In this document: one piece after another, positions 1 to 64,000 of the stretch | Position numbering within the stretch: position 1 is the stretch's first letter | How the letters are laid out: each line of letters begins with the position of its first letter | DNA from: Bacteroidia bacterium | GTDB lineage: Bacteria > Bacteroidota > Bacteroidia > B-17B0 > Aurantibacillaceae | NCBI GenBank assembly: GCA_016787785.1 | Contig: JAEUTO010000009.1 | Span: 124,001-188,000 of the forward strand | Direction of reading: 5' to 3' | Length of the DNA: 64,000 bases | The notes under the pieces: generated by a model | Told to the model about the DNA's origin: nothing | What the model saw: the letters and a program-made list of their open reading frames with translations, nothing else | The model's database searches: none | Made by a program: the position numbers and the translations under genes

Positions 1-24
1 AATATTTACGATCCAATTTGCCAT

Positions 25-528
25 TTAACTAAATATCTTTTTTTCTTCTTTTGAGCAGGATTTTGAACTCAACATGTATTCTTTTATGCGGTTTTTTAGA
101 TCCAGATCTTCCAGGTTATTATAACCGGTAATAATAACTTTTTTATCTTCCGATATTTTTCCTCTGTATCCAAGGAAAGCAGGGGCATTTGTCTGTACGC
201 AAAAGCGGAGGAAACACAATTCAACATTTTTTGGATCATTTTCAATCGCAGCATCTAGTAGATCTTTGCCTTTAATAAAATAACTTAACTTATAGTAAGG
301 ATTAAAATCAAAATTTGCCTTGATCATGTAAGACATGCCTTTATAGCCTTCAGAGAGTGAGCGCTCGATCTTTAAGTTAGCTTGCATCATTTTATAAAAT
401 GTTTCCGCATCTGCCCTATTGGTAGACGCTTTGTAGTATAATTCTCTAATCTTTACTATGTCAGTATTCGCAGCTACCGTTGACAATGGTACTAAGAGAA
501 AAAGAATAAATTTAAGTAAAATTCTCAT
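25..528 (-). CDS. TPR-like secreted protein of the carotenoid operon
   Basis: Unrecognised protein of about 167 residues, third gene of the crtI-crtB unit. I start it at the ATG at 528, which overlaps the crtB stop as ATGA, rather than at an ATG ten codons upstream; the 528 start places a clear signal peptide (MRILLKFILFLLVPLSTVAA) at the N-terminus. The rest is helical and TPR-like, with a segment around 'AAIENDPKNVELCFLRFCVQ' that reads like a TPR helix pair. Overlap with crtB suggests translational coupling and a role linked to pigment synthesis or its membrane placement, but that is inferred from position only. No catalytic motif is visible. Confidence 0.75.
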   Translation of the reverse strand: MRILLKFILFLLVPLSTVAANTDIVKIRELYYKASTNRADAETFYKMMQANLKIERSLSEGYKGMSYMIKANFDFNPYYKLSYFIKGKDLLDAAIENDPKNVELCFLRFCVQTNAPAFLGYRGKISEDKKVIITGYNNLEDLDLKNRIKEYMLSSKSCSKEEKKIFS

Positions 529-1361
529 AACATATTTAATTGGTGGCGTATCATACATTCAAACATCAAGCCAAATTTTTGCGCATTGTGTATTCTAATC
601 CTTTCGTTTAAGATCCGGTGTGCGGGTAATGATTTGATTTTATTGAAGAGATTTTTATAGTAATAATAGGCCAGGTAAACTCCCATTCTTGAATCTGGCG
701 GAAGTTGTTTTATACCAAGCAAAGCTTGTTTAAAATCTTTTTCAATATCTTCTTCTATATTTTTTTTGCTTTGGGCATCAAATGAATTGATCTTTACACC
801 CGGGAAATAAATGCGGCCTAAAATTTCAAAATCGGCTTTTGCGTCCCTTAAGAAATTAACTTTTTGGAATGCAGATCCTAAATTTTTAGCAAAAGGTTTA
901 AGGCTATGATATAGCTCGTCATTTCCTTTTACAAATACGCGTAAACACATTAAGCCAACAACCTCTGCCGAACCTAAAATGTATTTCTCATAATTTGGTT
1001 GATCATAGCTTACCTTTTCAAGATCCATTTCCATGCTTATAAGGAACGAATCAATTAACTCCCATTCAATGTTATAATCGTGTACTACTTTTTGAAACGA
1101 ATTTAAGATGGGGTTAAGGCTTATTTTTTCAGAAATTGCGCAAATTGTTTCATTCCTGAATTTTTCAAGTAATACTTTTTTATCGTAACCATGAAATGAA
1201 TCTACAATTTCATCGGCAAAGCGCACAAAACCATAAATTGAATAAATGGGGTCATGTAACTTTTTATTAAGAAATTTTATCCCCAGAGAAAAACTTGTGC
1301 TGTATTCCTGAGTTACCAATTTGCTGCACTTAGCAGAAACATTATCAAATAGCTGTTTCAT
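525..1361 (-). CDS. crtB: phytoene/squalene synthase family, likely phytoene synthase CrtB
   Basis: Condenses two geranylgeranyl diphosphates to phytoene, the first committed step of carotenoid synthesis. The 278 residues contain both aspartate-rich motifs of the trans-isoprenyl head-to-head synthases: DEIVD at 50-54 and NFLRDAKAD at 169-177 (R172, D173, D177). Length is normal for the bacterial enzyme. Its start overlaps the crtI stop (ATGA at 1358-1361) and its stop overlaps the next gene, so the three genes are one tightly coupled unit. Assignment to phytoene rather than squalene synthesis rests on the adjacent crtI. No GGPP synthase or lycopene cyclase gene lies in the window. Confidence 0.93.
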   Translation of the reverse strand: MKQLFDNVSAKCSKLVTQEYSTSFSLGIKFLNKKLHDPIYSIYGFVRFADEIVDSFHGYDKKVLLEKFRNETICAISEKISLNPILNSFQKVVHDYNIEWELIDSFLISMEMDLEKVSYDQPNYEKYILGSAEVVGLMCLRVFVKGNDELYHSLKPFAKNLGSAFQKVNFLRDAKADFEILGRIYFPGVKINSFDAQSKKNIEEDIEKDFKQALLGIKQLPPDSRMGVYLAYYYYKNLFNKIKSLPAHRILNERIRIHNAQKFGLMFECMIRHQLNML

Positions 1362-2836
1362 GATCCTGCTTTTAGGTTTTTAATTAATTCCTGAGCTGCA
1401 ACCTGCCCGGATACTATAGAAGGCGGCACACCGGGACCAGGAACGGTAAGTTGACCTGCATAAAAAAAGTTTTTTATTTTTTTATTTTTTATACTTGGTT
1501 TAAGGTTTGCTGTTTGCATAAGTGTGTTAGCGAGTCCATAAGCATTGCCTTTGTATGAATTATAATCTGCAACAAAATCTTTAACACAATAGCTTTTGGT
1601 AAATACAATATTATCTACAATGTTAGCGCCCGTAAATTTTTCAAGCCGCTTCATCAGAATGGAAAAGAATTCCTGGCGAATTGAGCCATTGTCTTCAAGT
1701 CCTGCTGCAATAGGCATTAGTATAAATAAATTCTCCATGCCTTCCGGCGCAACTGATGGATCTGTTTTTGAAGGGCAGCAAACATAAAATAATGGTTTGC
1801 TTGGCCATTTTGGATCGGTGTAAATTTCTTTGGCATGCAGCGGAAAATCTGCATCAAAAAAAAGATTATGATGTTCCAGGCGGTTTAACTTACGATTAAT
1901 TCCAATGTAAAATATCAAACAAGAGGGAGCAAAGATTTTGCTTTCCCAATACTTATCAGAATAATTTCTGTGTTCCTCGATCAGTAGTTTTTTTTCTACG
2001 TGGTTGTAATCTGCACTTGCAATCATACCATCTACAATGATCTTCCTTGTATTAGTACTTAGCTCTATCTTAGAATTTTGTTGGCTGCGGATCGCATTTA
2101 TAGGTTCAGAAGTAAAATACTCAACCCCACGATCTTTTCCGATCTGCACCATAGCGTCTACCAGTTTTTTAAATCCACCCATTGGATAAAACGTTCCTTG
2201 TTTCAAGCCTGCATAATTCATCAGGCTGTAAAGTGCTGGTGTATTTTGAGGCATGGCCCCTAAAAACAAAACCGGGAACTCCATTAATGAAATTAATTTT
2301 TCATTCTTAAAATATGATCTAACGTGTTTGCTAAACGATGAAAAAAGCTGAAGCCGCAACGCACCCTTTATGGTTGTTGGGGTAATTAGTTCACTCCAGG
2401 ATAAACCCGGCTGATAAATTAGATTGTTAACGCCAACTTCATATTTATAAGCGGCTTCTTCCATAAATTTTTTAAGTTTATTGGCACTACCAGTTTCATA
2501 TTGCTCAAATAGATCTAAAAGTTCATCCCAGTTGGCCGGCACTTTTATGATCTCTTCATTATCATAAATTACCTGAAAGCCCGGATCGAGTTTTACAAGC
2601 TCATAAAAATCTGAAGTCTTGTGCCCAAAGCGAGCAAAAAAACGTTCAAAAACATCGGGCATCCAATACCAACTTGGACCCATATCAAAAACAAAACCTT
2701 GCGATTCAAATTGGCGCATGCGTCCACCAAGTTGTTCGTTCTTTTCAAAGACCATTACTTTATGTCCTTCAAGTGACATAACAGCAGCCGCGCTTAACCC
2801 GCTAATACCTGATCCTATGATGCCAATTGTCTTCAA
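1358..2836 (-). CDS. crtI: phytoene desaturase CrtI
   Basis: FAD-dependent desaturase converting phytoene towards lycopene. The 492 residues open directly with the dinucleotide-binding motif GSGISG (8-13), then the EKNEQLGGRM segment, and close with the family signature AGQLTVPGPGVPPSIVSGQ typical of CrtI. Length is normal. The only plausible start is a TTG at 2836: a stop codon lies a few codons upstream in frame and no ATG or GTG precedes the FAD motif. First gene of the leftward carotenoid unit; transcription should come from the promoter at 2875-2904, which overlaps a putative CarH operator, so light-regulated repression is the natural expectation. Confidence 0.94.
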   Translation of the reverse strand: MKTIGIIGSGISGLSAAAVMSLEGHKVMVFEKNEQLGGRMRQFESQGFVFDMGPSWYWMPDVFERFFARFGHKTSDFYELVKLDPGFQVIYDNEEIIKVPANWDELLDLFEQYETGSANKLKKFMEEAAYKYEVGVNNLIYQPGLSWSELITPTTIKGALRLQLFSSFSKHVRSYFKNEKLISLMEFPVLFLGAMPQNTPALYSLMNYAGLKQGTFYPMGGFKKLVDAMVQIGKDRGVEYFTSEPINAIRSQQNSKIELSTNTRKIIVDGMIASADYNHVEKKLLIEEHRNYSDKYWESKIFAPSCLIFYIGINRKLNRLEHHNLFFDADFPLHAKEIYTDPKWPSKPLFYVCCPSKTDPSVAPEGMENLFILMPIAAGLEDNGSIRQEFFSILMKRLEKFTGANIVDNIVFTKSYCVKDFVADYNSYKGNAYGLANTLMQTANLKPSIKNKKIKNFFYAGQLTVPGPGVPPSIVSGQVAAQELIKNLKAGS

Positions 2837-2858
2837 TTTGAATGCGTATGTTTTTTAT

Positions 2859-2890
2859 TTTGTTTAATAAAATACAAATATAGTTAAACA
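2859..2890. promoter_or_regulatory. putative CarH/LitR operator at crtI
   Basis: TTTGTTTAATAAAAT at 2859-2873 followed by GTTAAACA at 2883-2890. The same 15-mer and 8-mer occur at the same 24-base offset at 5507 and 5531. Here the 8-mer sits in the spacer between the -33 and -7 elements and the 15-mer just beyond -7, a position suited to repression. That the neighbouring MerR protein binds it is inference. Confidence 0.6.
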
Positions 2891-2904
2891 TAATGATTTT
2901 CAAA
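2875..2904 (-). promoter_or_regulatory. crtI promoter, Bacteroidota type
   Basis: On the minus strand the region reads TTTG (complement of 2901-2904), an 18-base spacer, then TATATTTG (complement of 2875-2882), matching the Bacteroidota consensus TTTG-N17-23-TAnnTTTG exactly. It lies about 40 bases before the crtI TTG start. Confidence 0.7.
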
Positions 2905-3044
2905 TATTTCATGAATACTAATAGTATCAATACAATAGTATTTAACAAAAATTAAGTAGCATGGGCATTTCTGGGAATGCAATAAAAACTAAAATCCGCT
3001 AGTGGTGGATCTAAAACAGAATGTTGATTTGCGGTGTAGCTATA

Positions 3045-3923
3045 CTACAAATAGTTTAAAAGGTCTTTTGGATGGTATATGACCTCGGCATTCATTTTTT
3101 TCTGCAGATACTCTGTGGTTGCAGATTGGCCGCTTACTATCAGTTTATTGCCATCACCAAGCTGCAGATTATTTTTAAGATCAGAATAAACGGTTTTTGG
3201 ATCTTGTGGTACGGTAAAAAAAGTCAGAATAAAATTAGGCCTTATTTGTTTTAACACTAATGAGATATTCTCGTACGGCACATCTTGTCCCAAATAGATG
3301 GTTTCATGACCTTTTGAACGTATTATGTAATTGGCGAATAGCAGGCTTATATCATGCATTTCGCCGGGAATTAACAATAAAAGAAATTTCTTCTTTTTGT
3401 GTTTCGCAAACGGCAATCCGTCTGTAGCAGCCATTATTTTTCTTTTGATGAGGCAGGATGCAAAATGTTCCTGCGCAGGACTAACGTCATTTACAGACCA
3501 CAATAAACCTATTTTATTCAATAAGGGATAAAAAACATTTAACATGGCATCAAAAAGGCCAAATCTGTTTATAACTGCCGAATACGTTTTTTCAAAGTTT
3601 TGCTCATCAAAATCTATCATTGCGCTTAACAGGTCATTAATAAAGGTTGCACAGATCACATCTTCCTGTTTACTCGACTGAGATTCAAGAATTTTTAAGT
3701 GTAGGTCTTTATCGCTGAGTTCGGCAATTTTTGAGATCTTGTAACCATTAGATAATAGTGTGGAAACGTTCAACAGCTTTTTTACTTGCTCATCGTTGTA
3801 TCTCCGGTAATTGGTATTCGTGCGGTCTGGTTCAATAAGGTTATATCTTTTTTCCCATATTCGAATTGTATGGGCTTTAATACCGGTTAACTGCTCTAAT
3901 TCTGTAATCTGATATAGTCTCAT
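3045..3923 (-). CDS. carH: MerR-family, B12-binding light-sensing regulator (CarH/LitR class)
   Basis: 292 residues: MerR winged helix at 1-70, a four-helix-bundle segment at about 85-170, and a cobalamin-binding domain at about 178-292. The photoreceptor signature W-x9-EH is present as W142...E152-H153, and the cobalamin axial ligand motif ExH is E188-M-H190. In the well-studied family member these features capture adenosylcobalamin; dark tetramers repress carotenoid genes and light breaks them. The residue after W142 is Ser where Thermus CarH has the His that ligates cobalt after photolysis, and the Gly after DxHxxG is Ser. Last gene of the pterin unit, 23 bases after the DUF2452 gene. No B12 riboswitch is seen upstream. 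Confidence 0.88.
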   Translation of the reverse strand: MRLYQITELEQLTGIKAHTIRIWEKRYNLIEPDRTNTNYRRYNDEQVKKLLNVSTLLSNGYKISKIAELSDKDLHLKILESQSSKQEDVICATFINDLLSAMIDFDEQNFEKTYSAVINRFGLFDAMLNVFYPLLNKIGLLWSVNDVSPAQEHFASCLIKRKIMAATDGLPFAKHKKKKFLLLLIPGEMHDISLLFANYIIRSKGHETIYLGQDVPYENISLVLKQIRPNFILTFFTVPQDPKTVYSDLKNNLQLGDGNKLIVSGQSATTEYLQKKMNAEVIYHPKDLLNYL

Positions 3924-3946
3924 CTTGCGTTTTAAACGTTGCTAAT

Positions 3947-4387
3947 TTAAACAAATAAACCTTTAAAGTTATTAATAACTTCCCATGTATGATCACTTAA
4001 TAAGCGAGCTGAATTTACATATTCCAGCATTTCTGATCTTGACTTTCCCCATTCGTCAGGTGCTATCATCAATAGTTTAAATTCGTTACCTTTTTTATAA
4101 AGATGATAGATGTGGCCAACTAATGGTTCAAAGGCAATTGCGGCGGTATATATTTTTTCGCTTATTTCAATACGTTGTTTTATCTCGTTTGCCTGGGTCA
4201 CCAATAATTCAACCTGCTTTTGGATCTGCAACAAGTGCATGTCGGTTTGCTCACGCATAGCTGAAAGTGCTTTTGATTTTAATTTACCAAGGTCTTCTGG
4301 TTTAATTACTATGCTTCCGATGGTGTGCGGATAGGCAAGGAGGCCGGGATTTTCGGCAACTTTGTCTTTATCAATGGGGTTTATCAT
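3947..4387 (-). CDS. DUF2452 family protein
   Basis: 146-residue protein recognised as DUF2452 from its N-terminal pattern (ID-x-DKVAENPGLLAYPHTIGS), the central EQTDMHLLQIQKQVELL helix, and the EWG...LL-x-DHTW C-terminus. Function is unknown. Probably cytosolic, with a coiled-coil-like central helix at about 45-85. It lies 6 bases after folE and 23 bases before the carH-like regulator, so it is co-transcribed with pterin genes. Families of this kind recur next to photolyase and carotenoid genes in Bacteroidota, in line with a role in the light response, though nothing in the sequence shows the chemistry. Confidence 0.85.
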   Translation of the reverse strand: MINPIDKDKVAENPGLLAYPHTIGSIVIKPEDLGKLKSKALSAMREQTDMHLLQIQKQVELLVTQANEIKQRIEISEKIYTAAIAFEPLVGHIYHLYKKGNEFKLLMIAPDEWGKSRSEMLEYVNSARLLSDHTWEVINNFKGLFV

Positions 4388-4393
4388 GGCTAC

Positions 4394-5113
4394 TTAAATT
4401 TTTATATTTAAATAATTAAGAAATTCGTTTTTTGTTTGCTCTTCATTAAATTTACCACCATAAAATGAGGTTACGGTAGATGAGCTGTCATCTTTTATTC
4501 CCCTTGAAGAAACACATAAATGCCTGGCTTCGATAACTACCACAACATCTTCTGTATGCAAAATATTTTTTAGTTCGTTGGCAATTTGCATTGTAAGACG
4601 CTCCTGTACCTGCGGCCGCTTGGCATAGTAATTTACAATGCGGTTTAATTTTGACAAACCAATCACCTTACCATTTGATATATAAGCAAGGTGAGCTTTG
4701 CCAAAGAAAGGCACAAAATGATGCTCACAATTGCTATAAAAAGTAATGTTCTTTTCAATAAGCATTTGATTGTATTGATATTTATTATCAAACAATTTTA
4801 TCGAAGGTTTATTGGCAGGATCTAATCCACAGAAGATCTCTTTCACATACATTTTTGCCACCCGGTGTGGCGTTCCACTTAAGCTATCGTCTTTCAGGTC
4901 AAGGCCCAATGTCTCCATTATTTCTTTAAAATGAGTTTCAATTTTTTTTATTTTCTCATCATCACTTAAGTCAAAAGCGTTCGCCAACATTGGTGTTTCA
5001 AGCGATGAGCTTATGTGTTCATTGCCAATTTCTTCTATCATATTTTCATTAACTAGAATTTCCTTTTTATGCAGGGTATTCAACATAGTTTCTTTCTGTT
5101 TCATATAATACAA
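4394..5113 (-). CDS. folE: GTP cyclohydrolase I FolE
   Basis: Converts GTP to 7,8-dihydroneopterin triphosphate, the entry to folate and pterin synthesis. The zinc ligands are C129 and H132 (in CEHH) and C200 (in HLC), with the same 71-residue Cys-Cys spacing as the E. coli enzyme; other hallmarks are GTPHRVAKM, IGLSKLNRIV and QERLTMQIA. The start is uncertain: the first ATG at 5113 gives 239 residues and overlaps the upstream gene by 47 bases, while an ATG at 5041 gives a 215-residue protein with a core of normal size. Its placement between a PTPS-like gene and a light regulator suggests a dedicated supply of pterin, perhaps for photolyase/cryptochrome antennae. Confidence 0.95.
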   Translation of the reverse strand: MYYMKQKETMLNTLHKKEILVNENMIEEIGNEHISSSLETPMLANAFDLSDDEKIKKIETHFKEIMETLGLDLKDDSLSGTPHRVAKMYVKEIFCGLDPANKPSIKLFDNKYQYNQMLIEKNITFYSNCEHHFVPFFGKAHLAYISNGKVIGLSKLNRIVNYYAKRPQVQERLTMQIANELKNILHTEDVVVVIEARHLCVSSRGIKDDSSSTVTSFYGGKFNEEQTKNEFLNYLNIKI

Positions 5114-5483
5114 TCTTTAGTTCATATTTAGTATCGATCTTTGCACGAAGAATGTTGTAGATCACAATAGCAATATTCTCGGCGGTAGGATTAAGCGCTT
5201 TAAAATCGCTCACATCAAGATTTAAATTTTTATGATCAAATCTTTCAATTACCTCTGTTTTAATTATATCGCTTAACATCTTCAGATCTATCACATATCC
5301 GGTAACAGCATCTACAACACCCGTAACTTTAACGATCAATTCATAATTGTGTCCGTGATAATTATCATTATTACATTTTCCGAAAACAACTTTATTCTTT
5401 TCGGCGCTTAGCATCGGATTGTTAAGGCGATGAGCGGCATTAAAATGCTCTTTTCTAAAAACTGAGACCTTTTTTTCAACCAT
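5067..5483 (-). CDS. 6-pyruvoyl-tetrahydropterin synthase / 6-carboxytetrahydropterin synthase family
   Basis: 138 residues with the three zinc histidines H18, H43 and H45 (YHGHNY), catalytic Cys C37, the DHKNLN motif (D83, H84) and the substrate-binding ETE near E128. The sequence CNN-DNYHGHNY and the VTGYVIDL and DHKNLN stretches resemble eukaryotic-type PTPS more than QueD, which favours 6-pyruvoyltetrahydropterin formation from dihydroneopterin triphosphate made by the adjacent folE. No queC/queE is nearby, which argues against a queuosine role here. First gene of the leftward pterin-regulator unit; its start codon lies within the operator region shared with the divergent unit. Confidence 0.85.
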   Translation of the reverse strand: MVEKKVSVFRKEHFNAAHRLNNPMLSAEKNKVVFGKCNNDNYHGHNYELIVKVTGVVDAVTGYVIDLKMLSDIIKTEVIERFDHKNLNLDVSDFKALNPTAENIAIVIYNILRAKIDTKYELKIVLYETERNYVEYPA

Positions 5484-5539
5484 TTGTTCAACAAAAGTAC
5501 AATTTATTTGTTTAATAAAATGATTTATTTGTTAAACAA
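5483..5539. promoter_or_regulatory. divergent operator region with three TTTGTT boxes
   Basis: Box 1 is the perfect 13-base palindrome TTTGTTCAACAAA at 5483-5495, box 2 is TTTGTTTAATAAAAT at 5507-5521, and box 3 is TTTGTTAAACAAG at 5528-5540. Boxes 2 and 3 start 21 bases apart, about two helical turns. Boxes 2 and 3 match the crtI promoter in sequence and spacing. Likely binding region for the CarH-like repressor, by inference. Confidence 0.6.
5492..5499 (-). promoter_or_regulatory. -7 element of the pterin/carH unit
   Basis: On the minus strand this reads TACTTTTG, an exact TAnnTTTG. It lies about ten bases before the ATG at 5483, so the transcript would have a very short leader. No convincing -33 TTTG is visible, which fits a weak or regulated promoter. 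The element overlaps palindromic box 1. Confidence 0.4.
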
Positions 5540-5559
5540 GATAAAATAACCGAAATTTG
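5528..5559 (+). promoter_or_regulatory. candidate promoter of the photorepair unit
   Basis: TTTG at 5528-5531, a 20-base spacer, then GAAATTTG at 5552-5559 (one mismatch to TAnnTTTG), 14 bases before the ATG at 5573. The -33 element is part of operator box 3. Confidence 0.4.
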
Positions 5560-5572
5560 ATAAAAATTACTT

Positions 5573-6037
5573 ATGCTCCATAAAATAGAAAGTACTCAGC
5601 ATATAAAAAGCGATATGTCTACCGTTTGGGATTTTATAAGCTCACCCAAAAACCTTGCAGTTATAACACCTGCTTACATGAATTTTACTGTAATAAATGA
5701 AGTAAAACCTATTGATAAAATGTATGCCGGGCAGATAATTGAATATCATGTTTCACCTGTTCTTGGAGTTAAACTTAAATGGGTTACCGAAATAAGTCAT
5801 GTTGAAGACCATTATTATTTTGTGGATGAACAACGCTTTGGGCCATACACATTCTGGCATCACAAGCACTTTATTAGAAAGGTTGATGATGGTGTAGAAA
5901 TGGTTGATATAGTGCACTACAAATTACCCTTTGGCTTTATTGGCAGGTTAGTAAATACACTTTTTGTAAAAAAGCAGTTAAAAGAAATATTTAACTACCG
6001 CCACAAAAAAATAGATGAACTTTTTAACGCTAAGTAA
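5573..6037 (+). CDS. SRPBCC (START-like) ligand-binding family protein
   Basis: 154 residues matching the SRPBCC/START-like fold seen in Bacteroidota: an initial strand with 'ESTQHIKSDMSTVWDFIS', the 'NLAVITPAYMNF' segment, a central hydrophobic sheet and a long C-terminal helix with a FNYRHKKIDEL end. Such proteins bind hydrophobic small molecules in a deep cavity; the ligand is unknown, and a carotenoid-pathway or flavin/pterin molecule would suit the context. First gene of the ten-gene rightward unit; its stop overlaps the next start as TAATG. No signal peptide, so cytosolic. Confidence 0.82.
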   Translation: MLHKIESTQHIKSDMSTVWDFISSPKNLAVITPAYMNFTVINEVKPIDKMYAGQIIEYHVSPVLGVKLKWVTEISHVEDHYYFVDEQRFGPYTFWHHKHFIRKVDDGVEMVDIVHYKLPFGFIGRLVNTLFVKKQLKEIFNYRHKKIDELFNAK

Positions 6038-6396
6038 TGGAGAAAGAAAATGATCTGCATTGTTATTATAGTGGATTGCCGTCGCCACTGGCATATCTTA
6101 ATGTTCAGGAAGAAATTCCACTCACTATAAACGCGAGTGATGTTGATCGTATAATAGAAATGGCCTGGGAAGACAGAACTACTTTTGACGCCATTAAAAT
6201 TCAGTTCGGTTTAAACGAAGCTGCGGTAAAATCGATCATGAAAAAGAATTTGCGGTTTAGCAGCTATAAATTGTGGCGAAAACGTGTGGAGAGTTGCAAA
6301 ACAAAGCATGCATACAAAAGAATTAAGAGTATAAACAGATTCAAAAGTAATTTACAACGCACTATTTCAAATAATAAAATATCCAAAAGAAAATGA
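6037..6396 (+). CDS. DUF2805 / TIGR03643 family protein
   Basis: 119 residues. The central part (about 40-95) is recognisable as the TIGR03643/DUF2805 family: MAWEDRTTFDAIKIQFGL, then KSIMKKNLRFSSYKLWRKRV. The core looks like a small helix-turn-helix fold rich in basic residues and could bind nucleic acid, but no function is established. Family members typically lie beside photolyase/cryptochrome genes, as here. It overlaps both neighbours (TAATG upstream, ATGA downstream), which implies coupled translation. The N-terminal 35 residues and the Lys/Arg-rich tail exceed the usual core. Confidence 0.85.
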   Translation: MEKENDLHCYYSGLPSPLAYLNVQEEIPLTINASDVDRIIEMAWEDRTTFDAIKIQFGLNEAAVKSIMKKNLRFSSYKLWRKRVESCKTKHAYKRIKSINRFKSNLQRTISNNKISKRK

Positions 6397-7082
6397 GTAA
6401 AACCTTTTTATTTGCAGGGGCTTCCAGTACTATAGCCATACAAGCAGCCTTACTTTTAAAAGATAAGGGCCATAAAATTATCGGCATTAGCAGAAAAGAT
6501 AAAGGCGATTCCTATGATGAATTTTATCAAGTTGAAAAATACGACTTCTCTGCTTTACCTGATATTGCTGATACTATTGATGGCATTGTTTATTTTCCGG
6601 GAACAATAAATTTAAAGCCTTTTGCGAGGATTACGCCAGCAGAATTCATAAAAGATCTTCAAATAAACTGCTTAGGCGCTATTGCCTTTGTACAGGCTTA
6701 TTTAAACAATTTAAAAAAATCCAAATATGCATCAATTGTGTTTATAAGTTCTGCTGCCGTAAGTATTGGATTGCCCTTTCATTCATCTATTTCAATGGCT
6801 AAAGGTGGACTCGAAGGGTTATCAAAAGCTTTAGCAGCTGAGCTGGCGCCAGCGATCAGGGTAAATTGTGTGGCACCTTCTTTGGTAAATACGCCACTGG
6901 GAGATAAGTTTGTTAATACGCCCGAAAAAATGGAACAAATGCAAAAGAGAAACCCACTCCGTCAGGTGGGCAATCCCATTGATGTTGCTAACGCAATTAC
7001 TTTTTTATTATTAGAAGAGTCAGCTTGGATAACAGGTCAGGTTCTTGCGGTTGATGGCGGAATGAGCACAATTAAAAACTGA
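6393..7082 (+). CDS. short-chain dehydrogenase/reductase family protein with altered active site
   Basis: 229 residues with a classical SDR fold: N-terminal nucleotide-binding segment FAGASST (7-13), catalytic-Ser region at S119-S120, the RVNCVAPSLVNTPL stretch (156-169) and the C-terminal DGG (221-223). The active-site Tyr of YxxxK is missing: the motif reads I133-S-M-A-K137. The TGxxxGIG motif is also altered to GASSTIA. It may be a specialised reductase using other residues, or a non-catalytic member. In a unit facing PTPS and folE it could act on pterins (sepiapterin- or FolM-like), but the lost Tyr weakens that. Four-base overlap with the previous gene. Confidence 0.88.
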   Translation: MSKTFLFAGASSTIAIQAALLLKDKGHKIIGISRKDKGDSYDEFYQVEKYDFSALPDIADTIDGIVYFPGTINLKPFARITPAEFIKDLQINCLGAIAFVQAYLNNLKKSKYASIVFISSAAVSIGLPFHSSISMAKGGLEGLSKALAAELAPAIRVNCVAPSLVNTPLGDKFVNTPEKMEQMQKRNPLRQVGNPIDVANAITFLLLEESAWITGQVLAVDGGMSTIKN

Positions 7083-7086
7083 AAAT

Positions 7087-7740
7087 ATGGAAACACACAT
7101 TACCTACGAGAGTCTGATGGCAATGGAAAAACGGCAACGAACCAATCTGGTTAATTCTACAGGGGGGTTTAAAAGCGTTTGTTTGATCGGGACAAAAGAT
7201 AAAAAAGGCAAAACTAATTTAGCGGTTTTTAATTCCATTACCCATATTGGCGCTACGCCGCCATTGATAGCATTTATTGTAAGGCCCGACTCTGTTGAGA
7301 GGCATACCTTATCTAATATTCTCGAAACCGGTTGTTACACTATTAATCATTTGAATGAAAAAATTTATAAAAGGGGACATCAGACATCAGCAAGATATCC
7401 AAAGGAAATTTCAGAGTTTGCAGCTGTTGGATTAAAAGAAAATTATAAGGATGGTTTTTTGGCGCCGTATGTTGAGGAAAGTAATGTTCAACTTGGTATA
7501 CAATTCAAAGAGCGGTTAGATCTTACCATCAATGGTACAATTTTGATCATCGGGCAAATAGAGCATTTGTATTTTCCAAAAAACTGCTTGTATGATGATG
7601 CATTTCTTGATCTTGAGAAAGCAAACACTGTTACTTGTTCGGGTTTAGACAGTTATCATAAAACCCAACGCTTGGAACGGTTAAGTTATGCAAAGCCTGG
7701 CATAGAATTAGAGGCTATAATAACTGAACACAGCGATTAG
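7087..7740 (+). CDS. flavin reductase family protein (FMN-binding split barrel)
   Basis: 217 residues of the DIM6/NTAB flavin-reductase-like family: N-terminal GGFKSVCLIGT strand, FNSITHIGATPPLIAF, then VRPDSVERHTLSNI and the YTINHL strand that line the FMN site. Members reduce flavins with NAD(P)H or bind FMN as oxidoreductases. Located four bases after the SDR gene in the photorepair unit; supplying reduced flavin to photolyase and cryptochrome is an attractive but unproven role. Length is typical and no signal peptide is present. Confidence 0.87.
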   Translation: METHITYESLMAMEKRQRTNLVNSTGGFKSVCLIGTKDKKGKTNLAVFNSITHIGATPPLIAFIVRPDSVERHTLSNILETGCYTINHLNEKIYKRGHQTSARYPKEISEFAAVGLKENYKDGFLAPYVEESNVQLGIQFKERLDLTINGTILIIGQIEHLYFPKNCLYDDAFLDLEKANTVTCSGLDSYHKTQRLERLSYAKPGIELEAIITEHSD

Positions 7741-7790
7741 GAATTGCTTTAATAATTTGGCTAATTCTAAATTACACTAAAAAAAATAAA

Positions 7791-8258
7791 ATGAATAAAG
7801 CGGTTAAACTTATACTTTGTATTGCACTTACATTATCAGTTGGCGCAATTGGTGGAATAGCCACCGCATCGGGCGTTAATAACTGGTATTTAACACTTAA
7901 TAAGCCGGTATTTAATCCGCCCAATTATTTATTTGGCCCGGTGTGGACGCTGCTATACATTTTAATGGGCATTTCGTTTTACCTAATACTTCAAGCTCCT
8001 AATCCTGTTTTAAGAAAACGAGCCATACTAATTTTTTGTACGCAATTGGTTTTAAATTTTTGCTGGAGTTTTTTGTTTTTTAAATTTCAATTATTAGGCC
8101 TGGCATTTATTGAGATAATTTTTATTTGGTTTTCAATTATACTAATGATAATTACTTTTTATAAGATCAATAAAACGGCTTCCTTAATACAAATTCCTTA
8201 TTTACTATGGGTAACCTTTGCAAGCATACTAAACGGAAGCATTTGGGTTTTGAATTAA
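7791..8258 (+). CDS. tspO: TspO/MBR family membrane protein
   Basis: 155 residues with five hydrophobic helices and the family signatures: NNWYLTLNKPVFNPPNYLFG between helices 1 and 2, followed by PVWTLLYILMG, and a Trp-rich helix 3 (FCWSFLFFKF). TspO proteins bind tetrapyrroles and other planar ligands and, in photosynthetic bacteria, affect light- and oxygen-dependent pigment genes. Its presence beside carotenoid, cryptochrome and B12-photoreceptor genes fits a light or oxidative-stress role at the membrane. A 50-base gap separates it from the flavin reductase, without a clear terminator. Confidence 0.93.
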   Translation: MNKAVKLILCIALTLSVGAIGGIATASGVNNWYLTLNKPVFNPPNYLFGPVWTLLYILMGISFYLILQAPNPVLRKRAILIFCTQLVLNFCWSFLFFKFQLLGLAFIEIIFIWFSIILMIITFYKINKTASLIQIPYLLWVTFASILNGSIWVLN

Positions 8259-8271
8259 ATAAAAGAAATAG

Positions 8272-8997
8272 ATGAACTTTTTAAACGCTAATTGGGAAAA
8301 TATTGTGATGGCAAATTATGTAGTTCCAACAAATGTTTTGCAGTCATATTTACCAGCGGGTTGCGAGCTCGACCTCTACAATGGCTTGGCCTATGTTAGT
8401 TTGGTGGGTTTTATGTTTAAGAGAACTAAATTGTTTAAAATACCAATTCCAATCCTGGGTACATTTGAAGAAATTAACCTTAGATTTTACGTAATACGAA
8501 AAGAGGGAGACAGGATCAAACGTGGTGTTGTATTTATTAACGAAACTATTCCGTATAAAGCGGTAGCCTGGGTAGCAAATAAATTATATAAAGAACATTA
8601 TACAACAATTCCAACCAAAAATTTTATTTCAGAAAACGCGTCGCAAAAGAAAATACATTATCAATGGCAGATTAATAAAGAGTGGAATAGTATTTATGTT
8701 GAATCTTCGGTAGAAAAGTTTAAAATGCAAAAGAACAGCTTTGAGGAATTTATACTTGAGCATTATTTTGGTTATACAAAAATTGACAATTTCGAAACAG
8801 AAGAGTATAAAATACACCATGCGCGTTGGGATATAAATAAAATTACCAACTACAAGATAAATTGTGATTTTGACAAAATGTATGGCAACCACTTTTCGTT
8901 TTTAAATAATGTTCAACCACATTCCGTTTTTCTCGCCGAAGGCTCTCCTGTTTCGATTGAGTGGAAACGCCAACGTATTAAATTAAACGCTACATGA
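8272..8997 (+). CDS. DUF2071 (YqjF-like) family protein
   Basis: 241 residues matching DUF2071: [14 protein letters not shown] at the N-terminus, then [26 protein letters not shown] and LRFYV, a pattern shared with the acetoacetate-decarboxylase-like fold. Function unknown. It follows tspO by 13 bases and overlaps the DUF2256 start as ATGA. The 24 bases across its start codon (8268-8291) are almost the same as 23 bases near the end of the SRPBCC gene (6011-6033), read in another frame. Confidence 0.88.
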
Positions 8998-9146
8998 AAG
9001 GTGTAAAAAAAGAAAACCTGCCATCTAAGCTGTGTGTGGTATGTAACAAGCCTTTTGCATGGCGAAAAAAATGGGAAAAGAACTGGAGCGAGGTAAAATA
9101 TTGCAGCGACAAATGCAGGAGTAAAAGATCAAACAGCATAAAATAA
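8994..9146 (+). CDS. DUF2256 family zinc-ribbon-like small protein
   Basis: A 50-residue protein with the full DUF2256 pattern: [19 protein letters not shown] then EVKYCSDKC. Cysteines C14, C17, C37 and C41 form a likely zinc site of the CxxC...CxxxC type, and the tail is basic. Its ATG at 8994 overlaps the DUF2071 stop (ATGA) and its TAA lies two bases before the GTG of the photolyase gene. The family nearly always accompanies photolyase/cryptochrome genes; its function is not established. Confidence 0.9.
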
Positions 9147-9148
9147 TA

Positions 9149-10702
9149 GTGAACGTCACAACATCAGATATAAAAATTTTACGCTTAATATTAGGTGATC
9201 AGCTAAACATAAACCATTCATGGTTTAAAAATGTTGACGAAAATGTGACCTATGTTTTAATGGAGGTTCGCTCTGAGACGGATTATGTTTGGCATCACAT
9301 TCAAAAGGTAGCGGCTTTCTTTGCGTCAATGCGGGAATTTGCCGAGCTATTAAAAAGTAAGGGATATCAGGTTGTTTATATAAAATTAAATGACAAAAAA
9401 AATAGACATTCTTTTCGGGGCAATTGTGATCACTTAATTAAAAAATACGCTTTTAGCCATTTTCAATATCAATTACCTGATGAATATCGGCTCGATGAAA
9501 TAATTAAAACGTATTCAGCCTCTATTCACATATCAACTACTGTTTTTGATACAGAGCATTTTTTAACATCACGAAGTGAATTAGGTATTTTTTTTGAAGG
9601 AAAGAAATTATTTCTGATGGAAAGTTTTTACCGCTATATGCGTAAGAAGCATAATATTTTAATGACAGGCTCTGAACCGTTAACCGGCAAGTGGAATTAT
9701 GATGACGCTAACCGGAAGAAATTGCCTGTTAAACATAAAGCCAGCCCGCCATTTGTTTTTAGCAATAATGTAAATGATATAATTAGTGATTTAAATAAAA
9801 CCGACGTTAAAACAATAGGCACAATTGAGCCAGAAAATTTTATATGGCCAATAAACCGCGAGCAATCGCTGCAACTATTAGACTTTTTTTTACAAGAATG
9901 CCTTCCTCTTTTTGGCACTTATCAGGATGCGATGACGCCGCAGGATTGGTCTTTATATCACTCGCGCTTGTCTTTTTCATTAAATTGTAAGTTAATTTCC
10001 CCTCTTGAAGTTATTAATAAAGCTGTCAAAGAATGGGAAAATCGTCCGAATGAAATTGAATACAATCAGTTGGAGGGTTTTGTACGTCAGATCATTGGAT
10101 GGAGAGAATACATGCGGGGTATTTATTGGCTTAAGATGCCGGATTATGCTTCTCTTAATTATTTTGATCATCAAAATAAATTACCCGAGTGGTATTGGAC
10201 GGGTAAAACAAAAATGAGTTGTTTAAAGCACTCAATTGGTCAGTCATTGAATTATGCATATGCACATCATATTCAGCGGTTAATGATCACCGGAAATTTT
10301 GCATTATTAGCAGGAGTTCATCCCGACGAAGTAGATAAATGGTATTTAGGAATTTATATTGACGCTTTGGATTGGGTAGAGATAACAAATACCAGGGGCA
10401 TGAGCCAGTTTGCAGATGGCGGGATCGTTGGTACAAAACCTTATGTAAGTTCAGCGGCGTATATTGATAAAATGAGCCATTATTGTAAAACTTGTTATTA
10501 CAATAAAGCAAAAAAAACGGGAGATAAAGCTTGTCCGTTTAATAGTTTATACTGGAATTTTTATAACAGGCATGAGAATAAATTAGCTGCCAACCCGCGC
10601 ATTGCTATGATGTATGATGTTTGGCGGAAAATGAAACCGGATATAAAAGCTGAATTATTAGTACAAGCCGATTATTACTTAAGAAATATAAACAATCTGT
10701 GA
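9149..10702 (+). CDS. phrB: iron-sulfur cryptochrome/photolyase, prokaryotic (6-4) photolyase type (FeS-BCP)
   Basis: 517 residues. The N-terminal antenna domain opens with LRLILGDQLN, and the FAD-binding C-terminal half holds four cysteines, C358, C446, C449 and C462. Their spacing equals that of the [4Fe-4S] ligands in Agrobacterium PhrB (350, 438, 441, 454). Family enzymes repair (6-4) photoproducts with FAD, a 6,7-dimethyl-8-ribityllumazine antenna and an Fe-S cluster. The start is GTG at 9149, two bases after DUF2256. Its TGA overlaps the ATG of the DASH cryptochrome as TGATG, so the two flavoproteins are made together. Confidence 0.93.
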   Translation: MNVTTSDIKILRLILGDQLNINHSWFKNVDENVTYVLMEVRSETDYVWHHIQKVAAFFASMREFAELLKSKGYQVVYIKLNDKKNRHSFRGNCDHLIKKYAFSHFQYQLPDEYRLDEIIKTYSASIHISTTVFDTEHFLTSRSELGIFFEGKKLFLMESFYRYMRKKHNILMTGSEPLTGKWNYDDANRKKLPVKHKASPPFVFSNNVNDIISDLNKTDVKTIGTIEPENFIWPINREQSLQLLDFFLQECLPLFGTYQDAMTPQDWSLYHSRLSFSLNCKLISPLEVINKAVKEWENRPNEIEYNQLEGFVRQIIGWREYMRGIYWLKMPDYASLNYFDHQNKLPEWYWTGKTKMSCLKHSIGQSLNYAYAHHIQRLMITGNFALLAGVHPDEVDKWYLGIYIDALDWVEITNTRGMSQFADGGIVGTKPYVSSAAYIDKMSHYCKTCYYNKAKKTGDKACPFNSLYWNFYNRHENKLAANPRIAMMYDVWRKMKPDIKAELLVQADYYLRNINNL

Positions 10703-12012
10703 TGAAACGTTCAATTGTTTGGTTTAAAACTGATTTGCGCTTGCATGATAATGAAACGCTTGTTCGTGCAATAGAACAAAGTGATGAGGTTATTCCTGTT
10801 TATTGTTTAGATGACGATCATTTTAAGACAACAGAATTCGGCTTTAAAAAAACAGGAAATTTCCGGGCTCAGTTTTTACTGGAGTCATTAAAAGATCTGG
10901 ATTTGAACCTGCGAAAACTTGGATCGGGATTAATTATTGTAAAAGGAAAACCAGAAATTGAATTGTGTAAACTGGTTAAACAGTTTGAAGTAACTAAAAT
11001 TTTTGCCAAGCGGGAAGTGGCTTATGAAGAAAAACAGACTGAAGCATTAGTGGAAAAAGAAGTATGGAAACTTCATTGTTCGTTCGAAAGCTTTAGCACA
11101 AGCACACTCTATCATGCGGAGGATTTGCCTTTTTCTATAAAAGACATTCCGGATGTGTTTACTAATTTTAAACGACAAGTAGAGCACGAATCGTCTATCC
11201 GGCCCATATTTCAAAAGCCACTCAAAATTAAATCACCTGCTATTGCTCCAATTCAATTACCGCAGCTAAAAGAATTGGGTTTAGAAATACCGGTTACAGA
11301 TAAACGGGCCACTATAAAATTCAAGGGCGGTGAAAACGAAGGTTACAAACGACTAAATTATTATTTTTTTGAAACCCGGCATATCTCCACTTATAAGACT
11401 ACAAGAAACGGAATGTTAGGAGGCGATTATTCAACCAAATTTTCTCCATGGCTTGCCTTAGGCTGTTTATCGCCAAGAGAAATTTATAATGAATTAAAAA
11501 AATTCGAAGATCAATTTAAAGCAAATGATTCTACTTATTGGTTGGTATTTGAAATGTTATGGCGGGATTATTTTAGATTTATGATGAAAAAGTACAGGAA
11601 CAAATACTTTTTGCAAACAGGAATAAAGAACAGCGAAAACGGAGCTGCAGAATTTAATAAAGAGCTTTTGCAAAAATGGATGATCGGACAAACCGGCAAC
11701 GATTTTATAGACGCGAATATGCTTGAATTAAAGCAAACAGGTTTTATGAGCAACCGTGGCAGACAAAATGTAGCAAGTTATTTGTGTAATGATCTAAAGG
11801 TTGACTGGCGTTATGGAGCAGCCTATTTTGAGCAACAACTGATTGATTATGACGTATGCAGTAATTGGGGCAATTGGGCTTACCTGGCTGGTGTTGGAAA
11901 TGACCCAAGAGGCAAACGCTATTTTAATAGTGATAAGCAGGCGAAGGAATATGATCCAAATAACGTATATCAAAAATTTTGGCTAAATAACAGAGGTAAA
12001 AGTAAACATTAA
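10702..12012 (+). CDS. cry: DASH-family cryptochrome
   Basis: 436 residues from the ATG at 10702 (a GTG one codon earlier is possible but would remove the TGATG overlap). The Rossmann-like antenna domain begins KRSIVWFKTDLRLHDNETL. The FAD domain has the DASH-typical STKFSPWLALGCLSPREI, WLVFEMLWRDYFRFM and NRGRQNVASYL, then WGNWAYLAGVGNDPRGKRYF. DASH members bind FAD and a methenyltetrahydrofolate antenna and repair CPDs in single-stranded DNA or act in signalling. Folate antenna demand fits the co-regulated folE. Confidence 0.93.
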   Translation: MKRSIVWFKTDLRLHDNETLVRAIEQSDEVIPVYCLDDDHFKTTEFGFKKTGNFRAQFLLESLKDLDLNLRKLGSGLIIVKGKPEIELCKLVKQFEVTKIFAKREVAYEEKQTEALVEKEVWKLHCSFESFSTSTLYHAEDLPFSIKDIPDVFTNFKRQVEHESSIRPIFQKPLKIKSPAIAPIQLPQLKELGLEIPVTDKRATIKFKGGENEGYKRLNYYFFETRHISTYKTTRNGMLGGDYSTKFSPWLALGCLSPREIYNELKKFEDQFKANDSTYWLVFEMLWRDYFRFMMKKYRNKYFLQTGIKNSENGAAEFNKELLQKWMIGQTGNDFIDANMLELKQTGFMSNRGRQNVASYLCNDLKVDWRYGAAYFEQQLIDYDVCSNWGNWAYLAGVGNDPRGKRYFNSDKQAKEYDPNNVYQKFWLNNRGKSKH

Positions 12013-12073
12013 AACTTCTGTTGTTTTACAAAGAAAAGCAATAGCAACCCATCATATTAAAACAAACTCAACA

Positions 12074-12985
12074 ATGGAGAAAGTAATTTTAGTAGCAGGC
12101 GCAACAGGTAATTTAGGTGAAAGAATTGTTAACGCACTAATTAAGAAAAATGCCAAAGTTCGCATACTCGTTAGACCTGAAACTAATAGCGAAAAATTAA
12201 AAAAGTTTAATAAGTCCGATATAGAAATATATAAACTGGAAAGTTGGAGCGAAACGGAAATAGCAAAAGCATGTGCAGGCGTTTCTTGCGTTGTTTCTGC
12301 TTTATCCGGATTAAGGAACGTAATTATTGATGCGCAAAAAATATTGTTAGATGCTGCCATAGCCGCAAAAGTTCCTCGTTTTATTCCTTCTGATTATTCA
12401 TTAGATTTTACTAAGTTTTTAAATGGCGAAAATCGTAATCTCGATCTTCGGAGAGAATTTCATGAATATCTGGATAAAACTCCTATTTCTGCTACAACGG
12501 TTTTTAATGGCGCGTTTGCAGAGCTGCTGCTGGACGAGATGCCACTTATTCTTTTTAAACAAAAACGCATTTTGTATTGGGGAAATGCTGATCACCGCTT
12601 GGCCTTTACTACAATTGATAATACTGCCGAATTTACGGCCAACGTTGCTATCGATCATGCAACGCCAAGGTACTTAAGAATAGCAGGTGATCTTATCACA
12701 GCAAGACAAATTAAAGATGTGGTTAGTCAAATCACGGCAACGAAGTATAGCTTGTTTAGGCCTGGTGGTTTAGGCTTACTTGGGATATTAATAAAAATAG
12801 CCCGTACTATTTCGCCCGGTAAAAACGAACTTTATCCTGCCTGGCAGGGCATGCAATATATGCGCAATATGATGGATAAACGTGCAGAATTAAATTTAAT
12901 AGATAACGATCGTTATCCTGAGATAAAATGGACAACCGTTCATGACCTTCTTACAAAACATAATAAATCTTTTGACAGATTATAA
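12074..12985 (+). CDS. NmrA / isoflavone-reductase-like NAD(P)-binding protein
   Basis: 303-residue atypical SDR: AGATGNLGERIV (7-18) is the NAD(P)-binding GxxGxxG motif, with RILVRPET after strand 2 suggesting NADP preference, and the VPRFIPSDYSLDF segment typical of NmrA/PCBER-like proteins. The substrate is unknown. Separated by 61 bases from the cryptochrome, so it may have its own promoter; a TTGTTTTACAA at 12021-12031 differs by one base from the TTGTTTAACAA core of the proposed CarH boxes. A strong terminator follows at once. Confidence 0.85.
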   Translation: MEKVILVAGATGNLGERIVNALIKKNAKVRILVRPETNSEKLKKFNKSDIEIYKLESWSETEIAKACAGVSCVVSALSGLRNVIIDAQKILLDAAIAAKVPRFIPSDYSLDFTKFLNGENRNLDLRREFHEYLDKTPISATTVFNGAFAELLLDEMPLILFKQKRILYWGNADHRLAFTTIDNTAEFTANVAIDHATPRYLRIAGDLITARQIKDVVSQITATKYSLFRPGGLGLLGILIKIARTISPGKNELYPAWQGMQYMRNMMDKRAELNLIDNDRYPEIKWTTVHDLLTKHNKSFDRL

Positions 12986-13011
12986 AAAAGCCCTGATAAA
13001 TCAGGGCTTTT
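12986..13011 (+). terminator. rho-independent terminator after the photorepair unit
   Basis: An 11-base stem (AAAAGCCCTGA / TCAGGGCTTTT) with a TAAA loop, ending in T residues. It starts one base after the NmrA stop codon. Its symmetry would also stop leftward transcription. Confidence 0.9.
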
Positions 13012-13022
13012 ATTCTGCTTGA

Positions 13023-13037
13023 TGTGGTCCCTCCAGA
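13023..13037 (-). repeat. tRNA-3'-end-like repeat, copy A
   Basis: TGTGGTCCCTCCAGA matches 62080-62094 at 14 of 15 bases. Read on the minus strand it looks like a tRNA acceptor end (TGGAGGGACCA) with a TTCGA-containing stretch before it, but no complete tRNA can be folded. In both copies a terminator hairpin lies 11-13 bases beyond, on the minus strand. Confidence 0.45.
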
Positions 13038-13311
13038 CAAAATCTCGAATCATTTTATTGAAGATCTAGATCGCCTGTCCAGCCTAATCTCTTTATTACT
13101 AGTGAAATAAGTGGCCTGGTCTCGAAAATACTCACGTTATATCTTTGTGACAGTTAGATTGGTCTCAATGGCTCTTTCTGAGAAGTTGTTCACCTTAATT
13201 ATTGCTTATTAAAGAAAATGACCTAATATAGATCATTTTCTTTCCGTTAGTGCCATTACACATTTCTATAGGATTTAATCTCACAGATTTAATTTTTATT
13301 GAAATGCAACC
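13038..13311. other. intergenic region between convergent units
   Basis: No gene recognised. It holds an exact -7-like TATCTTTG at about 13140 on the plus strand without a gene to serve, and the hairpin listed separately at 13211-13243. Confidence 0.5.
13211..13243 (-). terminator. hairpin ending the leftward secreted-protein operon
   Basis: Perfect 11-base inverted repeat AAAGAAAATGA / TCATTTTCTTT with an 11-base loop, 69 bases after the stop of the last gene of the operon. AT-rich and T-rich on both sides, so it could stop transcription in either direction. Confidence 0.6.
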
Positions 13312-14181
13312 TTATTTTAACTTCTCACATAAAATTTGTTGTTGCGCTTCGGCAGCTTTTAAAAAATAAGAGCTACCGTATTTGCCCTCAGCATAATCTT
13401 GATAAAGTGCTAATTCAATAAGCACACATGTTCCATCAGGTTTTTTAGCTCCTATTGTGCTTGCTATTTGCCTATCTATAATTACTGATGTTAACTCGTT
13501 ACGATGTATTGACCACTCTTTTGATCTGAGATATTGTTTGATAAATGTGTAACCTGTGTATTCTTTCAAAAAATAATCTTTAAACCATTTTTCCCATTCA
13601 GGATTTGAGCCATAGGGTTGTGGTGGTTCCACTTTAGCTAGCTTATCGGCTTTTGTTTTTTCTTCAATTGCTTTTAGATTCTCCTTATCTCCCAATTTTG
13701 AAACAATCTCCGAGATTGTTTCATAAGAGCCGGCAATTGATGAGTTTGATGGATATAGTTCTTTTGCTTTTTCACAATATTCCTTATACCCTTTAATAGT
13801 AAAAAAATACCTGGCCATTACACATTTGTCACTGGTTGTGTTGATAGAAGTATAGTAGGAACTTGCGTTGCGCGTGATACTATTGCATTGATTTTCGGTT
13901 CCTTTTTCAGATTGTTTGATCTTTTTTTTGCTTTTTGCTCCGCTGTTAAAATCACTCCATAATTTATCAAAACGATTAAAGGATTCCTTGTAAGTTGCCT
14001 CTGCTCCCTTTAAACAACCTTCGGGTTCAACTACTTCATTTAAACTACCGGGATTGGGCGGCGTAAAATATTTAAAAAAATCCCACGTACGTTTGGTAGA
14101 ATCTTCGGGCAGTACAATTTCTTTTTGAGCTATTGCGCAAAATGCGAATAAGTTTATAGTTAGCGCTATTATTTTTTTCAT
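13312..14181 (-). CDS. secreted protein with W-RNEL-type C-terminal module
   Basis: 289 residues, family not recognised. Signal peptide at 1-19 (MKKIIALTINLFAFCAIAQ). The middle is helical with Lys-rich linkers (84-92, 165-185) and a cysteine pattern (C56, C99, C120, C136). The last 75 residues form a module shared with three other proteins of this operon: W223, RNEL at 227-230, R237, DGTC at 249-252, an aromatic QDY with EGKYG (261-269) and a final Cys C285. Last gene of a seven-gene leftward operon, five bases after its neighbour. Probably periplasmic or surface exposed; no T9SS domain. Confidence 0.8.
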   Translation of the reverse strand: MKKIIALTINLFAFCAIAQKEIVLPEDSTKRTWDFFKYFTPPNPGSLNEVVEPEGCLKGAEATYKESFNRFDKLWSDFNSGAKSKKKIKQSEKGTENQCNSITRNASSYYTSINTTSDKCVMARYFFTIKGYKEYCEKAKELYPSNSSIAGSYETISEIVSKLGDKENLKAIEEKTKADKLAKVEPPQPYGSNPEWEKWFKDYFLKEYTGYTFIKQYLRSKEWSIHRNELTSVIIDRQIASTIGAKKPDGTCVLIELALYQDYAEGKYGSSYFLKAAEAQQQILCEKLK

Positions 14182-14186
14182 CTTCT

Positions 14187-15077
14187 TTATTTTATGTTTT
14201 CACATGGTACCATAATTGGATCGGATGGTAGATAAGAGTAAGCTTCGCCATAAGAACCGCCTCCCATGTAATCTTCTTTAACATTTGAGCTGCCAATACC
14301 ACATTCTCCCTTCGCATTTTTTACAGCCACACACACGCTTAATTTTCTGCAAATAGGAATATCCAATTCGTTTTTATCAACAATCCAAGTAGAGTAGGTA
14401 ATGTTAACTTTAGTTACCGTGAAACCTTTAAACGACGCTTCGTAGTTCTTTTTTACCATCGCCTCAATTTTAGGATTACTTTGTTGTGCAGGGATCATTT
14501 TTAAATTTTTAGACATCGCTTTTTGATTTTCTACCATCTTATCCATAAACTTTTCGCGAGAACCGTAAGAGTTAATTGCATTGCTAACAGATGTCAGGTA
14601 ATCTTTTAATGTTTGGTTTTCAGTATAAATACGGGTAACTCCCTCTAAATAACCTTTGTATAAATATAATTTTTGTAAATAGTAAACACCGCCTAAAGAA
14701 TTACCTTGTTTAAATTCCTTTTCGGTTAAAGCTAAATCGCTATCTAATCCCTTTGCTTTACTTAAGGTGGCATTCAACTTGTTTTTATATGTTACGGGGC
14801 TTGGATTTGTTGCTAAAAACTTAGTTACTTCTTCATTGTATTCTTTCACTACGGCGTCACTTTTTACAATAGCTTCTTGAAACGCCTTTTTACTTGTAAC
14901 ATCATTACCGCTCACTTGCAGTTCCCCGCGTGTAAAAATAAATGGCTTATCGAGAATGGTTTCGATATTTTTATTTCCGCTCATTATTTCATCTCGGCTT
15001 GGACGGGTTTTTGTTTGCGCTATTAAGTTATTACCTAAGAATAACATTAAGCTCATGGATAAAATTATTTTTTTCAT
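14187..15077 (-). CDS. secreted protein with W-KNEL-type C-terminal module
   Basis: 296 residues, unrecognised family. Signal peptide at 1-21 (ends LGNNLIAQ). A helical region at 60-200 precedes the module shared with its operon neighbours: W231, KNEL at 235-238, R244, KGEC at 256-259, DYMGGGSYG at 269-277 and a terminal PCENIK with C292. The glycine-rich YMGGGSYG is the clearest version of the module's loop. Spacing to both neighbours is 5 and 12 bases, so it is co-transcribed. No enzymatic motif seen. Confidence 0.8.
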   Translation of the reverse strand: MKKIILSMSLMLFLGNNLIAQTKTRPSRDEIMSGNKNIETILDKPFIFTRGELQVSGNDVTSKKAFQEAIVKSDAVVKEYNEEVTKFLATNPSPVTYKNKLNATLSKAKGLDSDLALTEKEFKQGNSLGGVYYLQKLYLYKGYLEGVTRIYTENQTLKDYLTSVSNAINSYGSREKFMDKMVENQKAMSKNLKMIPAQQSNPKIEAMVKKNYEASFKGFTVTKVNITYSTWIVDKNELDIPICRKLSVCVAVKNAKGECGIGSSNVKEDYMGGGSYGEAYSYLPSDPIMVPCENIK

Positions 15078-15089
15078 TTTTTTTAATTA

Positions 15090-15989
15090 TTACTTACATA
15101 AATAAACGGGGCCTTTATTTCCTTTTTTATGAGTGTATATTACCCCGCCGTACTTTAATTTTATTCTATCTCCTTCTTTCATTGCATAGTCTGATCTGGA
15201 GTTTCCTGCCATAAAATCATTACTTACACCAGATGGTTCTATCGAAAATTCTATTTTATTTCCACATTCATTTTTTACCATTACATAATCTGACCTGTTG
15301 TCGATTGAAGATGAAACACTCTTTTGAGTTTCGGTCTTAAATTTATAGAGCCATATTTTTTTCTGAGTTTCAGTGAAATTTAGATTTATAGAACCTTTTG
15401 CAATAGAAATTTCGTGGTCTTTTGTTGCATCTAACGATTTGATCAAAAATTCTAAATCTATTTTATGGTTTCCCGGACTTAATGATTGAATGATTTGACC
15501 AAATGTATATTCAGGAGAACTTTCTCTAAAATCACCCCAAGGCTTTTCTAATTCCGGAATGAAATTATACCACCATGTTGTCCATTCTTCTTTTTGTGCC
15601 TTCGGATTTGGTGCGTCCCAAATTAATTCTCGGTGTTCGATCCCATTTATTTTAATAACGCCCACTAATAATATTTTTGGATGTAATGTATAATCAAAAC
15701 AACCCACAGGATATTTTCCGCTTTTTTCTGCATCGGCGCATAAGTTTGCTAAACTTTTATTTACATATAACCTTCCTTTAATTGGGGTAAGTAGATTAAA
15801 AGAATTTTTAACCAAGCTAGGATCAGGTGAATTGTCCACTATTTTTTTTTCGGAAAAAACAATTTTTCCTAAATTAAATTTATGAAAATCATTCCATATT
15901 CCTTGGTCTTTAAAGGATTGAGAATAGAGGTTTGAAATTAAAATCAAACCTATGGTCGTGTGAAATAAATGATTTTTTATTTTAAGCAT
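15090..15989 (-). CDS. secreted protein of unknown function
   Basis: 299 residues with a signal peptide (1-23, ending ISNLYSQ). Predominantly beta. The C-terminal 75 residues resemble those of the protein at 43003-43716: 'DYVMVKNECGNKI' here against 'DIVLVKNNCAKDR' there, then 'MKEGDRIKLKYGGVIYTH' against 'MKTGDRVQLKGSALNYTH', each closing with (V/I)YLC. The two conserved cysteines could form a disulfide. Fifth gene of the operon. Function not recognised. Confidence 0.8.
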   Translation of the reverse strand: MLKIKNHLFHTTIGLILISNLYSQSFKDQGIWNDFHKFNLGKIVFSEKKIVDNSPDPSLVKNSFNLLTPIKGRLYVNKSLANLCADAEKSGKYPVGCFDYTLHPKILLVGVIKINGIEHRELIWDAPNPKAQKEEWTTWWYNFIPELEKPWGDFRESSPEYTFGQIIQSLSPGNHKIDLEFLIKSLDATKDHEISIAKGSINLNFTETQKKIWLYKFKTETQKSVSSSIDNRSDYVMVKNECGNKIEFSIEPSGVSNDFMAGNSRSDYAMKEGDRIKLKYGGVIYTHKKGNKGPVYLCK

Positions 15990-16016
15990 TTGTTTTTGTG
16001 AATATTTAATTCAGTT

Positions 16017-18017
16017 TTAGTCTTTTACTATTCTTAGCATTTTTGTTTTATCATTTGCTTGTAGTTTAAATAAGTAAATACCTGTTGAATAATTTTCTAA
16101 ATCAACAGTATTAATTCCTGCAGTTAGTTGTTTTTGCAATACAATTTTGCCGAAATTGTCGAATACACACACAGTTGCTTTTTCATTTAGTTGAATTGTG
16201 AGCAATTCTTTTACCGGATTCGGATAAGCCAAAACATTTAATAATTCATTAAACTCTTTAATGCCAGAGCAAGAACTTACAGTAATTGTAATTGGAATAC
16301 GGCTTCCATTTGCTGTACAATTACTAGATTCTGCATAGTAGGTATGGTTACCTGTGCTAAGGGCCGGAGTTGTATAGGAATTTCCAGACGCTATTGATGA
16401 GCCTCCAATTAAAGTTGTAAACCAATTAATTGTTCCTGTTCCGTTTGCTAGTAAAATAGCACTGGTATTTGCACAAATGTTTTGGTTGACAATTGGAGTA
16501 TTATTAGTGGGTAATAAACAGTTACTTAGTTTAAGTAAAAAACTGTATGGTGAAGCAAAAGACAATGTATTGGTACCCAATGCTGGAGGATCAAAATTAA
16601 CAATACCACCATTACTAACCACGCCAACAGCATATATGTTTAGAGTGTTGTCAATAGCAATATTATAAATATTTTCCGAACCTGTTCCTGGATTCGAGTC
16701 ATAAACTCTATTCCAAACAAAATTACCAGATACATCTAGTTTGTTTATGAATCCAGCACCATTATTACCTAAAACATTCATTGTTCCTGTTAGAGATGGG
16801 TCAAAATCAACTGAACCAGCTAAATAACCTGCCATATAAGTATTATCATTTGGGTCAACTTTTAAGTCTGTCACGTCAATATCTGCGTTGCTGCTTGATA
16901 AACTTTTTACGTACAAGAAATTACCATTAGCATCCAGTTTACTTAAGTATCCGTTTGGCAATAGAGTGCCGCTGGCACATGTTAATGTAGTTGTACCAGC
17001 TCCTGGATCAAAATCAACCGTTCCATAAAAAGTACCTCCCACATAAATATTGCCAATATTATCAGCAGAGCTCACGACTCCTGCTCTTCTGTCTGCATCG
17101 AATACTTTTGCAAACAAGACATTTCCTGAATTTGCTGCCCGTTTTATTACATACGTTTTATATGTTGATCCAGTATTTGTAAATGTTGATGTACTGGGTC
17201 CTAAATCAAAATCTAAAATGCCTTTAAAAGTACCACAGGTAATTAAATTACCACTCGGGTCTAACGACATTTTTCCGCAATATTCAGCTCCTGATCCATT
17301 AGCAATAAGTTGAGATCCTCCCCAGACATAATTTCCGGATGCATCTAGCTTAACGAGGTAACTCGAGTAATTAAGTGGTAAAGCAGACGCTGTAACCACT
17401 GCAGATGCGGGAGATGGATCTAAATCTACAGAACCTTCAAACCATCCAGTTGCATAAACCCCGCTTGCATCAGATTTAATATCTTGAATATATTTTAGTG
17501 GACCTCCGGTGACACGACGAATTCTTTTAACCCACAAAAAATTACCGTTATTGTCCAACTTAAGAACATGTGTATCATATGAAACTTGCATTGTATAAGT
17601 AGCTGGACCTGGATCGAAATCTACAAAAGCTATGTCTTCGCAATATCCCTGCAAATACAAATTACCAGTAGGATCTACATCAACTGCTATTAACTGACTA
17701 ATTCCAGATCCTGTGCCGGTATTGTACGTTTTAACCCATTGAAATACTCCATTTGAATTAAGTTTCAATATAAAGGGATCTTCCAAAGTAGGACTAAACG
17801 AAGAGAGTGTAGTTGTACCAACGCCGGGATCAAAATCAATATTAGAACCTTTAAATGTGCCAACATAAAATTGATTGCCGGATATATCAATGGCAACATC
17901 ATTTACTACAACCGTTCCGGTTGGTAAACTTTTTACCCATTGAAAAATAGGCTGTTGGCCATTAATTACATTAGTGCTAAAAACTAATGCGCTGATGAAT
18001 ATTATTATGTTTTTCAT
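16017..18017 (-). CDS. T9SS-exported DFDPG seven-bladed propeller-like protein
   Basis: 666 residues: signal peptide (1-20), then seven repeats of about 60-70 residues, each with a core like DxxGNxYxxGxFxGxxDFDPG...KLDxxGNFxWxK. This suggests a seven-bladed beta-propeller. An Ig-like segment follows ('TINWFTTLIGGSS... NHTYYAES', about 510-580), then a type A T9SS sorting domain (from about 590: LAYPNPVKELL ... GIYLFKL ... MLRIVKD). Paralogue of the proteins at 21183, 23409, 25383 and 35145, but the only one on the minus strand. Expected at the cell surface or released. Binding partner unknown. Confidence 0.88.
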   Translation of the reverse strand: MKNIIIFISALVFSTNVINGQQPIFQWVKSLPTGTVVVNDVAIDISGNQFYVGTFKGSNIDFDPGVGTTTLSSFSPTLEDPFILKLNSNGVFQWVKTYNTGTGSGISQLIAVDVDPTGNLYLQGYCEDIAFVDFDPGPATYTMQVSYDTHVLKLDNNGNFLWVKRIRRVTGGPLKYIQDIKSDASGVYATGWFEGSVDLDPSPASAVVTASALPLNYSSYLVKLDASGNYVWGGSQLIANGSGAEYCGKMSLDPSGNLITCGTFKGILDFDLGPSTSTFTNTGSTYKTYVIKRAANSGNVLFAKVFDADRRAGVVSSADNIGNIYVGGTFYGTVDFDPGAGTTTLTCASGTLLPNGYLSKLDANGNFLYVKSLSSSNADIDVTDLKVDPNDNTYMAGYLAGSVDFDPSLTGTMNVLGNNGAGFINKLDVSGNFVWNRVYDSNPGTGSENIYNIAIDNTLNIYAVGVVSNGGIVNFDPPALGTNTLSFASPYSFLLKLSNCLLPTNNTPIVNQNICANTSAILLANGTGTINWFTTLIGGSSIASGNSYTTPALSTGNHTYYAESSNCTANGSRIPITITVSSCSGIKEFNELLNVLAYPNPVKELLTIQLNEKATVCVFDNFGKIVLQKQLTAGINTVDLENYSTGIYLFKLQANDKTKMLRIVKD

Positions 18018-18034
18018 GTTGTATTTTTGTTTCT

Positions 18035-19414
18035 TTAAATATTTTCCTCAGCAATTGCTTTACTACTGTATGATGAGATAAAAGGAGCTGAATACCTGCC
18101 ACCAACATCTTCCTGGCGCATGGTGGCAATGTATAACATACAGATACCTGATTTTTGTTTTGCAGCAATAGCTACATCGTAAACTCTTCCAATTATCCAT
18201 TCACTATTTCTTTCTAGTCGCCAATCTTGACCCAGCAAGTTTACTTTTAATACTTCCTCATTCCATCCCTTGTGTTCGAAAGCAGTTTTAGCTAACGCTT
18301 CAATCTCTGTATCATGTTTAGCGGCTTTTGGCATTTTTACAGACTTAGCGCGTTTTACACTATTTTGTCTGATTAATTCTTTATAGTTAGCGACATTTCC
18401 ATAAGCATCATACACCTCTTGAAACTTATCAGCGACTTCTGCTATTTTTGTATGCTTGACAAATACTTTTGAAAGATGTATCCATCTTAATGCATGAATT
18501 TTTTTATTGAAATAATTTTCTACAATAAAATCTCCTGTCTCTTGAAAACTTGCGAGTTCATTTTTAGCTTCTTTCAATTCTGAGGAGATTTTTCTAACAT
18601 AATCTCTTAAAAAAGAAATTAGTGTATTAGTTTTATGGTCATGATAGTTTTCATTGGCGGGCTCTATGCTGCCATCATTTTTTGTTGTGTATAAAGTGTT
18701 TAATTCGTTTAAATCATATTTTGCTAAAAACTCGGTCAACCTAGCCGGGTAGGAATCTAAAATAGACTGTAGTTTATCTATTCCCGCTTGCGACCAAATG
18801 TAGTCAGGCAAATATGGATTACCTGTTGGATTGTGGGAGCCATAAATAAAATCATCGTCTTCATAATCCTGCCATCCTAAATTTGGAAGTTTTATTACGT
18901 ATTCCAGATCTTTCTTTAAATCATTGATATCGCTATTTTTCGATTTCGTTCCCTCAAGTTTTTCACGAAACTTGTTTTGAAAGTCAAAGACTTTATTTTC
19001 TAGCTCTACCGTATTATAATCAGGATGATTTTTTTTGAAAATAGCAATATCACGATTTATAGGCTCTACCGCTGATTTTACCTGAAGATCAATGTTGTCA
19101 AAATTAAGCTTCGTCTCTTTTAGTATTTTTTCAAAATAGTCGAGTCCTTTATTTAAGGCTAACAGATCTTTGTCGAGTGATTTACTTTTATCCTGAGAGT
19201 TTATTGTACTTTTATACTTTTCAATTTCTGCTTCTAAGCCTGAAGTATCATAACCTGGCTCAATTTTTTTTATATTTTTAAGGTTTAACTCTAGCTGAGA
19301 TAATTGACTTTTGTATGCTGCTGATTTAACTGCCGGATCAATTTCCGCAATTTTTTCTAAAGCTTTTTGAAAGGTGCGGTAATAGGTCACCGCTGCTCGG
19401 TTTGTGGGTTCCAT
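18035..19414 (-). CDS. coiled-coil protein with the operon's C-terminal module, no signal peptide
   Basis: 459 residues, unrecognised. Mostly helical, with long heptad-rich stretches at about 15-180 and 270-330. The C-terminal module seen in three neighbours is present in altered form: DW at 397-398, RN at 402-403, R410, SGIC at 422-425 and VGGRY at 437-441. It lacks a signal peptide from the chosen ATG, and there is no longer frame upstream because the small 45-residue gene ends just before. Thus one module member may be cytosolic while its partners are exported. 17 bases before the propeller gene. Confidence 0.8.
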   Translation of the reverse strand: MEPTNRAAVTYYRTFQKALEKIAEIDPAVKSAAYKSQLSQLELNLKNIKKIEPGYDTSGLEAEIEKYKSTINSQDKSKSLDKDLLALNKGLDYFEKILKETKLNFDNIDLQVKSAVEPINRDIAIFKKNHPDYNTVELENKVFDFQNKFREKLEGTKSKNSDINDLKKDLEYVIKLPNLGWQDYEDDDFIYGSHNPTGNPYLPDYIWSQAGIDKLQSILDSYPARLTEFLAKYDLNELNTLYTTKNDGSIEPANENYHDHKTNTLISFLRDYVRKISSELKEAKNELASFQETGDFIVENYFNKKIHALRWIHLSKVFVKHTKIAEVADKFQEVYDAYGNVANYKELIRQNSVKRAKSVKMPKAAKHDTEIEALAKTAFEHKGWNEEVLKVNLLGQDWRLERNSEWIIGRVYDVAIAAKQKSGICMLYIATMRQEDVGGRYSAPFISSYSSKAIAEENI

Positions 19415-19421
19415 ATTGTTT

Positions 19422-19559
19422 TTATCTATATCTTCCTAAAAACCGAGATAAGAATGCGGTTAAAGATTTAAGCAACACATTGCCAATTTGTCTTATGGCG
19501 CTAACTTTTACTTGGTTTATTGCCCGCTTTGCTTGCGAATTTTTTTGTGGTTCATCCAT
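19422..19559 (-). CDS. 45-residue basic amphipathic protein
   Basis: Small ORF (MDEPQKNSQAKRAINQVK... ending FLSRFLGRYR) filling the gap between its two operon neighbours: it starts five bases after one stop codon and ends seven bases before the next start. The N-terminal half is basic and polar, and the C-terminal half is an amphipathic or membrane-associated helix (IGNVLLKSLTAFLSRFL). The tight fit makes it a credible gene; no homologue is recognised. Confidence 0.5.
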   Translation of the reverse strand: MDEPQKNSQAKRAINQVKVSAIRQIGNVLLKSLTAFLSRFLGRYR

Positions 19560-19564
19560 ATTTG

Positions 19565-20938
19565 TTATTTTATTAGATCACATGATATCTCTTTTTTATC
19601 AGGCCCACCAACCAATTTAATTGGGTTATAAGCTTTTGTTTTAGGGTCGTAAACTTTTCTTATTTTTCTAAAATCTTCATAGCACTTGCCATCTTTTCCC
19701 TTTAAAATAAAATAAGCGTCGGTTTGCTGGTAATCTATTTCGCCTGCTTTTGTTTTATAAACTGTCCAGTTATTACCTGCCACGGCAACCTTTTTTACTT
19801 CTCCATCATCATACTGCGGATTAGTTGTTTTAAATTTATTATAAGCTTCAATTGTCTCATTTTCTATAACAACGTTTTTATACTTGGTATCAGTTAATTT
19901 TACTGATTTTAATTGGGCATTATTTATTTGAGTATAATAGTCTGCTATTGTGTTTTGATATTTTGAAATATTATACGTGAACTTGCCTGAGTTGTTTGAA
20001 TGTTTAATTACTATTTCTGAGTTTTTATGCAAGCCATAATTTTTAATAAATGCTCCTAATCTTGCTATCGATCTTGAATTATATTCTTTTAAGCCTGGAA
20101 GCAATTGAATTTTGTACCAACCATTGTCTGGTTTCATATTTCCATTATTACTAGCCGCTATATCGTCTTTTGTTAACGTACCCGCCTCTTTACCATCAAC
20201 GTAAATTTTACATAAGTGAAGCGCTAATTCTCCGGTATAATAGATATAAACTCCATTTTCTGTAACATCTGAATCGAGAGTTTCTTTACCTCTTTTACAG
20301 GTAGATTCATTGCTTGCTTCCGAAAAACGTATCTGCTTATAATAATTTAGTTGATCGGCGCAACTAATAGTTTTAGTTTTAATAAGTGCTTGTGCATACT
20401 CACTTTTTTTTGTTTCTATATTTTTAAGAAGTTCATCTAAATTAGTTGTACCTGTATAAACTTTTCTAACACAATTAATTGCTATGGATGCGTTTTTAAA
20501 CCAAAAGATCTCGTTTTCTCTTACTTCGTACGTTTCGTTATAGGTAATTTTTAATTTTTCATTTATTTTGGAAATGATAAAATTTTCAAAATCTGAGTTA
20601 AATTTGGAGTAGGCGGATGTATAATTTTCAGCAACGGTTTGATTATCGGCGTATTTTTTTACGTTTTTTTCTACATAGTTATAAATTTGTTTGGCAGAAT
20701 CTGAATTGAGTAATGCAGCCACTTTTTGTTTTTCTGATGCGGTTTCGGTGTCTAAAAGATCAGATTTAATCAGCGTTTCATAATAATAGATATAGTTTTT
20801 AAGTACATCCGCACTATATTTTACGTTTTCTTCTTTCCCACTTTTAGTATTTATTTTATTGAGTAAACCCCCAATTTGTGCATTAAAACAAGTGTTTATA
20901 AAAACACAGATCCAAATAATAAGAACAGTTTTTCTCAT
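19565..20938 (-). CDS. secreted protein, first gene of the module operon
   Basis: 457 residues from the ATG at 20938, which gives a clean signal peptide (MRKTVLIIWICVFINTCFNAQ); a longer frame to 21010 would hide it behind a basic tail. Helical region at 30-190 with paired cysteines, a beta region at about 200-330, then a divergent copy of the operon's C-terminal module: W391 in NNWTVYK, DGKC ending at C419, and a final SCDLIK with C453; the GGxYG loop is replaced. A 16-base palindrome lies 46 bases upstream, in the region divergent with the propeller operon. Function unknown. Confidence 0.78.
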   Translation of the reverse strand: MRKTVLIIWICVFINTCFNAQIGGLLNKINTKSGKEENVKYSADVLKNYIYYYETLIKSDLLDTETASEKQKVAALLNSDSAKQIYNYVEKNVKKYADNQTVAENYTSAYSKFNSDFENFIISKINEKLKITYNETYEVRENEIFWFKNASIAINCVRKVYTGTTNLDELLKNIETKKSEYAQALIKTKTISCADQLNYYKQIRFSEASNESTCKRGKETLDSDVTENGVYIYYTGELALHLCKIYVDGKEAGTLTKDDIAASNNGNMKPDNGWYKIQLLPGLKEYNSRSIARLGAFIKNYGLHKNSEIVIKHSNNSGKFTYNISKYQNTIADYYTQINNAQLKSVKLTDTKYKNVVIENETIEAYNKFKTTNPQYDDGEVKKVAVAGNNWTVYKTKAGEIDYQQTDAYFILKGKDGKCYEDFRKIRKVYDPKTKAYNPIKLVGGPDKKEISCDLIK

Positions 20939-20983
20939 TTTAATTTTTGTGTAAAGATTACCTGAAAACAAGTAAATAAATGA

Positions 20984-20999
20984 GCGTTTAAATAAACGC
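20984..20999. promoter_or_regulatory. operator-like palindrome before the module operon
   Basis: GCGTTTA-AA-TAAACGC is a perfect 7+7 palindrome 46-61 bases before the start at 20938. No regulator identified. Confidence 0.4.
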
Positions 21000-21064
21000 C
21001 TTGAATACATTAAAACCTGGGCTTAATAATTAAAAATTCGAGAAAATGGCAAGCTAAGATCTAT

Positions 21065-21100
21065 ACGCATTGAAATTTTATAAAACAAATGCGTTTTTTT
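21065..21100 (+). terminator. terminator-like hairpin in the divergent region
   Basis: ACGCATT (21065-21071) and AATGCGT (21088-21094) form a 7-base stem followed by seven T residues on the plus strand. It has no gene upstream on that strand, so it may block stray transcription entering the propeller operon. Confidence 0.4.
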
Positions 21101-21112
21101 ATCTAATGCCAT

Positions 21113-21124
21113 CAGTTATACATT
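21113..21124 (+). promoter_or_regulatory. shared upstream box CAnTTATACATT, copy 1
   Basis: CAGTTATACATT, 70 bases before the ATG at 21183. The same box with a different third base lies 65 and 67 bases before the starts at 29812 and 35145. Confidence 0.5.
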
Positions 21125-21182
21125 CATTAGTTAAACACAATAATAAATACGGAAATTTGCTTTGAATATAATTTAAAATTTT

Positions 21183-23381
21183 ATGAACGGTATCAACAAT
21201 AAGCTTGCACGCATCAAGAGTAGTGGCTTTATTTTTCTAGCACTATTAACAGTTTCTTCGTTTGGACAGATTGCAAATTTCGCTTGGGCCAAAAATGCAG
21301 CCAGAGGCACCCTATACGGTACAACAGATAAAATTGCTATTGATGCTTCTGATAATGTTTATTTGGTTGGAACATTTAATGGAACAATAGATGCAGATCC
21401 AGGACCGCTAACTGTAAGTTTAGTTTCGGCAGGTAGTTCGGATGCGTTTGTGAGTAAATTTAATAGTGCTGGTACGTTGCAATGGGCAAAAAGTATTGGT
21501 GGAACATTTTATGATGGAGGAAAAGATATTAAACTAGATGCGAGTGGTAACATATATGTTTGTGGCCAACATTACGGCGTAACAGATCTAGATCCCGGCG
21601 TTGGTACATTTACTGTATCTGGCAATGCAAATGGTTCGGGGTTTATAACTAAACTCGATAATTCCGGTAACTTTTTATGGGGTAAAGTTTTATTAGGAAG
21701 CTCTCAATCTTTATTTAATTCTATTGAAGTTGATGGATCAGGTAATATATATTCTACGGGCACTTTCAATAATTTAACTGATTTTGATCCTGGGGCACCC
21801 ACTTTTACAATGAACTCAAATGGTGGTTCCGACGCGTTTATCTTAAAATTAAATAACGCTGGTTCCTTTCAATGGGCAAAAAGTGTAGGAGGATCAGCTA
21901 CAGATTATGCAGTGTCTGTTAGATGCGACGCCGCTGGTAATCCCATACTCCTTGGCGATTTTAACAGTTCTAGTATGGATTTTGACCCGGGGCCTGGTAG
22001 TTTTACAATGTCTTGTAATGGAAATAATGAGATTTATCTTCTGAAATTAGACGCCACAGGAAATTTCATGTGGGCAAAACAAATGGGTGGTTCAGGCAAC
22101 GAAGTTTCTACTGGGCTTACGATTGATGCTTCAGGTAATATATTTTCTACCGGTGGTTTTTATAGCAGTGATGCAGACTTTGATCCAGGGCCTGGCACAT
22201 ACACGTTGGCAGCCAGTGCAACTGATGAGGAGATTTTTTGTGTGAAACTTGATCAAACGGGTAATTTTATTTGGGCCAATAAATTTGGAGGCAATTTAAT
22301 AGACAGAGCTTATGATATTGCCGTTGATAATGCAGGAGGATTATATCTAACCGGAAGGTTTGAAGGTACTGCTGATTTTGATCCGGGTCTTGCCTCTTAC
22401 ACGTTAACAACAATTGGACAACAAGACATATTTATTTCAAGACTGAATTCTTCCAACGGCAACTTTGTTTGGGCAAAATCATTTGGTAGCATTAACAGCG
22501 AAAGGGGAAATTGCGTTCTTGTAAATTCGGCAGGCGATGTATTTAGTTGTGGTTATTTTTATAGCGGAAGCGCCGTAGATTTTGACCCAGGGCCCGCCAC
22601 ATTAAATATAACTTCTTTAGGTTTAGAAGATGCATACATTCATAAAATGAATCAGTGTTCTCCTCCCGCATTACCAAATAATACAACAGCTAATTCTTCT
22701 TTATGTTCTGCGGGTTCTGCCAGTTTAACTGCAACAGGAACGGGAACAATTAATTGGTATAATTTGCCAAGTAGTGGTACTTTGTTAGCAACAGGAAATT
22801 CATTTAACACACCAACATTAACAGCAGGAAATTATACTTATTATGTTGAAGCAGTTAATTCCTGTACAACAAGTTTGTCGAGAACACCAATTACAGTAAC
22901 AGTATTTCCAACTCCAACTATTACTGCTGTTAGTACTAACTCAGTTTTATGTGCAGGCGAGTCGGCAACTTTAAGTGCAAGCGGCGCAAGCACATATAGC
23001 TGGAATCCGGGAGGTGCTGGTTCCAATATTGTTATATCCCCAACAGTTAATACAACATATACCATTACGGGTGCAGCTAATGGATGTAACGGTTCTGCAG
23101 TAATTTCACAAAGCGTTAGCGATTGTACGGGTATAAACGAATTGAAAACAAGCGTGCTGCAGTTCAATAGTTATCCAAATCCTACAAGCAACATTTTTAT
23201 TATTGACATTCAGGAGTCATGTAAATTAACACTTACAAATGCAGTAGGCAAAATACTATTATATAAAAATTTAGCTGCGGGATTAAACGAGATTAATATT
23301 TCTGATCACGCCGCGGGACTGTACTTTATAAATGTGCAAAACAATACTAAACACAATAACTTTAAAATAATTAAACAATAA
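21183..23381 (+). CDS. T9SS-exported DFDPG seven-bladed propeller-like protein
   Basis: 732 residues. Signal peptide (about 1-28, ending SSFGQ), seven DFDPG-type repeats (D-x-DPG variants at each blade), Ig-like module A (PALPNNTTANSSLCSAG... TYYVEAV), a second Ig-like module B (LCAGESATLSASGASTYSW... GCNGSAVISQSVS) and a type A T9SS sorting domain (YPNPTSNIF... GLYFINVQ). Module B is also in the proteins at 25383 and 30858 but not in the other propellers. First of a four-gene rightward operon. Likely a surface or secreted binding protein. Confidence 0.88.
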   Translation: MNGINNKLARIKSSGFIFLALLTVSSFGQIANFAWAKNAARGTLYGTTDKIAIDASDNVYLVGTFNGTIDADPGPLTVSLVSAGSSDAFVSKFNSAGTLQWAKSIGGTFYDGGKDIKLDASGNIYVCGQHYGVTDLDPGVGTFTVSGNANGSGFITKLDNSGNFLWGKVLLGSSQSLFNSIEVDGSGNIYSTGTFNNLTDFDPGAPTFTMNSNGGSDAFILKLNNAGSFQWAKSVGGSATDYAVSVRCDAAGNPILLGDFNSSSMDFDPGPGSFTMSCNGNNEIYLLKLDATGNFMWAKQMGGSGNEVSTGLTIDASGNIFSTGGFYSSDADFDPGPGTYTLAASATDEEIFCVKLDQTGNFIWANKFGGNLIDRAYDIAVDNAGGLYLTGRFEGTADFDPGLASYTLTTIGQQDIFISRLNSSNGNFVWAKSFGSINSERGNCVLVNSAGDVFSCGYFYSGSAVDFDPGPATLNITSLGLEDAYIHKMNQCSPPALPNNTTANSSLCSAGSASLTATGTGTINWYNLPSSGTLLATGNSFNTPTLTAGNYTYYVEAVNSCTTSLSRTPITVTVFPTPTITAVSTNSVLCAGESATLSASGASTYSWNPGGAGSNIVISPTVNTTYTITGAANGCNGSAVISQSVSDCTGINELKTSVLQFNSYPNPTSNIFIIDIQESCKLTLTNAVGKILLYKNLAAGLNEINISDHAAGLYFINVQNNTKHNNFKIIKQ

Positions 23382-23408
23382 TCGTTCGTTACCAATTTTT
23401 ATTACAAC

Positions 23409-25364
23409 ATGAAAACAATTTCTCTAACATTTATACTATTATTTTCGGCTATCATTTCGTTTTCGCAAACAAATAACTTAGTTTGGGCAAAAGCAATGGG
23501 GGGAACGGCTTTTAATTCTGCATCCTCAGTAAGAGTTGATGCTTCCGGCAATGTGCATACCGTTGGTAATTTTTCCGGTACTACTGATTTTGATCCGGGA
23601 CCTGGAACATTTTCAATGACTGCAATTGGGTTTGACGATATTTTTGTTTCTAAACTAGATGTAAATGGTAATTTTTTATGGGCCAAACGATTAGGCGGCA
23701 CATCTTACGATTATGCAAAATCAATTGCTGTAGATGCGTCGGGTAATGTAATTGTATGTGGTTATTTTGAAGGCACCTGTGATTTTGATCCAGGGGTAGG
23801 TACATTTAATTTAACATCCAATGGCGATAAAGATATTTATATTGCAAAATTAAATTCAAGTGGTAATTTTTTGTGGGCAAAATCAATGGGTAGTGTTGGC
23901 CTGGATGAAGCAACTTCAATTGATGTGGACGCCGCAGGCAATGTATATTCTACCGGCTATTTTAACTATACGGTTGATTTTGACCCGGGGGTAGGAACAT
24001 TTACACTAACAAACAATACTAACGACAATGGTTTTATTTCTAAATTAGATGCTTCAGGCAATTTTGTTTTTGCAAAGCACCTAAAAGTTGACAATAACTG
24101 TGTTGGTAATTCAATTACATTGGATGGTACAGGTAATATATATGCGTGTGGGGTATTTCGTGCAACAAATTTTGACATGGATCCGGGTCCTGGTACATTC
24201 ACAGTAGGTTCTATAGCTGGAACTGATGATATATTTGTTTTAAAATTAAATAGTAGTGGTAATTTTGTTTGGGGTAAAACTATTGGTGGCGTTGATTATG
24301 AAGAGGTCTTTGATGTAGCCATAGATGCTTTAGGTAATGTATATACAAGTGGCTATTTTCAAGATATTTGTGATTTTGACCCAGGGCCAACAACATTTAC
24401 ATTAAATGCTATTGGATTTTCTACAGAAGCATTTATTTCAAAATTAGATGCCAACGGTAATTTTGTATGGGCTAAACAAATTGGCGGCACTAGCGATCAA
24501 GAAGCCTATTCAATAACCACGGATTTAATGAACAATGTATATTTTACAGGATATTTTGAAAATGTTTGTGATTTTGATCCCGGAGTTGGGACATTTACCC
24601 TTGCATCTGCTGGTCAATCTGATATTTTCATTTCAAAATTAGATGCCAACGGTAATTTTGTTTTTGCAGATAGAATAGGAGCTGGTTTATCTGATAAGGG
24701 TAATTCTGTTCAAGTTGACGCTGTTGGTAATGTTTACACAGTTGGGGAATTTATTGGAAACGGCATTGATTTTGATACAGGCGTTGGATCATATACGTTG
24801 GCATCTGGAGCAAATATGGGTGCTTTTATACACAAAATGTGTATGGTACCTTCCGCTCCAAGTAATATTACACCATTGGCAAATCAACTAATTTGCGCAC
24901 CTAATAATTCCACAACTTTACAAGTAAATGGGCTTGGCACAATCAATTGGTACGCTTCACCTACCTCCACATTAAGCTTGGCGACAGGCACTGCTTTTAC
25001 AACACCTACTTTAGCTGTTGGGTCATATACCTATTATGCGGAAGCTATAACTTGCTCAACAAGTATTTCAAGAACAGCAATTAGTTTCACGGTTAGTACA
25101 TGTGCAGGAATTGAAAATGCATTTCAGGAAAATTTAAATACAATTAAAATTTTTCCAAATCCTGTAAGTAACACTCTTAATATTGAAGCAAAATACCCGA
25201 TTGATAAAGTTATTATTTCCGATATACTGGGTAAACAAATTATTTTAATAGACAGTACTATTGAACAAACACAAATTGATGTATCAGGACTATCTCAAGG
25301 CGTTTATTTTGTTACAGTAATGTCAAGATCAGAAAGTCATGTAGCCAAGATAATTAAAGATTAA
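23409..25364 (+). CDS. T9SS-exported DFDPG seven-bladed propeller-like protein
   Basis: 651 residues. Signal peptide ending IISFSQ (about residue 20), seven blades with very regular DFDPGxGTFxL...FISKLDANGNFVWAK patterns, Ig-like module A (PSNITPLANQLICAP... YTYYAEAI) and a type A T9SS sorting domain (FPNPVSNTL... GVYFVTV). Module B is absent. Starts 27 bases after the first paralogue, so tandem duplication within an operon is evident. Confidence 0.88.
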   Translation: MKTISLTFILLFSAIISFSQTNNLVWAKAMGGTAFNSASSVRVDASGNVHTVGNFSGTTDFDPGPGTFSMTAIGFDDIFVSKLDVNGNFLWAKRLGGTSYDYAKSIAVDASGNVIVCGYFEGTCDFDPGVGTFNLTSNGDKDIYIAKLNSSGNFLWAKSMGSVGLDEATSIDVDAAGNVYSTGYFNYTVDFDPGVGTFTLTNNTNDNGFISKLDASGNFVFAKHLKVDNNCVGNSITLDGTGNIYACGVFRATNFDMDPGPGTFTVGSIAGTDDIFVLKLNSSGNFVWGKTIGGVDYEEVFDVAIDALGNVYTSGYFQDICDFDPGPTTFTLNAIGFSTEAFISKLDANGNFVWAKQIGGTSDQEAYSITTDLMNNVYFTGYFENVCDFDPGVGTFTLASAGQSDIFISKLDANGNFVFADRIGAGLSDKGNSVQVDAVGNVYTVGEFIGNGIDFDTGVGSYTLASGANMGAFIHKMCMVPSAPSNITPLANQLICAPNNSTTLQVNGLGTINWYASPTSTLSLATGTAFTTPTLAVGSYTYYAEAITCSTSISRTAISFTVSTCAGIENAFQENLNTIKIFPNPVSNTLNIEAKYPIDKVIISDILGKQIILIDSTIEQTQIDVSGLSQGVYFVTVMSRSESHVAKIIKD

Positions 25365-25382
25365 AAAATAGTGCCGTTAAAA

Positions 25383-27554
25383 ATGAAAAAAACACTATAC
25401 CTATTAATAACTATACTTTTAACTCAATTTACAATTACTGCTCAGGCACCTGCCTTTCAATGGGCAACTGCTATTGGCGGTAACGCAGGTCAGGATGTAG
25501 CCAGAAAAGTTAAAATAGATGCTATTGGTAATGTTTATGTAGTTGGCACATTTAATGGTATTGTAGATTTTGACTCCGGTCCCGCTACTTATACACTTGC
25601 ATCTAATGGCGGGCAGGATGTTTATGTCAGTAAATCAGATGCAAATGGAAATTTTTTATGGGCACGTTCTTTCGGATCAACATCGACGGATCATGGTCGG
25701 TCAATAGATCTTGATGCAAGTGGAAACGTTTTCATTACAGGTGCTTTTCAGGGTACGGTAGATTTTGATCCTGGGCCTTCTGTTTCAAACCTCGCTTCAA
25801 ATGGAAATTACGATATTTTTATTTTAAAATTAAATTCAACAGGAAATTTTGTTTGGGCCAAACAAATCGGTGGAAGTAGCGCAGATCAGGCCTATTCTAT
25901 AATTTTAGATGCCACTGCAAATATATATGTTGCTGGAAATTTTTTATCAACCGTTGATTTTGATCCGAACGCAGGTGTACAAAATTTGACCGCTATCGGA
26001 ATACTGCATGATTCGTTTATTCTAAAATTAAATTCAGCGGGTAACTATGTTTGGGCCAAATCATTCGGAGGTAATCAATCGGATGTATGCAATGATATTA
26101 GCATTGATGGATCAGGTAATGTACTGAGTATTGGAATGTTTCAAAGTATAGTAGATTTTGACCCGGGTGCGGCTACCTACACTTTACAATCAAACGGAGA
26201 CTGGGATTTTTATATTTCTAAATTAGATGCGGCAGGCAATTTTATATGGGCAAGATCGATTGGTGGATCGGGACTAGACAGAGGTGATGCCATAGCGGCA
26301 GATGCAGTTGGAAATGTTTATTGCGTAGGTACATTTATTAATACAGTAGATTTTGATCCGAACCTATCAGTAAATACATTAACCGCAAATGGCTTGAGTA
26401 ACGACGCTTACTTATTAAAATTAGATGCAAGCGGATCATTTGTATTTGTAAACCAAATTGGCTCAACAGCTGATGAAAATGCGTTGGATGTTTTCCTTGA
26501 CGGAAGTAACGCTGTTTATTTATCAGGCTCGTTTCAAGGAACAGTTGATTTTGATGCAGGTCCACCTTCATACACATTGTCTGCTACAGGTTATGATGGA
26601 TATGTTTTAAAAACAGATCAGGCAGGAAATTTTATTGGCATGGCTACGATTAGCGGCAGCTTAAACGAATCCTCTTCCGGAGTATCGTTGGATCAAACCG
26701 GTAATATTTTTGTTGTTGGTGCTTTTCAGGGTGTAACTGATTTTGATCCGAATGTATCAACATACACGTTATCTTCTCAGGGAGCTGAAGATGCGTATGT
26801 ATTAAAATTAAGTTCATGTTTTGTACCGGTAGCGCCTTCAAACATAACACCAATTTCGAATCAAATAGTTTGCGCAGGGAGCTCAACAACATTAATGGCA
26901 ACATCAAGCAATACTGTTAACTGGTTTGCCACTGCAACAAGCACTAACATTATATCTACAGGTAATTCGTTTACTACTCCAACTTTAAGCGCCGGTAGCT
27001 ATACATATTATGCCGAAGCTAATGGTTGCGCTCCCAGTATATCAAGAACCCCTGTTTCTGTAACAGTTAATCCTACCCCCGCCGTTACCGTAGTTTCAAA
27101 CTCAAGTTTACTTTGTGTCGGGCAAACAGCAACACTAACAGCCAGCGGCGCAACAAGCTATAGCTGGAATACAACGGCTACAAGTTCAACTATTGCAATT
27201 TCACCTACCATTACAACAAGCTACACATTAAATGGAACCGATGCTAACGGGTGCAGCAACTTGGTGAGTATCACACAATCCGTTTCTGCTTGCACAGGAT
27301 TTGATACATTGTCGTCCAGCATTTTAAATTCAATACACAAAATTTATCCGAATCCTAATAGTGGAAAATTTATTATTGAAACAAACGAACAAAGCAATCT
27401 TATTCTTACTGATATTTTTGGAAAAATAATAATAAACAAGGTTCTTAGTTTCGGGCAAAATATTATAGATATTGAGAATTATATCCATGGAATCTATTTT
27501 GTAAAATTAAAGATCGACGAAAAATATATCAATTTTAAAATAATTAAAAATTAG
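25383..27554 (+). CDS. T9SS-exported DFDPG seven-bladed propeller-like protein
   Basis: 723 residues from the ATG at 25383; an upstream GTG at 25371 would add four residues ahead of the signal peptide (MKKTLYLLITILLTQFTITAQ), so the ATG is preferred. Seven blades (DFDSG, DFDPG, DFDPN, DFDPG, DFDPN, DFDAG, DFDPN), Ig module A, Ig module B (LCVGQTATLTASGATSYSW) and a type A T9SS domain (YPNPNSGKF... GIYFVKL). Eighteen bases after the previous paralogue. Confidence 0.88.
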   Translation: MKKTLYLLITILLTQFTITAQAPAFQWATAIGGNAGQDVARKVKIDAIGNVYVVGTFNGIVDFDSGPATYTLASNGGQDVYVSKSDANGNFLWARSFGSTSTDHGRSIDLDASGNVFITGAFQGTVDFDPGPSVSNLASNGNYDIFILKLNSTGNFVWAKQIGGSSADQAYSIILDATANIYVAGNFLSTVDFDPNAGVQNLTAIGILHDSFILKLNSAGNYVWAKSFGGNQSDVCNDISIDGSGNVLSIGMFQSIVDFDPGAATYTLQSNGDWDFYISKLDAAGNFIWARSIGGSGLDRGDAIAADAVGNVYCVGTFINTVDFDPNLSVNTLTANGLSNDAYLLKLDASGSFVFVNQIGSTADENALDVFLDGSNAVYLSGSFQGTVDFDAGPPSYTLSATGYDGYVLKTDQAGNFIGMATISGSLNESSSGVSLDQTGNIFVVGAFQGVTDFDPNVSTYTLSSQGAEDAYVLKLSSCFVPVAPSNITPISNQIVCAGSSTTLMATSSNTVNWFATATSTNIISTGNSFTTPTLSAGSYTYYAEANGCAPSISRTPVSVTVNPTPAVTVVSNSSLLCVGQTATLTASGATSYSWNTTATSSTIAISPTITTSYTLNGTDANGCSNLVSITQSVSACTGFDTLSSSILNSIHKIYPNPNSGKFIIETNEQSNLILTDIFGKIIINKVLSFGQNIIDIENYIHGIYFVKLKIDEKYINFKIIKN

Positions 27555-27599
27555 TTTTTAACTTAGAATCATTTAATAAAATATTTAAAAAAAATAACC

Positions 27600-28352
27600 A
27601 TGAAAAAGGCAATTATATTCGGCATCTTTTTGAATTCAATAGCAATGAATTCTCAAACCATTATAACTCAAGATTTTGAAGCACCTTTAGTTGGCTGGGT
27701 CACAAATGGTACAGTAACCACCTCACAAAATTCAGTAACACCAGTTAGCGGCTCAGCCATGTTATCATTAGGAGCAAGTGATTATATCGAGTCTCCAAAT
27801 TTTAGCTTACCCGCAGGATCAAAATATGTAAGTTTTTGGCTTAATTCATATTTAACCGGTTATGATATTACAATTAAACTTTACCAAAATAACCTTCAAG
27901 TTTTAACTTTAGGAACCTTCCAAAATAATAATGCACAATGGTCACTAAAAAACATTAACATACCTGCAGGATATAGTGGTGGCGGATATACAATTTTATT
28001 TGACGTAGTTCCAAATGCAGTTGGTTCGCTAAGATATTATTTAGACGATATTAAAGTAGAAGTTGGTCAAGCTCCAACTTCAATTTTGGAAAACAATCAA
28101 TTATTAGATGGAGTTTCTGTAGATCAAAAATTTGGTCCAGAGAATACACTTATTTTTAAAACCTCGGTTTTTCCATCAAATATCGATTTTAAGTTGTTTG
28201 ACATTCAGGGAAGAACGTGTTATTCAGCAAATAATTTGGAGATTCTCTCTAACGAGCAAAATTTAACTATTCCGCATCTTGAAGAAGGATTATACATTTT
28301 AAGATTACAAAAAGATAATAAGTTCTTTGAGAAAAAAGTACTACTAAAATAA
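27600..28352 (+). CDS. T9SS-exported jelly-roll domain protein
   Basis: 250 residues. Signal peptide ending AMNSQ (19), then a jelly-roll-like domain at about 20-155: the TQDFEAPLVGWVTNGTV opening, SAMLSLGASDYIESPNFSLP, and the YYLDDIKVE ending are typical of CBM-like or 'choice-of-anchor' domains in Bacteroidota. The C-terminal 75 residues are a divergent type A sorting domain (VFPSNIDFKLFDIQGR ... GLYILRLQ ... KKVLLK). Last gene of the propeller operon. Ligand unknown. Confidence 0.8.
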   Translation: MKKAIIFGIFLNSIAMNSQTIITQDFEAPLVGWVTNGTVTTSQNSVTPVSGSAMLSLGASDYIESPNFSLPAGSKYVSFWLNSYLTGYDITIKLYQNNLQVLTLGTFQNNNAQWSLKNINIPAGYSGGGYTILFDVVPNAVGSLRYYLDDIKVEVGQAPTSILENNQLLDGVSVDQKFGPENTLIFKTSVFPSNIDFKLFDIQGRTCYSANNLEILSNEQNLTIPHLEEGLYILRLQKDNKFFEKKVLLK

Positions 28353-28387
28353 TTGGTAATTGAAAATATTTTGTTAAGATCTACTTC

Positions 28388-29236
28388 TTACTTCCAGGAA
28401 TGTTTTGGATCAATTATGCTTAACGTTAAATTCATGCTCTTAAAAAGATATAAGACTACTGAATGTGGTTTTCTTTTTTTCAAAAATTTAATTTCATTCC
28501 CAAAAAAGTCTTCTATTTCAATTCTTTTCCCAACAATTTTAAATACTTCGATAGAATTAAAGTAGTTGTTTAGTATATCTTTTTTTGTGTAGGAAAATGA
28601 ATTATAGTCATATCTATACATGCGAACATGACCACTTAAAGAATCCATCTCGTCGGTTGCTACAGCATAGGAAGTAAAGATGCTGGCAAGAAAATTTTGT
28701 TTTTGAGACTCTGTTAAATCATGGCCTCCCTTGAGTTCTTCTATCAAAAAAACTTGCCGTCCTGTGGTGGCATACTTGTCAATATCGCCTCCTTTATTAA
28801 AAAGTGCATTTAAATACCAATTTAAGTCATCGTCGGAAATATATTTGTAATAATTCCCATTTAATACACAACTATCATTTATCAGTATTTCCTTATTTAA
28901 AAATTCAATCACCATAGAATCACTTTTTTTTACTTCTGTTTTCGTAATAAAAAGAAATGGAACTTGGCTGCTGTAATAAATATTGGTAGTTTTTGTAATA
29001 CTATCAGAGCTTTGCTGTATAAGAATTAGCCGACTGCTTTTGTCATAACCTAAATTTAAATCAACTTTATTACCTTTAAATAAATTGCCTTCATCAAACA
29101 ACGGCTGTACTTTTTTGATAAGAACTTTTGATATAGAATGCTTGATTAAAATTTTATCCGATAAGTCGAAGGTTTGAGCACTTGAGCTTTGTATTATTAA
29201 TAAAAGGCTTACAAAGAAATAATTTATTATTTTCAT
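28388..29236 (-). CDS. secreted protein of unknown function
   Basis: 282 residues with a signal peptide (1-20, ending QSSSAQ) and no recognised family. Mixed alpha/beta with a 'SDDDLNWYLNALFNKGGDIDKY' segment and an ELKGGHDLTESQKQNFLASI helix. No T9SS sorting domain, so probably periplasmic. Convergent with the preceding operon (35 bases between stops). Upstream on the same strand lies a decayed gene. Confidence 0.72.
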   Translation of the reverse strand: MKIINYFFVSLLLIIQSSSAQTFDLSDKILIKHSISKVLIKKVQPLFDEGNLFKGNKVDLNLGYDKSSRLILIQQSSDSITKTTNIYYSSQVPFLFITKTEVKKSDSMVIEFLNKEILINDSCVLNGNYYKYISDDDLNWYLNALFNKGGDIDKYATTGRQVFLIEELKGGHDLTESQKQNFLASIFTSYAVATDEMDSLSGHVRMYRYDYNSFSYTKKDILNNYFNSIEVFKIVGKRIEIEDFFGNEIKFLKKRKPHSVVLYLFKSMNLTLSIIDPKHSWK

Positions 29237-29313
29237 TTTACTTACAATGTTTATGAGCTATTGGCAAAGCGTAATCTTTGCGTTAAGCTGTTTTGTTCAA
29301 TAGCGCTTTATTT

Positions 29314-29645
29314 TTATGGACTATTTGCTTTAACAAAGTAATCCCCATCATATTTATAAATAATTTTTTTTGTACTTACTTTCCCCTCGGTATTAACAAC
29401 TGGCATTGATAATACCTGGTTAACTTTATTAAATTTAAGTAACTTGGTATTTGATACGTTTTGATCGCTTATTGAAGTAATTGCGAACAAAAAAGTTGGT
29501 TGTAATGCCTTAAAGCGTGTTTATCAGATTTAGTAGTGCACTTTTCAATTTGTTTTAAATTATTTAAAAGAACATTTTCTATTTCCTAACCATTCTGTGC
29601 CCATGCCGTATGAAATGTTAAAAGTATAGGTATTAGATATTTCAA
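29314..29645 (-). pseudogene. decayed gene for a small secreted protein
   Basis: On the minus strand a signal-peptide-like start (KYLIPILLTFHTAWAQNG after a TTG at 29645) runs into an in-frame TAG, continues as EIENVLLNNLKQIEKCTTK... for about 35 residues, then needs a frameshift near 29515 to continue as FLFAITSISDQNVSNTKLL... and KVSTKKIIYKYDGDYFVK to a TAA at 29314. Coding-like composition across two frames with one stop and one shift points to a recently disabled gene of about 110 codons. No relative recognised. Confidence 0.55.
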
Positions 29646-29811
29646 ATTTTATAATAAAAATTAAACGCTATAAAGTTGTGAAAATTAATTTTAATTCGCA
29701 CTATCGTTTTTTTATAAGAAGAGTACGATTTTTAATCCTAAGCATTCACTTATACATTACTAAAAAGTTCACAAATATTCAGTCGTATCTTTACTTGGCT
29801 TATACGCTGCA
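29646..29811. promoter_or_regulatory. upstream region of the DUF1028 gene with shared box copy 2
   Basis: CACTTATACATT at 29747-29758 (65 bases before the ATG) is copy 2 of the shared box. A -7-like TATCTTTA lies 27 bases before the ATG. Confidence 0.45.
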
Positions 29812-30849
29812 ATGAAAACTTTAGTAAACAAAATTTTTAAAATTAATCGCGTATTTTTCGGCATTGTTTGGATATCGCTTGCAGGTTATAGAGCAATTGG
29901 GCAGGATACATTTTCAATTGTAGGTCTTGATTCTACTTCAAGGCAAATTGGTAGTGCTGGTGCATCGTGTTTAGATTTATATTTTGCTGGTATAAACGAT
30001 CCGGCCTTTTTAACCGATATTTTGCCCGATACGGGTGTTGTAAATACGCAATCTTATTTTATACAGGCAAATCAGGACAACGCGCGTACTCGTATGCGTT
30101 TGGGCGAAACACCCGTACAAATAATAAATTGGTTAGTTGCCAACGATGCTAATAACAATCCGCAATTTAAACAATATGGCATTGTAGCTTTTAACGGAAA
30201 CAGCCCTTCTTCCGCTTCGCATACTGGGAGCACTTGTATTAATTATAAAAACCATATTAATGGACATATTAACGGATTTTATTATGCTATACAGGGTAAT
30301 ATACTAGTTGGGCAAAAAATTTTAGATAGTATGGAAGCCCGGTTCAGAAACACCAGTGGATCTTTGGCTTGCAGATTGATGGCGGCCATGCAGGGAGCTA
30401 AGGTTATAGGAGCAGATACGCGTTGCAATAATTCATCTTCTTTATTTGCATTTATGCAAGTGGCCAATCCAAATGATATTCATGGAAATCCTTCTTTGAA
30501 TATTTCCTTAAAAACAAAACAGTCAGATAATGTAGAGCCTATTGATAGTTTGCAAAAATTATTTAACCTAAATGAAAGTTGCTCAACGGTAAGCATACCA
30601 GAAAATAAAAACACAAGTACAAATACTTTTTATCCCAACCCCTCAAATGATTTTCTTATTATCGAAGATAATAATCTAATTTATAAAATTGAAGTGTATA
30701 ATATACAAGGGCAAAAACTTTTTGATGAAACGTACTTATATCCCAAAAGCAATACTTCAATATTTTTAGATGATTTAGAAAGTGGTCTTTATTTTGTAAC
30801 CATATTTAATGGTAAGACGCATTACACTAATAGGTTTATTAAGCAATAA
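29812..30849 (+). CDS. DUF1028 protein with T9SS sorting domain
   Basis: 345 residues. A signal sequence ends near AIGQ (residues 28-31), followed after one residue by TFSIVGLD, the start of the DUF1028 domain (about 33-230; ATGxxx-like HTGSTC and LVGQKILDSM segments, then LMAAMQGAKVIGADTR). DUF1028 has an Ntn-hydrolase-like fold. A type A T9SS domain closes the protein (FYPNPSNDFL... GLYFVTIF). Signal cleavage would place Thr33 close to the new N-terminus, as an Ntn nucleophile would need, but cleavage position is not certain. Eight bases before the SBBP gene. Confidence 0.85.
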   Translation: MKTLVNKIFKINRVFFGIVWISLAGYRAIGQDTFSIVGLDSTSRQIGSAGASCLDLYFAGINDPAFLTDILPDTGVVNTQSYFIQANQDNARTRMRLGETPVQIINWLVANDANNNPQFKQYGIVAFNGNSPSSASHTGSTCINYKNHINGHINGFYYAIQGNILVGQKILDSMEARFRNTSGSLACRLMAAMQGAKVIGADTRCNNSSSLFAFMQVANPNDIHGNPSLNISLKTKQSDNVEPIDSLQKLFNLNESCSTVSIPENKNTSTNTFYPNPSNDFLIIEDNNLIYKIEVYNIQGQKLFDETYLYPKSNTSIFLDDLESGLYFVTIFNGKTHYTNRFIKQ

Positions 30850-30857
30850 TCATACGT

Positions 30858-33752
30858 ATGAAAAGATCAAAACAAATTTTGGGATTAACCTTAGTTTTAT
30901 TTCTAAATCAAGTTGTATTTGCAACTAAAACCAAAAAAAAAGAAACTGAGAATAAACCCGTTATAAGTTTTACTGAAAATAAAGGGCAGGTTCACGATCA
31001 AAACAATAAGTTACGACCAGACGTTTTGTTTGGTGGCCATGCCAAAGGAATGGATTTTCATTTGCGAAATGATGGAATATCTTATCAAGTAAGCAGAACA
31101 GACAGTTGGAAAGATTCTCCTTTTCATAACGAAAATGGAAGTGAGGGATTTACACAAATCCCAGATAGGAGAACTATTTATAGATTGGACATAAGTTGGG
31201 TAAACATTAACAATAAAACCATCGTGAGTACTGAAAACCCTTTAGAAGGTTATGCCAATTATTATTTGGATGTTTGCCCGCAGGGCATACAAAATGTAAA
31301 GAGTTATGAAGGAGTGTGGTATAAAAATATTTATAACAAGATAAACCTTCACTACTATCAAAAGTCTGGAAATTTGAAATACGATTATATAATAATGCCA
31401 GGCGGCAATTACAAGGATATAAAACTCGAAATAAAGGGCGCACAGTCTATCTCAATTCAAGAAGACGGCTCTTTAATTTTAAAAACTCCATTGTGCGATA
31501 TTCTGGAAGGCGCTCCAATTGTATACCAAAACAATTGCCAATTAAAGGCCAAATGGATTTTAAAAAATAATATTCTATCATTTGATATAGAGAATTATAA
31601 TCCTTCCGAGCAATTAATAATTGACCCGGTTACACGTCTATGGGGCACGTATTACGGGGACAGTCCCGCGGATTATGGAAGAAGTTGTACCACTGACATA
31701 AGTAATAATGTTTATTTAGCAGGATATACTGGCTCTGGTTCAGGAACTATTATTGCAACAGCAGGAAGCCATCAAACCAATCTTGGCGGCCCGCCAAATG
31801 ACGCGTTTCTGGCAAAATTTAATACTAATGGTACAAGATTATGGGCAACCTACTATGGAGGAAATCTTGATGAATGGTGTTACTCAGTAGCAACTGATGG
31901 TTTAGGTAATGTATACATATCCGGTGTCACCACTTCAACTAACGGTGGAGTTATTTCAACGGCAGGTAGCCACCAATTAACCAGCGGAGGTTCTTTAGAT
32001 GCTTTCTTGGTGAAATTTAATAGCAATGGAGTAAGGCAATGGGGAACGTATTATGGTGGTACTGGAAATGAGTATGGACTTTGTTGCAATACTGACATTA
32101 GTGGCAATATATATTTAGCAGGACAAACAACATCCTCTGGCGGCACAATTATTGCCACTACAGGTGCCCACCAAACAACTGCCGGCGGTATAAACGATGC
32201 TTTTTTGGTAAAATTTAATAGTAGCGGTGTTAGGCAGTTTGGTACTTACTATGGCGGAAATGGAACTGATATAGGCACTGCCTGTAAGATTGATATGTTT
32301 GGTAATATATTTCTTGCAGGGTATTGTACAAGTGGAGGGGGTAACATTATTTCAACAGTTGGTAGTCATCAAAATAGCAGTGGAGGATTAACTGATGCTT
32401 TTATAGTAAAATTTGACAACACGGGCGTTAGGCAATGGGGGACTTATTATGGTGGTGCCGGAAATGAGTATAGTGGAGCAATTGGTATTGATAATGGTGG
32501 GAATGTTTATTTATCTGGTTCTTCAGCATCAGGTTCTGCAATTGCAACAATTGGCAGTCATCAACCTACATTTGGGGGAATGTCTGACGCTTTTTTAGTT
32601 AAGTTTGATAATCTTGGCGTACGACAATGGGGTACTTATTATGGCGGTAGTGGAAACGAATTTGGAACTGCCTGTGTAACTAATTCTAGCGGAGAAACCT
32701 ATTTTTCTGGTGAAACTACTATAAATACCGGTACCGTTATTGCAACAGCCGGAAGTCATCAATTGACTTTGGGTGGTGGAATTGATGCCTTTGCCGTTAG
32801 GTTTAACTCAAATGGAATTAGAGAATGGGGCACTTATTATGGGGGTACTGGCGATGACAAAGGATATGGATGTTGCATTGATGCCAACGGAAATGTTTAT
32901 ATAGCTGGAATAACCAACACAAGTACTGGTACTATTATAGCTACTGTTGGTAGTCATCAGGCAGTTAACGGAGGTACCGATGATGCTTTTTTGATAAAGT
33001 TTAAGAATTGCGAAGTTTTAAGTCCAACTGCAGCTGTGGCAAATCCTGTTTGTTTTGGAGCGAATATAAATTTAACTGCCGGAATTACGGGTACAGCGGC
33101 TCCAACATACAGTTGGGTGGGCCCAAATAGTTTTACATCGGCAATTCAAAATCCAAGCATTTCAAATGCAGGCAATTTAAATATTGGAACGTATACACTT
33201 ACTGTAAATAACAATGGTTGTATAGAAACTACTACAATGTCTATCACGTCTGTAAATAATAACCCAACGGTTACTGTTGTTAGTAATATGAGTTTAATTT
33301 GTACAGGCCAAAGCGCCACGCTTTCGGCAAACGGGGCTATTAATTACACCTACACGCCAGGAGGGGTAGGCTCAAGCATTTCTATTTCACCCACTATAAC
33401 AACAACTTATAGCGTTACAGGTTCAAACGCTAGCGGCTGCACTCACATGGCAACCGTTACTCAAAGTGTAAATGCGTGTTTAAATATTTTTGAAAAAGAT
33501 TTAACCGGAGCACACACAATTGGCAAAGTTTATCCAAATCCCGGTAGTGGTTTGTTTACGGTTGATTTTTCTATAAAAAACAATTCAAGTAAAAAAATAG
33601 AAATACTCAATATTTTAGGGCAAATAATTTACTCCGTTAATACAGAAAATAACAAAATAGAATTTGACATTACACACTTATCAAACGGTTGTTATTTTAT
33701 TAGACTAACAAACGATAACATAACCAATACTATTAAAGTTTTAAAAGAGTAA
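30858..33752 (+). CDS. SBBP-repeat T9SS protein with DUF7948-like N-terminal domain
   Basis: 964 residues. Signal peptide (1-22), N-terminal beta domain at about 35-255 with the ENKGQVxDQN opening and PVTRLWGTYYG ending of the DUF7948/SBBP architecture, then seven SBBP repeats of about 60 residues (GTYYGG... GNVYLAG... AGSHQ... GxxDAFLVKFNSNGVRQW), an Ig-like segment (PTAAVANPVCFGANI...), Ig module B (LICTGQSATLSANGAINY) as in two propeller paralogues, and a type A T9SS domain (YPNPGSGLF). Probably a large surface propeller. A terminator follows. Confidence 0.88.
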   Translation: MKRSKQILGLTLVLFLNQVVFATKTKKKETENKPVISFTENKGQVHDQNNKLRPDVLFGGHAKGMDFHLRNDGISYQVSRTDSWKDSPFHNENGSEGFTQIPDRRTIYRLDISWVNINNKTIVSTENPLEGYANYYLDVCPQGIQNVKSYEGVWYKNIYNKINLHYYQKSGNLKYDYIIMPGGNYKDIKLEIKGAQSISIQEDGSLILKTPLCDILEGAPIVYQNNCQLKAKWILKNNILSFDIENYNPSEQLIIDPVTRLWGTYYGDSPADYGRSCTTDISNNVYLAGYTGSGSGTIIATAGSHQTNLGGPPNDAFLAKFNTNGTRLWATYYGGNLDEWCYSVATDGLGNVYISGVTTSTNGGVISTAGSHQLTSGGSLDAFLVKFNSNGVRQWGTYYGGTGNEYGLCCNTDISGNIYLAGQTTSSGGTIIATTGAHQTTAGGINDAFLVKFNSSGVRQFGTYYGGNGTDIGTACKIDMFGNIFLAGYCTSGGGNIISTVGSHQNSSGGLTDAFIVKFDNTGVRQWGTYYGGAGNEYSGAIGIDNGGNVYLSGSSASGSAIATIGSHQPTFGGMSDAFLVKFDNLGVRQWGTYYGGSGNEFGTACVTNSSGETYFSGETTINTGTVIATAGSHQLTLGGGIDAFAVRFNSNGIREWGTYYGGTGDDKGYGCCIDANGNVYIAGITNTSTGTIIATVGSHQAVNGGTDDAFLIKFKNCEVLSPTAAVANPVCFGANINLTAGITGTAAPTYSWVGPNSFTSAIQNPSISNAGNLNIGTYTLTVNNNGCIETTTMSITSVNNNPTVTVVSNMSLICTGQSATLSANGAINYTYTPGGVGSSISISPTITTTYSVTGSNASGCTHMATVTQSVNACLNIFEKDLTGAHTIGKVYPNPGSGLFTVDFSIKNNSSKKIEILNILGQIIYSVNTENNKIEFDITHLSNGCYFIRLTNDNITNTIKVLKE

Positions 33753-33775
33753 TTGTATTTATAAAAAATGGAATT

Positions 33776-33803
33776 AAAACCCCAATTAATAGTGGGTTTT
33801 TTT
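33776..33803 (+). terminator. rho-independent terminator after the SBBP gene
   Basis: AAAACCC (33776-33782) pairs with GGGTTTT (33794-33800) across an 11-base loop and runs into further T residues. Confidence 0.75.
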
Positions 33804-33814
33804 CAAAAATTCAT

Positions 33815-34972
33815 TTATTTTTTTGATTTAAATTTTTCGTAATCGCTTATTTTTTTAATAAATTCTTGTTCGCTTGCGCTAAGTTTTATTGCGTTTTCAG
33901 TTAATGCTTCTATGGGAACATACCAGAAAAAATTACTATAAAAATCAAATATAATTTTTGTTTTAAACTTATATCCTCGTAGAGCGTAAAAATAATTCTT
34001 CAATAATTTTAATTCATTACCAGTAAAATCATCAAGTGTGTTTTGACTCATTTCGTAATCGGGTTTCAAATTGCAGTAGGGGGCTATTTTACTTAATAAT
34101 TTATTTGCCGAGCATGAATCAGAATTGTTACACCATTTGTAGGAGTACGAATGCCATGCATTTTCGCCAAAATTAAAATCATAGTCGGGCGCAAAGTTTG
34201 TTTCATTAAAGTATACATAACCACTATTTAAATGTATAAATTTATAAGGTATTGTGCCATAGTCTATAAAAGGCTTCTCGGTACCCTGCTTAAAAACTCC
34301 CGATCCTTTAATTTTCCACTCCAGTTTCTTGTTTATTTTATTGAGCGAAGATGGGATATAAAATATCCCATTGTCTAAATGTATTTGCAATTCAAAATTG
34401 TCAATCCTCTTATTAGCCCATCTTTTACCGGTTGTGAGTTGGTAGTTAAACTCTCTGTATATTTCAATACTGGAGCTTGCTTTATAGTTGTAGGTATGCT
34501 TTATAATGTTTAAGCCTTTTTTGAAGAAAACTTCAAAATAGTAAACATAATCTACTGCATTTATTGACATATCAGTTTTAAATGAAGTTTCTTTTAATTG
34601 TTTAACTTTAAAACGTAATTTTTGGTTGTTTACCAAAACGGTAAAATTATTTATATTAGGGTGTTGCTCTTCAAATTCAGATATATCACCATTGGCCGGT
34701 GGAGTTACAAACCCAATAATTAGTTTTTTCTCTTCGTCAGGATTGTAAAATTCAAAATATACATCTACATACAGATTATTAAAATCCTTAACGTAAAATT
34801 TCAAAACCTCTTTACTAAGCGCAATTTTAGTTTCATGAAGCGGGATCAAGTTGCCACCCGATGCATAAAAAACACCATCGTTAGCTTTGCCTGATTGGCT
34901 CAAAAGGAACAAAGAAAGAGATAAAAACTTTAACACAACTGTGTTAAAAACCGTATTTTTTAAAATTAGCAT
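33815..34972 (-). CDS. DUF4424-like secreted protein
   Basis: 385 residues from the ATG at 34972; the frame extends 14 codons upstream, but this start gives a signal peptide (MLILKNTVFNTVVLKFLSLS... ending SGKA). The mature protein begins NDGVFYASGGNLIPLHET, resembling the DUF4424 opening (protein with beta-sandwich and conserved YxxF segments). Later 'TYNYKASSSIEIYREFNYQL' and 'TGKRWANKRIDNFELQIHL' also fit. Function unknown; probably periplasmic. Divergent from the propeller gene at 35145. Confidence 0.65.
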   Translation of the reverse strand: MLILKNTVFNTVVLKFLSLSLFLLSQSGKANDGVFYASGGNLIPLHETKIALSKEVLKFYVKDFNNLYVDVYFEFYNPDEEKKLIIGFVTPPANGDISEFEEQHPNINNFTVLVNNQKLRFKVKQLKETSFKTDMSINAVDYVYYFEVFFKKGLNIIKHTYNYKASSSIEIYREFNYQLTTGKRWANKRIDNFELQIHLDNGIFYIPSSLNKINKKLEWKIKGSGVFKQGTEKPFIDYGTIPYKFIHLNSGYVYFNETNFAPDYDFNFGENAWHSYSYKWCNNSDSCSANKLLSKIAPYCNLKPDYEMSQNTLDDFTGNELKLLKNYFYALRGYKFKTKIIFDFYSNFFWYVPIEALTENAIKLSASEQEFIKKISDYEKFKSKK

Positions 34973-35077
34973 ATAATTCTTTTCATTTAAATATAATTCT
35001 ATAAATGTGCGCAAAGTGTTTGTTATTAAAAAAATCGATTTTTTATTAATTCGCTGCGGGTTTTAGTTTCCAGGATG

Positions 35078-35099
35078 CATTTATACATTTAGTATAAAT
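35078..35099 (+). promoter_or_regulatory. shared upstream box copy 3 within a palindrome
   Basis: CATTTATACATT at 35078-35089, 67 bases before the ATG at 35145. Here the box is half of a perfect inverted repeat, ATTTATAC-ATTTA-GTATAAAT (35079-35099). Confidence 0.5.
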
Positions 35100-35144
35100 A
35101 GAAAGTCTTTTTTTCAGAAGTTTATCCTTAAAACTGTATTAGCT

Positions 35145-37121
35145 ATGAAAAGTATGTTTAAAATAATGGTAAAGCATTTTAATAAGTTAACAACAATTTG
35201 CTTTTTACTTGTATTATTAAGTGGCACAGAAACTTTTTCTCAAATTCCGGTATTCCAATGGGTACACAATTATGGAAGTACTTTTGCTGAAGATGGTCAA
35301 TCAGTAGCAGTCGATGCAACAGGCAACGTATTCGCGGTTGGCGCTTTTAGAAATACTATAGATTTTGACCCTGGTCCTGCTACTATGGCATTGACATCCT
35401 CAGGCGTAACCGATGTATATATTACAAAAATTGACGCGAATGGTAATAACCTTTGGGCCAAACAAATTGGCAATGGATTTGCTGAATATGTGAATGATAT
35501 AGCAATCGACCCATCCGGTAATTTACTAATTACAGGGGCATTTCAATCAAGTGTTGACTTCGATCCAGGTCCATCTACTTCGGTTTTAGTTGCATCAGGA
35601 ATTGATGTTTTTGTATTAAAACTAGATAATAATGGTAATTTTTTGTGGGCAAGAAATATGGGAGGCACATCAACAGATCAAGGTATTTCAATAACAACTA
35701 CATCTGCAGGAGAGGTTATTACAGTTGGAGAATTTAACGGAACAGCAGATTTTAATCCAGGCCCGTCAATTGCAAACTTAACCTCATTTGGAGGTGCTGA
35801 TATTTTTGTTTCCAAACTTGATGCATCAGGAAATTTTGTTTGGGCAAATGGTTTTGGAGGTACTGGGACAGATGCCGGATTAGGTATTACTACCAATAGT
35901 CTTGGTGTTTTTTTTACAGGATATTTTCAAGGAATAGCTGATTTTGATCCAAGTGTAGCAACGTATACATTGAATTCTAGCGGAAGTAACGACGTATTTT
36001 TATGCAGATTAAATCATTCAGGCACATTTAATTTTGCAGTAAATATAGGTGGAACTGGTGCAGATATTGCCAATTCTATCACAACAGATAATAATTCGGC
36101 TATATTAATTACTGGGCAATTTAACGGTTCTGCAGATTTTGATCCAACAGTAGCAACAAATACCCTTGTCTCATCTGGCAGCAGTGACATTTTTGTGGCT
36201 AAGTATACAAATAATGGCAATTTAACTTGGGCACGAAAAATGGGCGGTTCGTTTGCTGACTACGGAAATAGTATTGCAGTAGATAATTTAAACAATATTT
36301 ATTCCACTGGTACATTTAAAGATGCGGCAGATTTTGACCCAAGTTTGGCAACTTTTTCTATAACATCAAATTCAGGTACAGATGATATTTATATACACAA
36401 ATTAGATGCTAATGGTAATTTTATTTGGGTAAAGTACTTTGGTGGCAACAGTGCAGATGAACCTCATGCAATTGCTTTAGATAACACTGGTAACATATAT
36501 ACTACAGGAAATTTTCAAACAACTGTCGATTTTAATCCAGATGCTGGAGTAGATAACAAAACTGCCATAGGTGGTACTGATGCTTTTGTTCATAAAATGG
36601 GGGTCTGTGTTCCCCCTGTTACACCAACCAATACAACGCCAAATTCTAATTTAACAATTTGTGTCGGTCAAACAGCCTCGCTGTCTGTTTCTGGCACAGG
36701 CTTATTAACTTGGTACCCCACAGCAAATTCAACAAGTTCCTTAGCCATAGGAAATAGTTATATAACACCTACTTTAACTGCGGGCACTTATTCATACTAC
36801 GTTGAAGCATCAACATGCACCACGAGCGTAAACAGAACGCTTATTACACTCACTGTTTCAGTATGCAGTGGCTTAGTTGAAAAAGCCGGACCAAACACAT
36901 ATTTTAAAATTTATCCCAATCCATCAAATGGCATTTATACAATTGACGCTATCGCCGATATCCAAATAATACTTAGAGATATAATGGGAAAGCAAATTCT
37001 ACAGCAAACGATCTCTGATGGTAAACATCAAATAGATATTAGTAAGTATGAAAAAGGGATTTATTTTTTGGAATTGAAAAGTAACAGCGCGTTAATTACC
37101 ACTCGATTAATTAAAGAGTAA
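35145..37121 (+). CDS. T9SS-exported DFDPG seven-bladed propeller-like protein
   Basis: 658 residues. Signal peptide ending ETFSQ (about residue 32) after a basic start, seven DFDP/DFNP blades, Ig module A (PTNTTPNSNLTICVGQ... YSYYVEAS) and a type A T9SS sorting domain (IYPNPSNGIYTI... GIYFLELK... TRLIKE). No module B. It stands apart from the tandem cluster but shares the upstream CAnTTATACATT box with it. A 22-base gap leads to the next gene. Confidence 0.88.
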   Translation: MKSMFKIMVKHFNKLTTICFLLVLLSGTETFSQIPVFQWVHNYGSTFAEDGQSVAVDATGNVFAVGAFRNTIDFDPGPATMALTSSGVTDVYITKIDANGNNLWAKQIGNGFAEYVNDIAIDPSGNLLITGAFQSSVDFDPGPSTSVLVASGIDVFVLKLDNNGNFLWARNMGGTSTDQGISITTTSAGEVITVGEFNGTADFNPGPSIANLTSFGGADIFVSKLDASGNFVWANGFGGTGTDAGLGITTNSLGVFFTGYFQGIADFDPSVATYTLNSSGSNDVFLCRLNHSGTFNFAVNIGGTGADIANSITTDNNSAILITGQFNGSADFDPTVATNTLVSSGSSDIFVAKYTNNGNLTWARKMGGSFADYGNSIAVDNLNNIYSTGTFKDAADFDPSLATFSITSNSGTDDIYIHKLDANGNFIWVKYFGGNSADEPHAIALDNTGNIYTTGNFQTTVDFNPDAGVDNKTAIGGTDAFVHKMGVCVPPVTPTNTTPNSNLTICVGQTASLSVSGTGLLTWYPTANSTSSLAIGNSYITPTLTAGTYSYYVEASTCTTSVNRTLITLTVSVCSGLVEKAGPNTYFKIYPNPSNGIYTIDAIADIQIILRDIMGKQILQQTISDGKHQIDISKYEKGIYFLELKSNSALITTRLIKE

Positions 37122-37143
37122 TCTGTTTGTAAATATTTTATTA

Positions 37144-37755
37144 ATGGAAGTTACATTAATTCCTCAGGAAATAGAATATAGGGCGTTTCAGTTCGCTTTA
37201 TTTAAAAGGAAGATAACAATTTCAAAGGATGCTATTTCATTTAACTCAAAAGTTATAAAAGCTAGCAACATCGTTGCTATTCTATATGGCAGAACAAATA
37301 AAGTAGCCGGCAATAGAATTGTTAAATCATATTATAAAGTTGAATTGAAAGATAAAAATGGTGCATGTATAAAAATTAATTTTTCTCATATGGTTTCTCA
37401 GGGTAAACCTGAAGTACTTGAAAAAGTATATTTTGATTTACTTAATTCGTTAACCCCCATAATGTCCAATATTTATAACCAAAGTTTTTCTTTGATCTGT
37501 TCAGGTGAAACATTAGAGCATGGAAATCTTAAAATAAATAACAAGGGTGTTGAAATTAAGCCGGAGTTTTTATCCAGGGGTGCCATTATACCATGGGATA
37601 GATTGGATGTAAAATATCAAAACGGTGCAATTACAATTTTTGACGGAGGTAAGGCAGCTGCTAATTATTATTTTAATTCAACATGGAATCTGAAAATTAT
37701 AGAAGATATATGTAGAAGTATGATCAGAGACCGGGTTGAAGTTGCATTAAGATAA
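37144..37755 (+). CDS. unrecognised protein, possibly two PH-like domains
   Basis: 203 residues, no signal peptide. Two similar beta-rich halves are suggested: ISKDAISFNSKVIKASNIVAILYGR near 27-51 and LKINNKGVEIKPEFLSRGAIIPWDRL near 127-152, each like the 'residue switch at strand 2-3' of bacterial PH-like (bPH) domains, with a C-terminal helix (IIEDICRSMIRDR). Function unknown. Could be co-transcribed with the preceding propeller gene. Confidence 0.6.
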   Translation: MEVTLIPQEIEYRAFQFALFKRKITISKDAISFNSKVIKASNIVAILYGRTNKVAGNRIVKSYYKVELKDKNGACIKINFSHMVSQGKPEVLEKVYFDLLNSLTPIMSNIYNQSFSLICSGETLEHGNLKINNKGVEIKPEFLSRGAIIPWDRLDVKYQNGAITIFDGGKAAANYYFNSTWNLKIIEDICRSMIRDRVEVALR

Positions 37756-37772
37756 TCTAAAATAAATATTTA

Positions 37773-37809
37773 CCTCAGTTTAAACTGTAACTGAGGATGC
37801 CGAAGGCAT
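37773..37809 (+). ncRNA. two adjacent stem-loops between genes
   Basis: CCTCAGTT (37773-37780) pairs with AACTGAGG (37789-37796), immediately followed by ATGCC-GAA-GGCAT (37797-37809). No U-tract follows, so it is not a standard terminator. It lies 23 bases before the next start codon and could act in the transcript. Confidence 0.4.
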
Positions 37810-37831
37810 TAAGAAAATTTAAGGTTCAGAT

Positions 37832-38308
37832 ATGACTCAAAAAAAAGTAATTCCTGTAAAATATTTCTATTATGGTATGCTTTTATGTGCAGTGCTAGTT
37901 ACTAGTTTGTTTTTGTTTTTGTGGCGGCGTGAAGCCACCGCGGAACAAGCATTGAATAAAAGAGGTGTCACCGTAAATGCCTGGATTACTAAATTGTATG
38001 AAACTAAAGCCAGTAAAAGGTTAAGCCCCAATTATTACATGGAAGTTGGTTTTTTTACTGATTCAACAAAGAAAATAGTTTTGTACAACACAGATACTGT
38101 CTCTAAAGCTAAGAGTGCAAGCGATAAAATCCTTGAATCTTTAGCAAAACAAACAGAAGGCTTAAGGCAACCAATTGGTTGCTACGAGACCGCAACAATA
38201 CACTTGCCAAGATACGAAATTTATAAAAGCTATAATATTAACGACAAAATTAGAGTGCAATTTTTACCGGAGGATCACCGTGTGATGAGAATAGTAAGTA
38301 ATAATTAA
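37832..38308 (+). CDS. membrane-anchored protein, DUF3592-like
   Basis: 158 residues. One N-terminal membrane helix (about 10-32, FYYGMLLCAVLVTSLFLFLW) with a basic flank, then a beta-rich domain: GVTVNAWITKLYETKA, YYMEVGFFTD, NINDKIRVQFLPEDHRVMRI. The pattern of a modest domain in which 'a G-x-x-v-x-A-x-I' strand leads to a 'DKIxVxYxPxxP' strand resembles DUF3592, but the match is weak. Function unknown. Confidence 0.6.
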   Translation: MTQKKVIPVKYFYYGMLLCAVLVTSLFLFLWRREATAEQALNKRGVTVNAWITKLYETKASKRLSPNYYMEVGFFTDSTKKIVLYNTDTVSKAKSASDKILESLAKQTEGLRQPIGCYETATIHLPRYEIYKSYNINDKIRVQFLPEDHRVMRIVSNN

Positions 38309-38338
38309 GATCAATAAAGCATAAACAAAAAATTAATC

Positions 38339-39022
38339 ATGGCTGTTAAACTAAAAAAAATCGAGTTCAGAAGCATTCAATTAGGTTCTGACAATAGAAG
38401 AAGTGCAAATGGGTATTTTAAAGATTACTCATTAGAATTTAAGACAATAAATAGTGCAACTAATTTGGTAGAACTCATAAAGGGTATAAAACTAAGAATC
38501 AATTTTGGTTCACTGGAAATTCCCGACAATGAAAATAAATGGCTATATGACGTTCCTGGAAATTTTAATAATCCAATACCTGAAAATCTAAAATCAGAAC
38601 TAATTACCTGGTATAAAAATTATTTGAATTTTGATTTGGTTTTAGAAAATCCAATAAAAGAAGAGGACAGAGATGACTATTATTTTCATTTAGCAGATGG
38701 ATGTAAAGTGAGACTTAATTTCGACAAAAACCCTGGGGAAGACGATCCGCTGAATATTTGGGTGCCTATTGACATTAGAGAGCTTCCGGGCTTTGGTGAA
38801 ATAAAAGATATAGCCTGGCAAAGTTACGATACTGATGCAAACGATGAATATATTGGCATGAGACCCAAATGGGATAAAAAACATTTAATAGAATCAGAAT
38901 ACAACGAAAAAACCCAAGAGTGGAGTGAAAAAATAACCAATCACCTAGCATTATATTTAAATGGTTACTCTTTAGATATTAGTTTTAAGTGTTATTTAGA
39001 GGGTGAAATACAAAATAAGTAG
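38339..39022 (+). CDS. unrecognised cytosolic protein
   Basis: 227 residues without signal peptide or membrane segment. Rich in acidic residues, with aromatic motifs such as WLYDVPGNFNNP, DGCKVRLNFDKNPGEDD and LNIWVPIDIRELPGFG. No family recognised. Thirty bases after the previous gene and 24 before the next, in a string of small genes of unknown role. The acidic, aromatic composition recalls immunity proteins, but no toxin gene is seen beside it. Confidence 0.6.
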   Translation: MAVKLKKIEFRSIQLGSDNRRSANGYFKDYSLEFKTINSATNLVELIKGIKLRINFGSLEIPDNENKWLYDVPGNFNNPIPENLKSELITWYKNYLNFDLVLENPIKEEDRDDYYFHLADGCKVRLNFDKNPGEDDPLNIWVPIDIRELPGFGEIKDIAWQSYDTDANDEYIGMRPKWDKKHLIESEYNEKTQEWSEKITNHLALYLNGYSLDISFKCYLEGEIQNK

Positions 39023-39046
39023 CTTAATAGGTATGCTTTAATCGCT

Positions 39047-39559
39047 GTGTACAATACTAAAGAGGATAAATGGAATGCATTTGAGGAACTAGCAATTGCA
39101 AAATTGTTAAAAGGGCAAGCGATTAATGACAGACATCGCTACATTCAGCTATATGTTAATCCTGCTTTTTCGAATAAATTTGTATTGCAATTAGAATTGT
39201 TTCAAAATCAAGTAAATTGGTATTTCTATACTTGGAAATCTGATTTAGACAGACTAAAAATATATAGCGGGCCATTAGAAAAAGAAATGCCGGAGCCTAC
39301 ACTGTTCCTAGAAAAAGGAATGATTTCGAAGGACGCTTTTCAACATATTTTAGATTTGATTAAAAAAATGTCGATCTGCCCTTACATTGAAGAAGATTGG
39401 GGCGACTACAGAGATGGAGAAATTTATACCTTAACAATAGGCTTTAAAGGATGTATAACAAACTACACATGGCATTATTTACCCGATAAGTGGGATGGAT
39501 TGCAACAAATTGCAAATGCTCTAATGGAATTAAATAGAAAATTAAGCTCCTTAAAATAA
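39047..39559 (+). CDS. unrecognised cytosolic protein
   Basis: 170 residues from a GTG at 39047 (no in-frame ATG nearby). Alpha/beta, with LQLELFQNQVNWYFYTWKSD and an ICPYIEEDWGDYRDGEIYTL segment, and a C-terminal helix ending LNRKLSSLK. No family recognised. Overall layout is like the preceding gene, small, acidic and aromatic. Start codon assignment is moderate. Confidence 0.55.
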   Translation: MYNTKEDKWNAFEELAIAKLLKGQAINDRHRYIQLYVNPAFSNKFVLQLELFQNQVNWYFYTWKSDLDRLKIYSGPLEKEMPEPTLFLEKGMISKDAFQHILDLIKKMSICPYIEEDWGDYRDGEIYTLTIGFKGCITNYTWHYLPDKWDGLQQIANALMELNRKLSSLK

Positions 39560-39645
39560 ATTTTATGAAGGCAAAATATAGATAAAATTGAGTAAAACTC
39601 TTTAGTGATCTTTATTCATATTCTCTTAACTCCTTTTGTATACAA

Positions 39646-40959
39646 GTGGCACCTTTACCAGATAGAATTTCATCAATCGATTTAATACGTGGCTTTGCTG
39701 TTTTAGGAATGATTTTCATTAATATGATGGTATATATACCTAACTTTCATGACATCTTATACAAAAATTCATTAGATGGAAAAATTATTTCAGAGGCAAG
39801 TATTTACGAAATTATATTTATACTTTTTGACGGGAAAATGCGGGCTTTATTTGGAATCTTATTTGGAGCAGGCATCCTACTTTTTTTTCGTTCAGGGTCG
39901 AAAGAACTGATTAACAAAAGTGACCTTTTTTCACGAAGAATGTTTTGGTTGCTTATTTTTGGATTGTTACACGCTTATATCCTGCTTTGGCCCGGAAGTA
40001 TTTTATTAGAGTATGCAATTTGTGGACTAATGTTATTTACTTTTAGAGATTTAAGTGCAAGAGTTTTGTTGATTTTATCTTTTCTTGTTCTTGGTTATTA
40101 TATATTTATCAATTCAAAAGATTATTATACAAATTATGAGAACTACAAAGGCTATAAAAAAGCTCTGGTGCTAAATTCTTCAAACAAACCTGTTTCTTTG
40201 GATATAGAAAAAAAGAAGAGATCTTTCGAAAATTATTTACAAAATTTTCCGCCTTTTGATTCTGTAATGATAGAAAAGTATGAATCTGAAAAACGAGCAA
40301 AAGTTCTACTATATACTTCTGATTTATCAAAAATCTATTACAGTAATATAGATAGGTCTACCGAAAGTCTTTCAATTGGTGTCTATACGTATATCTTAGA
40401 GAGTATTGGCACAATGTTATTGGGCATGTCTTTACTCAAATATGGTTTTTTTGAGGGTAATTTAAAGAAAAGATTTTATACCTTATTTATATTACTTGGG
40501 TTTCCGGTTGCAATTATAATGTATTATTTTCTTTTTCAATGGAGGGTGGCAACAAAAAATGAACTTATTGAAATTTTTGATTGGAATGTTTTTAGTTCAG
40601 AAAGTATTGAAACTACTGCTCGTTTATTTCTTGCGTTAGGTTATTGCTCGCTATTAATATATTGTAGTCGGCTGAAGTTCTTAAAAGGTATTATCGGATT
40701 AATTATAAATGTAGGTCGAACGGCTTTTACAAATTACATTATCCAAACTATTATTTGCACACTGGTATTTTATTTACTTAAATATTATGGATGTTTTAAT
40801 ATGTTTCAGTTTTTATTTTTTGGAATTTCAGTTATTATCATTCAATTAGCACTTGGTTATTTCTTTATAAAATATATGGGAATGGGTCCTTTGGAATCTT
40901 TATGGAGAAAGTTGACAGAAAAAGGTTTGTATTTAGTAAGAGTAAGGAAAAATATTTAA
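39646..40959 (+). CDS. DUF418 family (YeiB-like) membrane protein
   Basis: 437 residues from a GTG at 39646. The opening RISSIDLIRGFAVLGMIFIN is the acyltransferase-like/DUF418 signature, then FDGKMRALFGILFGAG and a multi-helix membrane domain of about eight to ten helices, with a GRTAFTNYIIQTIICTL segment and the MGPLESLWR motif near the end, both hallmarks of DUF418. A charged insert at about 160-235 is longer than usual. Function of the family is unknown. Probably inner membrane. Confidence 0.88.
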   Translation: MAPLPDRISSIDLIRGFAVLGMIFINMMVYIPNFHDILYKNSLDGKIISEASIYEIIFILFDGKMRALFGILFGAGILLFFRSGSKELINKSDLFSRRMFWLLIFGLLHAYILLWPGSILLEYAICGLMLFTFRDLSARVLLILSFLVLGYYIFINSKDYYTNYENYKGYKKALVLNSSNKPVSLDIEKKKRSFENYLQNFPPFDSVMIEKYESEKRAKVLLYTSDLSKIYYSNIDRSTESLSIGVYTYILESIGTMLLGMSLLKYGFFEGNLKKRFYTLFILLGFPVAIIMYYFLFQWRVATKNELIEIFDWNVFSSESIETTARLFLALGYCSLLIYCSRLKFLKGIIGLIINVGRTAFTNYIIQTIICTLVFYLLKYYGCFNMFQFLFFGISVIIIQLALGYFFIKYMGMGPLESLWRKLTEKGLYLVRVRKNI

Positions 40960-41146
40960 TAAATAGAAAAGTAGTAAATTCTCAATATTTCAACAAAGTA
41001 ATATATAAGAACGTTAATTAAAGCCGAAATAATCTATTACATAGTTTCTTTCAAATTCCTTGATGGTGCTTATTTCTGTAAATATAATTTTGACTATGTA
41101 GTAAGCTAATTGTCGCTGGAACATAAGAAAATATCTAATTAGCAAA

Positions 41147-42160
41147 ATGAGTAAAAGGCTATTATTTAACCTGCTGAGTCTGCCTATTGGAATTTTAGTT
41201 TCCATTGGTTTAGTGTGGGTAATGGTCAAGCTATTTCCAGCTCAGTCAAATGAGGGTTGGGGAGGAGTTGGTGATATGTTGGCTTTTGCTGTTTTTGTGT
41301 TCATACTTTCTGTTTTGTTTTTTGTTGGATGGACGGTTAAAGTAGTTTACGATTTATTTAAGTACAAAACCAACAGAAAATTCTTTTGGTGCAATTTGGC
41401 AGTTTTAGCTCTGCCATATAGCTTCCTTGTTTATCTCTTACTTGTTTTTCTATTTGAGCGAGGAAAAGAATTCTATCACCGGGAATCTATAACTACTAAA
41501 GTTGAACTATATGGCTCTATTTTATATCCTGAAAACTATAGAGTACAAGATGTAATTCGTACAAATGATTCGGTTTTGTTATATATGGAAAACAATAAAA
41601 AATACAGCTCAACTCCCATTGCTTATGCAATCTATAAGAACAATAAATATCAAGAAGTTAAGGGCTTATTAGATAACTTAGGTTTATTTTGTTTAAAGGA
41701 GAATCGCATCGTTGCAATTCAGGATGAAAGCATAGGAGATAGTTTACTTTCAAATGGCGTTGTTACTGTAAAAGTTACAGAAAACAAGAGCTGCATGACT
41801 TATTACATGTCAATCAATAAAAACCACATTGTGTTTTCAGACACTTGCAATCGCGTTAACTCAGATACCATATTTGGATTTGAGGTTGATAACCGTGGCG
41901 CCCGTCCAATTACTTACACGAGTAATGAAGGAAAAAATTATTTTCTGTTTTGCACAGAACCGAGTACTTACGACCCAACGTGCATTTACATAGCTGAAAT
42001 ACATAACAAGCGCAAGAGAGTTTATAAGTTAAGTTTAGAAGAGCATGATAGACCTTACTTTGATCCGCGACAAGTAATTACAATTTACAAGAGTAAAAAC
42101 CGCTTTTATATTTTTTCCTACAAAAAAATTATAGTATTTATTATGGAAAATGACAATTAA
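41147..42160 (+). CDS. membrane protein with extracytoplasmic domain, unknown function
   Basis: 337 residues. Three N-terminal membrane helices (about 10-30, 45-68, 83-107), then a beta-rich domain from 115 onward with repeated strands (ENYRVQDVIRTNDSVLLYM, KVELYGSILY). Topology would put the C-terminal domain outside the cytoplasm. Family not recognised. A 187-base gap without a visible gene precedes it. Confidence 0.65.
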   Translation: MSKRLLFNLLSLPIGILVSIGLVWVMVKLFPAQSNEGWGGVGDMLAFAVFVFILSVLFFVGWTVKVVYDLFKYKTNRKFFWCNLAVLALPYSFLVYLLLVFLFERGKEFYHRESITTKVELYGSILYPENYRVQDVIRTNDSVLLYMENNKKYSSTPIAYAIYKNNKYQEVKGLLDNLGLFCLKENRIVAIQDESIGDSLLSNGVVTVKVTENKSCMTYYMSINKNHIVFSDTCNRVNSDTIFGFEVDNRGARPITYTSNEGKNYFLFCTEPSTYDPTCIYIAEIHNKRKRVYKLSLEEHDRPYFDPRQVITIYKSKNRFYIFSYKKIIVFIMENDN

Positions 42161-42213
42161 TGCATCTAATAGAGAAGAACTATAATTTGAGTTGTTATAA
42201 TTAATTCTGCTGA

Positions 42214-42981
42214 ATGAAAAGTGGTATAATAACTTTCTTAATTCTTACTAGCCTCAGAGGGCTGGGGCAAAACGATTATGTGTACAAGGTAAAAAGTATA
42301 GACCATGTTTTGCCTAAGCTAACTTTAAAAATAACAAGAGTTTACCAAGGTGAGAACCATGGGAAGATAGTGATTGATTTTGTGCATAATGCCAAAGATG
42401 ACTCATTAAACAAAAAGGAATTTGGAAGAATTGATTTTTACGATTATTTAGATCTGGTTATATCAAATAATAATGGACTTGTTTATCACTTGGAAAGATT
42501 TGAATTAGAGAATATTTTATATCAAAGGCAACCCTTACGATTTAGCGCAGATACCATTCAATTAACATTCAAACATGTTTCATCTGGTTTAGGTTATTGT
42601 GAATACTACTATGAACCTATAATTTTCTGTTCAAAAAAAGACGCTTTTTTTTCAAATAACTTCCAATTAAAACAGGATAATAACTGGCGCGAAGTGGGCA
42701 GAGTATATAAAAGACCTTTTGTGTTTGAAGATTATGTTGACCAAGACCCTTTGTATCACTTAAATAAATATTATTTGAACAGTGAAACGGGTAAAATCTA
42801 TAAAGGTTCTAAATTGTTACGGAAATATAGAGCTAAGACACTTTTTAAAGAGCAAAGCAAATTTATTTTAATCAATGAAAATTTGATTTACTACAGTAAA
42901 GATGGCAAACAGAAAATGAAAGGCAAAGACTTGGTTCAATTAAAAAAGTTGGACATAAACTTATGGGAAATAAAATCTTAA
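42214..42981 (+). CDS. secreted protein of unknown function
   Basis: 255 residues with a short signal peptide (MKSGIITFLILTSLRGLGQ). Beta-rich, with YKVKSIDHVLPKLTLKITRV at the N-terminus and a basic C-terminal end (KQKMKGKDLVQLKKL). No sorting domain. Not recognised. Followed after 21 bases by another secreted protein, so probably one transcript. Confidence 0.65.
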   Translation: MKSGIITFLILTSLRGLGQNDYVYKVKSIDHVLPKLTLKITRVYQGENHGKIVIDFVHNAKDDSLNKKEFGRIDFYDYLDLVISNNNGLVYHLERFELENILYQRQPLRFSADTIQLTFKHVSSGLGYCEYYYEPIIFCSKKDAFFSNNFQLKQDNNWREVGRVYKRPFVFEDYVDQDPLYHLNKYYLNSETGKIYKGSKLLRKYRAKTLFKEQSKFILINENLIYYSKDGKQKMKGKDLVQLKKLDINLWEIKS

Positions 42982-43002
42982 ATAATTTTTTAAACTTTAA
43001 GA

Positions 43003-43716
43003 ATGAAAATAGTAAAACAAGTGGCCGGAATTACTCTTTTTTTATCGTGCTTCAAATGTTTTGCGCAACAAAATACTACAAATCAGGCTTCTAAGTTTGA
43101 TAGTTTGCAAATTAGTATCAACCTTATTCTTGAAGATGCTGCTACTAACCATTATGTGTTAGATTGGAAAGATTCCTTGGGGATATACCAGAATAATAAA
43201 TTGGTAGACAAACCCTATGAATTGCATTGTTATATTAGCGATTCAAAAGGTCTTACAGGAACTTATTATGGCTTAAGCACTTCGTTTAGTTTTTGTAATT
43301 TGAATACTAAGGATTCGCTAATAGATGTAGTTTTTATTCTTGCCCCTGATTTTAACTCTAAAAAAGCAAGGGATTTTAAGTCTACAAATGATACAGCCTG
43401 GTTTAATACTTATGTTGAATATGAAAAGATGAGGATTCCTGTTAAACGCATCACAGACTTACAACTCAGTTTGCATAAAAGAAGTGCTGAAAGTGATATT
43501 GTACTGGTAAAGAATAATTGCGCAAAAGACCGTGTTGTTGTTTTAACCTATTGGAACAAAAAAAATGAGATCAGGCATGTTAGGAAAGGACAATTGTTAA
43601 GACTTAAAATGAAAACAGGCGACCGTGTGCAATTAAAAGGCAGTGCTTTAAATTATACTCATGTGGCTAACAAACAATCAAGTATTTACTTATGTTCCAA
43701 TGGAATGACTAGATGA
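43003..43716 (+). CDS. secreted protein of unknown function
   Basis: 237 residues with a signal peptide (ends FKCFAQ, 22). Beta-rich; the last 70 residues match the C-terminus of the protein at 15090-15989 in pattern (VKNNC..., MKTGDRVQLK, NYTH, SIYLC), suggesting a shared two-cysteine domain in otherwise different proteins. Its TGA overlaps the next ATG (43713-43716), so translation is coupled to the following gene. Confidence 0.7.
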   Translation: MKIVKQVAGITLFLSCFKCFAQQNTTNQASKFDSLQISINLILEDAATNHYVLDWKDSLGIYQNNKLVDKPYELHCYISDSKGLTGTYYGLSTSFSFCNLNTKDSLIDVVFILAPDFNSKKARDFKSTNDTAWFNTYVEYEKMRIPVKRITDLQLSLHKRSAESDIVLVKNNCAKDRVVVLTYWNKKNEIRHVRKGQLLRLKMKTGDRVQLKGSALNYTHVANKQSSIYLCSNGMTR

Positions 43717-45248
43717 AAAACAGAATGCTTATATTAATTTTATTTATCATAGCAAGATTAAGCGTTTTAGCCCAACATTGTCAGTATTGCACCGCTAGTA
43801 TTGTAGGTATCAATCCAATTTCTGGCACAAGTAAGCAAACTATTAATGGACTTTATATTTTTGTTGTTAACGAAAAAGGAATTCAATATAATGGATTAAA
43901 CTCTGTTGTAGATCCGGTTCCAACTGATAATGAAAAAATATCTAAAACGGTTCTCTTCTGGCAAAATGATAGTACAAAAGCACCAAATAAAAATGACAGA
44001 AAGCACTTTAACTTTGCTCGAAATCATTACTTGTTTAGCTCGTTTTGGTCAAATTCTTCATCTATACAAAAGGATAAACTTTATATAAGAATAGAGGATA
44101 GAGATGGTAATAAAAATGGTGGGAAGTTTAAAACACAAGTTATACCTGTTTCGCAACTTAAATTAAAATTACTTTGTGGTTATGATGACTCCTATTTTAA
44201 GTCGGATGATTACGCCCCCTTAACGATTGAACTGGAAGCTGTAAAAGCGAGAGACTCAACTAAAATTATTAAAACAGCAAATGGTTTTAGGTTTGAATTT
44301 GATCCTAGTCCATTAGCAAATTGCCCTGAATGCGAAGGTTGCATTTGCAAAAGCATACAGGTGTTTAATAGCTTAGAACAACTTGTGTTTGAGCGAATTT
44401 TTGTAGAAAATACGTTGGAAGATAATTACCTAGGAATTGATAGCATACAAGTAGCAGACTATAATTTTGATGGTTATCCTGATTTTAGAATTTTTAGTGG
44501 CTTCAGTAAAATAAGCAAATTTTATGTTTATGTTCCTGCCAAGAATAAATTTGAGCGGGAACCCATGCTAAGCAGATTAGCCAATCTGAGCTTTAATAAT
44601 GAAAAACAGATAGCGCAGGGAACTATTTTTGACACCATCCCTCATGTTAAAAGTGGTAAACACTATATTGGAAGTAGTTTTGTTAATGCCTATACGTTGA
44701 GTGGCAAAAACTTAGTAAATGTCATGATTGCCTCACAATTCTGGTACAATCCTTGGAACGGATATTATCCACCTATGGATTCAAACCGGGTAAAAAGAGA
44801 CCATATAGATACATGCTATTATCAGTATTTTGATTACGAATTCAGCGAAATAAATTCTTCAATACTATACAAAACAAAAAAAGAATTTGGCGATTACAAT
44901 TTTGATGGATACGAAGATTTTAGAACAAAGAAAAATGAAAATGACGAGCGTTGGGATTTCTTTATTTACAATAACAAAAAACAGTCCTTTGAAATAGATA
45001 CATTATTGAGTAAAATGTCTATAACAGACTTTGACTTTGAGAATAAAGTATTCGTTGGGCAAATTACGAAGCATATAAATGAATTAGATACTTATACCGA
45101 GGGGTATAAAACAGTAAATGGAAGAATTATTCTTTATTCTAAGTCAACTTGCCACAGGGAATTTAGATTTGCTGAAAAAGTGGACTGCACCATTTCGGAG
45201 TTAAAAGATGGTAAGTGGGTTGAAACATTTATACATGGAGATGAGTAG
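43713..45248 (+). CDS. secreted protein with EF-hand-like NFDGY repeats
   Basis: 511 residues; signal peptide to about 20 (ARLSVLAQ). Two similar segments, VADYNFDGYPDFRIF (near 248) and FGDYNFDGYEDFR (near 390), carry the DxNxDGxxD calcium-loop pattern seen in XAC2610/FG-GAP-related proteins. A cysteine-rich patch lies in the first half (CPECEGCIC). No T9SS domain. The last 17 codons recur as a degraded copy at 48482-48532, which indicates a past duplication of this gene. Confidence 0.75.
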   Translation: MKNRMLILILFIIARLSVLAQHCQYCTASIVGINPISGTSKQTINGLYIFVVNEKGIQYNGLNSVVDPVPTDNEKISKTVLFWQNDSTKAPNKNDRKHFNFARNHYLFSSFWSNSSSIQKDKLYIRIEDRDGNKNGGKFKTQVIPVSQLKLKLLCGYDDSYFKSDDYAPLTIELEAVKARDSTKIIKTANGFRFEFDPSPLANCPECEGCICKSIQVFNSLEQLVFERIFVENTLEDNYLGIDSIQVADYNFDGYPDFRIFSGFSKISKFYVYVPAKNKFEREPMLSRLANLSFNNEKQIAQGTIFDTIPHVKSGKHYIGSSFVNAYTLSGKNLVNVMIASQFWYNPWNGYYPPMDSNRVKRDHIDTCYYQYFDYEFSEINSSILYKTKKEFGDYNFDGYEDFRTKKNENDERWDFFIYNNKKQSFEIDTLLSKMSITDFDFENKVFVGQITKHINELDTYTEGYKTVNGRIILYSKSTCHREFRFAEKVDCTISELKDGKWVETFIHGDE

Positions 45249-45507
45249 AATGAAAAAAATGCAAAAAAACTAATCCACCTCAATCTAATTATTAATCCAG
45301 TTAAACTTTAATTTTAAAGTATGGACCTTATTATTAATACTGGGCGTTTAAAGCTGGCAAAAACAACTTCGGTTTATTAATTTCTAAATTTAGCTTGTGT
45401 ATTATCGGTTTTTGTTTTAAAGCTGGCGTAATTTTATTTTTTGAGAGCGATTATTAAAAGATGCAACATTTTGCCATTTGTGGCATTTTTTTTGTCGTTG
45501 ATTGTAC

Positions 45508-48402
45508 ATGAAAATATCTAAGTTTATAATTAGTTTAGCTTTAGTAATTAACACTTTGGTTGTTTCTTCGCAAAACGAAACTTCAAAGTGGTATTTTGGT
45601 AATAAAGCCGCATTAGATTTTATGTCCGGTCCTCCAACTCCAATGTTTAATAGCGCCATGATTGCAGGAGAGGGTTCGGCTAGCATTGCTGATGGTAGCG
45701 GAAATTTGCTCTTCTATGCAAACGCCCTAACGATTTATAATAAGTTACACGTGCCAATGGCAAACGGAACAGGGATGGCTGGAGGAAGCAGCACCCAACC
45801 CGTTTTGATAATTAAACAACCAGGAAGTAGCTCTCTGTACTACGTTTTTCATCAGGCAGGTTTGAGCTTTTTAAACAATGTTGGCCTAAGTTACTCAATA
45901 GTGGATATGAGTTTAGCCTCCGGAAATGGTTCAGTTACGGTTAAAAACAGTCATCTTTTCGGTAATACTACCACTAATTTAATGAGTGAAAAGCTAACAG
46001 CAACTAAACATTGTAATGGGGTTGATATATGGATATTAACGCATGAATTTTTCAATAATAATTTTCAGGCTTATCTGCTATCTTCTTCAGGTCTTAACAT
46101 TAATCCTGTAATTTCATCCGTTGGAACTATCCATAGTAACTGGACTCATGGTTGGATGGGGCAAATGAAAGTTTCACCTAATGGAAAAAAAATAGCCGTT
46201 TGTGTACCGCAACAAGTATTTGAAATATTCGATTTTAATTCTGCAAATGGAATCGTTTCAAATCCTCTGACGTTAAGCAGTTCTTATGGACTTGGTTATT
46301 GTGAATTTTCGCCTGACAACTCAAAACTATACGGAATAGGAAATACAATTACAAATGGCAGAAACCTGATTTCTCAATGGAATTTGTGTGCTACATCAGC
46401 TTCGGCTATCATTGCTTCAAGAGATTCAATTGTTGATACAGTAATAGTTGGTAACCTTTCTATCTTACGATCTCTCCAATTGGCAAAAGATGGGAAAATA
46501 TACGTAGCGCGCACACCACTTACCGTTTTGGGTGTAATTAATAATCCTAATGCGATTCTTGCAAACTGCAACTATGTTTCCTCCGGTGTATCAGTAGCTC
46601 CAAACTATTGCTTCAATGGATTTCCCAGTTTTATGTCTAGTAGTTATAATCAACCCCAAATTATCCCGCCATTTACTTATACTATTGATTGTAATTCTGT
46701 CCAATTTTCTGTTCCAAATTTTACAACGGGCGCAAATGTATGTTTTGCAAGTTCGAATACTGTTACAAGCATAATGTGGGATTTTGGAGACCCGCCTAGC
46801 GGCTCTGCAAATAATTCCATTTTAAATAATCCAATTCATAGTTTTTCTTCACCTGGCACTTATACAGTTAAAATGATTGTCAATTTTAACTGCTCATCAG
46901 ATACTATCCAACAAACAATTTTAGTTAACCCGTCATTTTCAATTTCCGTTAATATAAGTCCATCTAACTGCTATTCCAACGGAACTGCAACAGCGGTAAT
47001 TCTTGGCGGTCAAGGTCAATTTAGTTATGCATGGTCGCCATCAAGCCAAACAACCCCAATAGCAACAAATCTTGCATCCGGTGTTTATACTTTATCGATA
47101 TCCACAAGCAGTAATTGTATAATCAGTAAAACTTTCACTATTTCTCAAATCAACACTATGTCCGTAAATGTTAATACCACATCAATCAACTGTGCAAATA
47201 ACGGGGTTATGCTCAGTGCAGAGGCATTTGCGTCAGGTGCAATTGGTTCATATTCTTATTTATGGAGCATAGGTAATCAAACAACAAGTTTAATTACTGG
47301 ACTTAGCCCCGGTAATTATTCGGTTTCCATAAATAATCAGTTTGGTTGTTCTGCTTCCGCTGCTTTTCAAATTTCTTTACCAGTTAACCTGCAGGTTAGT
47401 ACCTTGACTCCGGTTCTTGTTTGCGAAAATCAACAAACAACATTAAATGCAAACATACATGCGATCAATTATTTATGGTCAGGGCCAAATAATTTTTCTC
47501 AAACTGGTCAAAATGTTGTTTTAGCAGCCTATTCAGCTAATGTTGCTGGCACATATACATTAATAACAAGCGCTTCAAATAATTGCATTTCAGTTTATAC
47601 ATTAAGTGTTTTTGTATCACCGTTACCCAAAATTAAATTATCTACTAGCAAAAATAATTTGTGTGCGCCATATTGCTCTTTATTGTCATTAGAAACTATT
47701 AGTGCCGGTGCTGCAATTATACAAAGCAATTTTGCTTTAGATAATAAAACGCTCGAAGGTTACTCAATTAATAAATGTTTCACAGCGGGTGGCAATTACA
47801 CTTTAAGTGCGAGTTGCAAAGATACAAACAACTGCATTAATTTTTCATCATTAATTATAAACGCATACCCCAAACCGATCGCCGATTTTGATTTTGTTCC
47901 CGCAAAGCCAATTGCAGAATTTGAAAAAGTTGAATTTTTAAATGCATCTTATGGTGATCAGCAAATTAATTGGAAGTGGTTTATCAACGATCTGAATACT
48001 CTTTATTCTCCCAACAAAAACACCTCATATACATTTCAAAACAGCGGTACGTTTCCTGTAGTACTTATTACTGAAAATACCTGGGGTTGCTCTGATACAA
48101 TTCAAAAAACAATTACCGTATTTGATGATTTGGGCATTTACGTCCCTAATTCGTTTACACCAAATGGTGACGGTATAAATGAAACTTTCTTTCCAAAAGG
48201 TTTTGGTATTACTGAATATAAACTTGAAATTTATGATCGTTGGGGCGAAATAATCTTTTTTACAAAAGATCTTTTTTCATCCTGGGATGGAACCTATAAG
48301 GGAATAGAATGTAAAACAGATGTATACGTTTGGAAAATAAGTGCTAAAAATATCAAGGGTAAAGTTAAAAATCTTACCGGCCATGTTACATTATTGAAAT
48401 AA
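45508..48402 (+). CDS. large surface protein with propeller, PKD and gliding-motility-type C-terminal domain
   Basis: 964 residues from the ATG at 45508 (two codons after another ATG), giving a signal peptide MKISKFIISLALVINTLVVSSQ. The N-terminal 370 residues form a propeller-like domain (KWYFGNKAALDF; GYCEFSPDNSKLYGIG), then a PKD domain (MWDFGDPPSGSANN ... PGTYTVKMI, about 425-475), SprB-like repeats, another PKD near 790-870, and a C-terminal CHU_C-type domain (NSFTPNGDGINETFFPKG ... DRWGEIIFF ... WDGTYKG). The last is the type B T9SS signal. Probably a surface adhesin or motility-related protein. Confidence 0.88.
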   Translation: MKISKFIISLALVINTLVVSSQNETSKWYFGNKAALDFMSGPPTPMFNSAMIAGEGSASIADGSGNLLFYANALTIYNKLHVPMANGTGMAGGSSTQPVLIIKQPGSSSLYYVFHQAGLSFLNNVGLSYSIVDMSLASGNGSVTVKNSHLFGNTTTNLMSEKLTATKHCNGVDIWILTHEFFNNNFQAYLLSSSGLNINPVISSVGTIHSNWTHGWMGQMKVSPNGKKIAVCVPQQVFEIFDFNSANGIVSNPLTLSSSYGLGYCEFSPDNSKLYGIGNTITNGRNLISQWNLCATSASAIIASRDSIVDTVIVGNLSILRSLQLAKDGKIYVARTPLTVLGVINNPNAILANCNYVSSGVSVAPNYCFNGFPSFMSSSYNQPQIIPPFTYTIDCNSVQFSVPNFTTGANVCFASSNTVTSIMWDFGDPPSGSANNSILNNPIHSFSSPGTYTVKMIVNFNCSSDTIQQTILVNPSFSISVNISPSNCYSNGTATAVILGGQGQFSYAWSPSSQTTPIATNLASGVYTLSISTSSNCIISKTFTISQINTMSVNVNTTSINCANNGVMLSAEAFASGAIGSYSYLWSIGNQTTSLITGLSPGNYSVSINNQFGCSASAAFQISLPVNLQVSTLTPVLVCENQQTTLNANIHAINYLWSGPNNFSQTGQNVVLAAYSANVAGTYTLITSASNNCISVYTLSVFVSPLPKIKLSTSKNNLCAPYCSLLSLETISAGAAIIQSNFALDNKTLEGYSINKCFTAGGNYTLSASCKDTNNCINFSSLIINAYPKPIADFDFVPAKPIAEFEKVEFLNASYGDQQINWKWFINDLNTLYSPNKNTSYTFQNSGTFPVVLITENTWGCSDTIQKTITVFDDLGIYVPNSFTPNGDGINETFFPKGFGITEYKLEIYDRWGEIIFFTKDLFSSWDGTYKGIECKTDVYVWKISAKNIKGKVKNLTGHVTLLK

Positions 48403-48481
48403 AAGGTAAAATATCGAAACTAACATTTTTATCTTTATACTGCATAAAATAACTTTGGTACACATTATTCAGGCAGAATAC

Positions 48482-48532
48482 GAATTAATAGATGGCAAAA
48501 GGGTGGAAACTTATATACATGGTGCTGAGTAA
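48482..48532 (+). pseudogene. 3'-end remnant of a paralogue of the 43713 gene
   Basis: Translates as ELIDGKRVETYIHGAE and a stop, matching ELKDGKWVETFIHGDE at the end of the gene at 43713-45248, with the stop in register. Nothing upstream continues the homology. It marks the end of a lost or truncated duplicate. Confidence 0.6.
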
Positions 48533-48549
48533 ATAACGAATGAGTTAAC

Positions 48550-49923
48550 ATGAAATATATAACAACACTAATAATAACTTTTATTTTTTGCCAATTGACC
48601 TTCTTAGGTCAGAAAAGAAAGTACGAGTACATAACAGATAGAAATTTAAACCAAATTAAGTCATTAGAACAATTAAAATCTATTGAACATGCAGATGGTA
48701 ACTTGCGAACAATAATTAAAAAAATTCAAAATACCGATAATTCGTCAGCGCTCGATTCTCTGGTTGAGGAAGTAGTTGCTTTACGAACACCAGAATCCTT
48801 TTTGTTTGTTGCTAATTATTGTTGCAGATATATCGACTACTCAAAGCCAAATGAATTTACGCATATGGCGCGAAAAATAAACCGACAGGCTGCTTATAAA
48901 GCCTTAAACAAATATTATTTAGAAAATTTTTATACCGCCGGATTCCATCCCGTCCTATATCATGCATTAATTTATGAATCTATTAGAGAGAAGTATAAGT
49001 CTAAAATGGACTCCAGTTGTTTTTATATATCACAAGCTAATAAAAATGGCATTAAAAAAGCAGAAAAGGATTGCTTTATAAAGATCCAGATCAATGATCA
49101 AAACATAAATTTTATGTATCAGAATTTCTACAAATTTGAGTTCTTAAACAAGCCACCACAAAACCGACTAGATACGCTGGTGAACAAAATAGAAAACCTA
49201 GTATTAAAAAGACGAAACATGGATACAACGTCTATCAAGCTTACCGTTGACTCCATTGGACAACTAAAAACGCAATCGGCCTATTGTTATCTATATACAT
49301 TTTCTGTGAGAAAACCGAATGAATTTAAAGGGGACTTAAATCCAATGAACGGGATTATAAAAAGATTTGGAGGCTTAAAAGCAATAAATACCTATTACCT
49401 CAAAGGAAAATTAACCAACTACTTAAACAAAAATAAATATGACCCCATAGCCGAAAAAATTCTGAAAGATAATGCACCTTTATGCTTCTTTTGTGCCGCA
49501 GATACAACAGAAGAGTCACAAACTTATTTCATGAACAAAATAGATTCCCGCTTTCAGGACGAAAAGATCATCGAAACTATTAATTACTTCAGTGATTTAA
49601 ATAGGTATGGTGGCTTTTCACATTATCAAGTTGCTTTAGATAGTATTTCAGAGACCATTGGTCAAATGTCTTTTGTTGTTGATAGAAAGTATAATTTATG
49701 CAGAGAAGTTCCTGCCAAATTTCCAGGCGAAATTACCTTAGGTGTTTTGATGAATACTAGCGAAGGATCGGTAGAAAAAAGCTATAAAATACAATTAGGG
49801 ATTTTACCGGCGGGCAAAAAATACAAACCCGAAGACCTTAACTATTTAAAATTCATCTCCAGTACAATTAGTCCCGGGTTTATAAAAATTCAAAGAAAAA
49901 AATGTGGCGACAAAGATGAATAG
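48550..49923 (+). CDS. secreted helical-repeat protein, pair member 1
   Basis: 457 residues with a signal peptide (ends CQLTFLGQ, 22). Almost all alpha-helical with Tyr/Cys-rich segments; two halves show a similar order of motifs (LDSLVEEVVALRTPESFLFVANYC near 62 and LDTLVNKIENLVLKR near 202), so it may be an internal duplication. The following protein has the same layout. Unknown function. Overlaps the next start. Confidence 0.7.
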   Translation: MKYITTLIITFIFCQLTFLGQKRKYEYITDRNLNQIKSLEQLKSIEHADGNLRTIIKKIQNTDNSSALDSLVEEVVALRTPESFLFVANYCCRYIDYSKPNEFTHMARKINRQAAYKALNKYYLENFYTAGFHPVLYHALIYESIREKYKSKMDSSCFYISQANKNGIKKAEKDCFIKIQINDQNINFMYQNFYKFEFLNKPPQNRLDTLVNKIENLVLKRRNMDTTSIKLTVDSIGQLKTQSAYCYLYTFSVRKPNEFKGDLNPMNGIIKRFGGLKAINTYYLKGKLTNYLNKNKYDPIAEKILKDNAPLCFFCAADTTEESQTYFMNKIDSRFQDEKIIETINYFSDLNRYGGFSHYQVALDSISETIGQMSFVVDRKYNLCREVPAKFPGEITLGVLMNTSEGSVEKSYKIQLGILPAGKKYKPEDLNYLKFISSTISPGFIKIQRKKCGDKDE

Positions 49924-51376
49924 CACCAGAAATATAAGTTTTTTGAAGCCATTCATTAAAACCCTGTTATGGATTGTACAACTTTTAAACATCAGTTTTA
50001 TAGATTCTCAAAATAATGTTCTGTTTAATGAAGAGACTTCTCAGAAAATAGAATTTCCTTATCAACTTACCTTTATTCATGAAATTCCAAAAAACAAAGT
50101 AGATTCATTGCTAATAGATTTACTTGTCTATGAGTATCGTCAGGAAAATGGCACGGCTAAGTATAAGATACTTGAAGACATTGCAAAAACCAAAACAAAA
50201 GAAGCGTTCTATCTATTGTTTGTTGGCTGTAGCTCGCAATCAAGAACAGACAATTACTTCCCTCCTTTTCAACAACTTTGCTACACGATAAAAAACAACG
50301 GAGGAGTAGTGCTTCTTAATACCTATTTTTTGAAGGAACCTGTTAAAGAAGCCAGCCTTGAAAAAGATTTTGAAAGAGAAGTTATTCTTCAATGTAAAAA
50401 AATGAATCCGGAAATATATTATTACAAAAACCTGCCGCAGGAAATTAGCCTGGAAGTTCTTCAGCAGGAAATAGATCTCTTTAAAAAAAATAATACGCCA
50501 TGCAAATCCCCGGAGATTTTAAATGAAAAGAATTTACATAGAATTCAAAATGTTTATGAACTTAGCTTTATACATGAAAAGCCTGTAAGCAAGGTGGATA
50601 GCTGCGTTAACTACTTAATGGATAGCATTCGCTGGGATGGAAAAAGAAACTGGTATTTGATAGTTGATTCGTTAGTGAACAGTATAGGCGCAACCCAATC
50701 ACAGGAAGCTCTTCAGCTTTTTTACCTATTTACGAAGTATAACGTCACTTACCAAAACAATCAACTTCTAGCCTTAAACCAATCATTTCATGGAAGACAG
50801 GCCGAATATCTGCATAACTATTTTTATAAGGATAAAAAGCTAAATAAAGATTCTTTGGGTTATAAAGCTTATAGAAATAAATTACTAACTTATTTTAAAA
50901 ATAAAGTTCCAACTATTTATTTTTGTGATCAACCCACGCTACAGGAAGTCTATACAAAAAAAACAGAGTGTTCCGAATTAAATGACTTCGACAGAAAAAT
51001 AATACGAATTATCAAGCGAAACAACCGACTAAATAACATAGATAGGAGAGAGAAACTGGAAAATGAGATCAGGCAATTGACTTTTGTGGACGATGTAAAA
51101 CTAGGTGATTGTTACGAGGTTTTAGATATAGAGACAACGTTCTATTATGATCGCATCTATACAAAGTTAATAGTAGATGACAAATTGGTTGAGCGAATCT
51201 ACGCTATAAAAAACAGAAGGTTATTGTTTATAGGGATTATATTAAATAAATTCCCATTGGGAAAAATTATTCATTATCATACAAAAAAATGGAAGTATGC
51301 ATCTGCTTATTCATACCCCGCCCTAAAGGCAGTAAAAGAGTATTGTGAAATTAAAAAGAATAGAAATGAAAAATAG
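49916..51376 (+). CDS. secreted helical-repeat protein, pair member 2
   Basis: 486 residues from the ATG at 49916 (a further ATG four codons upstream is possible). Signal-like segment to about 32. Clear internal duplication: YQLTFIHEIPKNKVDSLLID near 45 and YELSFIHEKPVSKVDSCVN near 212, each followed by helices and a Tyr-rich stretch, then an IYFCDQP segment as in the preceding protein's CFFCAAD. Relative of pair member 1. The start overlaps that gene's stop by eight bases. Confidence 0.7.
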   Translation: MNSTRNISFLKPFIKTLLWIVQLLNISFIDSQNNVLFNEETSQKIEFPYQLTFIHEIPKNKVDSLLIDLLVYEYRQENGTAKYKILEDIAKTKTKEAFYLLFVGCSSQSRTDNYFPPFQQLCYTIKNNGGVVLLNTYFLKEPVKEASLEKDFEREVILQCKKMNPEIYYYKNLPQEISLEVLQQEIDLFKKNNTPCKSPEILNEKNLHRIQNVYELSFIHEKPVSKVDSCVNYLMDSIRWDGKRNWYLIVDSLVNSIGATQSQEALQLFYLFTKYNVTYQNNQLLALNQSFHGRQAEYLHNYFYKDKKLNKDSLGYKAYRNKLLTYFKNKVPTIYFCDQPTLQEVYTKKTECSELNDFDRKIIRIIKRNNRLNNIDRREKLENEIRQLTFVDDVKLGDCYEVLDIETTFYYDRIYTKLIVDDKLVERIYAIKNRRLLFIGIILNKFPLGKIIHYHTKKWKYASAYSYPALKAVKEYCEIKKNRNEK

Positions 51377-52031
51377 ATGTGCAATTTTGTTTTGTAGCAT
51401 AATTATTATGAGCAGTTGCTGGCAAAACAATTCAAAGATTGAAACGCTTATGGATGTTCCTCCTCCAAAAACTAGTCAAACCTACGGGGTAGAACAGTCG
51501 ATTTTGTCGCTAATAGAAAGAGCAAAAGATTTAAAAACACCTTTTAAAGTATCAAAAGAAGATCTAAATTTGGGAGGTCTGCCTGTAGTTGAGTATGATG
51601 AGGCCCAATTAGTATTTAACGATTCGCTGTTAGCAGAAAGGGCTAAGTACTTTTATTTATTTGGTAAAGTAAAAATCTTTGACACCTCGGGGTTATTAAT
51701 TCTAAAAACAGACAGTGTAATTACTTCAATTGCCGGCGACATGGATAATAAAAAAACACTTTTTCTTATTGTTCATGGCAAAAATAATTCTGCAAAAGCG
51801 ATTGAACTTACAAACAATCAAACCTATAGATACACCAGCAGGATCGAACCTAATTCGAAAATTACTATCGGAAAATTTTCAGCAGAGGAAAGTTCCATTA
51901 TAACGTTTAATAAATACCATTATAAAAACGAACAACTTGTACATGCCGATTCTCTTGAATGGGAAGGCGGAGTTGATGATAAAGGCATAAATAAGGCTTT
52001 AGAATATTTTAATGAACACATAAACGAATAA
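51366..52031 (+). CDS. lipoprotein of unknown function
   Basis: 221 residues from the ATG at 51366, which overlaps the previous stop. Signal with lipobox-like IIMSSC (Cys at about 19), so probably a membrane lipoprotein. The remainder is beta-rich with LIERAKDLKTPFKVSKEDLN and KTLFLIVHGKNNSAKAIELT segments. No family recognised. Confidence 0.65.
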   Translation: MKNRCAILFCSIIIMSSCWQNNSKIETLMDVPPPKTSQTYGVEQSILSLIERAKDLKTPFKVSKEDLNLGGLPVVEYDEAQLVFNDSLLAERAKYFYLFGKVKIFDTSGLLILKTDSVITSIAGDMDNKKTLFLIVHGKNNSAKAIELTNNQTYRYTSRIEPNSKITIGKFSAEESSIITFNKYHYKNEQLVHADSLEWEGGVDDKGINKALEYFNEHINE

Positions 52032-52044
52032 GTAAATAGTATAT

Positions 52045-52368
52045 ATGAAAAAAATAATTGTCCTTTTTTTTGTTGTGATAGCGTTTAACAAATGTTCAAA
52101 GCCGCCAAACGCTTGCTTTACTCATTATCCATCTGATATTAATGCGGGTGATGTTGTTACGTTTGATGCAGACTGTTCAAAAAACGCTTCTTATTTTGAA
52201 TGGAGTTTTGGAGATGGCTCTGCTGATACAAATACGGTTAATAAAAGTGTAACGCATAAGTACATGGCAAGCGGAACATACATTGTTAAACTTAATGTTA
52301 AAGGTAAGGATGGTGTAACTTTAAAAGAAGGTAAGCCGGAAACGAGTATATCTATAACTGTACAATAG
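52045..52368 (+). CDS. small PKD-domain lipoprotein-like protein
   Basis: 107 residues. A hydrophobic N-terminus ends in FNKCSKPP, a loose lipobox (Cys17). The mature part is one PKD domain: GDVVTFDADCSKNASYFEWSFGDGS, then THKYMASGTYIVKLNV, with the WxFGDGS and Y-x-x-G-x-Y-x-V hallmarks. Fourteen bases after the preceding lipoprotein gene, convergent with the large protein on the other strand. Confidence 0.8.
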   Translation: MKKIIVLFFVVIAFNKCSKPPNACFTHYPSDINAGDVVTFDADCSKNASYFEWSFGDGSADTNTVNKSVTHKYMASGTYIVKLNVKGKDGVTLKEGKPETSISITVQ

Positions 52369-52434
52369 ATTTTCGTGCAATCATAAAGAAAATTTTTGAG
52401 TTATTTTGATTGACAAACTACGCTTTTTTTTAGA

Positions 52435-55185
52435 TCATTTTATGAGGTTAATATGTCCCGTAAGCCTTTTTGCCTTACTGCTAAATTCAGTAACATCAAT
52501 TATGTAACTATAAACGCCAATCGGCAGTTCTTTTCCTTTAAAAATGCCGTCCCACGACTCCCCAGTAGTGTTCATTTCTTTGATCAAAATACCCCATCTG
52601 TCAAAGATCATACAGCGATATTCCATTACGCAATCAATAAATGGGACCCAGGAATCATTTAAACCATCGTTATTTGGCGTAAAAGTGTTAGGTAAATAAA
52701 TAACAGGCTTTGACTTTGAGTTTTTATTTGTAATATAATTTGGCGTGATGCAATTATTGGCATCGTAAACATTAAATACATATTCAGATTCAGTTAGATC
52801 GTTTATTGTATGAGAATAGAATAATGGCGAACCGTTCACACTCAGATAGTATGGCGGCACTCCACCTACAATACTATCAATTAAAATGTTGTATGTTTCT
52901 TCACAGTTGCCGGTAATATTTATTTTGTAATGTATTTTCGATCTTGCTTCAACGTCTTTAACTGCTTCTGTTTGCATGTATACACAACCCTTGGCATCTT
53001 TAACATAAATGTAATAAACACCAGCCGTCAAATTGTGAAACGATTCTATTGTAGAATAAGTTGTATTATTAAGAGAGTATAAATAGGGCGGAGAGCCTCC
53101 GGTAACACCAACAACGGAAATAGCGCCATTATTTTTTTTACAGATGTTATCTTGCTTTATTATTTCTATTTTTTGAGGTGCTTGAGGATTTAAAATGGCA
53201 ACAACGCATGTTGTTCCGCATCCTCCCGAATTTATATTAACAGTGTAATTTCCTGCTGGCACATTGTTTATTATTGATGAGGTAGAGACGGGTGGCGTCC
53301 AAACATAAATGTTGTTTGTGTTTTGTGCTGTAATTGTTGCGCCGCCGGTAGCAGCGTCGCAATTGCTTGAAGTGGTGCTAACATTTAATATAGTTGCTTT
53401 ATTTACTGCTTGAATTGGTATTTGTGTGTATGTAGTACATGTCTGATTAGTAAGCGTTATAGAATAAACGCCTTCTAATAGGTTAGAGGCAGAGTAGGTG
53501 TTAGAAACTGTTGGAGACCAACTAAACGTTGTAGTTAGAGGAAGTACATATAAATTGATAATACCCGATGCAGAATCACACTTGGTTGGAATTACATTTA
53601 TAGAGTTTATAATTGGGTTTAGGGGAGAAGGTGTAATAGAATAATTAAGTACGAGTGTACATCCAAAGGCATCAGCTATTGTAACACTTCCGGATCCGGC
53701 TGGTGGATTGGTATTCGTTAAAGAATTACTGGATATAGTTCCCGGCGGATTCCAAATTATAGAGGGGCTAATCGTATTGGAAGAATTGATAGTTAAGGAT
53801 ACTGTTGCAACAGAATTTGTGCAGGAAGGTTGATTTACTTGAATGTTAGCTGCCGGGGCAGTTGAAACACTCAGTGTAATAACTTTAACAATTGGGCTGC
53901 ATATTCCAGGAGGTGTTATAATTAATGCTACGGTACCAGATTGATTTGAAACTAAGCCTGTGTTGGTATGACTGGGAGTAGATAAATTTGGTGGTATGGA
54001 TATTGCCGTTGATGTCCACGTATATGGGCCAACATTCGGCGGCGCAATTACAGTATTGCTGTTGGGTGCACAACTCGTTAAAACAATACTTGGTGTTGAT
54101 AGCGAATAAAGTGTGTTGTTACCTATAATATCCAATGGAGAACATTGAGCGTCAAAATATACATATCCATAATGCGCGCCGGTGGCGCAATCTGTAACGG
54201 TTATCTCAATATTTATATTATTTCCTACGAACGAAGTGAGGTCTAGAGCGCTGATTGTCCATTTGTTAAAAAAAGATTGATTATTATTGTTGTTTGGGTT
54301 CACGCCGCACAAACCTCCCGCTAAGTAATATTGTGTTGACGGGCTAACACTATTGCAGCCAGGCGCAGGAGCAAAGATGTTTACAGATGGACATGCCAGA
54401 ACGGAGTTTGTGGTTAGGTTAGTTATTTTTATAAAAAATGCAGTTGATCCGCAGCATGGATGACCTGGACTTAAAACAGATATATATGCAAATTGAAATA
54501 AGGCACTGGAAGGCGTTACATTAATTGTTTTCGATAATCTGGCAATACTGGATTGGGGAAAATTATTATTTATTCTAATAATTTTATCCCCTTTCATTTG
54601 TGGTAATGTTGGATTTACTGAATTGCCATTATTATTGTTGCTTCCAAATACTGAAAAGATAGGATAACACGATCCGATAACAGGATCAATATAACCACCT
54701 GTTGGGCATTGGATTAATTCACAATCTACCGGTTGGCCGGGGCAACAACCACCAATACTGCAGGCATTATTGGGTAACGCATTGGTGCCGCTTGTCACGG
54801 CCCATCCTGCAATTTGATTTGAAGTTGTTATCATTGCGGCTACAGAAGATTCAAAGTCTTCATTTATGCAGGCAGCAGCCCGGCTATTAATCGTTGTCAG
54901 AGTTTTATATTCCGTTACCTTATTTTTTATTTTGTATTTAGAATTAACAAAGTCCCTTTTGTAATGGTACATTCTGATCTTGAATTCATCTCCATAATAT
55001 CCTTCCGATAGGGCTGCTGATCCTGCTTCCTTATCGTCAAAACCCTCAAGGGAATCGACATTAAAAATATATCGGGATTGATGATCTAAAATTGAAAGTC
55101 TATTATTATTTTGCCCATTTAAATTAAACCCAACGGCGAATACCATTGGTATTGATACAAATAAACGAAGTAAAAAATAGTTCAT
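52435..55185 (-). CDS. large surface protein with gliding-motility-type C-terminal domain
   Basis: 916 residues. Signal peptide (about 1-24), an N-terminal region that ends with an ACINEDFESS opening of a Cys-rich jelly-roll-like domain at about 100-340 (GWAVTSGTNALPNNAC ... NIEITVTDCATGAHYGYVYFD), several SprB-like repeats of about 75 residues, and a C-terminal CHU_C-type domain (PNTFTPNNDGLNDSWVPF ... FDRWGILI ... SWDGIFKGK ... GVYSYIIDV). The type B T9SS signal implies export to the surface. Likely the first gene of its strand's unit, with the T9SS protein 55243-55890 upstream. Confidence 0.88.
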   Translation of the reverse strand: MNYFLLRLFVSIPMVFAVGFNLNGQNNNRLSILDHQSRYIFNVDSLEGFDDKEAGSAALSEGYYGDEFKIRMYHYKRDFVNSKYKIKNKVTEYKTLTTINSRAAACINEDFESSVAAMITTSNQIAGWAVTSGTNALPNNACSIGGCCPGQPVDCELIQCPTGGYIDPVIGSCYPIFSVFGSNNNNGNSVNPTLPQMKGDKIIRINNNFPQSSIARLSKTINVTPSSALFQFAYISVLSPGHPCCGSTAFFIKITNLTTNSVLACPSVNIFAPAPGCNSVSPSTQYYLAGGLCGVNPNNNNNQSFFNKWTISALDLTSFVGNNINIEITVTDCATGAHYGYVYFDAQCSPLDIIGNNTLYSLSTPSIVLTSCAPNSNTVIAPPNVGPYTWTSTAISIPPNLSTPSHTNTGLVSNQSGTVALIITPPGICSPIVKVITLSVSTAPAANIQVNQPSCTNSVATVSLTINSSNTISPSIIWNPPGTISSNSLTNTNPPAGSGSVTIADAFGCTLVLNYSITPSPLNPIINSINVIPTKCDSASGIINLYVLPLTTTFSWSPTVSNTYSASNLLEGVYSITLTNQTCTTYTQIPIQAVNKATILNVSTTSSNCDAATGGATITAQNTNNIYVWTPPVSTSSIINNVPAGNYTVNINSGGCGTTCVVAILNPQAPQKIEIIKQDNICKKNNGAISVVGVTGGSPPYLYSLNNTTYSTIESFHNLTAGVYYIYVKDAKGCVYMQTEAVKDVEARSKIHYKINITGNCEETYNILIDSIVGGVPPYYLSVNGSPLFYSHTINDLTESEYVFNVYDANNCITPNYITNKNSKSKPVIYLPNTFTPNNDGLNDSWVPFIDCVMEYRCMIFDRWGILIKEMNTTGESWDGIFKGKELPIGVYSYIIDVTEFSSKAKRLTGHINLIK

Positions 55186-55242
55186 TTTAATTTTTTTAAT
55201 TTTTTACATAAACTTTTTTTTGAATCCTGGAGATGTAACGCA

Positions 55243-55890
55243 TTATTCATACTTCAAGAGTTTTGAGTAATGAATTTTTTCACCATTAACCAATTTTAAT
55301 ACATATATGCCCTGTTTTAAGCTGCTAATGTCTATGATAGAATACTCATCAGAAATTAATGTCGAAACAACATTGCCTAATTCATTTAACACTATAACTT
55401 CTGTTGTTTGATTTATATTTTCAATAAATAACTTGTCTTTTGCAGGATTTGGAAAAATTTTAACACGGTCTGTTTTTATATTATTTACAATTGATGTGAT
55501 TTCGCCCACGTTAAAAGTAGTTGTAACTGTGTTGCTGTCATTTTTTATGCAGCTTTGGTTTGTTGGAGAAGAATACGCTGTAAACACAACAGAGTAAACT
55601 CCATTGGGCAAGCTACCAATTTGGATTGTATCGTATATTAAAAGTGGTGAGGTTGCAAAACCATCCCAATAACAACTTTTAATATTTATAGTTTGTCCAT
55701 TAACTGTATAACCCGAATAAATTAAACTCCCCTGATTTGGTGTAGATACCTTTGTAACAATTTTTACATTGCTGGAGCTTGAGATTGGTTGCGCTGGTAA
55801 AACGGTTAAGCTAAATACATAAGGACAACATTGGGCCATTAGTAATTTTGAAAATACTGCAATGGCAATCGTTAAAATTGATTTTTTCAT
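55243..55890 (-). CDS. T9SS-exported small protein
   Basis: 215 residues: signal peptide ending LLMAQ (19), a beta domain at 20-130 with CCPYVFSLTVLPAQP and four cysteines, and a type A T9SS sorting domain at about 140-215 (FPNPAKDKLFIENIN... GIYVLKLVNGEKIH). Domain of unknown function. 57 bases upstream of the large CHU_C protein on the same strand, so the two may be co-expressed. Confidence 0.8.
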   Translation of the reverse strand: MKKSILTIAIAVFSKLLMAQCCPYVFSLTVLPAQPISSSSNVKIVTKVSTPNQGSLIYSGYTVNGQTINIKSCYWDGFATSPLLIYDTIQIGSLPNGVYSVVFTAYSSPTNQSCIKNDSNTVTTTFNVGEITSIVNNIKTDRVKIFPNPAKDKLFIENINQTTEVIVLNELGNVVSTLISDEYSIIDISSLKQGIYVLKLVNGEKIHYSKLLKYE

Positions 55891-56330
55891 GATGTTTTAT
55901 TTTAAGGTGATTAGATTAGTAAATTAATTGTATACTTAAAATTTAACATTCAAGAATTGTACCGTAATTGATCGTTAGAAGGTAAAATAAAAATTCGCTG
56001 TAGTATTCTTAAAAGACGAACTCTATAGATTAAAATCCGATTGTAATTAGTTTTTTTCGTATTCCCTTTTTTCTCGGCTAAAATTATTATGACAATTAAA
56101 AAAGATCAATTTTTAATTAGATAGGTGCGTTTGTACAAATCGAAATAATTTTAAAACCTTTGGCGTAAATTTTGCTTCAGATCACTAGCCCCAATTAAAA
56201 GTCAAACTCAAGATTTCTTTTTTTTAAAATAAGTTGTCAAATTTTTAAGAGAACACGGCATCTATACAAATGCCATATTTTATAAAAGATTACAAATTAC
56301 ATTTGAAATATTAATCTATAACTTAAAAAA
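55891..56330. other. 440-base region between divergent genes
   Basis: AT-rich. No gene, repeat or clear promoter element could be supported; it should hold the start sites for both flanking genes. Confidence 0.5.
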
Positions 56331-56618
56331 ATGAAATCGTTTAAATTAAGCCTCTTATTACTACTATTTATTTTTGGCGCTATCACCTCTTATTCGCAAA
56401 TACCAAAATCTCTAAAGAATGCTGCTAAACGCACCGAAAAGAGGGTCGAGAGAAGAACTGAGAAAAACGTAAATAAAAAGATTGATAAAGGCATCGATAA
56501 CGCCTTTGATGGTGAAAAGAAAGAAAAAAAGAAAAAGGATAAAGAACAACCAGCAGATTCTACTAAAAAAACAAGTTTTTATTTGAATAATAAATACACC
56601 TATTTTACATTTTCTTGA
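56331..56618 (+). CDS. small Lys-rich secreted protein
   Basis: 95 residues: signal peptide (ends ITSYSQ, 23), then an extremely charged, Lys/Arg/Glu-rich helix (about 30-75, including KKEKKKKDKEQPADSTKK) and an aromatic tail. Low complexity; function unknown. Overlaps the end of the LytTR gene on the opposite strand by 14 bases. Confidence 0.6.
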   Translation: MKSFKLSLLLLLFIFGAITSYSQIPKSLKNAAKRTEKRVERRTEKNVNKKIDKGIDNAFDGEKKEKKKKDKEQPADSTKKTSFYLNNKYTYFTFS

Positions 56619-57354
56619 ACAGGGCCATTAGTAGTTCCTTTTTTCTTTGCGAAACCGGTATTTTAATACCACCGTTAACAAATAAGAAACCGCCATCACC
56701 CTTATCGTATTTTTCTATTTTATTGATATTAACTAAATATGAATTGTGAACTCTCAAAAAGCCAAGTGGGCTAAGCATGTCTTCAAACACTTTCATATTT
56801 TTTGAGATAACAATTTTTGTATCACTTGAGCTTGTGTAAAAAGTAGTATAGTTTCCCTCAGATGAACAATACATAATATCACTGCTTTTTATAATATGAA
56901 TAGAATCTTGTTCGCTTAGTACAATTTTTTTCTCTTGTAAAGAAGTATTAGAGTACTCTGCTTTTAAGATACTTAACTGTTTTATTAAATTCTCAGCGTT
57001 ACTTTTCTTTTCTGCTCTATTAACACTTCTTATAAGTTCTTCCGGATTAATTGGCTTTAATAAAAAGTCAATAGCGCTGTACTTAAAGGCATCTATAGCA
57101 TATTTATTATGTGCCGTTACAAAAATAATGTTAAATGTTATTTTTTGTAATTGTGATAAAAGATCCATGCCTGTACCTGTTCCAAGTTCTACGTCCAAAA
57201 AAACCAAATCGGGTTCGTAGGATAGTATTTTTTCTTTTCCCGATTCTATTCCATCCGCTTCCTCTATTTCCTCTATCTGTGGACAAAAAACGCGTAATGC
57301 AGAAACCAGACTTTCTCTGATGTTTAGCTCATTATCAATTACCAGTACTTTCAT
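56605..57354 (-). CDS. LytTR-family response regulator
   Basis: 249 residues: receiver domain at 1-120 with phosphoacceptor D54 (FLDVEL), T80 and K100 (LLKPI), and a LytTR DNA-binding domain at about 145-245 (IHIIKSSDIMYCSSEGNYTTFY ... FLRVHNSYLVNINKI). It would be phosphorylated by the kinase encoded just upstream; their reading frames overlap by 20 bases. Targets are probably nearby genes, as is common for such pairs. Confidence 0.93.
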   Translation of the reverse strand: MKVLVIDNELNIRESLVSALRVFCPQIEEIEEADGIESGKEKILSYEPDLVFLDVELGTGTGMDLLSQLQKITFNIIFVTAHNKYAIDAFKYSAIDFLLKPINPEELIRSVNRAEKKSNAENLIKQLSILKAEYSNTSLQEKKIVLSEQDSIHIIKSSDIMYCSSEGNYTTFYTSSSDTKIVISKNMKVFEDMLSPLGFLRVHNSYLVNINKIEKYDKGDGGFLFVNGGIKIPVSQRKKELLMALFKKM

Positions 57355-59221
57355 TTTTTAGATCTAAAGGTAAGAAAATTTCTGCTAAGGTTCCAACAGG
57401 CGAGTTTGAACTTAATAAAAAGCGAGCATTTGAGTTATGAAGTTTGTTTATTAAATTTAATCTGTCGGTAGTAATTTGCATCGCTCTTGATGTATGGTTT
57501 TGTTTTTTTGAACCACTGTTCTGAAATCCCTTTCCATTATCTCTTATTGTTATTAAAAGCTCATTATCCAGAATGTCAAAGCTCAATGAGATAAGCCCTC
57601 CCGTTTTAAGCTCACTAAAACCATGTTCAATAGTATTCTCAATAAATGGCTGAATTATCATGGCTGGGATTAAAATATTCTCTTCATCTATTTGGTCAGA
57701 AATGTTTATTTCAAACAAGAATTTATTTTGGTTATTTAGTTTTTGCAAACTAATATAGTTTTCCAGAAAAACGATTTCTCTTTTAATTGAAACCAGATCA
57801 GAGTAAGTGCTTTCTAACGTCTCCCGCATTAGCTTTGAGAAAACAAAAAGATTGCTAAATATTTTTTTTCCGTCATTTTCTTTTAATGCAATACCTTGAA
57901 GTGTTGTTATTGAGTTAAAGAAAAAATGTGGATTTATTCTGGCACGATTTAAACGTTGTTCAGTTTCCAAAAGCATATGTTTTTGTTTCAAATTTCGTTG
58001 ACGAAATATAAAAACAATGAAAATAATTAAAATAAAGATTAAAGCAGAGCCAACTATTAATATTTTTATGCGTAATCCACTTATTTCTTTTTGTTTAATG
58101 AGGTCATCAATGATCTTTTCATTCTCGAATTTGTTGTATTTTTGTTCTAATTCGTTAACTATCGAAAATTGTTCATCAGCATTGGCACTATCTTTTGCTG
58201 TACTATATTTTTTGTAATATTCTAAAGCACCTTCATAGTTTTTTAATTCATTTTCACAATCATACATTTTGTAATACACCTCCGAAATAGCAATTTTATC
58301 TCGTTGTTTCAAAGCATACATTAAAGCAGAATCAGCAGCTGTTTTAGCTAATGTAAATTTGCCTAACGCAAGGTAAGAATCGCAAATATTGCCATAAGCC
58401 TGAAGCATCTGCTTTGGAAACTTACCACTTTTGGCAATAAAAATAATACTATCACTATATGCCAACGTCTTTTTATAATCTTCATACTGAAAATAGCAAC
58501 TACCTAAGCCTGAATAACCTTTTAATAGCCCGTAAATATTATTCTGTTTTTTAGCTTCCCTTACAAGAATTTTTGAAACACTTTCTGCACTATCAAGCAT
58601 AATTTTTTTCCCGGTTTTCAGGTAGTATTTTCCATAATATGAAATTAAATTTCCAAGTAGAAGAATCTCTGAAGCCTTTTCATTTTTCTTTCTACACAAG
58701 TTTAGCCCTGCAGAGGCATAATCAATAGATTTATCATATTGATAAAGATTTGCAAAAACGTTACTTAAGCTATTTAATGATTTAATTTGAAGAGTTGTGT
58801 CTTTTTGGGCTTTAGCAAAATCTAGCGATCTAAGAAAATAATAAGAAGCGCTATCATTATACGATTTTCCATAATAATAGCGTCCTTTTAAATAAATTTC
58901 CTGAGTTTTTATCCATTTAGTATTGTTGTTATTTTCTGTTAAACTTTTATTCAATTTTTCAAATAGTACACTAACCGAATCAAAAGCTTTGGTTTCTAAC
59001 AAATACCTTATTTTGAATAATAAATATTCCTGATAACAGATACTTTTATCTTTCGGAATTTTTTTAAGGAAATGTTCTATCGAGTCGAATGTTTTGGCTT
59101 CAAAATTTCTTTCTAAATGAATCTTAACATCCTGTGACTCTTTGCATGTTTGACCGTAATAGATGAACTTCAAGAAACTAAAAAGCGAAACCAGAAATAT
59201 TTTTTTGAAGCCTTTTTTCAT
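57335..59221 (-). CDS. LytS-type sensor histidine kinase with TPR sensor region
   Basis: 628 residues. Signal/anchor at the N-terminus, TPR-like helical repeats at about 30-375, a single membrane helix (about 386-408), and a His_kinase domain: NPHFFFNSI with phospho-His H432, the N-box PFIENTIEHG (N529) and the G-box RDNGKGF (560-566). The TPR region would lie outside the cytoplasm and sense a protein or peptide. Pairs with the LytTR regulator. Confidence 0.93.
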   Translation of the reverse strand: MKKGFKKIFLVSLFSFLKFIYYGQTCKESQDVKIHLERNFEAKTFDSIEHFLKKIPKDKSICYQEYLLFKIRYLLETKAFDSVSVLFEKLNKSLTENNNNTKWIKTQEIYLKGRYYYGKSYNDSASYYFLRSLDFAKAQKDTTLQIKSLNSLSNVFANLYQYDKSIDYASAGLNLCRKKNEKASEILLLGNLISYYGKYYLKTGKKIMLDSAESVSKILVREAKKQNNIYGLLKGYSGLGSCYFQYEDYKKTLAYSDSIIFIAKSGKFPKQMLQAYGNICDSYLALGKFTLAKTAADSALMYALKQRDKIAISEVYYKMYDCENELKNYEGALEYYKKYSTAKDSANADEQFSIVNELEQKYNKFENEKIIDDLIKQKEISGLRIKILIVGSALIFILIIFIVFIFRQRNLKQKHMLLETEQRLNRARINPHFFFNSITTLQGIALKENDGKKIFSNLFVFSKLMRETLESTYSDLVSIKREIVFLENYISLQKLNNQNKFLFEINISDQIDEENILIPAMIIQPFIENTIEHGFSELKTGGLISLSFDILDNELLITIRDNGKGFQNSGSKKQNHTSRAMQITTDRLNLINKLHNSNARFLLSSNSPVGTLAEIFLPLDLKNESTGN

Positions 59222-59863
59222 AACTAAGAATAAATATAGTATAAATTATAATAATTTTTTATTGCAACGCGAAAATTGCATTAGGCAAAGAGCAGTTATA
59301 AAATTGCTCTAAAGTACCATTAACTATATAATTTGAAATTTTTGATTTACATAAATATGATAAAATAAAATAGTAGAGGATAAAAATATATTTTATGATT
59401 ATCCGCAAAAGAAAGTTATCTTTTAATAATAAGCTCTTTACCTGTTTTGTCTCAGAATTCATTATTTAAATTTACAAAATAAATTCCATGCTATGTTCTA
59501 TACTTTCATGGTCTGTTACAGTGACTCTAACTAATCCTTTGCAAATGAAAAAATAGTTCGTTAGGCACTATGCCGGGTCGACTTAAAATTTCATTTTTCT
59601 TGAAAGTTTTCACAAAACAGCACTTAGAAAATTCCCGGATTTCCGTTGCGGAAATAGTTATCAATTGTTTATAGCAGAATTTTTTTTGGCATTACTCAGA
59701 AACAAGAGAAAATTAGAAAATAATATCTAAGTTATATACCAAAAATACAAAACGTCAGATAGTAAGCACTCAAAAATTGCATTTTTCATTTCTTAGTCAT
59801 TTAAATAAAAAAAATCTACATTTCATAGCAAAAACCTATCTTCAAATCTCTTACTTTTAAGCA
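59222..59863. other. 642-base region without a supported gene
   Basis: AT-rich. One 67-residue frame on the minus strand (59259-59462) is hydrophobic but has no support beyond being open. The 3' end includes the leader of the 59864 gene. Confidence 0.5.
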
Positions 59864-60091
59864 ATGGAACCAAAATTAACAAAAGAAGTTTTAGAAGAAT
59901 ACGGATTTAAGGTTGTCGAATCAAAATCAAAACACCGAATAACTGTATTTACAAAAGAGAAAGTTGATATCGTTATCGTAGACGATGGTTCTGTTTTCTA
60001 TTCCAACATGGGCATCGATTATCCTTTAAACGATCTGCCATCACTTAAAAAATTATTTAAAGAACTTCGTCGCACCGAATTAAATAAATAG
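59864..60091 (+). CDS. small conserved-looking protein
   Basis: 75 residues, cytosolic, alpha/beta: LEEYGFKVVESKSKHRITVF, VDIVIVDDGSVFYSNMG, then a basic helix (LPSLKKLFKELRRTELNK). No family name can be given. Coding character is good (ATG, sensible composition, stop close to the next gene). Convergent with the following gene on the other strand, six bases apart. Confidence 0.55.
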   Translation: MEPKLTKEVLEEYGFKVVESKSKHRITVFTKEKVDIVIVDDGSVFYSNMGIDYPLNDLPSLKKLFKELRRTELNK

Positions 60092-60097
60092 CTTAGC

Positions 60098-60355
60098 CTA
60101 TGGAAAATGATAATAAGCAAGCTTGGATTTTAGCGGGTTACGAAATATTTTCAAAGGACGGCCCTTTTTGAAAGGAGTTAAATGTTGTATAACCATGTCT
60201 TTGTTATCCATAGTTACCTCAACATAGAAGCCGTGCAGAAAATACAAATTATAACTATGAAGTTGGTCTCTATAACCTTGGATAAACAAACCGTTTGCCC
60301 ACAGTTCGTTCGCTCTGGCATCAATGTCTAAAGAAATATATTCGTATAACGTCAA
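60098..60355 (-). CDS. small conserved-looking protein
   Basis: 85 residues. The layout, MTLYEYISLDIDARANELW, then FIQGYRDQLHSYNLYFLHGFYVEV, resembles a small Bacteroidota family with an 'L-Y-E...W...Y-x-LHGFYVEV' core; name and function unknown. Cytosolic, no signal. Its reading frame is well formed, and the paired small gene on the plus strand suggests an accessory module. Confidence 0.55.
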   Translation of the reverse strand: MTLYEYISLDIDARANELWANGLFIQGYRDQLHSYNLYFLHGFYVEVTMDNKDMVIQHLTPFKKGRPLKIFRNPLKSKLAYYHFP

Positions 60356-60558
60356 CTCCCAAAGTTGTTTGCATTCAAAAATACAAACAATTTATATCTT
60401 TCAATTACATATTCACAAAACCTAACATTCGGAAAGGGCATAGCGTATAGTTCATGTCTCCAAACTATAATAGTGAGAAATAGTGACGCTATAATAGCAC
60501 GAAATGGCATTGTAATGAATCATTATAAAAAATGTATCTTTAAATAAAATAAAAAATA

Positions 60559-61896
60559 ATGCTTAAAAAATATTTAACTCTTGCTTTTATTGTCGCTGGT
60601 AAAATTTTATTTGCGCAAATAATTAACACTTATGCTGGAAATGGAATTAGCGGGTTCTCAGGCGATGGAGGATCGGCCATTAATGCCCAACTCAGCCATC
60701 CCTATGGCGTAAAAGCCTATTTTAATGATTTATACATTTCTGAATGGGGTAATCAAACTATTAGAAAAGTTAATTCTCAAGGTGTAATTTCAACCATAGT
60801 TGGAACTGGTACAGTTGGTTTTTCAGGAGATGGTGGACCTGCTATTAATGCTAATATAAACTCGCCATCTCAAATAGTTATGGACAAATTTGGGAATCTT
60901 TATTTTGGGGATTCTTATAACAATAGGGTAAGAAAAATAACTCCTTCAGGAATAATATCCACTATTGCTGGGACAGGTGCAGCTGGTTTTTCAGGGGACG
61001 GTGGACCAGCTATTAATGCCCAACTTAACGGGCCAATCGGTATAGTCTTGGATTCAAAAGGTGCGATATACATTACCGATAACTATAATCAAAGAATAAG
61101 AAAAATTGATACACTAGGTATTATTACAACTATTGCAGGAACTGGTACACTTGGTTTTTCAGGAGACGGTGGACCTGCTATTAACGCTCAAATAAATTAT
61201 CCGGGAAGACCTGCAATTGATAAGGATGACAATTTTTATTTTGTAGATAGTCAAAATTTTCGCGTCCGGAAAATATCAACAACAGGGGTAATAACTACAA
61301 TTGCTGGCAATGGTTTAAATAATTTTTCAGGAGATGGTGGACCTGCATCATCAGCAGGATTAAATGGCCCCGCGGCAGTGGATGTCGATTCTTTGGGTAA
61401 TTTTTTTATTGGTGAGTATTTTGGCCATAGAATCAGGAAAGTAAATGCCTCGGGTATAATTACAACAATTGCGGGGACTGGAACTTATGGTTATTCGGGT
61501 GATGGTGGACCTGCGATAAATGCAAATTTAAAAGGTGTTGAGGGGATAAGTTTAGATAAAAAAGGAAATTTATTTTTATGTGATCCTCAAAACGAAAGAG
61601 TAAGAATTATTTGTTTAAGTATTTGTGGCGTTGGTTTAGAGGAAACATTAAACGAAAGTTTAAATTTTTCCATTTATCCAAATCCAAACGACGGATTATT
61701 TAAAATTGATATTGAAAACGAGATTTATGATAGCCAATTAATAATTTATAATTCTCTAGGTCAGAAAATTCATGAGCAAAAATTAACTAAAGGAATCAAT
61801 GAAATAAATCTTAGCGTTTTTAATTCGGGTTTGTTTAATTATACTGTTTCGCAAAACGGACAAATTATTAAAAATGGCAAAGTTACAATCCAATGA
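60559..61896 (+). CDS. NHL-repeat propeller-like T9SS protein
   Basis: 445 residues. Signal peptide ends KILFAQ (about 20). Six NHL repeats of about 56 residues, each with the F/Y-SGDGGPA-x-x-A hallmark followed by a DxxGNLYxxDxxNxRxRKI strand and an (I/V)(I/V)TTIAGTG turn. This predicts a six-bladed propeller. A type A T9SS sorting domain follows (IYPNPNDGLFKI... GLFNYTV). Probably binds a surface or extracellular ligand. A -7-like TATCTTTA lies at 60535-60542, 24 bases before the ATG. Confidence 0.88.
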   Translation: MLKKYLTLAFIVAGKILFAQIINTYAGNGISGFSGDGGSAINAQLSHPYGVKAYFNDLYISEWGNQTIRKVNSQGVISTIVGTGTVGFSGDGGPAINANINSPSQIVMDKFGNLYFGDSYNNRVRKITPSGIISTIAGTGAAGFSGDGGPAINAQLNGPIGIVLDSKGAIYITDNYNQRIRKIDTLGIITTIAGTGTLGFSGDGGPAINAQINYPGRPAIDKDDNFYFVDSQNFRVRKISTTGVITTIAGNGLNNFSGDGGPASSAGLNGPAAVDVDSLGNFFIGEYFGHRIRKVNASGIITTIAGTGTYGYSGDGGPAINANLKGVEGISLDKKGNLFLCDPQNERVRIICLSICGVGLEETLNESLNFSIYPNPNDGLFKIDIENEIYDSQLIIYNSLGQKIHEQKLTKGINEINLSVFNSGLFNYTVSQNGQIIKNGKVTIQ

Positions 61897-62034
61897 TAAG
61901 ACAAACGTAATTTTTTTGCATTCATTATTTTAGAGTGACACTTTACGAAAACATAGCTTTAGATTTTAACCATAAAGTTGTGGATATGCCTATTTTTAGC
62001 TATTGCGGGGAAATGGTGGGGAAAATACCTCAAC

Positions 62035-62067
62035 AAAAAACCCTCAACTATTGCTAGTAAAGGGTTT
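62035..62067 (-). terminator. leftward terminator beside repeat copy B
   Basis: AAACCCT (62038-62044) pairs with AGGGTTT (62061-62067). On the minus strand the stem is followed by TTTTTT. It follows the tRNA-like sequence at 62080 by 12 bases, as the terminator at 12986-13011 follows copy A. Confidence 0.55.
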
Positions 62068-62079
62068 CCGTTTTTCATT

Positions 62080-62094
62080 TGTGGTGCCTCCAGA
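62080..62094 (-). repeat. tRNA-3'-end-like repeat, copy B
   Basis: TGTGGTGCCTCCAGA; on the minus strand TCTGGAGGCACCACA, like a tRNA acceptor end with CCA, preceded by GTTCAGTTTC. One base differs from copy A. May be an attachment-site remnant next to the excisionase-like genes. Confidence 0.45.
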
Positions 62095-62313
62095 AACTGA
62101 ACTACACCCCTAATTCCTTTGTAAACATTGATTTTTTTATTTTTTTCAATGTTTTGGCTACACATTGTATGTGCAGAATTATTTAGTCAAATATACAATT
62201 TTTTTTTGTTTCCAACCATCACTAAAAACCTACCAGTTGTAAAAAAATTATGTTAAAACCAAACTACAATTCACTTTTGTGCGTTATAATCAGTGTATAA
62301 GTAACCCAGCTTT

Positions 62314-62838
62314 ATGTACACAAAAGATCCTGTATGGCTATACCCAGAAGCCATAGTACTCATGTACAAAGATTTTTGCTTTAAGAATAATATAACTGAG
62401 AGGAAGTTAAGAACCTTAGTAGATGCTTTTTTATTGCGTGGCCGTTCAAACAGGAACACTAAGAAAGTTGAAATCTTGCAGGAATCCTTTGAAGTTTTGC
62501 AAGCTCACATCATTTATAATTACGAAATGAAAACCTGCAAGAACAAGGAGATGGTTATTCGACCAGTATATATGAAATATAAGTATCAGGTTTATTATGA
62601 TAGTAACCATAGTTGGTATACGCCAAAAGAAGTAATAGAAAATTATCCTTTTTTTAAAATGGAACAAAACTATACAACTAATTTTATTGGAGATCTTGTC
62701 GAAATTGGCATGATTACTGGTAAATACGTCACTTCTGAACGTTGTTTTTACATTCTGATTCCCTCCATAGTTTGGTTAATCAAATATCACGAATATACAG
62801 TTAGCCAATATTTATTTTTCCCCCCTCAAAACCCCTGA
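62314..62838 (+). CDS. possible winged-helix protein of a mobile module
   Basis: 174 residues, unrecognised. The second half (from about 95: SWYTPKEVIENYPFFKME ... NFIGDLVEIGMITGKY ... ERCFYILIPSIVWLIKYHE) resembles a small Bacteroidota helix-turn-helix with 'TPKEV..YPFF' and a C-terminal 'V-x-x-I' strand and helix, used by excisionase-like proteins. The N-terminal half is helical and basic. Followed by a strong terminator. Confidence 0.5.
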   Translation: MYTKDPVWLYPEAIVLMYKDFCFKNNITERKLRTLVDAFLLRGRSNRNTKKVEILQESFEVLQAHIIYNYEMKTCKNKEMVIRPVYMKYKYQVYYDSNHSWYTPKEVIENYPFFKMEQNYTTNFIGDLVEIGMITGKYVTSERCFYILIPSIVWLIKYHEYTVSQYLFFPPQNP

Positions 62839-62859
62839 AAATAAAATAACAAATTTTAT

Positions 62860-62883
62860 AAAAGCCACCTTGTTGTGGCTTTT
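62860..62883 (+). terminator. rho-independent terminator
   Basis: AAAAGCCAC / GTGGCTTTT stem, CTTGTT loop, then TTTTGTTTTG. Confidence 0.85.
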
Positions 62884-62905
62884 TTTGTTTTGTGTAATCA
62901 AATCC

Positions 62906-62939
62906 AAATTTCGCAAGTTACCTAGTTGCGAAATTTCGC
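62906..62939. promoter_or_regulatory. inverted repeat, probable operator
   Basis: AAATTTCGCAA (62906-62916) and TTGCGAAATTT (62926-62936) are a perfect 11-base inverted repeat with a 9-base centre. The right arm continues into GCGAAATTTCGC, itself a 12-base palindrome, giving three TTTCGC half-sites. No T-run follows, so it reads as a protein-binding site more than a terminator. It is about 195 bases upstream of the excisionase-like gene. Confidence 0.5.
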
Positions 62940-63132
62940 CTTGTCAATAACTATCCCTCAATTGTAAATTATTGCATTTTAATTAAATGGAATGATCGTT
63001 CTAAATCATTAAAGCTATCGTCTAACCTCTGTAATGCTTGTTAATACTTACTTTTTTAACGGTTGAAATTTCAAAAATGGCCAGTTTCGGGATTTCTACC
63101 GTCGGAGATTTGTAGTATAAAAACTAGAAATC

Positions 63133-63420
63133 ATGGAAGTTGTAACCACAGTTAAAGTTTCAGACTTAGAAGCATTACACGCAGCAATAGCTGAACTGCG
63201 GAGTGAAATCAAAGAACTGAAAGAAATCGAAAAAGAAGCGAGAGCTTTTAGCATTCAGCATACCGCTGAGCAATTAGACGTGCATCACTGCACCGTTAGA
63301 AAATTTATTAGGGAGAAAAAACTATTTGCAAAATATATTGACGGTACTTCCGGCAAATGTATGGTTCCTCTCTGGTCAATCACAGCCTATTTAAAATCCA
63401 CAAAAAATTCAAACCAATAA
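63133..63420 (+). CDS. excisionase-like helix-turn-helix protein
   Basis: 95 residues. Coiled-coil start (about 8-38, LEALHAAIAELRSEIKEL) followed by a HTH_17/excisionase-type domain: FSIQHTAEQLDVHHCTVRKF and IREKKLFAKYIDGTSGKC ... VPLWSITAYLK. Such proteins bind element ends and direct excision, or regulate element genes. Its leader TAGAAATCATGGA is shared with the next gene. Confidence 0.75.
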   Translation: MEVVTTVKVSDLEALHAAIAELRSEIKELKEIEKEARAFSIQHTAEQLDVHHCTVRKFIREKKLFAKYIDGTSGKCMVPLWSITAYLKSTKNSNQ

Positions 63421-63432
63421 AAATTAGAAATC

Positions 63433-63819
63433 ATGGACAGAAACATTTTTGACAACCACGCTGCTTATAACCGTTACCTATCGGTTGAAGGTAATCGCCC
63501 AAGCGAAACATATACAAAACCGAGCTTATACATTTGCGATAGTAAAATGAAAAAAGCATTTAAAGATCTAAGCGATGAAGAAATAAAAACACTTTTTGCT
63601 AACCCAAAAGCAGAAGTTTTAGGTATAAGAAAATACCGAGAACAGTTAGTTGAAAAACTAAATGAGTTAGTAGAATGGCAAACATTCAATGCTTTAGTCA
63701 TTTTGTTTTCAGAAGGTAATTTGGAATGTGCAAAATTTATTTTAAAATGCCATTGGGAAGATAATTGTCCGTTTGAAAACGAAGCAGAGCTATATAAATT
63801 AATTTCAAAAAAATGGTAG
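63433..63819 (+). CDS. unrecognised small protein of the mobile module
   Basis: 128 residues, cytosolic, helical. No domain recognised. The leader (ATTAGAAATCATGGA) repeats that of the previous gene, and the stop overlaps the next start by seven bases, so three small genes are probably co-transcribed. Could be a phage or plasmid-like accessory protein. Confidence 0.6.
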   Translation: MDRNIFDNHAAYNRYLSVEGNRPSETYTKPSLYICDSKMKKAFKDLSDEEIKTLFANPKAEVLGIRKYREQLVEKLNELVEWQTFNALVILFSEGNLECAKFILKCHWEDNCPFENEAELYKLISKKW

Positions 63820-64000
63820 GTGGTATTTTCATAACCGTACAAGATGTTCAGCAATTAATGGGTTGTAATAGATACAATACAGCACAACAGTATTTGCTTA
63901 CAGTTAAGGATGCGATGAAATTAAAACGCAAGTATATAACTATAAAAGAATTTTGTGCTTATGAAGAACTGGAATTTGAATACGTTTGGAAAATTATCAG
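63813..64000 (+). CDS. helix-turn-helix-like protein, cut by the window edge
   Basis: Partial frame (62 residues visible) beginning MVGGIFITVQDVQQLMGCNR, then AQQYLLTVKDAMKLK and KYITIKEFCAYEELEFEYVW. This is the pattern of a small Bacteroidota DNA-binding family ('I-T-x-x-D-(I/V)-Q-x-L-x-G' followed by a T-V/I-K-E-(F/Y)-C strand and helix) found on mobile elements. The end is beyond the window. Confidence 0.6.
   Translation, partial: MVGGIFITVQDVQQLMGCNRYNTAQQYLLTVKDAMKLKRKYITIKEFCAYEELEFEYVWKII

Follow-up and report, generated by a model that had tools for sequence, protein, structure and literature searches.

Do the carotenoid genes and the pterin and photolyase genes on either side of a CarH-type regulator gene answer to one operator of that regulator? 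The question is raised by a 64,000-nucleotide stretch of a Bacteroidia genome (hereafter the window), for which the original prediction described the same two-part site at the crtI promoter and at the pterin/photolyase promoters, with the regulator gene, now located at 3045-3923 on the minus strand, between the two copies (Table 1). We consider it probable that both sites are operators of this CarH-like repressor, which would act in the dark with B12 and be released by light, and that their layout is new. No report of this operator or of a CarH regulon in Bacteroidota was found in the open-access literature, a search that left subscription papers mostly uncovered and is weak evidence of novelty. 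Light-induced carotenoid production has been described in Chryseobacterium, a member of Bacteroidota, with the mechanism left open (PMC7064467).

Table 1. Predicted genes, promoter elements and operators of the window
Feature	Position	Strand	Basis and remarks
crtB, squalene/phytoene synthase family	525..1361	-	
crtI, phytoene desaturase	1358..2836	-	NCBIfam CrtID, over cut-off
Putative operator 1, crtI promoter	2861..2890		TGTTTAAT-N14-GTTAAACA; equivalent sites in relatives
crtI -7 element TATATTTG, within operator 1	2875..2882	-	Sequence
crtI -33-like TTTG, 18 bp upstream of -7	2901..2904	-	Sequence
carH-like regulator, MerR-type HTH and cobalamin-binding region	3045..3923	-	
DUF2452 protein	3947..4387	-	
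folE, GTP cyclohydrolase I	4394..5092	-	
queD/PTPS-like, 6-pyruvoyl tetrahydropterin synthase family	5067..5483	-	Pfam over cut-off, NCBIfam below
Box TTTGTTCAACAAA	5483..5495	+	Present; rejected as operator part
-7 element TACTTTTG, before queD	5492..5499	-	Sequence
Putative operator 2, between divergent queD-folE-DUF2452-carH and photolyase genes	5509..5538		Sequence and relatives
GAAATTTG, possible -7 of divergent photolyase genes	5552..5559	+	Sequence; several relatives similar by eye (weak)
First gene of divergent set, SRPBCC-like by eye	5573..6037	+	No Pfam or NCBIfam match
TIGR03643/DUF2805 protein	6037..6396	+	
SDR-type oxidoreductase	6393..7082	+	Generic matches; none over cut-off among the 25 matches listed
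Flavin-reductase-like protein	7087..7740	+	Label by eye; no NCBIfam match
TspO-like tryptophan-rich sensory protein	7791..8258	+	Below NCBIfam cut-off
DUF2071 protein	8272..8997	+	
Photolyase-related protein	9149..10702	+	PF04244 DPRP
DASH-type cryptochrome/photolyase	10699..12012	+	

Structure of the shared site

The predicted composite site was recovered in full, with TTTGTTTAATAAAAT beginning at 2859 and 5507, GTTAAACA at 2883 and 5531, and unlike 9-bp spacers in between. With up to three mismatches allowed, the window contains two matches and each of 100 shuffled windows contains none. In the whole 4.6-Mb genome the same scan yields two perfect matches, which are those at 2859 and 5507, one match with two mismatches and one with three; the reversed control pattern yields one match.

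The operator core reads TGTTTAAY-N14-RTTAAACA, an inverted repeat with a long spacer, and each arm includes a TnnACA core. This inverted repeat occurs in the genome in three perfect copies, none with one mismatch and 39 with two (the reversed core gives 50 matches with up to two mismatches), in agreement with the expectation that the motif would not be frequent at unrelated promoters. The third perfect copy is on another contig, upstream of an ECF sigma factor-photolyase pair. When the gap between the arms was varied from N6 to N24 in 20 genomes picked as site-bearing, N14 accounted for 51 of 72 matches and every other gap for at most four, compared with 21 matches in total for the reversed control. 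Across 141 sites, whose arms were preset by the search pattern, the TTT/AAA flanks outside the arms are conserved, while the inner half is merely A/T-rich. For this reason the 13-bp palindrome TTTGTTNAACAAA, at first preferred as the operator unit, was abandoned; with one mismatch it is found five times in the window against 2.13 expected, which is near chance (at least five in 6 of 100 shuffles). In the putative operator unit, the two arms of the inverted repeat are approximately two helical turns apart. Also discarded was the looser TGTTNAAYANA-N11-GTTNAAYA with one mismatch, which did not exceed its control in the same genome (three matches each).

Operators and promoters

Bacteroidota promoters have a -33/-7 consensus, and their elements contain TTTG. 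The crtI site was predicted to overlap such a promoter, and a -33/-7-like TTTG-N18-TATATTTG indeed extends across it on the minus strand, from 2904 to 2875. In relatives, TAnnTTTG is found inside the crtI operator at +7 or +8 in eight of ten contexts; in folE/queD contexts it stands at exactly +39 from the operator, as in the window, in 10 of 13. In 15 ECF contexts the arms themselves form TAnnTTTG at position -6. Since the arms contain TTTG and form TAnnTTTG in these contexts, part of the arm sequence could be promoter. Homologues of the first gene of the divergent set also adjoin the operator in relatives.

The third box proposed at this locus, TTTGTTCAACAAA at 5483, is present but is rejected as part of the operator: it is kept in none of 11 relatives, the closest of the 11 loci having three mismatches. 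It is separated from the next box by 24 bp; the spacing of the operator's own two boxes is 21 bp.

Distribution of the site and its association with CarH

With CarH homologues called at E <= 1e-30, the site was found in 55 of the 59 genomes of the order that encode a homologue and in one of the 28 that do not (87 genomes), and in a class-level sample of 217 genomes in 89 of 138 and one of 79, respectively; these counts ignore the kinship of the genomes. Site matches outnumber those of the reversed-pattern control by 104 to 4 in the 87 genomes and by 144 to 6 in the 217. The conservation in relatives that was originally expected is borne out, the site recurring at the same promoters, although a perfect copy is absent from 4 of the 59 order genomes and 49 of the 138 class genomes that have CarH. 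Among the proteins called as CarH there may be other MerR-B12 proteins. Allowing one mismatch gave 31 matches versus 20 for the control in 25 CarH-positive siteless class genomes, and 27 versus 35 in 25 CarH-free genomes, and therefore brought no clear rescue. In a few genomes with CarH and no perfect site (G142, G159 and G170), two or three sites with one mismatch each lie 62-64 bp from one another.

Among the 98 sites fetched at the order level, 83 are upstream of ECF, pterin/photolyase/carH or crt genes, and nine more precede a DUF4397 gene. Of 12 loci retrieved solely through their CarH protein, 11 contain a box pair 21 bp apart before pterin/crt genes. Co-occurrence with CarH, the fixed spacing and the recurrence at the same promoters strongly support the predicted carotenoid/pterin/photorepair regulon, which would be governed by a CarH-type regulator through a shared operator. 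Four order-level sites (L082, with a nitroreductase neighbour, L083, L095 and L138) and seven of 45 class-level sites (L197, L201, L202 and L204-L207) are unexplained; L138 is from G060, the sole CarH-negative order genome with a site. A loose box-pair criterion applied to the CarH-fetched loci also picked up weaker extra pairs, one of them within carH (L013).

The operator could instead belong to another CarH-linked regulator, for example an accessory repressor or activator, or an ECF sigma factor that would control its own promoter. ECF genes are the commonest neighbours of the site (44 of the 98 order-level sites and 26 of the 45 from the class sample), and at E <= 1e-50 ECF is confined to CarH-positive genomes (44 of 44). 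We nevertheless regard this reading as unlikely. The site has a dyad symmetry that a sigma-factor promoter does not; a close ECF orthologue is missing from 14 CarH-positive genomes that have the site (two of them, G051 and G052, with a diverged ECF beside it), and three genomes have ECF without a perfect site. In addition, both arms contain a TnnACA core, as described for the half-sites of CarH (PMC8156234, PMC9304148).

The CarH-like regulator

The 292-aa protein encoded at 3045-3923 combines a MerR-type winged-helix N-terminal domain (PF13411, 1.2e-17) with a cobalamin-binding helical bundle (PF02607); no Pfam Rossmann B12 family is among its matches. With 97.7 bits against the cut-off of 400 of the NCBIfam CarH equivalog model, it is a CarH-like homologue, not an NCBIfam CarH equivalog. 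The best PDB matches of its structural model are 5c8e and 5c8d (Thermus CarH/LitR); the large whole-chain rmsd implies a different domain placement, and superposition of the cobalamin-binding domain by itself gives about 3 Å. Together with PF02607, these matches support a cobalamin-binding region made of a helical bundle and a Rossmann domain. Chloracidobacterium CtMerR (8jbt) is also among the structural matches. The genome holds a cobalamin adenosyltransferase gene.

Trp-x9-Glu-His and the lower axial His (ExH), the motif pair by which CarH homologues are reportedly defined (PMC8156234), are conserved in 33 and 34, respectively, of the 34 distinct sequences examined, and the former is present in the window protein. 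The residue next to Trp, equivalent to His132, the upper ligand of light-exposed Thermus CarH, is His in none of the 34 relatives, so the light step must differ from that of Thermus CarH. The missing ligand favours an alternative in which the CarH-like protein binds the operator and is insensitive to light or B12, as with Myxococcus CarA or class II LitR with its LOV partner. The Thermus H132A variant points the same way, remaining mostly tetrameric under light in one paper, which itself cites an earlier report of disassembly (PMC10442372). Against this, the defining motifs are intact, and a Chloracidobacterium homologue with Arg in place of His132 has been reported to be a photoreceptor that depends on cobalamin, with an anaerobic structure of its light state, the residue at this place being variable among other homologues (PMC11796333). 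An insensitive regulator is likewise improbable in our estimate. As for chance, or ordinary AT-rich promoter sequence common to two promoters, the arms do resemble Bacteroidota promoter elements in being AT-rich with TTTG, but the shuffles, the reversed controls and the rarity of the site in CarH-free genomes already refute this reading, to which we give next to no weight.

Proposed mechanism

From the sites, their spacing and gene neighbourhoods, the co-occurrence with CarH, and the motifs and predicted fold of the regulator, we infer operator binding, dark repression, dependence on B12 and light, autoregulation and the transcription units. In the dark, the adenosylcobalamin-bound CarH-like repressor would occupy TTTGTTTAAY-N14-RTTAAACAAA and obstruct RNA polymerase; the crtI operator contains the -7 element, and the operator before queD is placed just upstream of the -7 element there. 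Light would break the cobalamin bond and release the repressor, turning on the carotenoid, pterin and photolyase genes as well as carH itself, located behind queD and folE. Through the third copy, light would also turn on the ECF sigma factor and a second photolyase.

On balance, and by a narrower judgement, we lean towards extending this model to Bacteroidia: a CarH-kind B12 light sensor with its own two-turn inverted-repeat operator, sometimes repeated at about 41-42 bp, would stand above ECF sigma factor, pigment, pterin, photolyase and secreted DUF4397 genes, with a light step that works without the Thermus His ligand. The light response of Bacteroidota would thereby gain a concrete regulator, operator and regulon, the operator being searchable in genomes, and vitamin B12 would be linked to sunlight protection across a large bacterial class. 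The operator also suggests a second DNA-binding geometry for CarH-kind photoreceptors, whose cobalamin domains are reportedly in use for optogenetics.

Comparison with known systems

The regulator shares with CarH of Thermus thermophilus and Bacillus megaterium the MerR-type DNA-binding and cobalamin-binding domains, Trp-x9-Glu-His and the lower His, and its putative operator shares the overlap with the promoter and the half-site core; it differs from Thermus CarH in having no His after Trp. Known CarH operators consist of three or four tandem 11-bp direct repeats (PMC8156234, PMC9304148), whereas here two inverted half-sites are 24 bp apart. The tandem repeat nnnnTnnACAn has a run of one at both window sites, and among 143 sites its register gives a run of one in 138 and of two in five.

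Class II LitR of Pseudomonas (PplR1, PmlR2) resembles the present system in its two-box operator and in a light regulon with photolyase, cryptochrome-like, GTP cyclohydrolase and other genes (PMC9758184). Its operator, T(G/A)TACA-N12-TGTA(C/T)A, matches none of the 143 sites. According to the same source, class II LitR has no part in B12 binding and is inhibited in blue light by a LOV protein. In the regulator described here the cobalamin motifs are intact. MliR of Bizionia, considered as a possible described homologue, was set aside, being without an effector-binding domain. CtMerR of Chloracidobacterium thermophilum (8JBT) is similar in being a cobalamin-binding MerR-type protein without the His132 ligand (PMC11796333).

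For Myxococcus CarA, inverted repeats were assigned first and direct repeats were favoured by later data (PMC9304148). Carotenoid genes are described as repressed in the dark by CarH/CarA in Myxococcus xanthus, as would be the case here. The ECF factor CarQ of Myxococcus belongs to a separate B12-independent pathway, whereas here the operator itself is found at an ECF gene.

Structure and conservation of the operator

The composite site TTTGTTTAATAAAAT-N9-GTTAAACA, originally predicted to be shared by the crtI promoter and the divergent queD/photolyase promoters, was confirmed as exact at both and was found in none of 100 shuffles. These two are its sole perfect copies in the 4.6-Mb genome; with up to three mismatches allowed, the genome contains only one further match with two mismatches and one with three, and the reversed control (the same pattern reversed, a gauge of chance matches) yields one. 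The site is better described as TGTTTAAY-N14-RTTAAACA, which reads alike on both strands. The two opposed arms of this operator each contain a TnnACA core, given as the CarH half-site core in excerpts of PMC9304148 and PMC8156234. The source genome has three perfect operators and no single-mismatch copies; there are 39 matches with two mismatches, compared to 50 matches of the reversed pattern with up to two. At the rate of four reversed-pattern matches in 87 genomes, the chance of at least three copies in a single genome is about 1.6e-5. The third copy, outside the window, is followed after 43 bp by the ORF of an ECF sigma factor and then by a photolyase gene. We infer that the three operators serve four transcription units: crtI-crtB, queD-folE-DUF2452-carH, the divergent photolyase genes, and the ECF sigma factor with its photolyase.

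Positions of operators and associated features
Feature	Sequence	Position	Strand
Composite site (start), crtI promoter	window	2859	
-7 element, crtI side	window	2875-2882	
carH-like gene (292 aa)	window	3045-3923	minus
-7 element, queD side	window	5492-5499	
Composite site (start), queD/photolyase promoters	window	5507	
SRPBCC-like gene (label by eye)	window	5573-6037	plus
Operator, ECF sigma gene	contig 14 (= locus L081)	208346-208375 (= 3847-3876)	
Operator with two consecutive ECF sigma genes	locus L177	2802-3933	
Operator with two consecutive ECF sigma genes	locus L178	2774-3905	
ECF gene and glutamyl-tRNA reductase-like gene	locus L105	3592-5443	

In a scan of gaps N6-N24 in 20 genomes chosen for carrying sites, N14 accounts for 51 of 72 matches and every other gap for at most four; the 21 matches with other gaps equal the reversed control total of 21. 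Tandem operators in the fetched loci are spaced by 41-42 bp (nine pairs), 44 bp (one), 62-64 bp (three) or 34-35 bp (two). The 41-42-bp tandems, which suggest arrays of bound repressor, were observed at ECF genes in L091, L125, L133, L134, L146, L150, L154, L156 and L159.

Boxes paired 21 bp apart precede pterin or crt genes in 11 of 12 relatives' loci fetched via the CarH protein alone. In the order set (87 genomes, CarH called at E ≤1e-30), a perfect site is present in 55/59 genomes with CarH vs 1/28 without it, totaling 103 sites vs one (reversed control, four). These two results are not independent because several MAGs are common to both sets (9 of 43 CarH rows are duplicates). In a sample of 217 genomes of class Bacteroidia, the site occurs in 89/138 genomes with CarH and 1/79 without (83/132 and 1/77 after exclusion of the own family), with 144 sites vs six in the reversed control. 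Fisher tests, which ignore kinship between genomes, gave 3.5e-17 (order) and 2.1e-23 (class). Counting against the link, a perfect site is absent from 49 CarH-bearing genomes of the class sample; a one-mismatch scan of 25 of them gave 31 matches vs 20 in the control. Given the co-occurrence, the reading of a shared operator under a CarH-type regulator is supported, with the corrections that its unit is the N14 dyad and its third copy lies off the window.

The site could instead belong to the ECF sigma factor, which (at E ≤1e-50) is restricted to CarH-positive genomes (44/44). However, 14 of the CarH-positive genomes that carry the site contain no close ECF orthologue, and in three genomes the factor occurs without a perfect site. 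CarH predicts the site better than the ECF factor does.

The regulator and known systems

The CarH-like protein contains MerR and B12-binding_2 domains; its closest solved structures by sequence are Thermus CarH/LitR, and Thermus CarH is the best fold match of its AlphaFold model (mean pLDDT 80, pTM 0.59). It scores 97.7 bits with the NCBIfam CarH model, far below the cut-off of 400. We aligned 34 sequences (the window protein, those of the 12 CarH-fetched loci and of the 30 best-matching order loci, duplicates removed, more distant homologues of the order left out). Trp-x9-Glu-His is present in 33/34 and the lower His in 34/34; His after Trp occurs in 0/34. The position of Thermus CarH His132 is occupied by Ser, Thr, Gln, Ala, Ile, Val or Leu. 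The genome encodes a cobalamin adenosyltransferase, which could convert cobalamin to the cofactor.

The operators lack both the tandem 11-bp direct repeats described for Thermus and Bacillus CarH (excerpts of PMC9304148, PMC8156234) and the T(G/A)TACA-N12-TGTA(C/T)A layout of Pseudomonas class II LitR (excerpts of PMC9758184). Class II LitR regulates a similar gene set, so it is already known in kind that LitR/CarH-type proteins regulate photolyase, pterin and pigment genes. Three features appear to be new within the open-access literature searched: the arrangement of the operator, a class-wide regulon that includes an ECF sigma factor and DUF4397, and the absence of the His.

Promoter geometry

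The motif TAnnTTTG, which we take to be the -7 element from the Bacteroidota promoter consensus, lies within the operator at +7 or +8 in 8/10 crtI contexts and at +15 in 7/14 contexts before the SRPBCC-like gene. It is found at +39 in 10/13 folE/queD contexts and at +35 or +36 in 20/43 ECF contexts; in 15 ECF contexts the operator arm itself forms it (-6). Arms and promoter elements thus overlap at the ECF (-6) and +15 sites. Both window elements agree with the geometry in relatives. Given these positions, a repressor on the operator would block RNA polymerase.

Content of the proposed regulon

The 98 sites in 80 fetched order-level loci (four further sites were left out) lie upstream of ECF sigma genes (44), pterin, photolyase or carH genes (28), crt genes (11) and others (15). 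Nine of the 15 precede a DUF4397 protein gene (L093, L103, L107, L111, L112, L142, L147, L149, L155), as do operators in L195 and L199. The nine proteins are mutually similar, and the three scanned with Pfam have a C-terminal secretion-system sorting domain; the DUF4397 protein is possibly a light-controlled secreted protein. Among the remaining others, an ECF site in L128 is masked by a long ORF call, photolyase genes lie 412 bp downstream in L097, and four sites are unexplained.

In 40 class-level loci from other families (20 picked beside carH, 20 elsewhere), a reference-set gene lies within 400 bp downstream of 38 of the 45 sites (22/22 beside carH, 16/23 elsewhere); 26 of these are ECF genes. 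The ECF calls in both sets were made by BLAST similarity (E ≤1e-5) and could include other ECF factors. Six loci (L184-L188, L192) share the gene order CarH-site-ECF-crtI. Two consecutive ECF sigma genes follow a single operator in L177 and L178. In L105, the gene after the operator-linked ECF gene encodes a protein resembling glutamyl-tRNA reductase (by eye), a haem/cobalamin pathway enzyme.
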